Positions 1 to 43,749 of a stretch of 43,749 nt of DNA are shown here, piece by piece. The stretch lies in NCBI GenBank assembly GCA_947168815.1, contig CAMVNG010000008.1, positions 1 through 43,749 on the forward strand. The letters are read 5' to 3'. Under the pieces are notes generated by a model that was given only the letters and a program-made list of their open reading frames with translations, searched no databases and was not told the DNA's origin. The stretch's first letter is position 1. The number at the start of each line of letters is the position of its first letter. The translations under genes were made by a program, and so were the position numbers. Source of the stretch: an uncultured bacterium (GTDB taxonomy: Bacteria; Patescibacteriota; Gracilibacteria; Absconditabacterales; Absconditicoccaceae).

Positions 1-244
1 TATCAGATGTCTTACTTCATCAGCTCCATTTCTTTTGCTGAATTTGTTTGATATGTACTCCGTAATCATCTTCTGTAGTTTCGTATGTTATTTCATCTCC
101 AACATTTAATGCATCTTGTTTTTCTTTGATAATTGACCCTTCCGTTCAGTCATCCAATTTAATTTTGATATTCCATCTCGTTCAGAATTTAGACTCGAAA
201 GAGTAACTCTTTCAGATTTCTGTAATTTTTGCTGTCTTTGCCAT
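1..244 (-). CDS. Small hypothetical protein, C-terminus cut by window edge
   Basis: The ATG at 244 opens a frame that runs off the left edge, with about 81 residues visible. It begins MAKTAKITEIGKSY and is rich in alternating charged and beta-prone residues (KIKLDDGTEG, LNVGDEITYE), which suggests a small OB-like barrel such as a single-strand DNA-binding accessory. That is only a fold impression. It follows the 151-residue gene by 4 bases, so it belongs to the replication-side operon. If the two window ends were joined it would run in frame into the exonuclease at the right edge, but I do not treat that as a real fusion. Confidence 0.6.
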
Positions 245-248
245 TTTC

Positions 249-704
249 TTATTCGATAATTAAATTAAATCTATCAACTACTTCTTGGAAATAAGCTGGG
301 TTTAATCTTTCCTCAATTTCCACTGCATGACACCATCTCACTTTTGCATTTTCAGCATCAAAGTTTTTCATGATTCAGATTACTATTGTTCTTCCATCTG
401 CTCGCTCGTTTACTTTCATTAGTTCGTATTTTCCATAATCTCCAGCAGTTTCTATTTTATATTCTTTCAGATGCTGATTGATTTCCTGTTCCTTCTGCCA
501 TCTATAGCTTTCAGCTTTTTGCTGTCTTTTCTTAGCTAGTAGGCTTTCAGGTTTTTCAAATGAGATTCCTTGAGCTCTCATTCTTCCATAGAGGAAATAA
601 ATCTGACTTTCTGTGTATTCTCATCTATCTCCAATATCGAAGAATTTACATACCGACGATATTTGCTCTTCGGTTAGTGGCTTGAGTTTCACTGGCATTT
701 CCAT
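249..704 (-). CDS. Hypothetical protein in replication operon (151 aa)
   Basis: The frame starts MEMPVKLKPLTEEQ. A second ATG lies two codons on, so the exact start is uncertain. The protein has a helical N-terminus, a basic coiled middle (LAKKRQQKAES) and a C-terminal part with alternating strands and helices ending NLIIE. Its start overlaps the end of the replisome organizer by 59 nt, so the two are probably translationally coupled. That position is often held by helicase-loading or recombination accessory proteins, but no diagnostic motif is visible and I give no function. Confidence 0.7.
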
Positions 705-1449
705 TTGTAGTTTGTTTAGGAGTTAAAATTTCTCTTGCTTGTTCCATTCTTCTTTGTCTTTCCCTTTCCTTCATCTGCTCAAAGCTGTACGATGATCATC
801 TCGTTTCAACTTCATCCTCTCGCCTTTCACCGTTCAGATAAGTTGTTGGTAGTGGGATGTATCATCTTTTCCAGCTGTCAGATTGTTTAAGTCTCTCGAT
901 TCATTCTATTGCTGATTTTCTTTTTTCTGCATTCATCTTGTTAAATTTTTGCATTGCTTTCTTTTTGTCTTTTTTCACAGGATACTTAGACCAAAACAAA
1001 TCAAATCAATACTCATCGTGCAACTTGTTGCACATATCTATTTCTGTATGTATTTCTTTTATCTTATTATCTTCTTCTTTATCTTTATCTTTTAATAATA
1101 TTACGTTAGTAATATTATCTTTATCTTCTTTGTTTTTTGCTTGTTTTTCGCTTGTTTCTTGCTTGTTGTCTGCTTGTTCTTTGTTTGTTGTTTCGTTGTT
1201 GTTTCGTTGTTTTTTTGGTCTTCATCATCAACGAGATTTTACTCATCAAATAGCTCCTGCTCTGGACTTTTTCTTTTGATTGTCCATCCTTACTCTAAGA
1301 GATTCAAATAACACCATTTCAGTATCATTTAAATTTGATGGTTCGATGTCTTCAAACATGTATTCGATGAATGCAATTAATAAATTTTGAGAATTAAATG
1401 TTTTGAAGAATTTATACTGGTCATCGTACAGTGTTATTTTTTTTCTCAT
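646..1449 (-). CDS. Replisome organizer / DnaD-like replication initiation protein
   Basis: Probable origin-binding or helicase-recruiting protein of 267 residues. The N-terminal ~70 residues are compact (MRKKITLYDDQYKFF, EYMFEDIEP). A run GGVKSRGGGRPKK follows, in which five glycines are UGA. Next comes a long low-complexity Asn/Lys/Glu linker, then a C-terminal block with DLFWSKYPVKKDKKKAMQKF and IPLPTTYLNGERREDE. That block is typical of phage replisome organizers and DnaD-like initiators, which commonly end with 'IPxPxTYLNxxRWxDE'. The A-rich linker could also hold origin repeats, since origins often lie inside such genes, but I could not define any. The start ATG at 1449 gives the full conserved N-terminus. 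Confidence 0.8.
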
Positions 1450-1453
1450 TTGT

Positions 1454-1630
1454 TTACTTGCTGATTAATGTAAATTGCTTGAGTGGGTTACCAATAGCAG
1501 TCAATCATCTTCCGATGAGATATTTTGCTAAATAGTAGCGTCCACCCTCCTTTACTACTTCTACTGGTTTTTCTTTCCCCTTTTGGAATCAGTAGTAGTT
1601 TCTTCAGTTTCACTTTGACATAAGTTTCAT
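1454..1630 (-). CDS. Small basic hypothetical protein (58 aa)
   Basis: Short frame beginning MKLMSKGNGRNYYGFQKGK and ending FTLISK. It is first in the replication operon and ends 4 nt before the replisome organizer start. It lies just downstream (in transcription order) of a bidirectional hairpin at 1652-1681 and of the structured leader region, so it would be the first product of the early operon. It is glycine- and aromatic-rich with no recognizable domain. Confidence 0.6.
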
Positions 1631-1651
1631 ACCGAATCGAATAATAGAAAT

Positions 1652-1681
1652 AAAAGGCTAGTCTCTTTCGATTAGCCTTTT
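1652..1681. terminator. Bidirectional intrinsic terminator-like hairpin
   Basis: AAAAGGCTA (1652-1660) pairs with TAGCCTTTT (1673-1681) around a 12-nt loop, so both strands end in four T. On the minus strand it sits between the structured leader and the first gene of the replication operon, where it would attenuate early transcription. Confidence 0.65.
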
Positions 1682-1700
1682 CCTATTCTAGAATTCAGAG

Positions 1701-1803
1701 AAGCACCAATCTATAAGAGTACTGTAGTCGGGCGGTTTTGCTATTTTTCCTTTCTACAGCACTGTTATAGATCAATGCCGTAAGCAAAACCTTCTGGTGC
1801 TTT
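1701..1803. ncRNA. Structured RNA: pseudoknot enclosed by a terminal helix
   Basis: Three helices are visible. An outer 8-bp helix pairs 1701-1708 with 1795-1802. A 19-position helix with two mismatches pairs 1709-1727 with 1754-1772. A perfect 9-bp helix pairs GGTTTTGCT (1734-1742), inside the loop of the second helix, with AGCAAAACC (1783-1791), downstream of that helix. This makes an H-type pseudoknot closed by the outer helix. On the plus strand the outer helix is followed by TTTTT, like a terminator. On the minus strand the element sits in the leader of the replication operon. Transcribed strand and function are unknown. Confidence 0.6.
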
Positions 1804-1849
1804 TTAATAATTTTGGTAGAACCTTATTATTGTGTGTGATAGAAGGTTT

Positions 1850-1880
1850 AAAAAAAGCCCCAGACATTAAGTCTGAAGCT
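1850..1880 (-). terminator. Intrinsic terminator of the early leader RNA
   Basis: On the minus strand AGCTTCAGAC pairs with GTCTGGGGCT (10 bp, two G-U pairs) around a TTAAT loop, immediately followed by a T-run. Geometry is that of a strong Rho-independent terminator. Confidence 0.7.
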
Positions 1881-1993
1881 CTATTCTTTATTAGTTCGTA
1901 CTGAAATACCGGTTAACAAGTGGTACATTGTGCAAACTAATTTTGAACATAATTTTTCATCTCGGATGAGACGTTCACTTCACACTTAATGTT
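1850..1993 (-). ncRNA. Putative self-contained small RNA of the early leader
   Basis: A promoter (2000-2027) would start transcription near 1993, and a strong terminator at 1856-1880 followed by six to seven T would end it, giving a transcript of about 140 nt with no credible ORF. Visible pairings are a short hairpin around 1957-1971 (TCTCAT with GAGATGA) and TTAGTT/AACTAA closing the middle part. It may be an independent small RNA, or an attenuated leader of the replication operon whose read-through depends on antitermination. Confidence 0.5.
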
Positions 1994-1999
1994 GGTATC

Positions 2000-2027
2000 A
2001 TTATAATCAAAAAAAACTAATTTGCAA
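2000..2027 (-). promoter_or_regulatory. Sigma-70-like promoter, TTGCAA-16-TATAAT
   Basis: On the minus strand TTGCAA (2027-2022) is followed after 16 bp by a perfect TATAAT (2005-2000). It points toward the early leader RNA and the replication operon. The core is distinct from the ATAACA-type promoters of the structural genes, which fits early, host-sigma-dependent use. Confidence 0.6.
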
Positions 2028-2133
2028 GTTTTTTTATACATTTTGAATTTTTATGTATGCAAAAGGGGGAGTGATACTAATTACCACCTAATAAAAAAAT
2101 TATTAAAAAAAGTCTGATATTTTTTCTACCCCC

Positions 2134-2328
2134 CTATTTTTCATTATTTTTAGAAAGTTTGGCTTTTTCTCTGTGTTTTCTTCAATATTCTAATAATTTT
2201 TCCCTATTCTTCCTATAATATTCCTTACAATATTTTAATCTTTCCTTACGATTTTCTTTGTGATATTTTTTACTTCTTTCTATCATTTTTTCTCTATTTT
2301 TTTTGTAGTATTCTTTGTAAGTCCGCAT
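2134..2328 (-). CDS. Short Lys/Tyr-rich protein resembling HNH-nuclease N-termini (64 aa)
   Basis: MRTYKEYYKKNREKM is followed by repeated 'Y(x)KxNREK' units at roughly 13-residue spacing and a charged C-terminus. Such YxxxNREK helices are common at the N-terminus of phage HNH endonucleases and as stand-alone short proteins. No H-N-H residues follow here, so it is either a stand-alone DNA-binding helix or a remnant. It lies downstream of the integrase. Beyond its stop, 2060-2133 can form a long G-run/C-run stem (CCCCCC near 2129-2134 with GGGGG near 2066-2070). Confidence 0.6.
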
Positions 2329-2387
2329 CGTTTTTTTTATTTATAAAGTTGCTTATTTTATAATTAAAAATAGTTAAATTACAAGTT

Positions 2388-3281
2388 TTAATAACGTTTA
2401 ATAAGCCTTTGAGTCTTTTCTAGATCCTTATTCAAAACGCTTAGATATGTCATCGTTGTGTTTATGTTACTATGTCATAATAAAGTCTGAATATGTACTA
2501 GATCAGCTTTTTTTCTTAATAAGCATGTAGCGAACGTATGACGTAGCATATGAGGAAAAACTTTCACTCATACATGCTCTCATCATTCTCTGATAAATTT
2601 TTCTATCGAAACTCTGCTCAGTGGTTTTCCTTCACAATTTGAAGAATGTGACACAAATAAATATTCAGAATCAATTTTTTTTCTCATAAATAGATATAGA
2701 TCAATCATCTGTAAATCTTCAGGGTAGAGAAACACTACACGCCTTTTTCATCATTTTCAGATAATCTGTAATTCTCTTTTTATATCCTTTACTTTAAGAG
2801 AAGCTAATTCTGAAACTCTAAGTCAAGTATATAGTAATAACTGCACAATACATAAATTTCTCGTTTTGATTAATTCTTCTTTCTGATTCTTGCATTTAAT
2901 TTTTCTAAAATATTTCATTAATTTTTCGCATTCTTCATCCGTTAGACTATCAATCTTCTTTTTTACTTCTCTTGCATATAAAATTTTTCTGTAATCTTCT
3001 ACTTTATATCACATAATCAAACAAAATCTGAGAAAATTTTTAAGACATGCTAGATAGTTATTACAAGTTCTAGTATCTTTTTTCTTATTCCTTTGGCTTT
3101 GGATGAAAAGATTTACATCCATTAATTTTATTTTTTCACACTGCTCTACTCACCTATTTCATAAAGAAACTGCTTTCAAATAATTATCAAATAAAACTAC
3201 TGTTCTCTTATAATTTGCGACTGTGTTTTTAGCAAATCATCTATTTTCACCAAGCCGATTTACAAAATTATCTATAATCAT
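2388..3281 (-). CDS. int: Tyrosine recombinase / phage integrase
   Basis: Full-length (297 aa) XerC/D-type site-specific recombinase. The N-terminal ~110 residues are the helical core-binding domain. The catalytic domain shows R155 in YTGLR, the beta-hairpin Lys in GKGGK (about 176-179), H244-x-x-R247 in HMLRHTF, H270 in LLGHSNINTT and the nucleophile Y279 in TMTYL. All five classic residues are present, so the enzyme should be active and would integrate and excise the phage genome. Several motif glycines (TGLR, GKGGK, LLGHS) are UGA. It is preceded by a possible promoter and lies next to a non-coding region that could contain attP, which I could not delimit. Confidence 0.95.
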
Positions 3282-3349
3282 TTATAAATAGTATAAAAAG
3301 GTAAAACAGCTAGCTCTACCCTACCCTTTTTATCTATCACACTAATAAT

Positions 3350-3382
3350 GTTATAATGATTTGATTTTCTGTTTCAATACTT
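3350..3382 (-). promoter_or_regulatory. Possible promoter of the integrase
   Basis: On the minus strand TTGAAA is followed after 16 bp by TATAAC, about 70 nt upstream of the integrase ATG at 3281. An AGCTAGCT-containing imperfect hairpin flanked by AAAAAGG and CCTTTTT (3295-3331) lies between promoter and start and could terminate or regulate. Confidence 0.4.
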
Positions 3383-3424
3383 TTTATATTTTTTCTATTT
3401 TGTCAATATATACAAGCAAAGAAA

Positions 3425-3446
3425 AAAGAGAGCCGTCGCCCTCTTT
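3425..3446 (-). terminator. Intrinsic terminator after the peptidase gene
   Basis: On the minus strand AAAGAG and CTCTTT close a GC-rich 10-nt loop and run straight into TTTTTT, 25 nt past the peptidase stop. Confidence 0.65.
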
Positions 3447-3470
3447 AGTACGAAGTATCTTATTTCATAT

Positions 3471-4334
3471 TTATGAGCTCAGTAAAATCAACTGTTCATC
3501 AATATCTTTTATCTTATCTCTTAATTTATCAGCCATTGCGTGTAGTTCATTTCTGAAATTTTTATCTTTTGTAGCGTGTCGCATAGATCATAATTTCTCG
3601 ATAGTAATTAGAGCGTCTGCTTTGAATAAATTTAATTCCTTTATTCTTTCATAATTATCTTCCTTCACTAGAGTATAAACATAAAAGAATTTTCAGAAAT
3701 TAGTCAATTCTGATAGCTTATGCTTCAGTCAGTAGTAAGGCACACTTCCACTATCTTTTACACTCCTTTGTCATTCCTTATTCACTACACATACACTATG
3801 TCAGCTTGTTTTATATCAGAAATCTGTTCAGTCTATCATTCAGTCCTTTTTATCTTCGTTGTATTTTGAATTTAAGCCAAGATTTCAGTCTATTGTGTAT
3901 AAATTATTTATCACATCTTCTATAATCTCGTTATCGTATTTTGAGATACAGTAGGAAGCTAGTTTTCAGTATTTTTTCACTAGCTTTTCGTTATTGTTCC
4001 ACCACCTTCTTGTATGATTTACCATATCTGATACATAGGCTCATTCTCATCTGTGTCTAATATGGGTAAATTTAGGATTCTCATAACTTGTATCATCTAC
4101 ATCTTTTATCTCATCATAAGAAAATTGATAGTTAGTTAAATCTGATGCCATTCCTACTGCAGCAAATACAGTACATGAAACATAACTCCGAGTATTCAGA
4201 TATTGATTATATGTATATCTGATTTCATCTTTTTTGTAAAGTTTAGGCAATAAGTCTGAATCTCATTTACACAGCATAAAGTCTGTATCTTGTTTTCAGT
4301 CTCCTAAACATCATAAAACATTTTCTTCTTCCAT
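3471..4334 (-). CDS. Papain-like cysteine peptidase-fold protein
   Basis: A 287-residue protein with the sequence hallmarks of a cysteine peptidase fold. A Cys stands at the start of a helix (SYVSCTVFAAVGMASDL, about residue 54), and further on is a His in a small-hydrophobic strand (GYKTSGHSVCVV, about 190). The Cys-helix/His-strand layout matches C1- and C39-like peptidases, some of which occur in phage particles or lysis cassettes. An Asn/Asp third residue cannot be assigned by eye. The C-terminal ~70 residues are an alpha-helical, charged tail (KLRDKIKDIDEQL). It sits between the phosphoesterase and the integrase. Confidence 0.6.
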
Positions 4335-4358
4335 TTTTTAATAATAAGGAATAAAAAT

Positions 4359-5297
4359 TTATAGTTTGATAAATTCCATATTGATTTTACTTTGACCCTT
4401 TTCGTTTTTATCTATCTCGATTACCCATCATCAGATAGTATTTCATAGATTGAATCTCTTAGCCAATAAATTCTCTTTTAGGAACGCTCATGGCATAAAT
4501 CCGTGTATTCACCTATGAAAATCGTACAAAGCGGTGTGATAGTGACCTAAGGCGAATATATCTGGCTGGTTCTCCACTGGCATACTATCTAAGTATTTTT
4601 TCATCTTATAATCCTTAGCGTATGAAAGTGATCATCATCAGTGGTGCAAATTTATATCAATTCCATTCAGCTTTAATCTTGCATCATAGAAGCCTAAGTT
4701 AATCAAATCCTGTCTTACAGTCTCTATCGCCTTACAGATATTTACTCCGTTTCATTTCAAATAAGCCTCGTCATGATTTCAGCCTATAAAGTAAGTAGGT
4801 ATTCAGACATCAGGATAATTTTCTTTTAAATCTGATAACTGCTCTGTAAATCATACTCTATCTTGTTCAAATTGCTGTCATTTATATACACTCGAACCAT
4901 CAACAATATCTCCACAATGTACAAACGCCTCTACTCATTTGTCCTTTGCCCTGTCGTAAAACTCCCCTAATTCATCTCTCGCACATTGTTTAGCACCGAA
5001 ATGAGTATCTGATAGTAAAGCAAATTTCAGGTGTCATGGTTCAGATAATACTTCATTTACTTCTTTTTTTGTATTGGTCGCTATATAGTTTAACATCTCC
5101 TGAATATCTTTTGGAGAGTAATGTTCCAATAAGACCAGTTTTTTCTTTTCGTCTTTTCATAATGTATCTGCTATATCTTTTCTGTACTTCGCTACAGTTT
5201 GTCTGTGTAGCCCCAGCTCTTTTGAGATTTCACTATCTCTAGTTTCAGCAGGATAAGATTTGATTTTTCTTATCGTCTCTTCATTTAGTTTTCACAT
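4359..5297 (-). CDS. Calcineurin-like metallophosphoesterase with N-terminal HTH
   Basis: The N-terminal ~50 residues form an HTH (ISKELGLHRQTVAKY). From about residue 105 the metallophosphatase motifs follow in order: SDTHFGA (motif I, D-x-H), CGDIVDGS (motif II), FIGGNHDEAY (motif III), LHHGGGSLSY and LGHYHTAL (C-terminal metal-binding His). UGA encodes the first G of GGNHD and all three of HHGGG, which makes this gene one of the best proofs of the recoding. It would hydrolyse a phosphoester in nucleic acid, nucleotide or protein. The HTH suggests it acts on or near DNA. Length 312 aa. Confidence 0.88.
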
Positions 5298-5335
5298 ATT
5301 CGCAGTCTAGTAAAAGCTAAAAGAATCTTCCGTTT

Positions 5336-5614
5336 TTATTTTATACACCCCCTCTTATATCGAGCGTAAGGGTCTTCGATATCCAATCTTGTGAGGGTAT
5401 CTAATAACCATCTTTTCACATCATCTCTAAGTGCTTTTTCTGATAATCAAATAGTAGTAATCAACTGTTCAGCTATCATTTGATTAGCAAATAAAGTGTG
5501 TATCGCTCTATGTTGTGTGTCTCTAATAAGTTCGAGATTGCTCTCATCACTTGCCCCACCTCTTGATTTTGGTAAAAGATGATGAAGTGACATACTTTTT
5601 TCTATTTTTCCCAT
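5336..5614 (-). CDS. HNH endonuclease, small (92 aa)
   Basis: Compact HNH protein: SLHHLLPKSRGGASDESNLE gives the HH-P-SRGG-N core, followed by RDTQHRAIHTLF with the second histidine cluster. This pattern is common in phage HNH proteins encoded near replication or packaging genes, where they nick or cut DNA. No free-standing homing target is recognisable. It starts at ATG 5614 and ends 39 nt before the phosphoesterase start. Confidence 0.8.
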
Positions 5615-5633
5615 GCTCGCAGAAAAAAATAAA

Positions 5634-5696
5634 TTAAAGAACCGTCCACCGACTAATCACGATAAATATTACAACTAAACAAGCTCGCTTTCTCAT
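5634..5696 (-). CDS. Tiny hydrophobic peptide (20 aa), tentative
   Basis: The frame MRKRACLVVIFIVISRW fills a 100-nt gap between the membrane coiled-coil gene and the HNH gene. It has a basic start followed by a hydrophobic stretch containing a Cys, the plan of a minimal membrane peptide or lysis accessory. Shortness makes it unprovable from one sequence. Confidence 0.3.
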   Translation of the reverse strand: MRKRACLVVIFIVISRWTVL

Positions 5697-5720
5697 GCTT
5701 TATACCTTGTGATATAAAAC

Positions 5721-5945
5721 TTATTTCATATTAGACATAATCCAAGAAATATTAGTCTGAATCTCGGCAAGTTTAGTTTGAATATCGTAATATTGAGCTT
5801 TGATGTTGTCTATCTCAGCCGTTTTTTGCTCTAAGACATTAATCCTGAGATTTAGAGTTCATCGTGTAATACCTATTGACACCAAAAAAATACAAAAGCT
5901 AACTCGAACTGCAGGATTTGATAAATATTCCTTAATCTTTGTCAT
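5721..5945 (-). CDS. Membrane-anchored coiled-coil protein (74 aa)
   Basis: A short cytosolic start (MTKIKEYLSNPAVR) leads into one hydrophobic segment (VSFCIFLVSIGIT, about residues 14-27), then a heptad-like helix (LRINVLEQKTAEIDNIK...). It overlaps the end of the upstream holin-like gene by 14 nt, so the two are coupled. The plan fits an inner-membrane spanin or other lysis accessory, but that role is inferred only from topology and neighbours. Confidence 0.6.
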
Positions 5946-6174
5946 CGCTGTTTCTGTTATCGATTAAAGAATCTTTTTTAGCCTCTCCGACTTTCTGTCA
6001 GAAGTAGAACGAAATGATAGATGTTACAGCAAATTCAAACATCTTAATTATATTTTTAGCCATCTCGTTCTCGATTTGGTCTATGACTACTCGAAGAACT
6101 AAGAAACACAAAACAGTCATTACTTCTAAAAAGACTAATTTTGTGACACTCATATTTTCTCGAAATTCTTTCAT
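5932..6174 (-). CDS. Holin-like small membrane protein (80 aa)
   Basis: Two predicted membrane helices (FLEVMTVLCFLVLRVVI and FEFAVTSIISFYFG) joined by a short charged loop, then a charged C-terminal tail ending DDKD. The motif ISFYFGQKVGEAKK resembles the 'SFYFGS' end of several phage holin-like membrane proteins. A holin would form the lesion that releases the lysin. Candidate function only. The lysin itself is far away at 41.4-41.9 kb. Confidence 0.6.
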
Positions 6175-6179
6175 GCTCG

Positions 6180-6629
6180 CTATTTTTTATTGATATAAAT
6201 GATTGCATTTTTGCAGTGGTCTTTTTCTATTCTGTCCAACATTTTTACTACTCGTTTTCATGTCTTGCTTAATGTTCAATCAATTTGATTATGTCACAAT
6301 ACGCTACTTATAGTCTCTTGTACATTTCAGAATTTATATCCATTTCATGTAATCAGAATGTTATTAAATAAGTCCCTACATATAACATTTCAAATCTGAT
6401 CTATCCCAACTGCAACACTTCTAATTGTACTCGCTAAATATCCGATAGCTTTTTTTCAGGAACTATTGCTAGTCGGATTAAAAATACGGTCTAAAATCAT
6501 TCACAGAGTATAAATTATTCACACAGGTAACAATACAACGCTTAGAATGATTGCCACTCAAAGAAGAACTAGACTAATCAGAAGTTTCTTCCACTGATTC
6601 TGTTTCTTCTTCATTAGAATTTTGTTCAT
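6180..6629 (-). CDS. Membrane protein with soluble C-terminal domain (149 aa)
   Basis: After a basic start the protein has two closely spaced hydrophobic stretches (LLISLVLLGVAIIL and VVLLPVGIIYTLGMIL, residues ~15-48). A soluble region rich in Gly and Asn follows, ending in a basic helix (GKRVVKMLDRIEKDHCKN). The start at 6629 lies inside the preceding gene (overlap 56 nt), and a second in-frame ATG at 6614 is possible. No family recognised. It is grouped with the holin-like and coiled-coil membrane genes. Confidence 0.6.
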
Positions 6630-7014
6630 TTTCTACATTTTCAAATAAAGCGATAATTTCTGGTGGAAAAATTACCCCAGCTGCTTTCATTCTTGTATAC
6701 TCTTCTAAACTTAAATATTCAGGTACGTCATGAGTATCGATATTTTCTACTTGTAAATATCAATTAATAGTTCTACGATCTAATCAATTATAAAGCAAAT
6801 CAAGAGTTTTAATTTTATTCTGCATTTCTTCGCTTCTCATGAATACTTCAATTGGAATTTTAACAGTTACTAATGCTTCTGGGATTCTTAATTCTACAAT
6901 TTCTTGTTCTGATACATTCCTATATTCTATAGTACAATTTACATATTCACTCATTCTTTTGGGATTTCCCCATTCTTTTGTCCCATCTTGATGCGTTACT
7001 ATTAGTGCTTGCAT
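6574..7014 (-). CDS. Hypothetical late protein with acidic C-terminus (146 aa)
   Basis: The protein starts MQALIVTHQDGTKEWG, has an N-terminal beta-rich region (about 1-70) and a helical middle. It ends in a Glu/Ser-rich tail (NSNEEETESVEETSD). An ATAACA-type late promoter lies 29-56 nt upstream, so it is expressed with the structural genes. It may be a small virion or assembly protein, but no motif supports a specific role. Confidence 0.65.
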
Positions 7015-7042
7015 TTATTTAAATTATCATATAAACAATTAC

Positions 7043-7070
7043 AGTATAATCAAAAAATCAGAACTGTTAT
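7043..7070 (-). promoter_or_regulatory. Late-type promoter upstream of the 6574-7014 gene
   Basis: On the minus strand ATAACA (7070-7065), 16 bp, TATACT (7048-7043), with the shared upstream A-tract (AAAAAA) and GATT just before the -10. One of seven promoters of this type. Confidence 0.6.
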
Positions 7071-7086
7071 TTTTTTCATTAAAAAA

Positions 7087-7107
7087 ACATCCCCACTAGA
7101 GAGATGT
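7087..7107. terminator. Intrinsic terminator hairpin
   Basis: ACATC/GATGT stem with an 11-nt loop, flanked by runs of A on one side and T on the other, so it can work in either direction. It separates the 179-aa gene from the next late promoter. Confidence 0.6.
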
Positions 7108-7131
7108 CTTTTTTGCTTGCAACTTATCTGA

Positions 7132-7671
7132 TTAAGCCGTAGCAGTAGGAGTTGGAGGATAAATGCTAGTGTATGGCGAACTAACTATCCAGCTTGGAGT
7201 TGGATATGGAGCTAATCTATTGATTAACTGTGCCGTCTGAGCTGCATTATTTGCCTCTAACTTAGCTTCTGCAAGGTCTGTTCTAAGTTGTGTGATAGTA
7301 TCTGCACACATCATATCAAGAATCTTTTGTGTATTAGCAGTTCAAGAAGCTATAATAGCAGCAGTATTTTGCTGTCATTGGAGAATAGCTTTCTCTATAT
7401 TGCTGTTTACATTACAAAACCCTTGAGTAATCAATGTTGTTTGATTAGCCAGTCCTTGCTGTGCCATTAATTGCTGTTGCCACTGCGTATTGTTATTTAT
7501 CAATCATTCTATATTGTTTGTGTTGTTGTTATTGTTCTGTCCGTTCAATAACCATGCGGCTGCGTTGTTTCAGAGACCTCCAAATCAACCAAAGCCACCA
7601 CCCATAAACAAGAATAGAATCAAGATGATTAACAAAGTGCTGTTTCACAGTCAGAAGTTTTGAGTTTCCAT
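7132..7671 (-). CDS. Gly/Asn-rich membrane-associated phage protein (179 aa)
   Basis: A short start (METQNFGLGN) is followed by one hydrophobic helix (LLIILILFLFM, ~12-24). Then come GGGFGGFGGLG, an Asn-rich stretch (NNNNNT, INNN) and a long Gln/Ala helix (LRTDLAEAKLEANNAAQ) ending in Pro/Thr (PPTPTATA). The plan, hydrophobic N-terminus then GGFGG then long helix, recurs in hypothetical proteins of many tailed phages near tail genes. UGA supplies glycines in the GGFGG run. Role unknown; a tail-tip or membrane-contact function is conceivable. Confidence 0.65.
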
Positions 7672-7732
7672 GCTTTGTCATAACAAAGAAATAAAAAGCT
7701 GGTGTGTACTGGATTATGCTTGCCACCGTTTT

Positions 7733-7990
7733 TTATTTAATGTTATCAATAACATTGACGATCTCTTTTTGTTTTTCTGCTCATAACATACTGCTGTTTT
7801 GCTTAATCATGTTTGCAATTACAGGATTAGATTTAATAAGTTCTGGCACAAGCTGTTCTGCGAGCTGTTCAACTTGCTGAATATTATTGAAATCTACTCC
7901 TTCTAATTTGTGAGGTGGTACTCATGCATTGAGTAACTTATTTTTTAACACTTCTCCTTTCAGAGAGTTGAAGAAATCCCAAATACTCAT
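7733..7990 (-). CDS. Hypothetical helical protein (85 aa)
   Basis: Begins MSIWDFFNSLKGEV and ends IVNVIDNIK. Almost entirely helical with VEQLAEQLVPELI in the centre, lacking Cys. It sits between the Gly/Asn-rich gene and a 77-residue gene, all closely spaced, so co-transcribed with the fibre cluster. No function recognised. Confidence 0.6.
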
Positions 7991-8017
7991 CTTTCATTTT
8001 TAATTAAGAAATAAAAA

Positions 8018-8251
8018 TTATTCTTCATCATCTTCTTCAGCCATATATTCCGCATACAGATCTTTTACTGCGTCTTCGTAATCTTCTTTCAAATGAGCTT
8101 TTTTAGTATGGAATTCCGTAAAATGTTTCACTTTATGTGTGACAAATTCTATAATATCATGCATTTTATCTGGGTGCTGTTGTAATTGTGTTACAACTTT
8201 TCCAATGTTCAACTTGTCACCATCGAAAAAGTGCTCTGTTTTTCGTTCCAT
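8018..8251 (-). CDS. Hypothetical His/acidic-rich protein (77 aa)
   Basis: Starts MERKTEHFFDGDKL. An alternative ATG at 8281 is in frame, but the sequence before 8251 (AAATAAAAAAATC) looks like the usual leader here, so I prefer 8251. The protein has a helical body with many His (HPDKMHD, THKVKHF) and a strongly acidic end (EEDDEE). Function unknown. Confidence 0.6.
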   Translation of the reverse strand: MERKTEHFFDGDKLNIGKVVTQLQQHPDKMHDIIEFVTHKVKHFTEFHTKKAHLKEDYEDAVKDLYAEYMAEEDDEE

Positions 8252-8447
8252 GATTTTTTTATTTATATAAAACACCTTCAATTTATCATTAAGGTGATAC
8301 TAGCAAACAGCTAAATTACTTTTTTATTTTAACTAGATTAAAAGTCTGATTTCTCTTCTTCAATCGCTAAAGAACCCACTTAATTTTTGAAAGAGAAAAA
8401 TAAAAAAATCTGAACTCGTGATAAGTTCAGACTCTCTTTTTAGTTTA
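8252..8447 (-). terminator. Intergenic gap with terminator hairpin (8409-8431)
   Basis: TCTGAACT and AGTTCAGA form an 8-bp stem around a 7-nt loop, with T-rich sequence on the minus-strand 3' side. It lies just past the stop of the 550-aa fibre gene. Nothing else is evident in the gap. Confidence 0.6.
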
Positions 8448-10100
8448 TTATTTATAATAAGGCACTTTCACAATCTCTCAATTATAATTTATCTCAAGGA
8501 ATCACACAGCATTTCATAGAGTTATACTACCTGTCTTTATATCAGTTGTTTCTCATACAATTACCCCTCATATATATACTCAATCTTTATTAGTTCCATA
8601 TATAATAACTTCTGTTGTTTCTCATATATTCTTAACTTCATCAGGATATCACGATGGAGTTAAATGACTTGGCTGAATAGATAGATAACTTCACGTATAT
8701 CATGTTGGCTTACCGTAATTAAGCCGATTTTCATAATCAATCTTAATATATGATTTATGGTCAGAATTAGTAGTAATAAATCATAGATTGATTGTATTGG
8801 TTGTCGGATTAGTAGAGTCAAAATATGCTGTATGTTTAGTTATCTCTGTATAACTACTTCCGTCCCATTCTCATACAATAACTTTAATTCACGATGAGAA
8901 ATTTCAATAAGGGTCTGCACAATATGCTGTATATGTTATCTCATAAGTTTCAGCTCTATCTATATTATATGTTGCAAATGTTCAGGATGAAGCTGTCTTA
9001 CTTGTATTATCTTCAGCAATTTTTATATAATCTGTATTATCTTTTGCTAATAATTTATCAGCGAATCAATCTGATATACAGTATGGAATAAGTTTACTCC
9101 TTGTCCTTGTCGTACCATTAACAGCAACAAAAGACAATCATTCTGAATACTGAGTCATATCGCAAGCTACAACATAATAATTATTTGCATCTACGAAATT
9201 TCCAGAAACAACGATATCTAATAATTCTCACTTTGTTTCTCAGAAATTATTATTTAATGTCACAGTATATTCTGCATAAGAAGTTGTGATAGATGAATAT
9301 GCAATGCTTCCACTTGCTACAACTTCATCTCAGTACCAATAAGCCTCAGTTTCACTTACATCTATTTTAATTCATTTTCTGACTTCTACTGATAGATTTG
9401 TATTAGGATTTCATTCCTTTTTAACTTTCAATTTTAATTGATTACTCGCTACCCCACTTCACATCCTTTGAATATGTATTTGTGAATTAGCTGAGACATC
9501 TCCAACTTTACAATCTAATATACAATCTGATAATTTTGGTGTTCTTTGAAGAAAAATTTTATCATTTAAGTTATACAATTCTCCTACTAATCATCTTTCT
9601 TCTAAATGGTTTACAGCTGCTGCTTCCTCAAGCACATCTACCCTTTCATACAAATCTTCTATATCTTCAATATTTTGATTTATTAAAGCCAATAATTCTC
9701 CTGATTTTTTAATCATATTTCTTGCGTCTGTAATAGTGTTTCAGCTTTTAGTTGCTAATTTTAGAGCATTTTTACTAGGCATAGTTCCTACTTTTATTTC
9801 TGCTATTTCACTTCAATCTTCATTCATCAATTCTCAATTATCAATTAATTCTTGTGCTATTTCTATAAAAATGTCTCCATTTCAGCTTATTTCTTGTGCT
9901 GAATTATTATAAACTATTGCATAAATAATATCTCCGTTTGTCCTTTCACATTTTACTAATGCTTGTCAAACTGCTACCGATGAAGAAGATACTGCGAATC
10001 ATGAAATAACTCACGGCTCGGATACTGCCTCAATATATTTAGAAAAATCTGTATCCCTATTGATAACGTTTCCATTTAATAAAGCTGTTCTTGTAGCCAT
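8448..10100 (-). CDS. Large tail fibre / receptor-binding protein candidate (550 aa)
   Basis: The N-terminal ~110 residues (MATRTALLNGNVINRDTDF, then ISGNGDIFIEIAQELI) look like a virion attachment domain. A short coiled-coil (INQNIEDIEDLYERVDVLEE, ~155-175) is followed by about 370 residues of beta-strand-rich, Thr/Tyr/Gly-rich sequence, including repeated 'TAYF/TAYC' and 'GETT' strands, typical of trimeric fibre or carbohydrate-binding domains. A late promoter precedes it. It is the largest gene of the fibre cluster and the best candidate for host recognition. No enzymatic motif seen. Confidence 0.7.
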
Positions 10101-10131
10101 TTAATTTTATTAACAAAATAAATCTGACTGT

Positions 10132-10159
10132 AATATAATCAGATTTTCTAAAGTGTTAT
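10132..10159 (-). promoter_or_regulatory. Late-type promoter of the large fibre gene
   Basis: Minus strand ATAACA (10159-10154), 16 bp, TATATT (10137-10132), start codon 32 nt downstream. The predicted mRNA start lies in TCAGATTT. Confidence 0.65.
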
Positions 10160-10173
10160 TTTTTTGTTTACAA

Positions 10174-10197
10174 AAAGGGAGACGTCCGTCCCCCTTT
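10174..10197 (-). terminator. Intrinsic terminator before the fibre promoter
   Basis: AAAGGG-GAC/GTC-CCCTTT form a compact stem followed by TTTTT on the minus strand. It insulates the zinc-ribbon gene upstream from the late fibre unit. Confidence 0.65.
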
Positions 10198-10257
10198 CTG
10201 CGATGAATTTTTAATATGCAATTACTTTATATGTATTAATACATTTAAATCAAGATT

Positions 10258-10584
10258 TTATATTTGAATTAAAACTATACCTATCAGGAGAATAAATCGA
10301 CAAGTTATTATTCAGAATTTCTTTATCACATCTCCTATACTACCTCTTTTCTTCTTGTACTCCATAACCACCTTCGAATATTTGACTATATTGTTTGAGT
10401 ATATTATGAATTTATTTAGTCGTTCGATATTCAGACAGTTCTGTTCTAATAGATTTTTTAATTTCTTTTTATTTTGACTGACCATAGCAGCATTATATCT
10501 TTTTTTATTTTCACATTCATTACATAGGCTAATTCAAAACCTTATTTTCTTACCACAATGGGTACATATTCCGTTAGTGTGCAT
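10258..10584 (-). CDS. Zinc-ribbon protein with C-terminal membrane anchor (108 aa)
   Basis: An N-terminal ribbon with CTHCGK and CNECEN (Cys positions about 7, 10, 19, 22) leads into a basic helical middle (NKKKLKNLLEQN). The C-terminus is hydrophobic (FILLIGIVLIQI), suggesting a tail anchor. It has its own near-consensus sigma-70 promoter with a palindrome at the start site, and it stands apart from the fibre genes by terminators on both sides. This looks like an independently expressed accessory (moron) gene, possibly active in the lysogen. Function unknown. Confidence 0.65.
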
Positions 10585-10610
10585 GACGCCGATTATAATA
10601 TAATAAAAAA

Positions 10611-10653
10611 CGACGTCGCGAACCTTTTATATATTTTTCTTATTAAATGTCAA
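10611..10653 (-). promoter_or_regulatory. Sigma-70-like promoter with palindromic operator-like site
   Basis: Minus strand TTGACA (10653-10648) is a perfect -35, followed after 16 bp by TATAAA (10631-10626). The palindrome CGACGTCG (10611-10618) lies at the predicted start point, where a bound repressor would block initiation. It is the closest match to host consensus seen in the window. Confidence 0.6.
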
Positions 10654-10700
10654 TATAAAATATTATTTTATGTCTTTTCTTTAAAATGCCCATAATAAAA

Positions 10701-10718
10701 AGAGCCTATATAGACTCT
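10701..10718 (-). terminator. Intrinsic terminator downstream of the 10.7-10.85 kb RNA
   Basis: AGAG-CTATATAG-CTCT imperfect palindrome followed on the minus strand by TTTTT. ATACTTCGTAT precedes it, and a near copy precedes the terminator at 3.4 kb. Confidence 0.6.
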
Positions 10719-10756
10719 CTATACGAAGTATTTTTCATTTACTAAAACTGATCTAT

Positions 10757-10860
10757 ATCTCAAGTCAGACTTTACCACAATTTTCCTCCAGCTTGGTAGT
10801 ACAGCAGTATCCCTAGTACTACACATAGAGTAAAGGTTAGACTTACGGTTACCGGTTAAG
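10757..10860 (-). ncRNA. Structured intergenic RNA with nested helices
   Basis: The stretch after the 37-aa gene folds with AAGTC/GACTT and TTTAC/GTAAA as outer helices and a perfect 7-bp hairpin GTAGTAC/GTACTAC inside (about 10796-10822), then reaches the terminator at 10701-10718. It contains TTAACCGGTA, also found in the leader RNA at ~1.9 kb. It is either a long structured 3' UTR or a processed small RNA. No ORF fits. Confidence 0.5.
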
Positions 10861-10974
10861 TTAAGAGATAAATCTAATTAGTTTTTGTCGTAAAGAATAT
10901 TCTAATTTGCTATGCTCATATATATACTTAATTTGCTCGCTAGTCATCGCTCTATCTATGTAGATGTATTTCAT
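10861..10974 (-). CDS. Short hypothetical protein (37 aa)
   Basis: MKYIYIDRAMTSEQIKY... ending LIRFIS. A compact charged helix-strand peptide between the LamG-like genes and the structured RNA. A TATAATCAGATTT element 20 nt upstream suggests it is transcribed on its own. Function unknown. Confidence 0.45.
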   Translation of the reverse strand: MKYIYIDRAMTSEQIKYIYEHSKLEYSLRQKLIRFIS

Positions 10975-11000
10975 GTTTTGATTATATTATATAAATCTGA

Positions 11001-11720
11001 TTATAGTCAATAATTTCATTTAGTTTGATTATAGTAGTTTAATACATCTGAGTCTGTTCGTACTGTCGTTTCTATTATTGCATTAGAAATATATAATCTA
11101 GTTTGATTGTCTCAAAATCAAAATAATATAGTGTCCCTGCTACTATTGTCTGTCCAAGCCTGTGTTTTTAGTAAAACTCAATCTCTATATAATTTAATTG
11201 TAGTTCCATCCCAAGTTAAAACTCAATTATACCATGTCCCTAATACTCATTCACTAGATGCACTCGTGCCTATTGAAATAGCACCAAATGTTGAATTGCT
11301 TGTATTATATTGTACTCAAAATCCATAACCATTAGGTCGTCAATTAAAATCTCAACACATAAAAAATCATGGGTCTGTGTCTAATCAGTTAGTATTCTTC
11401 ATTCAAAATATTAAGAAGTAATGGTCTGATGTTGTTTTAAGATTATAGTAGTAGTTTATAGTAAACTGTGTAAGCACTCAACTCAATGATGTATTATACA
11501 TATTTCACTCTAAATACATACAACTAACCCCATTATAATCTTGTATAGTTCATCATGTTCATGACAAATCCCTATTATTTCAACTTTGGTCTGTAAAATT
11601 GTATGTAGAATTAAGAGGGTAGTAACAAATAGTATTAGCTCAAGGTTGCCATCAAGTAGGTCGTATCTGCTTCTCTACCCCATTCACTCGCATTGTTGCT
11701 CTCTTTAGTTTATATCACAT
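11001..11720 (-). CDS. LamG/concanavalin-like fold protein, copy 2 (239 aa)
   Basis: Jelly-roll domain of the laminin-G type. PGANTICYYPLNSTYNFTDQSG marks the first strands, and WYNGVLTWDGTTIKLYRDG is the characteristic central hairpin, followed by a terminal ETTVRTDSDVLNYYNQTKG block. These domains bind carbohydrate on virion fibres. It is a clear paralogue of the gene just upstream, sharing PGANTI-YYPL and the end DYYNQTK/NYYNQTK, with 5 nt between them. Expected on the tail as host-surface binding protein. Confidence 0.75.
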
Positions 11721-11725
11721 CTCTA

Positions 11726-12427
11726 TTAGCTTATACCATATAAAGCTTTAGTTTGGTTATAGTAGTCTGCCACTTCTTGTGCTGTCCATCAAACATTTTC
11801 AAAGATTACATTTGAGAAGTTTCATATTACTGGGTTTTCGTAGTTTACTCAACATCATATAGCTGTGTATCCTGTTCTTATGCCATATGACACTCATCCA
11901 TTATAATAACTAACTCAATTTACGTAAATTGACATATTGTTGTTTGAGTGCGAATATACTATATTCAATCGTGCATCTTGTGGCACTAAATATCATGTAT
12001 CCCTATCATTACTCCATCAACCATTGTATAGCATCCATGTTTCTGGTTTAATCCACGAAATCCAACAGTTTGGATTATTTCTCGTACCTACAGCCATTAT
12101 ATTCCAATGACCGCTATCATAAGCCCCTGTTCTACAAAACCAAAAATTAACAGTAAAGTCTTGATTTCATGTGAATAGGCTCTCACTTCTATATAGATAA
12201 GCACTTCAATTACAATTTGCACAATCAACTCAATTATAAGTTCAAAACTGTACTGAGTTATTAGAAAGAGTATGTCAATTCCCACTTTCATCACTTGTTG
12301 TTGTGATAGAAGTGAGAGGATAATAAGCAATAGTATTAGCTCATGGTGTTCGTGGTGCTACATACTCTCATATATAAGCATTCTTTAATTCTTTCTCTGT
12401 ATTGTTTGGATATAGATATACTCACAT
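11726..12427 (-). CDS. LamG/concanavalin-like fold protein, copy 1 (233 aa)
   Basis: The N-terminal 30 residues (MGVYLYPNNTEKELKNAYIGEY) differ from copy 2. From RTPGANTIAYYPLTS onward it follows the same jelly-roll plan, including a WHTL strand, the NIVYSHSNNNMSIYVNG hairpin and the end WTAQEVADYYNQTKALYGIS. It probably arose by tandem duplication followed by strong divergence of the binding face. Located between the fibre with NTDAATKKYVD and copy 2, which supports an adhesin role. Confidence 0.75.
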
Positions 12428-12457
12428 AACTAATTAAACATAAGAAATAAATCTGAT

Positions 12458-13267
12458 TTATACAGTATGGTATTCTGTATCATCAGAGTAGCTTTGTCTT
12501 GCAGCATATTGGTCTTCTGTACCACTCCATACATAAGGTACATCAATTTCTGTATCGCTAGCTTGTAATCTAAATCATACATCAGCAGGATTTACCCAAG
12601 TAGCAACCCCACTTACCATCATTATTATCTGTCAGTTTTGTCATCCAGAAGGCAATCAACTAACTGTTAAATTTCCGTCTCATAATATAGAGATGTTGTT
12701 TATAGTTTTGATGTTCGTTCAACTTACTAATTTATCTTGTTTATTACCTAACTCCATTGACAAATTCGCATTATCTGTAGGCTGTCAGGCAAGATTAGCA
12801 AAGCTGACCGTCTTCCCATGATTACTTGCATATAACCATACTGTTCAATCATATATATAAAAATCTCATTTCTTTACTTCATTAGTTGTATCTGGCGTTT
12901 GGCTTGCTGTTCATGTATAACTACTTCCATTTGGCATAAGATTATCATTACCACCTGTAGCAAGGATTTCTACCATAAAATAATCTCCAGTATGGTATAT
13001 ATAAGGAGTATCTAAGGGGAAACTTATTGGCTGTCATGTTGCACTATTCCATAGACTAAGGAATTTTCACATAGCCATAAGGTCAGCATATTTATCATCT
13101 ACGTATTTCTTTGTAGCTGCATCTGTATTGTTTGTAGGAGTCGGAACTATTGGAGATTTTAGAAAAGTTTTCACTCAATCTACAATTTGATTTGTCTCCA
13201 AATCAACAAAGCTTAAAATATACTCTATTCCATTTTTGATAATTTTTTTAAGTTTTCTTACGATCAT
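12458..13267 (-). CDS. Tail fibre protein (269 aa)
   Basis: It carries two hallmark phage fibre motifs: TNNTDAATKKYVDDKYA (about 50-65), and SGTNIKTINNISILGDGNLTVSG (about 180-205), the repeat that is widespread in tail fibres. Between them lies a beta-rich stretch with YDGTVWLYA. Several glycines in these motifs are UGA. It likely forms a trimeric fibre shaft attached to the baseplate and is followed directly by the LamG-like pair that may form its tip. Confidence 0.85.
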
Positions 13268-13276
13268 TTTAAATTT

Positions 13277-13759
13277 TTATTCATAGATAAAATAGTTTAC
13301 ATTATTTGTCATTCTATCTTCAATATTTCCCCATTCATCTTCTGTTACTTCATCCATAGAACTAAAATTTTTATCATTACTCAAATCACTTACCTTTGTA
13401 GGAATATTCAGACTTGCTATATCTTCTTGTGTGAAATAATCCACTCATTTAATAGGAGTGTATCAAGGCTGTCAGTCTGCTCAATTTTTTCAATCTTTAC
13501 CATCTTTTCAATCAGCTCAATCTTTACCATTAACTCAAGCAGGTCATTGAGGTCAAGTTTTTCATTGAGGTCATTGTATCCCCTGTTTCCCTTGCGGTCA
13601 TCTAGGTCAAGTAGCGGGGATTCATGTATCTATTCATCATATATACCAATTTCAGTTTTGTCAGATACTAGGAATATTTGCCTGCACTTCTTCAAGCATA
13701 GCATTAATTTTTTCTCTTGCTACTTTCCCATTATCTCATGGATTAATATAATCTACCAT
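13277..13759 (-). CDS. Collagen-like tail fibre protein (160 aa)
   Basis: The N-terminal part (~1-45) ends in NWYIGGIDTGIPATG, then about 16 G-X-Y triplets follow (GPRGPQGKQGIQG..., KDGADGKDGKDG), then YTPIKGVDYFTQEDI, a standard sequence after collagen segments in phage fibres. About half of the triplet glycines are UGA and half GGN. Read as Trp or stop, the repeat would be destroyed. It would form a trimeric stalk in the fibre complex. Confidence 0.9.
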
Positions 13760-13761
13760 TT

Positions 13762-13962
13762 TTATATATTTCAATCATTAAAAATTCCATTATCTGTCCA
13801 AACTCCTTTATCATTCCATCGTCATCTTAATAATATCCATTCAATTGCTCATACAGGTCTATATTTTATGCAATAACATATTTGAAATGCGTTTTTATTC
13901 ATTTCTTCTACTGTATAGGTGTTCTTTTTTACAAGGTCGACTTCTAATCGTTTGCAATCCAT
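13762..13962 (-). CDS. Small hypothetical tail-region protein (66 aa)
   Basis: MDCKRLEVDLVKKNTY... with a Trp-rich C-terminal half (EWILLRGRWNDKGVWTDNG). Overlaps the end of the baseplate-type gene by 19 nt and ends 2 nt before the collagen-like gene, so it is firmly inside the fibre operon. It may be a small adaptor, but no family recognised. Confidence 0.6.
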
Positions 13963-14303
13963 TGTGGCACTTTTACACTAGATAAAATTTGTCCTTTGAT
14001 CGTATCAAAATTAAATCTGATTTTTTGTGCATCTTTTACTCCCCAAATATCGCATTTTACAGGTCATACTCTTCATTTAGTAGATTCACTTAATAGATCA
14101 AATTTTACATAAGAATGATTATTGTTTGCTGTATTTTCCTCATTTTCAAGACTTCATTCATATTCAACTACTCAATTTACGTATCTTACTTCTAATAAAA
14201 TTTTATCATAAACAGTTAAATCTACTTCGTTTGTTTGTCAGCTTTTTGTTTTTTCTGTAACATGAAACGTAAATTGTGTATCACTTCCTTCTAATACTAG
14301 CAT
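13944..14303 (-). CDS. Baseplate upper-protein-like N-terminal domain protein (119 aa)
   Basis: A beta-rich small domain (MLVLEGSDTQFTFHVTEKT, DIWGVKDAQKIRFNFDTIKG) resembling the N-terminal domain of BppU-type baseplate proteins that link receptor-binding proteins to the distal tail. Placed between the tail protein and the fibres. The -10 of its late promoter ends only 4 nt before the ATG, so the transcript would be nearly leaderless. Confidence 0.55.
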
Positions 14304-14307
14304 GTTT

Positions 14308-14335
14308 ATTATAGTTAAAAATTTAAAACTGTTAT
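14308..14335 (-). promoter_or_regulatory. Late-type promoter of the baseplate/fibre unit
   Basis: Minus strand ATAACA (14335-14330), 16 bp, TATAAT (14313-14308). The start codon 14303-14301 begins 4 nt past the -10, leaving almost no 5' UTR. Confidence 0.65.
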
Positions 14336-14378
14336 TTTTTTTCTGTTCGTATTATATTTATTTTTTAAAAACTGTGAT

Positions 14379-15539
14379 TTATTCATAAATTATAAATGTT
14401 CTATCATCTCAAATTCATCAATATTCTTGCTCGTAATCTTCTTCTGTACATGGCTCGTCCATTTTTCAATCTATAATAGCCGTAGTCTGCGACTTTGTGT
14501 AATAATTAGACATATCTCATCCTCAACCACCTCAACTAGATCATTGCTTTAGATTTTGTAAAATTAAATCCAAAATATTTGTCTCTTCTGTATATTCTTC
14601 ACTTATTTTTATTTCTGATTTTATTCATCAATTAGCATTAATCGTTATTCTCCTGCTCTGAATCAATCCTAAATATTCCAAAGGTAATCGCTCGTATCAT
14701 GTGTTTAGTCTGATATTTTTTCTATCTCATATATAGAAATCCCACCAGTCTGTATCTCTACTCACATTTACACTAGGAATAGCTTTTCAGCTAGGAACTG
14801 TCAGAGTTGCTTCTCATTCGTATTTTTCAAAAATCAATTTATATTCATTATTGAAAACTGAATTACTTTGATTTCCGTTTTCGTTTTGTATGTATGAATA
14901 GAATTTATCCATGCTATCTTTCCAACTCCAATCTGCGATATTCGTTTCTCTTGTATTTCTCACATCATATTCCCATACTCCATCTAATACTTTTCAGGTA
15001 TTTTTACTCACTTCAAGCACTCCATCTTTTACTCTTACTATCAATTTTTTTTCACTTTCTCGACAGTATTTCAGAATATCATAAAAGCTCGTTCAAACAT
15101 CAAATTGTCTTGTGATAGTTGTCTGACAATCATTTAATCAAAGAGAAATCGGTAATGCGAACGTTGTGTTTAATTCTGTAAAGATTGCAGAAACTACTGA
15201 CTGGATTGTTGCTCAGCTGTAATTCTTTGTGCTTCTTATAATTCTGTTCTGTAAATAACTAAGCCAATTTTCTGATTGAATTTCTATGCTATCAGTTTTG
15301 ACTAATACATCTGTTATATATCCATCAAAAAGTTTAACAATTTGTCAGATTTTTAATCAATATAAAACAGATATTCTATTCCCCTTTGTCACAGGTCTTT
15401 CTTGTAATCGTTTTTCAGTAGGAAATCTAAATTTTAACTTTCCACCTTTATTGACTTCATCATCTACCTGTAAAGAAAAAACATCGTTTATTACAGCGAC
15501 TACTTTATTTTCTCAATTTTTAATCTGAATCGTCAGCAT
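14379..15539 (-). CDS. Tail protein, ReqiPepy6 Gp37-like / distal tail hub candidate (386 aa)
   Basis: Reads MLTIQIKNGENKVVAVINDVFSLQVDDEVNKG..., then RPVTKGNRISVLYGL and LFDGYITDV, the 'kGnrI.vl.g...lFdGyI' signature of phage hub/Gp37-like tail proteins. DDCQTTITRQF-type strands and a FYDILKYC helix follow. The C-terminus has a Gly/Ser run (GSSGGGGGD, mostly UGA) and an acidic tail. It overlaps the tail-terminator gene by 20 nt. It probably links the tail tube tip to the baseplate. Confidence 0.7.
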
Positions 15540-16008
15540 TCTCTACTTCTTCATTAGTAGGTAAAACTTCTGTTCCTGTCTCTGTCTCTGTTGGAGTAGG
15601 TTCTTGTGTATAATCGTAATTTTGCTTTAATAGATAAATACTTCAGAATATTATCTCGTTTGTTTCTTTATCGTAGTATGGAGCTAAGAACTGTCTGAAA
15701 GCGATAGTTCACTCCCAATCTTCACTCAAAGAACCATTAAATTTTCCTAATAATTCTCTGATTTTTGCTCTGATTTCATATCATTTTTTATAATCTTCAT
15801 ACTTCACTACTGTATCAATAAGGACAGGGAATATATCTATTCACTTCACATAATCTTCAATCACATCAGGATAACCCCAATCTCATTCGTTAAAAACTAC
15901 AGCAGGTCATTCTCCCATTTCTACTTTGAGAAATCCTACTCTATTTGTTCAGATATTCGCATTAAGTAAATAAGTCTGTAATGCTTTTGGTCGGTTTGGT
16001 GTTATCAT
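15520..16008 (-). CDS. Tail terminator/completion-like protein with Glu-Thr tail (162 aa)
   Basis: A globular domain (MITPNRPKALQTYLLNANI..., DYVKGIDIFPVLIDTVVKYE) of the size and style of tail terminator proteins is followed by an extended acidic end containing PTPTETETGTEV. That Pro/Thr/Glu tail is shared with the capsid and tail-tube proteins of this phage. Lies immediately after the gp10-like gene (7-nt overlap), as tail terminator genes do in neck cassettes. Function inferred from position. Confidence 0.55.
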
Positions 16009-16487
16009 TGTTTCATGTAATCGATATAAATTTTTTGAATATTTTTACGTTCTCTATCCACTACTTTTTGAAAGGTGTGTCTTCCTTTGATTCCTTTTTC
16101 TGCGATACTTCTTGCTATAACATAGATCACTCATTTATCGGTATAATGGAGACTATCATATTTTTGAGTTGCTCCGCCTTTAATCATTCATTTACGAGCA
16201 GTCCATCATACCAAAGCGTCTAATGGCGGGAATTTTCATGGCTTGCGTCCATACTCCATTATAGGAGCATAAGCCAAAGCACTTCATACTTCCACCAGTC
16301 AATGCTTTACTAATCTGTAATCTATGCTTCTTGCTAGAGTTCATAAATCGTAAACTTTATCTTCTTTCAGCTGGAGACTGATTTTTTCAGCCAGATATTC
16401 TCAGCAATATTTTAATGCTTTATCAGAACTATTTTGAAGGCTCTTTACTGCTTTATTTAATGCTTGCTGATCTACTGAATATTTCAT
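16002..16487 (-). CDS. HK97 gp10-like neck / tail-completion protein (161 aa)
   Basis: The central segment AYAPIMEYGRKPGKFPPLDALVGW plus the later VIARSIAEKGIKGRHTFQKV is the recognisable signature of the HK97 gp10 / minor tail family: 'YA.yvE.GT..' then 'ia..I.ekG...r.Ff'. These proteins act at the head-tail joint during assembly. Its neighbours on both sides are the other neck proteins. Confidence 0.75.
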
Positions 16488-16825
16488 TATCACTTAACCA
16501 ATTTGATAAAATATTTATTAAATCTGACTGAATTTTTATCTTGTGCTTCATACTTCGCTATCACTTGATAACTTTCTCATTTCCACACTACATAATCAGT
16601 CGGTTTGATTTCTACTATTGGAGCTGTATGGAGTTTAAGAACGTTTACTTGGACATCGTCTATATGCTGTAAAAGTTGTAAATCTTTATAATTCAAAGAA
16701 CTTACTCTGCATGGAATCTCCAACTCACATTCCTTGTATTGCTTTTTAGAGATTCAGTCCTCATAAACTGTACTTTCTTCTCTACTCCTTACCCATACTT
16801 TATTACAGAAATAATCTTGTATCAT
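16487..16825 (-). CDS. Head-tail stopper/closure-like protein (112 aa)
   Basis: MIQDYFCNKVWVRSREEST..., with a C-terminal part PTDYVVWKGESYQVIAKYEAQD. The 'D.v...g..Y.V....' strand pattern is typical of head-closure (stopper) proteins. Shares a base with the gp10-like gene stop/start. Assigned mainly from position between the adaptor and gp10-like genes. Confidence 0.6.
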
Positions 16826-16848
16826 CTTTGAGCGGTTTATTAATTAAA

Positions 16849-17274
16849 TTAATGAGGATTAACATTCCAGAATCCGTATTGGTCTGAATCCATGTATCTA
16901 TCCAGAATCTTTAATGTCTGCATATCTATAGGTATTCAGAAGAATGTAATAGCAGAAGCATTATCAAAATTTTCTGTAATCGTGTAATCATCGATTTTTT
17001 CTGTATAGCTTGTTCTTTTCCCTGTAACTGCTGACTGCTTGAGCTGTACGAAATAAACGTAATAATTATCTACTAGACTTATCGTAGCAAGTTTTAAATC
17101 GGCAGGATACTCATAAGTTTCTCCATCAATAGTAAATTGTTCTTCATCAATCTGTGTCCAAATTTTATTGGATACAATATTGATATATCTATCAATCTGA
17201 TTGTCTGCCAAATCGATTAAGTCTTGATTTATGCTTCATTCTCTAAGCTCTTCAGCTGTAATTATTGCTCCCAT
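16849..17274 (-). CDS. Head-tail adaptor (gp6/gp15-like) protein (141 aa)
   Basis: A helical protein MGAIITAEELREGSIN..., LADNQIDRYINIVSNKIW, with LKLATISLVDNYYVYF in the middle. This is the helix bundle arrangement of head-tail connector adaptors (gp6 of HK97, gp15 of SPP1). First gene of the neck cassette, starting 19 nt after the distal tail gene. In most siphophages this gene directly follows the major capsid gene, which is not so here. Confidence 0.65.
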
Positions 17275-17292
17275 TTAATTTTTAATTAGTGA

Positions 17293-18207
17293 TTAAAATA
17301 AATTCTTCCATTTAACAACCGCCTCGATACATTCATTATCTCGCACTCATGTATCTATCGAGACTATATTTTTTCACAGAGTTAGACTTGGTCGGTCGCT
17401 TCATGCTTCTACCAGTCAAGAAATATCTGTTTTATTATCTCCATGTTGGAAATAACACCTCCTTTTTTCTGAATCTACGATTATTTTATCTCATATATTC
17501 ATTCAAAGTTCTATTACATTATTGATATACATTATCTGTAATCAATATTCAGACTGGATGATAATCTTTATTCTATCGTAAGGGAAATTATCATCATCAT
17601 TATCTTTTATTTCCATTTCTACATTTAATGGAGTATCTACAGTTCAGATATAATCTATCCTTACCATTTCTTGATGATAAGCTCGGTAGAATGGTAATTT
17701 AACAGGTAGTTTTATTCATGCTAGAGTATTTTTTGTTTCAAATGAATATTCTTGTTTAGAATAGAAATATGGACTATCTGTAATTACTTCAGCACTAATT
17801 CATACCCACTTTTCATTCGCAAAATCAGAAAGTTGTATTCATTGATATACTTGTGCTTTACATTCCCACAAACTTCCATCTACATCCATAAATGATAAAT
17901 CTTTCCAGACTTTATCATTAAATGGAGATGGATTTCATTCAGGAGCAAAAGCCCTCTGTACTTTACTCAATAATGCTCGCCTTTCCTGTTCTGTATCTGC
18001 CAAAATATCAAACAAAAATCTGACTCTCCTATTTTTTAGCAAAGTTGGAGAAACGTATTCTCCATGTCTAATTGCGTATTTTTCACTGCTCGCACTCGTA
18101 GCCACTTCATAAAAGCTGAACTCCTTTAAACATAAAATTCCTCCTTCCTGTTTGAAAAGCGGATTATTTACGAAGGTCAATCAGTTATATTTTACGTTAT
18201 AAGCCAT
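17293..18207 (-). CDS. Distal tail protein (Dit), siphovirus tail-component family (304 aa)
   Basis: The N-terminal hub domain has LCLKEFSFYEVATS, YAIRHGEYVSPTLLKNRRVRF and FDILADTEQERRALLSKVQRAF, the standard Dit layout: 'G.yv...........v...f.i.g.t..er..ll.kl...f.P'. The C-terminal half (from ~150) is a beta-sandwich (RIDYIGTVDTPLNVEMEI, IVDSEKRRCYF). Dit forms the hexameric hub at the tail tip. Preceded by its own late promoter. Confidence 0.8.
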
Positions 18208-18250
18208 TATTTTATTGTACATTCTGCGGTGTTCTTATATAAACAGCTGT

Positions 18251-18278
18251 AATATAATCAAAAATAAAAAACTGTTAG
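18251..18278 (-). promoter_or_regulatory. Late-type promoter of Dit
   Basis: Minus strand CTAACA (18278-18273), 16 bp, TATATT (18256-18251), with GATTATATTACAG as in the portal and fibre promoters. Start codon 43 nt downstream. Confidence 0.65.
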
Positions 18279-18294
18279 ATTTTTACTAACAGCA

Positions 18295-18794
18295 TTAAAT
18301 TAATTTAAATTTATTTAAGATATATTGCTCAAACTCAAACTCACTACTGAATTTAAGATTCTTGAATTTATTTAATCATTCAGGATTTTTAGTAAGTCAA
18401 ACCATTTCTAATAAATAAGAAATCTGACTATTTGTTAAATCTAAAATCTTTTCTTTTGTATAAGATGGGTAATAATGCATAATCATACAGATAGTCCAAA
18501 CTATTATTGCCTCCGAATATTTAGTATCTCATTCAGAGGCTTTTATGCTAAACCCAACTCTTGTAATATCTTTTCAATTAAAACCTTATGTTCTGTAACT
18601 GGTAGATCATTATTTAATATTTTTTCAAATTCTGATCGTTCTCCTTCTATACAATATTTCTCTAAAACTTCCATTACAGACAGTCATGTATCTTTCATTG
18701 TAGGCTCTCTGAATACTCGTTTTTTATCTCATAAAACTACTTCAGATTTCTTATATCCCTGTAAAAATTCTTCAAGATTTATTGCGTTTGCCAT
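18295..18794 (-). CDS. Tail assembly chaperone gpGT, -1 frameshift product (about 166 aa)
   Basis: Extended product made when ribosomes slip -1 on GGGTTTA (18555-18549). After the slip the frame gives IKASEGDTKYSEAIIVW... YPSYTKEKILDLTNSQISYLL and ends FKLI at 18295, adding about 80 residues to gpG. In lambda-like siphophages the G and GT proteins coat the tape measure protein and recruit tail tube subunits. Position right after the tail tube gene agrees. Here the tape measure gene is not next, but 12 kb upstream in transcription order. Confidence 0.8.
18509..18555 (-). promoter_or_regulatory. Programmed -1 frameshift signal
   Basis: Heptamer G-GGT-TTA (18555-18549) lies in the right phase for X-XXY-YYZ slippage, three codons before the gpG stop. 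Eight nucleotides downstream, 18540-18531 pairs with 18518-18509 in a 10-bp stem (one G-U) around a 12-nt loop. Slippery site, spacer and stimulatory stem are all present. Confidence 0.85.
18543..18794 (-). CDS. Tail assembly chaperone gpG (83 aa)
   Basis: Zero-frame product MANAINLEEFLQGYKKS... ending LQELGLA. A small acidic helical protein directly downstream of the tail tube gene, with the frameshift signal at its 3' end. VFREPTMKDTGLSVMEVL is the typical 'f..Pt..d......' region of gpG-like chaperones. Confidence 0.8.
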
Positions 18795-18818
18795 TTATAG
18801 TATGCATTTAAATAAAAT

Positions 18819-18900
18819 AGCAGAATAGCATTGACAGGAACGAAAGGAAACCTGTCGCCATTCTGCTGTTTTATGGAGTTCGAGGACATGCTCGAACCCC
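18819..18900 (-). terminator. Two strong hairpins between tail tube and chaperone genes
   Basis: The first in transcription order is a 10-bp hairpin with GTTCGAG/CTCGAAC core (18875-18900). The second has AGCAGAAT/ATTCTGCT outside and GACAGG/CCTGTC inside (18819-18867) followed by TATTTTATTT. They likely attenuate transcription or protect the tail tube mRNA 3' end, keeping tube protein in excess over chaperone. Confidence 0.6.
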
Positions 18901-18922
18901 TATTCTTTCGTTTTTACAGAAA

Positions 18923-19765
18923 CTAGGCTGTTTCAGTCTCTGTTTCAGTTTCAGTAGGCGTCTCAGTTTGTGAGAATCCGATGAAATCTTGCTTTTTGAT
19001 AACTCATGTTATTTCTACAGGGAATCAAACAGTAGTATTATCGCTATCAGCTATTTGCTGAAGCATTGCTTTATTTGCTTGACAGTTCTCAAGGAAAGTT
19101 TTAATCATTTTCTTTTCTCCTTGATATTCAAATTCATTAACGATTACCATTACAAATGGTTCTGCTAATGTATTTGCTTTATGATCCATCAATTTAGCAG
19201 TTGTGTTAGTTGCACTGTAAACTACTGTAATTTTAGTATTAGTAGGAGAATTAGCAGTCAATTTTCATGTAGTAGGAGTAGCTTTCAATTTGATGTAAGA
19301 AGCCCCAAATACATTTACTCATACTGTATAATCAGTTGTAACAGTAAGAGTAACTTCTTCTCCATTTACTAAAGCTTTTACAGATGATACAGTAACAGCC
19401 GATCAATCACCATTAGAATATTTAAGGAGTAATCCTTTATCTAACTCCCATTCATACGGCATCCAACTTTCACTTTCATTTGATACTGTCTCAGCATGCA
19501 CTTCAACAAGTCCACTTTGAAGAATAGCCAATTTTTCAATTGTCAATTCGTGAACATCTACATTTACAGTAACTTTGTTTCAATCTTTAGTCTTCTTGAT
19601 AACTCCGTTAGAGTAAACGTCTTCTATGCTTTCTCATGCTGGAGCTAATGATTGGTCTTTATAGAAACCTAATTGTAATAGGTCATCTCACCAATCCTTA
19701 GCGATAAAGAACTCTGCTGAGTTTGGTATCATGTGTCATGGATTTATAGGTTTTTGTAGACTCAT
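18923..19765 (-). CDS. Major tail tube protein with Glu-Thr tail (280 aa)
   Basis: Begins MSLQKPINPGHMIPNSAEFFI. The middle contains VYSNGVIKKTKDGNKVTVNVDVHELTI and EFEYQGEKKMIKTFLENC, consistent with the tail tube fold in which a beta sandwich is flanked by a helix. It sits two genes after the major capsid and just before gpG, the canonical place. The last ~15 residues are Thr/Glu/Pro repeats (TETPTETETETETA), also found on the capsid protein. Confidence 0.75.
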
Positions 19766-19791
19766 GTTTTCTTAGACATAGTGAAATAAAA

Positions 19792-20103
19792 TTATTTTTT
19801 CTTTGACCGTTTTTTAGAAATCTTTACCTTTGGTTCTTCAACCTCTTCATCTTCAACCCCATCAGCATCTTCTTCAGTCTTTCCGACATTTATGTCGGAA
19901 ACATCTGAATTTTCAGCTTCTTCATTAGGCTGTTCTGCTTTTTCTTCCTTTGGTTTTTTAACCTCAGGAGCTTTTACAGGAGCTTTTCATGAAACAGGTT
20001 TCATTACACTTGGAAAGTATTCTACTTCAGCACCACTAACAACGTCTCATTTCTTGTAGTCTTTATTAGCAATGCGACAGTCCATTATTATTTCGTAAAG
20101 CAT
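19792..20103 (-). CDS. Small virion-region protein with charged C-terminus (103 aa)
   Basis: MLYEIIMDCRIANKDYKKGDVVSG is a short beta-rich N-terminus. The rest is low complexity, first Pro/Lys/Glu, then very acidic, then a basic end (KISKKRSKKK). Position between the capsid and tail tube genes suggests a head decoration or joining protein. AAAGGA is visible 8-13 nt before the ATG, one of the few Shine-Dalgarno-like sites here. Confidence 0.6.
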
Positions 20104-20132
20104 AATAATTTCCTTTACCGATATAAAATTTT

Positions 20133-20156
20133 AAGGGGCTAGAGCTTAGCCCCCTT
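20133..20156 (-). terminator. Intrinsic terminator directly after major capsid gene
   Basis: AAGGGG-CTA/TAG-CCCCCTT stem with short loop starting 4 nt past the TAG stop, followed by AAAATTTTAT on the minus strand. Partial termination here would make capsid mRNA the most abundant. Confidence 0.65.
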
Positions 20157-20159
20157 ATG

Positions 20160-21419
20160 CTACGCAGTTTCTGTTTCAGTCTCAGTTTCTGTAGCTGTCT
20201 CAGTTTCTGTAGGAGTTGCTACTTCGTTTGTATAAACAGGCTTGTCTACAGTGTTTTTAATAACAACTTCAGTAGGTCTCTTACTTCCTGCTGTTACGTT
20301 ATAGATGAAAGCTTCTTTATTAGCATATTGGAATTCTGCAGTAATAGTTGACTGTAGAGATTCGTATATGATTTTAGAGCTTGAGCTTTCACGATAGAAT
20401 GAGAAGAAGATATCGTTACCGAATTCTCTGTCTCTCATAGCGTGAATTAAAGGTCTAGCTTTTCAAACAAAGATGTGTCCGTTCTCGATTTGATTATCGA
20501 TTACAAATGGAATCTCTGCATTCAAAGAGTCAGAAACATAAGCAATTAATTTGCTTCCTGCCTTCTGAGCACCTCTGCTTTCATCATAAACTCCATTTCT
20601 CCATCCGTTAGCGATCTTGTTTTTAGTCCAAGCATTTAAAGCGATAACTTCTGGTTCTCCATATCTTTGAGCGATAGTCAAAAGACATGCTTCAAAGTCA
20701 TCTTCAGCAAGATTACCATTGGCATTGAAAATAACTCAACCTGCATTAGCGATTGCTTCTTTCCATCCACCCATAGTAGTTCTTCAATCTCATGGATTTT
20801 TATTTTGTCTACCGTAGTAGAGAGTTTTATCGATTTCTTGAGACATTTCGTCGAACTTAGCCAATCTTTCTAGATCAAGCAAGTCATCCATGTCTTTCTT
20901 TTTAAGAGCAGCTGCTCTCTTTGTAACATAGATAGTTTTTGAGAAATCTTGGATTACATTTGTAAATGCGTCAGAATCTACAGCTTTGTAATCTTCAGTG
21001 ATTCCGTCTTCTTTATCTACCTTAGCCATGATTTTGATTTCTGCATCTTTAGCGATTGCAGTTGCAGGAGTGTTTCCATATCATCTAACAACAGTCAATA
21101 CATAACCGTTTACTGTTGGATTAGATTCTTTAGCAGTAACTTTTATTACTTCTTCTCCACACATTAATTGATATCCTTCAGTTATTCTTTCGAATAAATC
21201 TTTATCAATTTTTATTGAAGTAGCAGCACCACTAGCGACAGCTTCAGTAACTGTTCCAGCTCTTACTACTTGCTTTTGAGAGTAGTAAGTCAATTCTACG
21301 CTTTCTACATTTCCACCATATTCTGCTCTTTCAAGCATAACAAGGTTTCTAGAAGGTACTAAATCAAGAATAGCAGTAACCCATTCTTGAAGTTTGAAAT
21401 CAGTTGATAAGTGTAACAT
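20160..21419 (-). CDS. Major capsid protein (SU10/DUF5309-like)
   Basis: A 419-residue protein: MLHLSTDFKLQEWVTAILDLVPSRNLVML, VELTYYSQKQVVRAGTVTEA, MCGEEVIKVTAKE, a beta strand block, then FSKTIYVTKRAAALKKKDMDDLL (spine helix), LTIAQRYGEPEVIALN and the C-terminal beta domain with FFSFYRESSSSKIIYESL. The plan and order are those of HK97-fold capsids of the SU10/DUF5309 type. It lies right after the scaffold gene. The last residues are a Pro/Thr/Glu repeat (PTETETATETETETETA), unusual for a capsid protein. Confidence 0.8.
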
Positions 21420-21447
21420 TTTGTGATAAAATGACTAAATAAAAGGT

Positions 21448-22158
21448 TTATTTCTTTTCCTCACTTCTTTTTTCCCTAGCAAGTTTTAAATATTCCTGCT
21501 GTTCCAAATTAGTAAGGTGTTCTCCTTTTCTGGCTTTCTCTTGCAATTCAGCAAGTCTACCATCATTTTTTCATCATGAAGGCATATTAGAGCCACCAGA
21601 AGAACCGCTAGACTTTTTAGATCATGCAATTTTCTCTATCGAGTCTAGCTTTTGACTTAGCTTGAATGGATCGTTTATGTCAATTACTAGATTTTCATAA
21701 TCATTCCATCAGTCCCCTAAGTCTTTTTTAAGAGTTTCAACTCTCTCAGCATTTCTGCTTTTGACAGTTTCTTCTCTTTCTTTCCAAGTCTCCTGCTGTT
21801 TTTTGTAATCAGCTATCTCTTGGTCTTTTAGAGTAAGCAGTTTCTCGAATTCGCCTTTTTTCTTGGCTTCTTCTTCATCTGCTTTTTTCTTTTTTTCAGC
21901 TTCTTCAGCTTCTTTTTTTTCGTATTCAGCCAACTTAGCTTTTAATGCTTTGTTGTCATCATTTACCTCCTTGAATCTCTTGTAAGGAATACTTTCAGGA
22001 GTCTTATCGCCCCCTTCATCTTTTTTACCTGAATCATCTGCAGGGGTTTTATCAGAATCTCCAGTATCGTTGTCTCATCATTCGTTTCATCCAGAACCAC
22101 CATCATCGTTAGCATCTAAATGAATTCGAACTCTGCGACCAAATTTTCGTACCCACAT
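21448..22158 (-). CDS. Capsid scaffolding protein (236 aa)
   Basis: Classic scaffold composition: a Gly/Asp-rich disordered start (DDGGSGGNEGGDND), the IPYKRFKEVNDDNK motif common in phage scaffolds, and a long charged coiled coil (KKEAEEAEKKKKADEEEAKKK). A Ser/Gly linker and a C-terminal helical module (GEHLTNLEQQEYLKLAREKRSE) follow, the latter possibly binding the capsid protein. Ends 28 nt before the capsid gene, and both share the late promoter at 22.2 kb. Confidence 0.85.
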
Positions 22159-22189
22159 TCGTTTTTTATTACAAAATTAAAACGGCGGT

Positions 22190-22217
22190 ATAATAAGCGA
22201 AAATTAAAAAGTGTGAA
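22190..22217 (-). promoter_or_regulatory. Late-type promoter of scaffold-capsid unit
   Basis: Minus strand TTCACA (22217-22212), 16 bp, TATTAT (22195-22190). The -35 lies within the right arm of the terminator hairpin 22210-22236, so terminator and promoter are overlapped. Confidence 0.6.
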
Positions 22218-22236
22218 TTTTTTATAATTTCACACT
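22210..22236 (-). terminator. Intrinsic terminator after MuF-like gene
   Basis: AGTGTGAA/TTCACACT, 8-bp stem, 11-nt loop; downstream minus-strand sequence TTTTTAATTTT. Shares bases with the next promoter's -35. Confidence 0.6.
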
Positions 22237-22275
22237 CTTAAATGATAGGTAATAACTGTATTTTGAAATTTTATT

Positions 22276-23091
22276 TTATACAACCGCAGTAATAAATCCC
22301 CTACAGTTTGGATGGAATGGTGGAAGTTCTACATCTCATTGAGTAACATCTACAATATCTCCATTCATTTCTGCACAAATCTCACAACAATCTGGCTGTT
22401 CTGTTATCTGAAATTTTGTAATTCAAAGCTGAATAGCTCTATTGATTGTCCCTTGAGTATTTGCGATGTTAGTTTCTGTACGAGTCAGCATTTCCACATA
22501 AGCGTCCATGTTTCGATACCTTCAAGCTCTATCCTGAAATTTTGTTATATTTTCAGCATGTAATAAATCTGAAATTCCGTTTTTCATCTCCAACATACTT
22601 TCTCCTTTTAGGATTCCTTTTGCGAGTTCTTCCCTCACAAGTTCCTGATGGAGTTTTGATAGACTTTGTATAGCGACTCTTTCCATTCAGTCCAGACTGG
22701 CTTTCACATACATATCAGAAGTATCTATCAGAGCTTTTACTGCTTGAACGTGTACGTTTCATAAATCTTTTAGCATTTCGTTTAACTCTTTCTGCGGTAT
22801 CTTGTTAAGAGTAAGAAATACTGTTCATCATTTCACTACATCGTTTATGTAATAAGCACCTTTCACATATTCTTTAGTCAATTCGTATTCTGCTCGTTGT
22901 CAGTATTCATCATTCAGAGCTTTAGAAATCTGATTTAATTGTCTAAGGATTCTCATTGCTTTAGTTTTATTTCACTCATTCATCGCTTCAAAATATATAG
23001 CTCTAAGCTCCTGCATTGATTCAGAAAAAAGTCTGATTAATTTTCTATCATTCTCATTGTTATAATCTGGAAGTCGTCTTTTTCTATCCAT
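22276..23091 (-). CDS. MuF-like / phage minor capsid protein 2 family (271 aa)
   Basis: A helical N-terminal ~190 residues (MDRKRRLPDYNNENDRKLIRLF..., LTRTETNIANTQGTINRA) leads into a C-terminal zinc-knuckle-like end: QPDCCEICAEMNGDIVDV ... LPPFHPNCRGFITAVV. The CxxC, the H-P-N-C-R and the 'R.E' helix are the defining features of the phage minor capsid / MuF head morphogenesis domain. It follows the portal, as usual, and probably enters the prohead. Confidence 0.85.
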
Positions 23092-23284
23092 AAATCAATC
23101 GAATAGGCAGTAAAATAAAAGCGATTAATAATGCTAAAGCAATACAAATCTGAATCCGTAATACTCGAAACATCTTAAAGAATCTTGATGGTTTTTCTCC
23201 TATCTGCTGTAAAGCATTTTTCACTTGCTCTACTACTGGCTCATCATTCTCAAAGATTGCTCCTCGTTGTATATTACTTTTCAT
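23084..23284 (-). CDS. Small single-pass membrane protein in the head operon (66 aa)
   Basis: MKSNIQRGAIFENDEPVVEQV, a cytosolic helix with a basic stretch (KPSRFFKMFRVLR), then a strong hydrophobic C-terminal helix (ICIALALLIAFILLPI). The ATG is preceded by AAACGAAAGA, the start-proximal motif seen at several genes. Ends 8 nt into the next gene. Its role between portal and minor capsid genes is unknown. Confidence 0.65.
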   Translation of the reverse strand: MKSNIQRGAIFENDEPVVEQVKNALQQIGEKPSRFFKMFRVLRIQICIALALLIAFILLPIRLIYG

Positions 23285-23310
23285 TCTTTCGTTTAGTTAA
23301 GTTATAAATG

Positions 23311-23374
23311 ACAGCTCCTCTTTTAGCATGTAGAAATTCGGAATTTCCGATTTTCTTCAGAGGCTCGGAGCTGT
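23311..23374 (-). ncRNA. Structured intergenic stem between portal and membrane gene
   Basis: On the minus strand ACAGCT/AGCTGT then CCTCT/AGAGG form a bulged helix enclosing a TCGG/CCGA hairpin. There is no T-run, so it is more likely an mRNA processing or stability element than a terminator. Confidence 0.5.
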
Positions 23375-23380
23375 GCTGGT

Positions 23381-24925
23381 CTAATTTTGGTTTTTTTCTC
23401 CGTCTAAATTCTCGTCTAAATCTTCCTTTTTCTCGTCTAAATTTTTCTGAATAGTTGCTTTATATTTTGCGTAACTGTCTGTTTCTTCTTTATCGATTTT
23501 GTCCATCTCTTGCTGTACTTCTACATCATCATATCACATACAGAAAGCGATAGCTGATTCTTTACTCATTATTCATGCATTTAATTGGGTAACTGCTGTA
23601 TTTGTCCTTTCTGCGATATCGTATGCAGTAGGTTTTTTGAATCTGATAGTTGGAAGCTCTTCTATCTTTTTTCCTGTGTAATATTCCATTAATTGTCTAA
23701 ATAGCTTCTGCAATGGAGAATAGATTTCTAGCTGTTTACTTTCTACTCTTGAATAGAATATTTGTCGTTCTTTTTCAGTAGTTCATACAGGATTATTTCA
23801 TCAGCTGTAAATACTAGATCATAACATACTCGTTGGTACACCAGAAACGATAGAAACCATTTTCAATAAATAAGGAAGATACTCATTAATCGAAGTTGTA
23901 ATATAAGTTGCATCTTTTGTGATATATTGAGCAGGATTTTCTCATGGATTATGTACCAAATAATCAGGATTTTCAGCATATTCATCTTCTCCTTTAGATT
24001 TTTTTCTCAAAATTTTAGCAGTTTGAGCAGAAGCAAATCCAGCAGGCACGGATAATTTACTTGTAAGATTTTTGATAAATTCCACAGAAATCTGACTTCA
24101 TCTATCGTTTATCTCTTGGAATAAATCAGCTAAATCTACGTAATCAGACTGATTAAAGTATCTAGGAATATCTCCGTAATAATTTCTTCTTAGCTTTGCT
24201 CCATCTTGTTCTACTACATGAATATTTGTTAAATCGTTATTGAATAAGAATAATGGTAATCTTTCTAACTGTTCTTCTGTTCATTCTTCAAATCTATCTT
24301 TTAGGATAAAATCTGCTGTATATTTCCATTTTTCTCAATAATAACCAGTCCATCAGTCTCAATTCTCGTTTTTTTCATATCTATCAACGTAAAAATATTT
24401 TTTCCCTCCTAATCACTCATCTACTACAGAGAAAATGAAGTGTTCTTTTATATCTTCAAATTCATCTCCGATGGATAATCAGTCCATATTGGCACAGTAA
24501 TTATTCACAGGAATAATCTCCATTCTAGGAAATTTGTCGTTTTCTCTTTTTCTTGCTCTTACTACACAATATCAGATACTTCCTTGAATATCGATAGTAT
24601 TATTCAGCTTTTTTTGGAGTCTGATTGCATCATCTATCTTTGAGAAGTCAGCGTTTATATCATCGTTTCAGAAATCTACGTTATATCACATCCCTATTAC
24701 ATAATCCGTGTAAGCTCTAGTGATACTTCTTCAAAGATTGATAGGAATATACAATAATTCATCTTTTTCTAAATCATGAGCTAAGTCTGATTTGATTTTG
24801 AAGACATTTGCTCTGAAATCTCTTTCAGCAAATTTACTCACTTGATTAGAGAAAATTTGAGCGTATTTATATTTCGTTTTTACATATTCACGAAACATTG
24901 ACATGTTTTTCTTTAAATCTGGCAT
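23381..24925 (-). CDS. Portal protein (514 aa)
   Basis: SPP1 gp6/HK97-type portal. Recognisable parts are the N-terminal YIPINLGRSITRAYTDYVIGMGYNV, wing strands (GYCVVRARKR, IIPVNNYCANMDG), the stem/clip region (WDGGLVGYYWEKWKYTADF), the 'LPLFLFNND' turn and the crown helices (SAIAFCMGYDDVEVQQEMDKI). A charged coiled C-terminus ends GEKNQN. It forms the dodecameric DNA gateway and motor platform. Encoded directly after TerL with a late promoter between them. Confidence 0.9.
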
Positions 24926-24955
24926 TGCTAGTTAGTAGAAAAATAAACTAGCGGT

Positions 24956-24983
24956 AATATAATCAAAATTTTTAAAGTGTTAT
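24956..24983 (-). promoter_or_regulatory. Late-type promoter of portal
   Basis: Minus strand ATAACA (24983-24978), 16 bp, TATATT (24961-24956), 31 nt before the portal ATG. The -35 overlaps the region just past the TerL stop. Confidence 0.65.
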
Positions 24984-24987
24984 TTTT

Positions 24988-26490
24988 TTAGATTTCAGGG
25001 ACAGGATATTTTCTCATTTGCCGACATATAGCGTCAGCCATTATTCAGTCGTCATGATATCCAACTTGTGCGACTTCTTTCATTTTGTCATCATAGATAA
25101 AAGTAAATAATTCTGCTTTTACCCTATCGTCCATCTCCGTAATTAATCATTTATTTATTGCTACTTTATATTCAGCCATCATTATTGGCCTTGTTTTGCT
25201 ATTTGTTACCCATCAAATCTCTTGAGTGATTTTATCATAAGTTCTATCGACTGTCTCATTCACATAGCACAGAACATATCGCTCTCTCTTCTTGGCTTCT
25301 GCAAAAAAAGCATATCATGTATTATTCTTTTCTCATCCTATTCTTCCCCAATATCAAAGGTCGATTAATCTATCTACGATATTACATAATCATTCTCACG
25401 GATCAGTGTGTCAGTAATAACAAGCCATCAATTGAGCTGTTTCTCGGTCTCTTACTTCAATACTACAATAATCTCATCCGTTCACTCATTCAGAGGTATC
25501 TATTCAGAAACTAACCTGTTTTTCAGTAGCAGGTCTATAAATTCTCAAATCTGGGATGATCTCATCTTCTGTATATTCAGGACATATAAGATTTTTAATC
25601 ACATTTGCTTTAAATACTGGTTTTCATGTATTCAAAAATGCTTCTTCTGGAGTAGATGGATATTCTTGAAATGCATAATCAGGATTCGTTTGAGAATTAT
25701 ACATATTCAAATACCGCTTTTTTTGTCATTCAGTAAGCACTGTTCCATCAATCATTGGCTTGTTTAAATGTTCCAATTCTGGCGGTAGCTTTACAACTTC
25801 TCATTTTTCTACAGGTAGATCATATTCAGGCATCAGCCACCATCATAGGAAAATACAGCTCCATTCGTAACTATCATTATTGTAATATTTGTGTCGTAAT
25901 AGCTCGAACTCGTTTCAAAATCCGTTGGCTGTACTTTCTATGATAATGTCTCAATCTTTCGGAACTGATGGAAGAGTTCACGCAAGGAGTTCTCATGCAT
26001 TAGAAATAAAAGCAAATTCTGAAATATGAAGTTTACTCCATGTTCATCCACGAGAATCTGTAATCACTGCGATTTTGGAGTGATTATCTAAAAACTCTAA
26101 TTCTTTTTTAGTGGAATATTTAGTAAGCGGTTTATATCGTGTTTTTCAGTCATTAAGTCTCAAAGCGTCTGGGAGTTTTAAGTATGCTGTTTTTACTTTA
26201 TCAAAAATTTCATCCCTTGTAGTATCCACCTGTGCTAAAATTCAGATATTCTGATTCGCAAAAATTACAGCGTCATCTAATCAGCTGATAGCCTCGTTAG
26301 TTGTTATTCCCATCTGTCTACCTTTTAACACAATAAGTCTGATTCTACCAAAGCGGTCTTTCAATTCGTTTTTGCGTTTTTCTAATATTTCCTGTGCTTT
26401 GTTCCTTTTAAATCAGACTTCTTGTTGGTTTTTGTCAACGATGGTATATAACCCCAGTCTCTTGCTCTTCCTGTAAAAATTGCTCTCCAT
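24988..26490 (-). CDS. terL: Terminase large subunit (500 aa)
   Basis: ATPase-nuclease of the DNA packaging motor. Walker A LKGRQMGITT (about 55-64), Walker B region KLHISEFAF, coupling motif IIESTANGFG. The RNase H-like nuclease has FGIDTSEGVNGGDY (first Asp), FAEAKK and GYHDDGIMADAI (terminal Asp pair). UGA encodes invariant glycines in HDDG, TANGFG and GIDTSEG. The start at 26490 lies inside the preceding gene (83-nt overlap), so a later in-frame start is possible, but the N-terminal adaptor NKAQEILEKRK looks genuine. Confidence 0.95.
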
Positions 26491-26818
26491 GTAACCTTAT
26501 TCTCTTATAAATTTTTGATAACATTTGTCTGACATTCTCAGATGAAGTCCCTAATAACAATCCAATTTGAGCAGAAGTTAGAGTTTGTCATTCCCATTCG
26601 TAATCAGTATAAGCATTAAAACAAAACCGAGTGACTGTATCAAATGCTTCTTTATCATTTAACGGAATCCACTCCTTAACATTAAAGTCAACATAAGCTG
26701 ATTTATAATGCACTTTTAATATGCTATTTTCTGCTACTAACCTTATACTTCAATTAATAAAAAAAGGTCTAATACTTTGCATGTATGCTTTAATTTTCTG
26801 TAAAGTAGTAGCCTGCAT
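26408..26818 (-). CDS. Sigma-region-4-like HTH protein, late transcription factor candidate (136 aa)
   Basis: The N-terminal half is strand-rich with no known motif. From about residue 80 LTSAQIGLLLGTSSENVRQMLSKIYKRIR closely mimics sigma factor region 4.2, including the recognition helix 'xRVRQIExKAL+KLR'. Phages often place such late activators (ArpU/RinA-type) beside terminase. The seven ATAACA-N16-TATAWT promoters before the structural genes need a recogniser with altered -35 specificity, and this is the best candidate. That link is inference. Confidence 0.6.
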
Positions 26819-26827
26819 ATAAATTTA

Positions 26828-27262
26828 TTAATCTCTAATAAAATCTGATTCATTTAAAGGTTCGGACTTGTTTATATTCTCATTTTTGCTGACTGATGTT
26901 GGTTCTCAAAGCTCCGTTTTGAGAGCATTTAATCACACAACTCTATCTCTCATTTTCATCCTTGCTCCATTCTTTGTGAGGTCATTCATTATATGAATGA
27001 GTGCGTTTTTCTTTGATTTTTGCAGTACTTCGATAGGAATTTCCAGCTCTCTAGCTTTTTTCTCCAGAGTTTTTTTCAGAGCTTTATCGATGATTTTCTG
27101 TTTATATCTTTCCTTTTCCTCTCTCCATCACTTAACTTTTGCATTATTTCATCAAGAGGCTGAAGTTCATATTGTCTGCAATATAAATGCAGAAACATCA
27201 TCAATATCAGATTGGAAGTATTGAAGCTTCAGCTCTGACCAATCGTATTTCCTTTTTGGCAT
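26828..27262 (-). CDS. terS: Terminase small subunit (144 aa)
   Basis: MPKRKYDWSELKLQYFQSDIDDVSAFILQTIGTSASGGNNAKVKGW has the typical TerS N-terminal DNA-binding pattern: 'DW..lk..yf.sd...v..fl....i..s......t.gW..ek'. A central coiled region (EEKERYKQKIIDKALKKTLEKK) for oligomerization and a C-terminal tail follow. It recognises the packaging site and loads TerL. TerL follows after the HTH gene. Confidence 0.8.
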
Positions 27263-27265
27263 TGA

Positions 27266-28306
27266 TTAACTCTTATGAATTAAATCTAATCGTTGCTTTC
27301 TGATTTCATCGCTTATCTTAAACATCATTAAAGGTGGCACACTCATTCAGATTAAATAGACTTTATCCACATTTAAGAAGTTATAATCTGTAGGTCGACT
27401 TCATCAGCAATACAACTCTGTATCGTTTAGCTTTCTATCTTCTCACCAAACTATATTTTTATCACTTGCGGTGATTGTCGGTAGCACTTTATCATCGTAA
27501 ATCCATGATACATTGAAAAAGTTCCTTTTCCCCTCATATCTATAATCTGCTATTTCTAACGAATTATCTCCATACTTCGCACACTTTGATACTTCTAAAT
27601 ACTTTCATGTTAACGGTCTATCTTTCCTTCAACTCCTATCGTGTATTTCTTTAAATAAAATCGGCTCTTCGTTAAATTCTAACTTCAGCTTTGGTAAATC
27701 ATACTCTTTTCTGTGTGCAATGATGAATACACGCTCCCTTTTCTGAGGTAATCACATAGTAGCTCAGTTTAAAAGAAAAATCTGAGTCTTATATCATAGT
27801 TCCGTAAACCTTTCATGTATTAGCTTTAAATATCATTTCGCCTTTCCTTGTATCAATCCTTTTACATTTTCTGCTATCACAACTTTAGGATTTAGCTTTT
27901 CTACGATATCCAGATAATCAAAGAATAAATCACTTAGTATTTGCTTAGCTTGTCATTCTCTGAATACCTTTTCTTTTCATCGTACCCTTTCCCTTAATCA
28001 TGCAGTAGAAAACGTGCTACACGGTGGACTTCAATCTAATAAATCAATATCAAATAAGTCTGATGGAATCTCCTTTTTAGGAATGTTTTTAAACTCCTGC
28101 ACTCCCATTAGATAACGATACTTAGTAGGAAAGTTCTTCTGATATACTTTATCCATCTGTGGATCTATTTCGCATGTCCCTATTATCTCATATCCTGCAT
28201 TCTTATATCACATACTACTTCATCCCCCACATGAGAAGCAACTAAACACTTTATATCCGTTATGCTCGACTTTCTCCAAGTCTTTTAGTTTCCATTTGTA
28301 CTCCAT
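27266..28306 (-). CDS. DNA (cytosine-5-)-methyltransferase (346 aa)
   Basis: All main C5 methylase motifs appear in order: motif I FSCGGGSSMGYKNAGYE, motif IV DGSPPCSTFS with the catalytic Cys, motif VI AENVKGL, motif VIII QKRERVFIIA and a target-recognition region before the C-terminal motif X-like SVPPLMM. UGA provides glycines in motifs I and IV. No cognate restriction enzyme is nearby, so this is a solitary methylase, probably protecting phage DNA or marking it. Directly preceded by a ParB-like gene. Confidence 0.9.
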
Positions 28307-28313
28307 CTCCTTT

Positions 28314-28802
28314 CTACTTATCCAAATTAAATTCAAATCAGCATTTAGGACACTTATATTCGAACTCTCCTAAATCGTCTATCTCTATCTCATGATTTAC
28401 AAACGGAATCCTTTCTACTTTTAATGGGAATAATTCCTCAGACTTTAATTCGATTTCTCATATACTCAAATCAAAGTCCAATTCCTCTAATTCTAGTCTT
28501 AAATTCTTTTCATCTCGTGGACTTTCATTCAGCTTATTATCCAGTATTCTTAGCTTTTTTATTTGTGTTTCTGTTAAATTTTCTATTTTTAGCACAGGGA
28601 CTTTTTCCATCCCCAATTTCATCGCTGCAAGTAATCTACCATGTCCAATAATCACCACATTATTCTGATCAACCACTAAAGGTTGTGTAAATCAGAACTC
28701 TCTAATGCTGTTGGCTATACGGTTCACTTGCTCGCTATCATGAACTTTATTATTGAATTCGTATGGGATTAAATCAGCGACTTTCATGTCGGCTGTTTTC
28801 AT
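28314..28802 (-). CDS. ParB/sulfiredoxin-like nuclease domain protein with zinc ribbon (162 aa)
   Basis: MKVADLIPYEFNNKVHDSEQVNRIANSIREFGFTQPLVVD gives the ParB N-terminal domain, with VVIIGHGRLLAAMKLGMEKVPVL as the GxxR box. The C-terminus adds a short ribbon (YKCPKCGFEF). In phages such ParB-like proteins are often fused or adjacent to DNA methylases. Two in-frame ATGs (28802, 28787) are possible. Its start lies in the end of a 73-residue gene. Confidence 0.8.
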
Positions 28803-28990
28803 CCTTGATTGTCAATTAAAGAGTAAATATCAATCTCACATCTAGGATTTTTCCTATCTACTCAATTACAACTGACTTTTAATTCGTTTATTATCTCTCG
28901 ATTGTCATCTGCTAATAATCAGAATTTTACTAACATGTCGTTTATACTTTCCACCTTATTAGATAAATCTGACCTTATATTATCTGGCAT
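28769..28990 (-). CDS. Small hypothetical protein (73 aa)
   Basis: MPDNIRSDLSNKVESINDMLVKFGLL..., followed by VSCNGVDRKNPRCEIDIYSL. The helical start and Cys pair suggest a small nucleic-acid-binding module. It overlaps the ParB-like gene by 34 nt and begins 8 nt after the zinc-finger gene ends. No specific family recognised. Confidence 0.55.
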
Positions 28991-28997
28991 CCAGAAA

Positions 28998-29291
28998 CTA
29001 TACTCTATTCTTAATCTTTCGTTTAGTTTTACTGGATTTAGTTCTGCTCTTAGCTTTGCGATTTGTGTTATTTCTCGTTCTCTGTACCTTTGAGAGCTTA
29101 TCAGTTTTTTTCACACTCGTTGCTTGCTGTTTTTCTTGCTTGGTATCCTTCAGGTTAGTGTGATACTTACCAGTAATTTCTTTTCTAGCATTTTCTTTTT
29201 CATTAGGATTTAAATCTCTACAATGCGGACAATAACTTAGAAATATTGGTCGGTTGTATTTGCATTTAGGACATACACTAGGATGTGACAT
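28998..29291 (-). CDS. Zinc-ribbon protein with very basic tail (97 aa)
   Basis: CPKCKYNRP and CPHCRDLNP give a CxxC-CxxC ribbon in the first 25 residues. The remaining 70 are strongly Lys/Arg/Thr-rich and probably disordered (KAKSRTKSSKTKRKIKNRV), typical of nucleic-acid binding. AAACGAAAG precedes the ATG. Sits in the ParB-methylase cluster. Confidence 0.65.
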   Translation of the reverse strand: MSHPSVCPKCKYNRPIFLSYCPHCRDLNPNEKENARKEITGKYHTNLKDTKQEKQQATSVKKTDKLSKVQRTRNNTNRKAKSRTKSSKTKRKIKNRV

Positions 29292-29321
29292 TTTTCTTTC
29301 GTTTTTAAATTTTAAAAAAGA

Positions 29322-29648
29322 TTAATCTGAATTTTCTTCGGTTGCTTGGTTTGTTTCTTCAGCGTTTTCATCGTATTCTTGATTTGTTTCCAACTCCTCT
29401 CATGTTTTAGGATCATAGAGTTTTCAATCTTCTCTTTTTTCAGCAAAAATCACTGCTTCTTTTGCTTCTTGCATTGCTTTTCGTAATTCTTCCAACTCTT
29501 TCATATCTTTACAATTTCTCAATCTCATGGCGATTCTCTTATAGAGGTCTACTTGTGCCTCTAATCATGCAACGACTCTGTTTAAATGTTGGATTGCTTT
29601 TTTCATTTCAGCCTTGCTTGGCTCTTTTGGTTGTCTAAATCCTTTCAT
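29322..29648 (-). CDS. Coiled-coil hypothetical protein with acidic tail (108 aa)
   Basis: MKGFRQPKEPSKAEMKKAIQHLNRVVAGLE begins a coiled coil covering roughly residues 12-80. YDPKTGEEL and an acidic C-terminus (ENAEETNQATEENSD) follow. Reminiscent of phage small DNA-packaging accessory proteins but without a defining motif. Confidence 0.6.
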
Positions 29649-29650
29649 GA

Positions 29651-30004
29651 TTATTTTTTTGAATTAAATAAAAATCGCTGATACCTCAGTCGGTCTATCA
29701 GCTTTCATTCCCTTACCTTTAATTCGATTTCAAACTTTCTCCCAGCTACCATAGAATCTACTCGATGATGCTGTTCGATAGAATCTACGAATACGATGTT
29801 GTGTAAATTGTTGCGGTATAAAGGATAAGTCCCCTTAGGTAAGGCATGGGCGAACTGAAAGGACTGTAAATCTTCCTTGCGGTAATAAGTACCAGTAAGG
29901 TCAGATTTTCCTTTATTCTGCTTTCGTTTTTGTTCAAACGTTATTAGCTCACTTCATCAGCTTGCTATTCTTTTTTTATGTTTTTGTCAGATTTTGTTTA
30001 TCAT
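29651..30004 (-). CDS. Putative HNH/NinG-like nuclease (117 aa)
   Basis: A basic N-terminus (GQKHKKRIASGG) is followed by TGTYYRKEDLQSFQFAHALPKGTYPLYRNNLHNIVFVDSIEQHHRVD. The A-H-x-L-P-x-G-x-YP-x-x-R-x-x-x-x-N-I block and the later HH resemble HNH proteins of the NinG/recombination type, where the H, N and H ligate metal around a beta-beta-alpha turn. The zinc-binding Cys of true NinG are not seen, so the assignment is tentative. Confidence 0.55.
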
Positions 30005-30195
30005 AACGCAAAATACCTTACTATTTAAAGTAAGGCTCTACCGTTATTTAACTATCACACAATTATAAAGTAGGATTATTTCGCGAGATTTCAAGAGAAA
30101 ATATTGAAAAAATCTGAGTATTCCTACCCAGACTTTCCCACCTTATTATGAAATACTATGTATTCCCTTTATACGAATTAGTTTCTGTAAGTCAA
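30005..30195 (-). other. Intergenic region with two hairpins between TMP and the 117-aa gene
   Basis: CTGAGT/ACCCAG hairpin (30114-30131) followed by TTTTTT on the minus strand is a likely terminator for the tape measure unit. A second hairpin, CCTTACT/AGTAAGG (30016-30035), lies right before the next start. Nothing else evident. Confidence 0.55.
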
Positions 30196-33108
30196 CTATT
30201 TTCTATATGTCATTCTCTGCCTTAATTCATCTAAGAAATCATCGACATTATTTACGTTTATCTGCATTCAATTAATACTGAATGAATTATCTGTTGTATT
30301 ATTTACTGTTGAATACGTATTACTAGCATTTCTTGGCTGTACATAGCCTGATACTCTTGATACTATCGCCTCAGGTCAATTTTCCCCAACTAATGTTACT
30401 CAACTATTTAATGTTCATCAATAAGCTCTCCTACTAGATACTGAAGAATTATAATATTCATTTTTTTTCGCTATTAATTGATCTCGTTTTACAATTAATT
30501 CATCTACTGATTGCTTTTGTTTAGAGATATTTTCTTGAAATGTTTTATTATATTTGTCTTCTAATTGTATCTTTCTTGCTGTAATATCCGTTAAAATCTC
30601 TACTTCTTTATCTTTTTCTTCTTGAAGTTGCTTTAACTGATCGTTTAAACTTGTTGCTTGATTCTCTAATTGTTTTGCATATTCAATATTCTCTAAATTC
30701 TGAATCTGCTCTCGTTTTTCTTCTGTCACATTATAATACCATGTTCCAATATCTTCTCCATTCTTTGTCAAAGTTCTTATATAATTTTTTCAGTTTTCCT
30801 GATCCATCATAGCTTGTGCTATTGCTTGTTTTTCTATCGCAGCTGCTTTTTTTTCTTCTAATTCTGCCTCTTTTTCTTTCATCTGATTTAATATCTCCTG
30901 TGCCTTACTTGTTTTTTCTGTGAATTCAGCAGATTTTCTCTGTTCTTCAGTCGTATTTTCTTCTATAAGTTTTATTTCATCAAATATTTCTTTTACTTCT
31001 TTTAACTCATCATAAGTATATCCATAAAAAGTATATCCTTCATCTCTTATTCTCGACCAATCTGAATCCGAAATGTCTCCTATTCTTTCTTTCAAAAATT
31101 GATTATCTATTTCTCTTCGCTTTTCTTGAAGTTCTACATATCTTTCACCTAATTTTTCAACTCATTCAGCCTGACTTTTTTCTAGTTCTTCATTATATTT
31201 TTTAAGAGATTTTTCGGCGTCTTCTCGTGTCTTTTTTGCTTTATCTCTTAGTTTATCATACTCGTTTTCTATTTTTTTTATGTTATCAGTTAGTTTATCA
31301 TAATTTTTCTGATGTTCTGACAATGTATCATTCATTTCATTATATGTATTTTTTAATTCTTTTCAGAACTCATCTATCATATCTCATGCTTTGGAAGATT
31401 TTCAACCACCACTTCAATGCCCTCATAATAAACTATCTCCCAATATTCATCAATTTTTCTCATTATTTTTTATACTATTTGCAGTATATGTTCATCAACT
31501 AAGTTTCTGAATCCTCTCCGCCATATTGTCTTCTAATTCTTTATACAACTTATCAGTTTCTGATTCCCATACATCCTTCACATCTTTTGTCTCTTCTTTT
31601 ATATAATTTTTCATACCATTATAACTTTCTGTGAATTGCCTTTTCTGTTCATTAAATCGTTTCTTTATTATGTCTCAACTATCATCTGTCAAATCTTCCT
31701 GTATAGGATTTATTTTAACATTACCTGCCTCATATAATCATTCCCAAAAACTTTTTTTTCACACTTTTTTAACTAAACTATCAGCTACATTAAGTGCAAC
31801 TCTTAAACTTCATACTATACCAGCGATTCATTGTTGAACAATATAAAAGAAATCTGACCAATTTCATGCCATACCTGTTAATCATTCAGCGGTAACCCTA
31901 TCGGATTCTGTCATTCATCATGCTACAGCTCCAGAAATTTTATCAGCTCAATCTTCTACTCGTCAAACAAGTGTATTTATATATCAATTCAATTTATTTC
32001 ATACTTCTACTGTTAAATCGATAGTACCTTCTAAGACTGTTTTTATAGAATCAAATATTTCAGTACCTGCCATTTTTATTGAATCTACGTTATCCTCTAT
32101 CCAATCTCATAATTTTCAAACAAAATCAGAAATGGCTGGTATTACTTCTAATCAAATAGCTTCTCCAATACTTGCTAATCAATCTTTTAAATTTGACCAT
32201 CTTCATGCTAAAGTTTTAGATTGTTCTTCCATTAAATTTGCGAATCTTCATCATTCGCTAGTCATAGTCTCAAATGCAGTCACCATATCTTGAGCTCCAA
32301 TTTGTCCAGCACTTACCATATCCTGTATCTCCGTTTTTGTTTTTCAGAGATTTTTTGCCAATTCATCTAAAAGTGGGACTCATGCAGTTGTAAAATCTTT
32401 AAGCTCCTTTCATGTAAGTTTTCATTGCGTTAAAACTTGACCGTAATTCAAAGCCAACCTCTCTAAAGGGACATTTAATCATGCAGACACATCTCATAGA
32501 GCTTTCAATGTAGGGATCATATCTTCAGCATTTACTCACATCGCCAGTAATTGCGTTGCACTTTCTCTGATTCCTTGTAATTCAAATGGAGTCTTTCTCG
32601 AAAAATTTGATAAATCTTGTAATAAAGTTTTTGCTTTATTTGCGTCTCAAAGCATTGTAGTAAATGATATCTGAGCCTGTTCTGCACTAGATCATAAATT
32701 TATAATAGCTTTTCATAATTTACTTACTGCTCATATTATTACAGCACCAGAAAAAAACTTTGTTAATTTTCATAATAAACCACCAGTAGCTCCATCTCCT
32801 CATCATGTCATTTTTTTATCAATATCTTCAATTTGACCATCTATTTGATTTAATTGATTTACTACGGAACTTGCTTCCATTTTAGCATAAAAATATAAGT
32901 CTTTATCTCATCTTGCCTTTGCTTTATCCATTTCAGAAATTAGATTTTTCAGCTCTTTTTCAAGCGATGATTTATCCATTTCCAATTTTATCTTGTTTAT
33001 TTTTAGATTCTTATCTATTATATTTCACGCTTCCTGTGCTTCTCATTTAAGCTGTTTTTCATCTACCTCTCACTCTATCTGAACTTTAATTTTTAGATCA
33101 TCCGCCAT
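30196..33108 (-). CDS. Tape measure protein (970 aa)
   Basis: The N-terminus MADDLKIKVQIEGEVDEKQLKG leads into a coiled region and a Gly-rich hinge (KKMTGGGDGATGGLLGKL). Then comes the tape-measure core: FTTMLGDANKAKTLLQDLSNFSRKTPFELQ, SATQLLAMGV, TLKALGDVSAGL, LALNYGQVLTQGKLTGKELKDF. Hydrophobic helices and very long charged coiled coils fill the remainder. It sets tail length and is ejected before DNA. Its location 12 kb upstream of the tube, chaperone and Dit genes, separated by packaging and head genes, is unusual. Confidence 0.9.
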
Positions 33109-33142
33109 AATTATTTCATAAAAATTAAAAAAATCTGAGTGT

Positions 33143-33170
33143 AATATACTCAGATTTTCTAAACTGTTAT
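33143..33170 (-). promoter_or_regulatory. Late-type promoter of the tape measure gene
   Basis: Minus strand ATAACA (33170-33165), 16 bp, TATATT (33148-33143), start codon 35 nt downstream, with TCAGATTT at the predicted mRNA start. A small CTGAGT/ACTCAG palindrome spans the -10 flank. Confidence 0.65.
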
Positions 33171-33174
33171 TATT

Positions 33175-33711
33175 TTATTCCCCTATTCTTGCCTGTATGT
33201 TTTCTAATATTTCTAATGGATTATTTGCCCGTGAAAATTTAACTGGTTTATCATTACCTGTATAAATAATTATTGTATTGGTTAATGTCCTCAACTCAAC
33301 ATCATTTATTTTATTATATTTTATACAATTATATTTTTTAAAAAAGACTCATTTTTCAATTACTACTTGATCTTCTTCTAAATGTAATCTCTTACTTAAC
33401 ATTTGAAATATTGGTATAAGACAACATATTCACAAAAATATTGCGACTCATCATTGTTTAGCATTATATCAAGACCATACTAAAATTATTCAAACTAAAA
33501 GCCAAAATAATGTAGTTCAATATTTTACTGATTTCTTTTTCCCATAAACTTTATAAAATTTTTCTTTTTCTTTAACCGATTCTTCTTTATTTTCGCCATC
33601 TATTACATTTTTATCAGCAATCTCCAAGAATTCTCCACAATAACGACATTTTTTTGCTACCAGTAAAATCTCTTCTCAGCAAAATGGACATGCTTTCGTT
33701 TTTTTCTCCAT
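33175..33711 (-). CDS. Zinc-ribbon membrane protein with PH-like domain (178 aa)
   Basis: Ribbon CPFCGEEI ... CRYCGEFL at residues ~8-29, a charged linker, then two hydrophobic helices (TLFWLLVGIILVW and GVAIFLGICCLIPIF). A C-terminal ~75-residue beta domain (LEEDQVVIEKGVFFKKYNCIKYNKINDVELRT, TIIIYTGNDKPVKF) has the signature of bacterial PH (YdbS/bPH2-like) domains. Bacteria encode the same architecture, so it may be a captured host membrane gene, perhaps for superinfection exclusion. That role is a guess. Confidence 0.6.
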
Positions 33712-33734
33712 GATTTCGTTTTTAAATAATAAAA

Positions 33735-33821
33735 AAACCATCTATATGGTGCTTGTATCTTAATTCAACAGTGAAAAAAGATTCCACATAGATGGTTTCT
33801 TTCACTGTTAAAATACAAGCA
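33735..33821 (-). ncRNA. H-type pseudoknot RNA ending in a T-run
   Basis: Helix A pairs 33735-33749 with 33784-33798 (14 of 15). Helix B has two parts: 33750-33758 with 33813-33821 (9 bp) and 33767-33776 with 33800-33809 (10 bp). The left arms of B lie in the loop of A and its right arms beyond A, so the fold is a pseudoknot. On the minus strand the last arm is followed by seven T. Fills the whole gap between two genes. Either an unusual terminator or a small RNA. Confidence 0.6.
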
Positions 33822-33883
33822 TTGTTATAAGTAAAGATATAAAAAGAAATTACAAGATAAATAAAAAATATTTAAAAATTTGA

Positions 33884-34054
33884 TTAGTCTTTAGGTTTTC
33901 TATTCAATTCTGATAATTTACTCATCATTCTAATTATAAGCTCTAGTTTATTTCTAAGCTCTATATTCTCTTGAGTAAGTAGACTATTTTCTTCTCTAAG
34001 CTGATTAAAAATATCTTCCCTTACTTCAATAATTCATTCTTTAGTGTAGTGCAT
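33884..34054 (-). CDS. Short coiled-coil protein (56 aa)
   Basis: MHYTKEGIIEVREDIFNQLREENSLLTQENIELRNKLELI is an almost perfect leucine-zipper-like helix; the end is basic (ELNRKPKD). TCAGATTT lies 24 nt upstream of the ATG. Possibly an oligomerization or regulatory peptide; function unknown. Confidence 0.55.
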
Positions 34055-34084
34055 TTTTATTTAGTGATAATAATAAAAATCTGA

Positions 34085-34262
34085 TTACATATATTCTACA
34101 ACTTCTTCCTCTCATTTTTCTTTCAGAATTATAGCTTTTGCATATTCGTAATTACAAGGTATATATTGCATATTTCCATCAAAATAATCATTTCCTTTGT
34201 GGCATATAACAATTTCATCTTTTAACTATTCTATAATTTCATTCAGATTTCTTTTCTTTCAT
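34085..34262 (-). pseudogene. Apparently frameshifted small gene
   Basis: Two overlapping frames look like halves of one protein. One starts at 34262 (MKEKKSEGNYRIVKRGNCYMPQRKGLFGW, stop at 34152). The other continues in a different frame as NMQYIPCNYEYAKAIILKEKGEEEVVEYM to a stop at 34085. 'YRIV+RG..Y.PQ.KGLF' followed by 'Y.....Y.tlEeA...I' is a familiar small phage protein pattern. A one-base indel near 34185-34200 would restore it. Alternatives: programmed frameshift, or two tiny genes. Confidence 0.45.
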
Positions 34263-34278
34263 AGGTAATTCTTAAAGG

Positions 34279-34479
34279 TTAAAATAATTCTGATTTATAT
34301 TTAAAATCTTTTCTTGATAAGTAGTGAGGTAGTTCTTCATATGTTTTATTTACTCGCACCCCACGTTTTATATCAGCAATTCGTACAGACCTATATACTT
34401 TCTGTCTTCGGTTTATTAGCTTTATCTTAGATTTTATTCTCTCACTCCTTATTCTTCTATCAAAATATCAACTTCTCAT
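34279..34479 (-). CDS. Small basic protein (66 aa)
   Basis: MRSGYFDRRIRSERIKSKIKLINRRQKVYRSVRIAD, very Arg/Lys-rich at first, then HYLSRKDFKYKSELF. Starts 3 nt before the stop of the preceding gene's frame, suggesting coupling. Likely nucleic-acid binding from composition; no family recognised. Confidence 0.5.
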
Positions 34480-34481
34480 TT

Positions 34482-34766
34482 TTATATAATTAAACTATCT
34501 AAAAAGTTTTCTATTCCTTCAATTAAACTATTTATCTTTTCTCTCCTTTTCTTTAGAATGAATAATAGGATTGACAAATCTTTTGGTTTACATTCTCTCC
34601 TTTTACTTCTTTTATCGTGTCATTTCATAAATATATTACAAAATTGTTGATATTCTAAATCTTCGCCTATCTTCTTAAAATCAAAAGACTTAATAAGTAG
34701 ATATGTCTTATCTACAATTTGTTCTATCTGTCATTCAGATTTTTCTCTTTCTTTTACTGTTTTCAT
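34482..34766 (-). CDS. Charged helical hypothetical protein (94 aa)
   Basis: MKTVKEREKSEGQIEQIVDKTY..., with a basic centre (GHDKRSKRRECKPKD) and helical end (SLIEGIENFLDSLII). AAAGTTAA repeats precede the ATG. Between the glycosyltransferase and the basic 66-aa gene. Function unknown. Confidence 0.5.
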
Positions 34767-34794
34767 AGGTTAAAGTTAATAAAGTTAAATATTT

Positions 34795-36147
34795 TTACAT
34801 GTGACTTCTTACAACTTTTTCTAAATGCTCATCTGCCATAATCAGCTTATTATCATATAACTTTTGATTCTCTACAAGCTCCCTTAATTTCATATCTCGA
34901 TAAAATTTCAATGGAGAAGGTCTATCAAATTTATCGTAACTTTCGATTAATCTCTTGAAATGTGTATAATTATGTGCTTCTTTATGTTTACCTGATTGAT
35001 TGTAAAAGCAATAAGTATAAGCATAAATAAACATTTTCCAAACATACTCGTTATCTTCTTTCTGATGCCGTGTACTTGCAGTTCAAACTGTTTTTTGCTT
35101 TCTTTTATCTCGTGTATATAATGCGTCTTTACAATGTGCGAATTTATCAATGTAAGAGTATAAACTTGAAGTATAAGCCACGTCTTCATATAATATTCAC
35201 GGTCAAGCATAATCAGTTGGAAATCTGATTAATTTTGCAGTTTCAGCTTTTACGATTTTATTCCAAACTGCTACTCGAAATATATTTCATTTCGTACCTC
35301 TATTCTGCACCATCTCCTCAAATGTATATACTACATTCCTATCAGGATTCGCACTACAACTCAAATAAAACTCTTTATCTTCAATATCTTTACGGATTAA
35401 TGCTGGACAGATAGCAATATCCGTTTTTTGTTCTTTACATGTATTATATAATCTTTCATACATGAAAGGATGGATTATATCATCATTATCACAAAATGCG
35501 ATATATTCTCACTGTGCTAATTCTAATCAAAGATTTCTTGCAAATGATACTCATTTATTTTCCTGATGGTGTGCTACTGCACATCCATAATTATCAGCAT
35601 ATCGTTTGGCTATCTCGTAAGAATTATCACTTGATCCATCATCTATCAATATCAATTCTATATCTTCCATGCTAGAGCTTAGAATACTATCAATAGTCCT
35701 ACACATAAATAATTCTGAATTGTATAATGGAACTATTACTGATAATCTATAGCTTTCACTACTCATTCCACCTTTTCTACTTGGAATTTTTACCTCACAA
35801 TTCCCTACTCATTCTCGAATATATTTACCATCTTTTTTCTCATAAGCTCTAATTTCCATTAATTCATCAGGAGTATATCGTTTTGGTAATTCTACGACTT
35901 CATCTTCAGTCTCTAAGATTATATTTCAATCTTTATCGTATACTCTGTATAGATCATATATGCTTTCAGTTCTACATGCTAGAGTATATCAATGATAACC
36001 CTTGAAAATTGTATAATCAAAGAGATTCAATAATTTATCGTCTTTGTTATCTTCTTCAGGAGATTCTTTGTATCTCAAATATTTTTTATCGTCCACTTCA
36101 TTCGTAGCCACTCGGACAAAGTTTTGTGTCATTGCCATTTTTACCAT
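34795..36147 (-). CDS. Family 2 glycosyltransferase with N-terminal extension (450 aa)
   Basis: The first ~125 residues form an extra domain (MVKMAMTQNFVRVATNEVD..., LYRVYDKDGNIILETEDEVVELPKRYT). From about 130 comes a GT2 domain: SVIVPLYNSELF, LILIDDGSSDNSYEIA, GVSFARNLGLELAQGEYIAFCDNDDII with the D-x-D site, then GILYEDVAYTS. It would transfer a sugar from a nucleotide donor to a phage DNA, a virion protein or a host surface glycan. The N-terminal domain is not one I recognise and may target the enzyme to a virion substrate. No sugar-nucleotide synthesis genes lie nearby. Confidence 0.8.
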
Positions 36148-36149
36148 GA

Positions 36150-36410
36150 TTATTTTAATTCGTTATGAATAAAATTCCTTATTTTTTCTATAGCTTCTCA
36201 CATCGATGTAATTTTTATATCTGTATCAAGATATATACTTCATTCCCCAAAACGTTCATTAAAAACTTCAATATCAAAATCTCATTCATCAATCCCTGAA
36301 AATCAGTTTGATTGTGAAATTAAAAATTTCCGAGTTTTATACTTTACCGTTGCCTTTAAATAATCCACTTCAAATGGATCTTCTGGCATTTTATAATTTT
36401 TCTTATTCAT
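36150..36410 (-). CDS. Hypothetical protein (86 aa)
   Basis: MNKKNYKMPEDPFEVDYLKATVKYKTRKFLIS..., with acidic strands (FDIEVFNERFGEGSIYLDTDI) and a helical end (GEAIEKIRNFIHNELK). Three nt before the glycosyltransferase start. TCAGACTTT lies 26 nt upstream of its ATG. Unknown function. Confidence 0.55.
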
Positions 36411-36442
36411 GATTATTTAATAAATAAAATAAAAGTCTGATT

Positions 36443-36856
36443 CTAGACAGGTAATCATTGCTTTCTTAATCGCTGTTCATATCATCATAAATTATTGTTT
36501 ACTTCTGGTTTATCAGATTCAAAATTTATTGTTCGATAATTTTTAGTTCAATCACTAAAAGTTTGCACATAGTTTTTATTATATTGTGCTTTACAATACG
36601 ACATTTGTGTCATCTTTTTACACCAACTCCACCTTTCTCATCTATCACAATTGGATTGTCAGCTATATCAACTCCAACTTCAGCGAATTACCAAATATCA
36701 TCTTTTACATTTGTCATGCAATTTTTTATCATACTTAAACATCAATTCTTGCACTTCCTTATAATCATCATAAGGAGGCTCTCATTTTTTTTCTAAACAA
36801 AATCTTTTATATTCTCAAAGAGCATTACATATTATTCTTAATTCTTCTAGTTTCAT
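36443..36856 (-). CDS. Cys/Gly/Trp-rich hypothetical protein (137 aa)
   Basis: After a helical start (MKLEELRIICNALGEYKRF) comes KCKRGYLVIRGSWSGYSGQSNCDRGERWSWCKKMTQMSYC, with Cys spacing that could bind one or two metal ions. The C-terminus is basic. Nearly every Gly in this part is UGA. Overlap with the next gene upstream is 10 nt. No family recognised. Confidence 0.55.
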
Positions 36857-37206
36857 TCTACCTTAATATTACTAAGTAAAAAGCCTTCAAGTTCACTCTC
36901 ATCTTTCAATGCACTTTCACATAACCAATATCTATAATCTTTACCATAATATTTATGTCGTTTAGTATCTACTCATTGGCGAATTATATTTTTATATCAA
37001 GGTATATTTATCATTCCATTCTCACATACGAATTGCCATAGTCAGCTTTCTTTACTTACAATATCTCTAATTGTTCCAAGATGATTAGTTCACTCTCATC
37101 TATAACCACAAGTAAATTCATTCAATGTAAAAATTTCTCTTATGTCTTTATTGAACGGTCTCCAACCTTTTGCAATAAGTTTATTCATTAATTGTTCTAC
37201 TGTCAT
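36847..37206 (-). CDS. Hypothetical protein (119 aa)
   Basis: MTVEQLMNKLIAKGWRPFNKDIREIFTLNEFTCGYR, then HLGTIRDIVSKESGLWQFVCENGM and YRYWLCESALKDESELEGFLL. 'Gw+Pf......' followed by 'r.ivS.eSgLwqFv.en' recurs in small phage proteins of replication-modification regions. No function known to me. Confidence 0.55.
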
Positions 37207-37207
37207 T

Positions 37208-37546
37208 TTATTTCAAAATAGAAACTAAAAAGCTGATAGGATTATCCTGAATCGATAATAGCATTAGTATTATTTCTTCATAAGTAATATAATCTCAATC
37301 ATATTCATAAAATATATTTTCAAAGTTTACTTTACTTCGGTCTATTCTACGTTGTTCGTTAGATACTAACCGTTTAATAAATCAGTATCGCTTAGAGATA
37401 ATTACACTTTTTGAGACATCTATTGTCTCATATCATCACCAGAACCGATTATATCAAATAATATCTTCTCATTCTATCTCCCACTCATATAAATCTTTCC
37501 CCTCTTCATCATCGTACTGGTTTAATAGATTTAGTAGTTTTTCCAT
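37208..37546 (-). CDS. Hypothetical acidic protein (112 aa)
   Basis: MEKLLNLLNQYDDEEGKDLYEWEIEGEDIIGYNRFWGG, SVIISKRYGFIKRLVSNEQ and a C-terminal helix. An in-frame ATG at 37561 would add five residues but overlaps the preceding gene. This fold occurs widely in phage accessory regions without known function. Confidence 0.55.
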
Positions 37547-37547
37547 C

Positions 37548-37739
37548 CTATTCTCGTGCATGAAGTAAAACTATATCTTGATATTGTCATTCTGTACTTC
37601 ATTTTTCATTATTAACAAATGTACATTCTACGACTGCAGTACATATTGTTATATCGTTCTTTTTAGCTCTTGAGTCTACTCGTACCTCTTTCTCTTGGTC
37701 GCATTTCTTCAACTCTTCTATTAATTCTTTAACTTTCAT
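37548..37739 (-). CDS. Small hypothetical protein (63 aa)
   Basis: MKVKELIEELKKCDQEKEVRVD is the standard start of a widespread small phage protein ('m.v.eLi..L...d.d..V.v'), followed by ITICTAVVECTFVNNEKGSTEGQYQDIVLLHARE. Often called a DUF in phage gene clusters, function unknown. One base separates its stop from the next start. Confidence 0.6.
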
Positions 37740-37741
37740 GA

Positions 37742-38080
37742 TTAATATCTATACAAATTAAAAGCTTCATCATCACACGGAACTAATGTTTTTATCGTTG
37801 ATTCTCTTGTGAGTTTATCTCCATTACTTGCCACTCTTTCAATTGGTCGTTCAGAGTAGTAATAATCCCTTTCTATTATATCTTCACATTTTTCCCCTAG
37901 CTCTTCATTATACAGATGGAAATAAATCGCTCGATCATGATAACCTTTTCATCTGACAGCTACCCATTGAATAGGTCGCTTATTTCACCAAATATTGAAT
38001 ATCTTTCAGTCATCGATTCACTCACCACTAGCAATTACCTCTCAAGGTTGCATGGCTTTTAGTTTTTCTACTGTTAGCAT
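37742..38080 (-). CDS. Hypothetical protein (112 aa)
   Basis: MLTVEKLKAMQPGEVIASGEGIDD ('L..l.pg.vfatGe..') and NKRPIQWVAVRGKGYHDRAIYFHLYNEE, PIERVASNGDKLTRESTIKTLVPCDDEA. A family widely seen in phage accessory regions, often next to the 63-aa type as here. Function unknown. Confidence 0.6.
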
Positions 38081-38376
38081 GATTTAATGAAAAAATAATG
38101 TAAAATTAAATAAGTAGCACTCTGTAAGATACATAATCAAGCCAAGAATAATCAGATTTTGAATAATTTTCTATTTGCTTTATATAGTTCCTCGTTACTT
38201 TCTGATAAAATTTTATTTGCTTCTATCATATCTTTATATCGTTTTTCTATAATTTCCTGTGCCCATTTATGTGCTATTTCATTAACTTTATAAGAAAGGT
38301 CTTCTACGATTTTTGATTTTTTTGAATCTTCTAGCCTTTCTTTAAATTCAGCATTTAATACTATTTTCTTTGCCAT
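38074..38376 (-). CDS. Coiled-coil protein with C-terminal membrane anchor (100 aa)
   Basis: MAKKIVLNAEFKERLEDSKKSK..., then a long helical charged stretch, then GLFLAGLCILQSATYLILHYFF as a single C-terminal membrane segment. Reading through UGA at 38152 supplies the whole anchor, which would otherwise be lost. Overlaps the next gene by 7 nt. Confidence 0.6.
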
Positions 38377-38384
38377 AATGTTTT

Positions 38385-38726
38385 CTAAAAAGAATTAAAA
38401 AAGTCTGAAATATCATCTCGATAGTGCAAAACAAACATACTAGCGATACCTAATAAACACCAGAATACAAAAAGCCATACTCCACTATTATCTGTTTTCT
38501 TCTCTCCAGTTTCTTCTTCTATTTCTTCAAAAGAAATAGCCTGTATTTGTTCACAATTTACCAACCATCTATCTCCATCATCATCAATAAATGATATAAA
38601 CTGTGAGACTTCTTTTGTAGTTGTTAGAACTTTCAAATCTAGTTCTGCCATTTCTTGTTCAGAAACATTTGTTTTTTCTAATGTACTGTCATCTCATGTT
38701 AAGTATATCGTTATATTGTATTTCAT
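38385..38726 (-). CDS. Single-pass membrane protein (113 aa)
   Basis: MKYNITIYLTGDDSTLEKTNVSEQEMAEL..., a cytosolic strand-helix domain with FIDDDGDRWLVNCEQIQAISFEEIEEE, then a membrane helix (VWLFVFWCLLGIASMFVL) and a short tail. The upstream ATG at 38726 was chosen because the frame stays open and homologue-like strand content starts there. The '..DGd.wlVN.eqI.ai' region resembles a common small phage domain. Confidence 0.6.
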
Positions 38727-38767
38727 GATAATAAATCATTTAAAATAAAGATTGTTGTATTCATACT

Positions 38768-39229
38768 TTATATTAGCTCATAAAGTTCTCAATCACCCTC
38801 TACACTGAATTTAGGTTTTTCTTTAGATACCATCAATACGATAGGATTTTTCAGCTTTATAAATTTGACACAGTTTGTATATCATGCTTGAGCATTATCA
38901 CTCGTGCTTATTCTTCTTTCTGTTCAATTCATAATTGACTTTACTATGTATCAGTTGTATCTTTTTTCTTTTACCTCCCAGATTTCAGAGTGAAAATAAA
39001 TCTGGTCTCAAATTTCTAAATGTCTTCTTTTGTATTTATACTCCCTATCCTTTTTCCTATCGGTAGATTCTCTGTACTCGTGGTGCTGTTTATTCATACA
39101 GTCCCTGCATCTAGCACAGCGACCGTTATGTCATACCTTATTTCTATTGAATTCATCTCGTAGTTTGAATTTTCAGCACTTAGTACAGATTCTACCATCG
39201 GCACTTGCTGGAGTTTTTAGTTCTACCAT
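38768..39229 (-). CDS. Zinc-finger/HNH-like N-terminal protein (153 aa)
   Basis: RICTKCGKFKLRDEFNRNKVGHNGRCARCRDC in residues ~13-45 gives the four-Cys ribbon (CxxC...CxxC) that precedes or forms part of HNH-type nucleases, followed by a basic stretch (YRESTDRKKDREYKYKRRH). The C-terminal half is beta-rich and has no HNH histidines, so it is more likely a DNA-binding protein or degenerate HNH. Confidence 0.6.
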
Positions 39230-39234
39230 CAATT

Positions 39235-39615
39235 TTATTTGGTTATTGGATTACAAGATGCCAACTTTCAGAAGGCTAGTATTACATTTTTGTATTCTGA
39301 AAGTTTTGATTCAGCTTTTCTGATATGCTCTTGTAAGTGGTCTCTACCCTTTGCTCGTGCTTCTTGCTGTTCTGCATAGCTTTTCTGTTTTTTCTCAAAA
39401 ATTTTAGTTCTTTTTTTTAGCCTCTCGCTTTTATTCAGATACTTCTCTCTGATTACAAACAAGCTACTTCAAATAGCTGGGTCTAATACCTCTCAGTTAA
39501 ATTTACATTCTTTCATTGTTCAATCCGCATTCATCACGAATTGAAAATCGAAAAAGTCCACTGGCATATCCTGTAGGATATAATCTGGTGTAAGAAACAT
39601 TCATTCTCCTGCCAT
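39235..39615 (-). CDS. Hypothetical protein, beta N-terminus and coiled-coil C-terminus (126 aa)
   Basis: MAGEGMFLTPDYILQDMPVDFFDF, KECKFNGEVLDPAIGSSLFVI, then a long Lys/Glu helix (EKYLNKSERLKKRTKIFEKKQ...). AAACGAAAG lies immediately before the ATG. The structured RNA 39666-39888 begins 50 nt upstream of this gene and could act on its expression. Confidence 0.55.
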
Positions 39616-39665
39616 CTTTCGTTTTTTTAAGGAATAAAATATGTTCTGGTTTTGGCGATTAAATT

Positions 39666-39888
39666 TGGAGAGACTGGAGATTTGCACTCCAACTACGTGC
39701 ACTGTAGTCCTACCATCTCTAGAGTTAAGTGTCCTATGGCATCTCTCATAAAGCAAGTCCGTACCCCTGCAGTAACATTATGAAGGTTAATTTACCCTGA
39801 ACAAGCATTTTTATTTTTTATCTATATAACGCCTGATATGTACGGCTATCAGCCACAGTTTCATGAAAGGGCGTTCTTTGGTCTCCCC
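39666..39888 (-). ncRNA. Structured RNA with terminal helix and tRNA T-arm-like hairpin
   Basis: The 5' GGGGAGAC (39888-39881) pairs with 3' GTCTCTCC (39674-39667) in an 8-bp helix with one G-U. Immediately before the 3' strand stands a 5-bp stem TGGAG/CTCCA with loop TGCAAAT, matching the geometry and C56/A58/C61 of a tRNA T-arm. Other helices are AACGCC/GGCGTT, CTGATA/TATCAG and ACTAC/GTAGT. No tRNA or tmRNA core (D-arm, anticodon, tag ORF) is found. About 220 nt, filling a 350-nt gene-free gap. Confidence 0.5.
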
Positions 39889-39965
39889 ACCTATACCTCA
39901 CGATATAAGTAAACTGCTAGCCTTTTTATGTCATGCATGGACAGTATTTTTGGATTAGGCTTTCT

Positions 39966-40580
39966 TTATAATTCTTGAGCTCTCCTTACACAAACTCTGA
40001 AATTCAAAGCTCATCATAAGTAATCAGTAATAGTTCATTCTATCGTATATGTTTCATTAGATACTTTTGCTACTGGTATATCCCAATTACCTAACAATAA
40101 TCCACATACTTCTTGAAATTTCTCAAACTCCGATGTAAATTGAATTTCTTTTACACTATCTTCTTTTCAGTTAAAAAGACTTAATTCTTTATATTGTGGT
40201 ATTTTTTGTGCATCAATAACAGGAATTCTGATTTTTGTTCCATGTTTCTTAGAAGTCATATCTTGTAATTCATATTCAACGAAGTCTTGCACCATTGCTT
40301 TTCAGGTAGATATTTCTGAAATCTCCCAAACTGCATCTTTATGCTCAAGCATTGCTAACAATCAGCAAGCCGTATAATAATCAATCGTGATTTCTTTTAC
40401 TTCCTGATTTTCAAATCTTTGCTTGTATTTTTTTGGCATTTCAATTTCAGCAAGTACGAATGAATCAGTGATAAGGAGTAAATTTTCATCAATCTTGTAA
40501 TGCATACTTCCACTAACCCATTCAATATTCTTTTTATCAAGTAACCTTTTAGCTACCTTTAGGATTTTTTCGTTAAACAT
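39966..40580 (-). CDS. Hypothetical protein (204 aa)
   Basis: MFNEKILKVAKRLLDKKNIEWVSGSMHYKIDENLLLITDSFVLAEIEMPKKYKQ..., ITIDYYTACGLLAMLEHKDAVWEISEI and a C-terminal half with NETYTIEGTITDYLGGALNFRVCVRRAQEL. Mixed alpha/beta with no catalytic motif seen. It stands between two structured RNAs. TCAGATTTTATTT lies 24 nt upstream of the ATG. Function unknown. Confidence 0.6.
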
Positions 40581-40612
40581 GAGTATAAAATAAGAAATAA
40601 AATCTGATTAAA

Positions 40613-40786
40613 TGGCTCGTAGTTTGCGACATTTTATGGATGTTCTGAATCTGATATAAGAGCTACGAGCCACCAAGACCTTCAGGATGTACCTCCATCC
40701 GCTTAGAGTGAGTGTTACCTCAGATGGAGAATTTGTACGAAGTGAGTTAATAAATTCTCCATTTGAGATGGTGACTGTAGCCACCA
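40613..40786 (-). ncRNA. Structured RNA: pseudoknot plus 16-bp hairpin
   Basis: A perfect 10-bp helix pairs TGGCTCGTAG (40613-40622) with CTACGAGCCA (40663-40672). Its loop contains GGATG and CTGAA, which pair beyond the helix with CATCC (40696-40700) and TTCAG (40681-40685), making a pseudoknot. Next to it a 16-bp hairpin joins 40719-40734 and 40752-40767, followed by TGGTG/CACCA (40769-40786). AGCCACCA occurs twice, allowing an alternative pairing. Occupies the gap between two genes. Confidence 0.6.
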
Positions 40787-40811
40787 ACCCAACCCCTGTG
40801 ACTTTTTATTT

Positions 40812-41255
40812 TTATCTAACAAGTCCTCGCTTTTTTATAGCTCTTCTGATTGTACTTAATGAGCATCCAATCTTTTCTGCGATTGTTTTATAACTCAATC
40901 ACTCATTGAAATATTGGGTGATTTCTTCTTGATGCTCCATTTCGATAGTCTGTTTGAATTCTCCATATCTCAGAGTGTACTGAGTTAATTTGTTTGTGAG
41001 TGTATCGTTCTCTTTGATAATCACTTCATTCTGTTTCCAAAGGTCATCATTTCTACAGATAGCATCTTTCAGCTCTTTTTTGACTCACTTCAAATCATCT
41101 TGAGAGTCATTAAATTTGTCAATCCACCAGTCTTTCTCTTTCAGAATTTCTTTTTTTTCTTCAAAGAACTGGCATCGTGCATGTACATCCCCTATCGTAT
41201 ATCATAGGAAGATAAGCATTCATGCAATCACAATTAGTACGATTACTGCTAACAT
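40812..41255 (-). CDS. Membrane-tethered coiled-coil HTH protein (147 aa)
   Basis: An N-terminal membrane helix (LAVIVLIVIAGMLIFLGYTIG, ~2-24) is followed by about 80 residues of coiled coil (EEKKEILKEKDWWIDKF..., KENDTLTNKLTQY). The C-terminus is a resolvase/Hin-like HTH: ITQYFNEGLSYKTIAEKIGCSLSTIRRAIKKRG. A DNA-binding domain on a membrane stalk is rare. It could anchor phage DNA at the membrane or regulate from there. Confidence 0.65.
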
Positions 41256-41272
41256 GATAATATGATTAAGAA

Positions 41273-41380
41273 TTAAAAGGGACTAACTGGCAGACTGAGT
41301 TCTCGTTTTATTCGGATACAGAATCATATAACCATCACTGTTGCTGTAGTTGCTAAGACTCGAATTATTTTGTTTGCCAT
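41273..41380 (-). CDS. Small single-pass membrane peptide (35 aa)
   Basis: MANKIIRVLATTATVMVIGFCIRIKRELSL: basic start, hydrophobic helix, basic end. It begins 4 nt after the lysin stop, so it belongs to the lysis cluster and could be a small holin/spanin-type accessory. Too short for certainty. Confidence 0.45.
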
Positions 41381-41384
41381 TTTA

Positions 41385-41909
41385 TTATTCTATAATTGTA
41401 AATCTGTCTAATACATAACTGCTACACCTTTTACCCTTTACTAGCCTACTTGGTCAGTAAAATTTTGTTCATCATCTTCGCTTTCTGTAACATTCTTCCA
41501 CCTGCACTCTCCAGTCTGTCTTGTAATTTTCTGGCAGACGGTGGTAATTGGTATTTATCTGACATAATCAGAACGCCTTTCCACTATCACCCACGGCACT
41601 TGGATTCCAACTTCAATTTTCGCACTCTATCAAAGTAACAAAATCCAATCATCAGAGAGAATAAGCATATTGTACCATCTTCTGCTTTTCATCATCTGCA
41701 CCAAATCATGCGTGATAAATTTTTCAGAAATAATTTTGACTAAATTCTCCTGTAAGTTCTGGAATTATTGTTGGCTGTATAATAGGGTCTACTTCTTCAG
41801 TAGGATTTTTGTCGGAGCTTATCTGCTCATCAGAAAACCCTGCAATTCTTTTATTTCTAAACGAGCTTTCTCTGCATCATCATGAGCCTTTTCTTTTTGT
41901 GCATCCCAT
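41385..41909 (-). CDS. Lysozyme-like lytic transglycosylase / endolysin (174 aa)
   Basis: From about residue 70 the catalytic domain reads LDFVTLIECENGSWNPSAVGDSGKAFGLCQINTNYHRL, the SLT/lysozyme-superfamily block: catalytic Glu in 'E..GSWNP.A.GD.G.A.GLcQin'. WRVQVEECYRKRRGGTKFYGP follows. The glycines in GSW, FG and GG are UGA. The 5' ~90 nt overlap the preceding membrane gene in another frame. I chose ATG 41909, but 41921 is also possible and the first 30 residues (MGCTKRKGSGG...) may not be translated. It cleaves peptidoglycan at lysis. Confidence 0.75.
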
Positions 41910-42118
41910 GATTCTATGCATTCGTTTTTAGAGGTTTCAGCTATTGAATAACTGAATTGTGCATCTGCTATAATCTTTTCCAGTTCTTCAATTCTTGCTT
42001 GAGACTGTAATAGATCATTTCATGCTTTCACTTTATCTTGAATGGCTACGCTATATGCTACCAATCCAACTATAACTGCTACTAAAAGTCATAAGATAAT
42101 TTTTGCTGTTTTTGTCAT
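41819..42118 (-). CDS. Membrane coiled-coil protein, possible i-spanin (99 aa)
   Basis: MTKTAKIILGLLVAVIVGLVAYSVAI is one N-terminal membrane helix. The rest is a coiled coil (QARIEELEKIIADAQ, ESWDAQKEKAHDDAEKARLEIKEL). This is the plan of inner-membrane spanins, and the next gene, the lysin, overlaps its 3' end. If the host has a diderm-like envelope a spanin would be expected. That is inference. Confidence 0.55.
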
Positions 42119-42189
42119 GTTTGTTTTTTAAGAATAAAAAGTTTTTTTGTTTTTGTTTTTGGAACTAGCAATCCGTGGTTACCGCATTT

Positions 42190-42732
42190 TTATTTGATTT
42201 GCAGATTCATATTTTCTTGAATACTTGCACCTGCTACATCCTTTCCACTTTTGATAGCATCTTTAATGCTGACTTTATCGATGGTTTTTGTCACTTTCTC
42301 TTTCCAGTATTCTTCAGGAATCAATGCCTCATCTAAGATTGAAACTGATTCTGATTTTCTGTAAGAGAGATTATTAAAGGATGTCTCTAATTTTTCGGTC
42401 TTTGTAGCTTTCATTATCCAATCTACACTCTTCTTCGCCTTTTCTCATTCCTTATCTACTTTCTCCATTAATTTTTGTAATCTTTCGATTTCTTGTTTAA
42501 TTCATGCTTTCCTCATCTCTGCATCATTCACTATCGCAAGTTTATATTCACAGAATTTCTTGATGTCTTTGTCTTCGATGGCATTTATTCTCGCTGTAAC
42601 TTCTTCTTCTACAGCATACATGTCATCCATCTCGATTCAGTACTGCTCACATATTGTTTTTGGGTCGTTCTGAATCATTGCCAAGAGGTCTCTTGCCTCT
42701 GATAAGTTTTTAATGTCTTCAAATAAGTCCAT
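42190..42732 (-). CDS. Siphovirus Gp157-like protein (180 aa)
   Basis: Matches the Gp157 family layout: N-terminal helix (IKNLSEARDLLAMIQNDP), a central region ending SVDWIMKATKTEKLETSFNNLSYRKSESVSILDEALIPEEYW, and a C-terminus IKDAIKSGKDVAGASIQENMNLQI. The 'k.et..f.lsyRkS.sv.i.de..iP.ey' and 'K.aIK.G..v.GA.l....l.ik' blocks are diagnostic. Members sit among phage recombination/replication genes, as here beside an exonuclease. AAACGAAAG precedes the ATG. Confidence 0.85.
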
Positions 42733-42759
42733 GCTTTCGTTTTTTTAGGGATAAAAGGT

Positions 42760-42975
42760 TTATTGTCGTTTATGGTAATCATCAGGAGGAGTAGTTTTAT
42801 AAACAAGCTCTCGTATTCTCTTTTTTCAGTTCCATTTTCTCCGTTTGTATAACGGTTTGATATTCTCCATACGATTCTTTGCATTTCTGACTGTGTCTTC
42901 TGGTTTCAGATTTCTTACTTCATCTCGTTTCTTATCTACTCGCTCCTCTCTTTTCTTGATTTCTTCTTCAGTCAT
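42760..42975 (-). CDS. Small basic helical protein (71 aa)
   Basis: MTEEEIKKREERVDKKRDEVRNLKPED, then KPLYKRRKWNGKKRIRELVY and a Pro/Asp-containing end. Entirely charged and probably helical, likely nucleic-acid binding. Between the exonuclease and Gp157-like genes. Confidence 0.55.
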
Positions 42976-42985
42976 TTTGATAGCT

Positions 42986-43749
42986 TTAGAATGGTAAAGG
43001 TCACTGTTCTATAGGTTCGCTCATTTTTCTTTCTGCCTCCGCCTTTGCCTCAGCTTTTCTTTCTTCGATTCATTCATCAAATGCTTTAATCTGTTCTTCT
43101 GAAACTTCATTTTTTCACTTTATAGCATCGATTGTCCTTTCAATATCTGCAACCGTTATTTGTCAATCATCTTCTTTAAGCTCCACTGGTTCATCTCATG
43201 TATCGCTTGAGAAAGGAGATGTTACTTCTTTATCTTCTATAGCTGAAACTGGGACTGGTTTTTCTCTAGGATACATTATCTCATCGTAACACCTAATCGT
43301 GAAATCTACATCTCATTCGCAGTACTTTTTAATCCAATCGAAGTTTAGAGACCTATAAGCACTTGCGACCATGTCACCTGCTCCATCTGATTTCGGACTA
43401 TCTCAAAGTAAAGTCTGAGAAAGTAAATCAAGCGAGCATGCGAACGATGTCTGTTTCCATATCTGCATTACATCCACAATATTGTCTCACATTTCTCGTG
43501 GTTTCATGTCTGCAATACATAACTTCATTGGTGGCTTGAAACCGTTTATAATTCCTCTCTTTCGTAGGAAAGGAATATCGAAGTTGTAGATATTGAATCC
43601 TCCAAGTTTTCCGTTCCAACTTCTAAACACTTCAAATGCTGGACTCAATACTGCTCGTTCATTCTGAGATATGATTGTATTCACATGATCATCCACTTTG
43701 AAACTTACACAAACAACCTTTGAAAATTCTGGATAAATTCATGCTTTCT
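42986..43749 (-). CDS. DnaQ-like 3'-5' exonuclease, N-terminus cut by window edge
   Basis: Visible residues start KAGIYPEFSKVVCVSFKVDD. The Exo II region is GGFNIYNFDIPFLRKRG and the Exo III region WIKKYCEGDVDFTIRCYDEI, the RNase H-fold exonuclease layout of DNA-polymerase-proofreading relatives. The Exo I D-x-E lies beyond the edge. The C-terminal ~90 residues are an acidic linker and a charged helix (EERKAEAKAEAERK). Such stand-alone exonucleases in phages act in replication or recombination and often neighbour Gp157-like genes. Confidence 0.8.

Follow-up and report, generated by a model that had tools for sequence, protein, structure and literature searches.

Why do the capsid protein and the tail-tube protein of one phage end in the same short repeat of threonine and glutamate, and what might such a repeat be for? 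Both genes lie in a window of 43,749 bp (the whole stretch of DNA that was analysed), which is contig C8 of an assembly of 1,294,114 bp (1.29 Mb). Genetic code 25 (TGA=Gly) gives a full gene set across the window; table 11 gives no ORF of at least 150 aa in it, and the reading with table 15 was rejected, as was that with table 11, because no usable gene set emerged. The window encodes a siphovirus-like phage that uses code 25 (TGA=Gly), in which a terminase, a portal, a tape measure, a Dit protein and connectors are recognisable. The organism of the assembly is assumed, from binning, to be the host of this phage.

Repeat tails on the capsid and tail-tube proteins

The major capsid protein (MCP) is encoded at 20160–21419 on the minus strand (419 aa in code 25; Pfam SU10_MCP 2.5e-15; 12-sequence family A3) and ends in VATPTETETATETETETETA followed by the stop codon. 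Its C-terminal tag, TPTETETATETETETETA (20160–20216 with the stop, minus strand), is missing from relatives that share 89% MCP identity or less. The major tail-tube protein (280 aa; 18923–19765, minus strand) ends in SQTETPTETETETETA before its stop, with TETPTETETETETA as the tag (18923–18967 with the stop, minus strand). In the tube family, four of seven members hit phrog_807, annotated as 'major tail protein with Ig-like domain', with 7.5e-8 as the best value. The structural model of the tube protein is moderate (67.7), with a weak match to a tail-protein fold, and predicts its residues 267–280 to be disordered (pLDDT <50); the AlphaFold2 model of the MCP is poor (pLDDT 44.5). Taken singly, the MCP and tube proteins of the window have no match in PHROGs or NCBIfam at E 0.001, and a search of phage records and genome contigs with the MCP gave no match.

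The original prediction placed a third tail on a 162-aa protein (15520–16008, minus strand) whose gene immediately follows the tail completion/Neck1 gene (phrog_5). It has no match in PHROGs at E 0.001 and is probably the tail terminator, judging from gene order. This protein contains EPTPTETETGTEVLPTNEEVENADDSD up to its stop. Its PTPTETETGTE motif (15568–15600, minus strand) lies about 15–25 residues before the C-terminus, and TETETGT is an insertion of 7 residues (21 bp) relative to the PTP-EVLP of the closest relative, L005. The prediction therefore stands for the MCP and the tube protein, whose tails are strictly C-terminal; the internal short copy in the 162-aa protein is not a true tail and is the weakest of the three cases. 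Runs of (Tx)5 occur three times in the 52 window proteins of at least 100 aa, versus 0 in 2000 residue shuffles, and matches to the TETETE DNA pattern in the whole assembly are confined to the tails of the MCP and the tube protein.

Ig-like C-terminal domains are found on phage capsid and tail-tube proteins, where they are often added through a frameshift. The tags resemble them in being optional, lineage-specific C-terminal surface additions on the capsid and the tube, but differ in being low-complexity sequences of 7 to 35 residues that are read in frame, have their own stop and include no Ig domain. A frameshifted Ig domain behind the tags of the window was rejected because the room for it is lacking: the tags end at TAG and the next genes are 56 bp and 128 bp away.

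The tails are encoded by length-variable hexanucleotide repeats, as had been proposed: the period is 6 nucleotides, synonymous codons are mixed (ACT/ACA, GAA/GAG), and the suggested comparison of repeat numbers among relatives revealed differences of 12 and 54 bp. The first separates the window from its nearest relative, L003 (MCP 96%), in which both tails are present, that of the tube being identical and that of the MCP differing by a 12-bp indel and by its last residue (A to Q). The second separates the tags of G379 and G382, which are 99.4–99.9% identical over about 21 kb aligned. In relatives whose MCP identity is 84–89% or lower, PVPTKEITG or PVNTKEVTE forms the end of the MCP, and GFSQTPSS or a similar sequence that of the tube protein. 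Since the tails are carried by the 96% relative and missing at 89% MCP identity or less, the tags are, as far as sequence comparison can tell, recent additions behind an ancestral C-terminus.

A phage glycosyltransferase and its co-occurrence with the tails

The window also contains, in agreement with the original prediction, a gene for a GT2-family glycosyltransferase (450 aa; 34795–36147, minus strand; Pfam Glycos_transf_2 1.4e-31; 110.1 bits against PF00535, whose curated cut-off is 23.3), which is proposed as the writer on the Thr tags from its motifs and its co-occurrence with them. The DDGS/NDGS and DND/DSD motifs are conserved among 10 GT2 homologs (DND/DSD in 10 of 10 rows), and the window enzyme is thus a phage-encoded glycosyltransferase with intact catalytic motifs; candidate acceptor residues, the threonines of the tags, are present at the C-termini of both the capsid and the tail tube. 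The closest solved glycosyltransferases align with the catalytic domain of the GT2 only, and the nearest of them is GalT1 (5hea, E 4e-36). In family libraries, the GT2 resembles polysaccharide glycosyltransferases.

When contigs of at least 25 kb are counted and capsid families are pooled, each of the 12 phages whose capsid is tailed encodes the same GT2 family, as does one of the eight with a tailless capsid, the other seven being devoid of it (Fisher, 12/0 versus 1/7, p=1e-4). The value becomes 2.5e-4 without the two entries found through TE, and 0.0015 with the partial G387 and with G376 (59 kb), an apparent chimera of two phages that was left out of the main count; many of the phage contigs compared are partial. 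The honest figure for independence is p=0.048, obtained from independent lineages only. It is preferred because the presence of the tail in P22-like phages is a single change on the capsid-body tree, and this one evolutionary event makes the effective sample small. According to the original prediction, absence of the tails from close relatives would speak against them. Such absence is, formally, what is found at 84–89% MCP identity, but the GT2 is also missing from a complete tailless relative (G101; 44,868 bp with a 127-bp end repeat), which supports a linked pair of writer and substrate.

A scan of IMG/VR for the (TE)4 pattern yielded at least 120 stretches. Among the matches listed, three come from clear code-25 phages (coding density 0.02–0.07 with table 11 and 0.80–0.84 with table 25), and in each of these the TE run is the C-terminal tail of a virion-module protein. 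One of these three is G109, a P22-like phage that encodes a tagged capsid protein and a GT2 homolog. Most of the (TE)4 stretches inspected among the matches listed were discarded, being chance frames or linkers that belong to other proteins in phages with the standard code. Further phages (G110, G113 and G377–G383) were found by GT2 homology without any use of the tail. The Phage_capsid_4 capsid of G110 ends in NYPTPTETETETETA, the P22_CoatProtein capsid of G113 in AGTPTETETETETETA and another capsid from the GT2-encoding phages found without the tail in NPTPTETPTETPTETPTPTN, each just before the stop; the capsids of G377–G383, where covered, carry PTETATA, PTPTPTE, PTPTETP... or PTET tags at their end. 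These two capsid families differ from the SU10_MCP of the window, and the same tag type is found on four separate capsid lineages. In the converse scan, which started from the P22-like capsid family (30 contigs), the GT2 accompanies every tailed capsid whose contig reaches 25 kb and is missing from two phages with tailless capsids, G392 (29 kb) and the circular G402 (overlap of 3545 bp). The misfits are G112, which has a GT2 and a tailless capsid, G107 and G108, in which virion-module proteins are rich in TE but a GT2 of the window's family is missing, and G387 (24 kb, partial), whose capsid is tailed and on whose contig no GT2 is seen.

Tag composition and bacterial counterparts of the pair

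Threonine occupies every second position of the tags, with one proline exception in 15 tags, and makes up 42–50% of their residues; glutamate makes up 14–40%. Between the threonines stand mainly E, P or A, once G, and at the last position A, Q, N or E. Because the alternation of Thr is fixed while Glu varies from 14 to 40%, the composition indicates that threonine, rather than acidity, is what is conserved. All repeat tags that clearly contain Pro belong to a single clade of the GT2 tree, on which the TE/Pro type requires one change; on the capsid-body tree, the TE/PTET type needs three. The capsids of G109 (TE type) and of G379 and G383 (Pro type) are 94–95% identical.

Among 353 genomes of the class, the GT2 is found at E<1e-60 in four, one being the window phage and the others three chromosomes from the same family. 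Each of the three chromosomal homologs lies immediately upstream of a co-oriented gene that encodes a long Thr repeat (TETETETETQPETQTETETP in G039, KPTETEKPTETE in G005 and EPTPTPTDAEPTPTPTDA in G044), the repeat types of these partners being TETQ, KPTETE and PTPTDAE. The neighbourhoods of G039 and G005, two of the three cases, are homologous, and their partner proteins share 66% identity over the N-terminal 291 residues and have different repeats. The partner of G044 has no similarity to either, and the PTPTD pattern occurs in that genome inside the GT2-adjacent gene only. A glycosyltransferase gene adjoining a repeat-protein gene is seen in the bacterial copies only, whereas the two genes are apart in the phages. 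The genes flanking the chromosomal GT2 loci (L188–L190) look housekeeping-like when judged by eye.

The three chromosomal loci share with bacterial operons for Ser/Thr-repeat glycoproteins a glycosyltransferase gene adjoining a Ser/Thr-repeat gene. Fap1 with GalT1, the glycosyltransferase encoded beside it, is an example of such operons. The system described here differs from them by a single GT2, by threonines that alternate with E, P or A in place of Ser-rich repeats, and by its proposed use on phage capsids.

A proposed glycosylation pair and its alternatives

The reading that we favour, with a probability of about three in four, is that the Thr-Glu tails are O-glycan acceptor tags and that the phage GT2 is the writer on their threonines, which would give a glycosylated capsid and tail tube. 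The process may be viewed as follows. The disordered tails would serve as acceptor tags, and the GT2 (34795–36147) would add, or begin adding, a sugar to their threonines (we infer both the catalysis on Thr and the sugar used), leaving the exterior of both capsid and tail tube glycosylated. The short repeat tag would have been gained independently at the C-termini of different virion proteins, its length shifting by repeat slippage, and the pair likely originated from a bacterial writer and its substrate co-opted by phages of code-25 bacteria. The earlier idea of a glycosylation target is thus supported, at the level of sequence, by the co-occurrence of GT2 and tags, by the Thr-repeat neighbours and by the distribution of tag types on the GT2 tree. 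Exposure of the tags, which would hold for the window phage too, is supported by the predicted disorder of the tube tag and, by analogy, by the coat protein of P22, which can be extended at its outward-facing C-terminus (PMC9962691); this precedent, relevant to the P22-like tagged phages, is used because the model of the window MCP is too poor. The benefit would presumably lie in masking of the particle, in tuning of its surface hydration or in attachment to surfaces.

The tails might instead be unmodified, acidic and flexible charge or hydration shields or solubility tails, and the GT2 might act elsewhere, for example on a host surface polysaccharide so as to exclude competing phages. The acidity and predicted disorder of the tails, the similarity of the GT2 to polysaccharide glycosyltransferases in family libraries and the TE-rich proteins that G107 and G108 encode without a GT2 of the window type would all suit such a role, which the original prediction had listed as a charge shield. 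Acidity is, however, precisely what varies: PTPTET tails drop to 14% Glu and their threonines still alternate. Shielding also leaves unexplained why tails and GT2 co-occur and why chromosomal GT2 genes adjoin Thr-repeat genes, and we consider it improbable.

The occurrence of the same tag on the capsid, the tube and other virion-module proteins would equally be expected of a shared protein-binding handle, bare or glycosylated, for a lectin-like protein of the host surface, a phage protein or divalent ions. This role, listed in the original prediction as an interaction handle, appears very unlikely, as no partner gene that tracks the tags was found, the GT2 being the sole tracking gene scored. 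Even less credence is given to near-neutral, microsatellite-like C-terminal expansions that merely drift in length. Their lineage specificity, hexanucleotide period and copy-number differences (between the almost identical G379 and G382 as well as between the window and L003) would be in keeping with drift, but the motif recurs at the exact capsid C-terminus in separate lineages and is missing elsewhere in the genomes, and its amino acids are kept despite mixed synonymous codons, which argues for selection on the protein.

To our knowledge, glycosylation of capsid and tail is known mainly from mycobacteriophages and from a few phages of Gram-positive bacteria. In mycobacteriophages, capsid and tail-tube subunits carry glycans at their C-termini, phage glycosyltransferases are required, and the benefit is antibody shielding (PMC12619734, PMC12363180). 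Phage-encoded glycosyltransferases are common to the phages described here and to the virion glycosylation of Che8, Corndog and Myrna (Freeman et al. 2023, as cited in later papers). Compared with those mycobacteriophages, the phages described here have a glycosylation that is predicted from sequence, belong to TGA=Gly bacteria and have a regular tag with Thr at every second residue, which spans several capsid lineages, together with one linked GT2 family.

It is also fairly probable, with somewhat less confidence, that phages of TGA=Gly (CPR) bacteria share a transferable two-part module. This module would consist of a GT2 writer and a short C-terminal Thr-alternating tag for non-homologous virion proteins. 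The dialect of the tag, TE or PTET, would follow the clade of its writer, and the module would derive from a bacterial system that glycosylates host Thr-repeat proteins. If glycosylation of the tags is the correct reading, one enzyme together with a tag of about 7 to 35 residues would be enough to sugar-coat several unrelated capsid families, providing a pair for protein glycosylation that is easy to test and might be portable, in which the co-variation of tag and writer would give a handle on enzyme specificity. It would also suggest a function for the homologous bacterial writers and would mean that phages whose bacterial hosts decode TGA as glycine have evolved glycosylation of capsid and tail.

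Thr-rich proteins in a bacterium and in phages lacking this GT2 family

On the bacterial chromosome stretch L188, the gene of a 1721-aa protein with long TET/PETQ repeats (L188:5063-10228) lies immediately downstream of a homolog of the glycosyltransferase GT2. Two code-25 phages, G107 and G108 (L199-L202), do not encode the GT2 family of the window; they carry TE-rich C-termini on a 128-aa protein of the tail module and on a 71-aa protein whose gene is located between the portal and scaffold genes. The 59-kb IMG/VR contig G376 (L295-L297) looks like a join of two different code-25 phages, with G108-like and G381-like modules.

Window genes without a match in G101

The neighbouring genes at 11001-12427 (-) encode two tail-end proteins that resemble each other, have the look of concanavalin/LamG-type domains and find no match in G101, an elsewhere close phage. 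G101 also has no match to the gene at 27266-28336 (-), whose product, judged by eye, is a candidate Cytosine-5-type DNA methyltransferase; in this neighbourhood, the adjoining ParB-like gene of G101 is longer (425 aa).

Small proteins with counterparts in other phages

Between the major capsid and tail-tube protein genes, 19792-20103 (-) encodes a 103-aa protein that is acidic in its central part and closes with the basic stretch KKRSKKK. Its counterparts lie 3' of the capsid gene in the relatives inspected, and their low-complexity parts vary. The 184-aa protein encoded at 7132-7686 (-) ends in ...SPYTSIYPPTPTATA*, and a near-identical C-terminus is found in many code-25 phages that otherwise differ (G109, G110, G113, G377, G379 and others).
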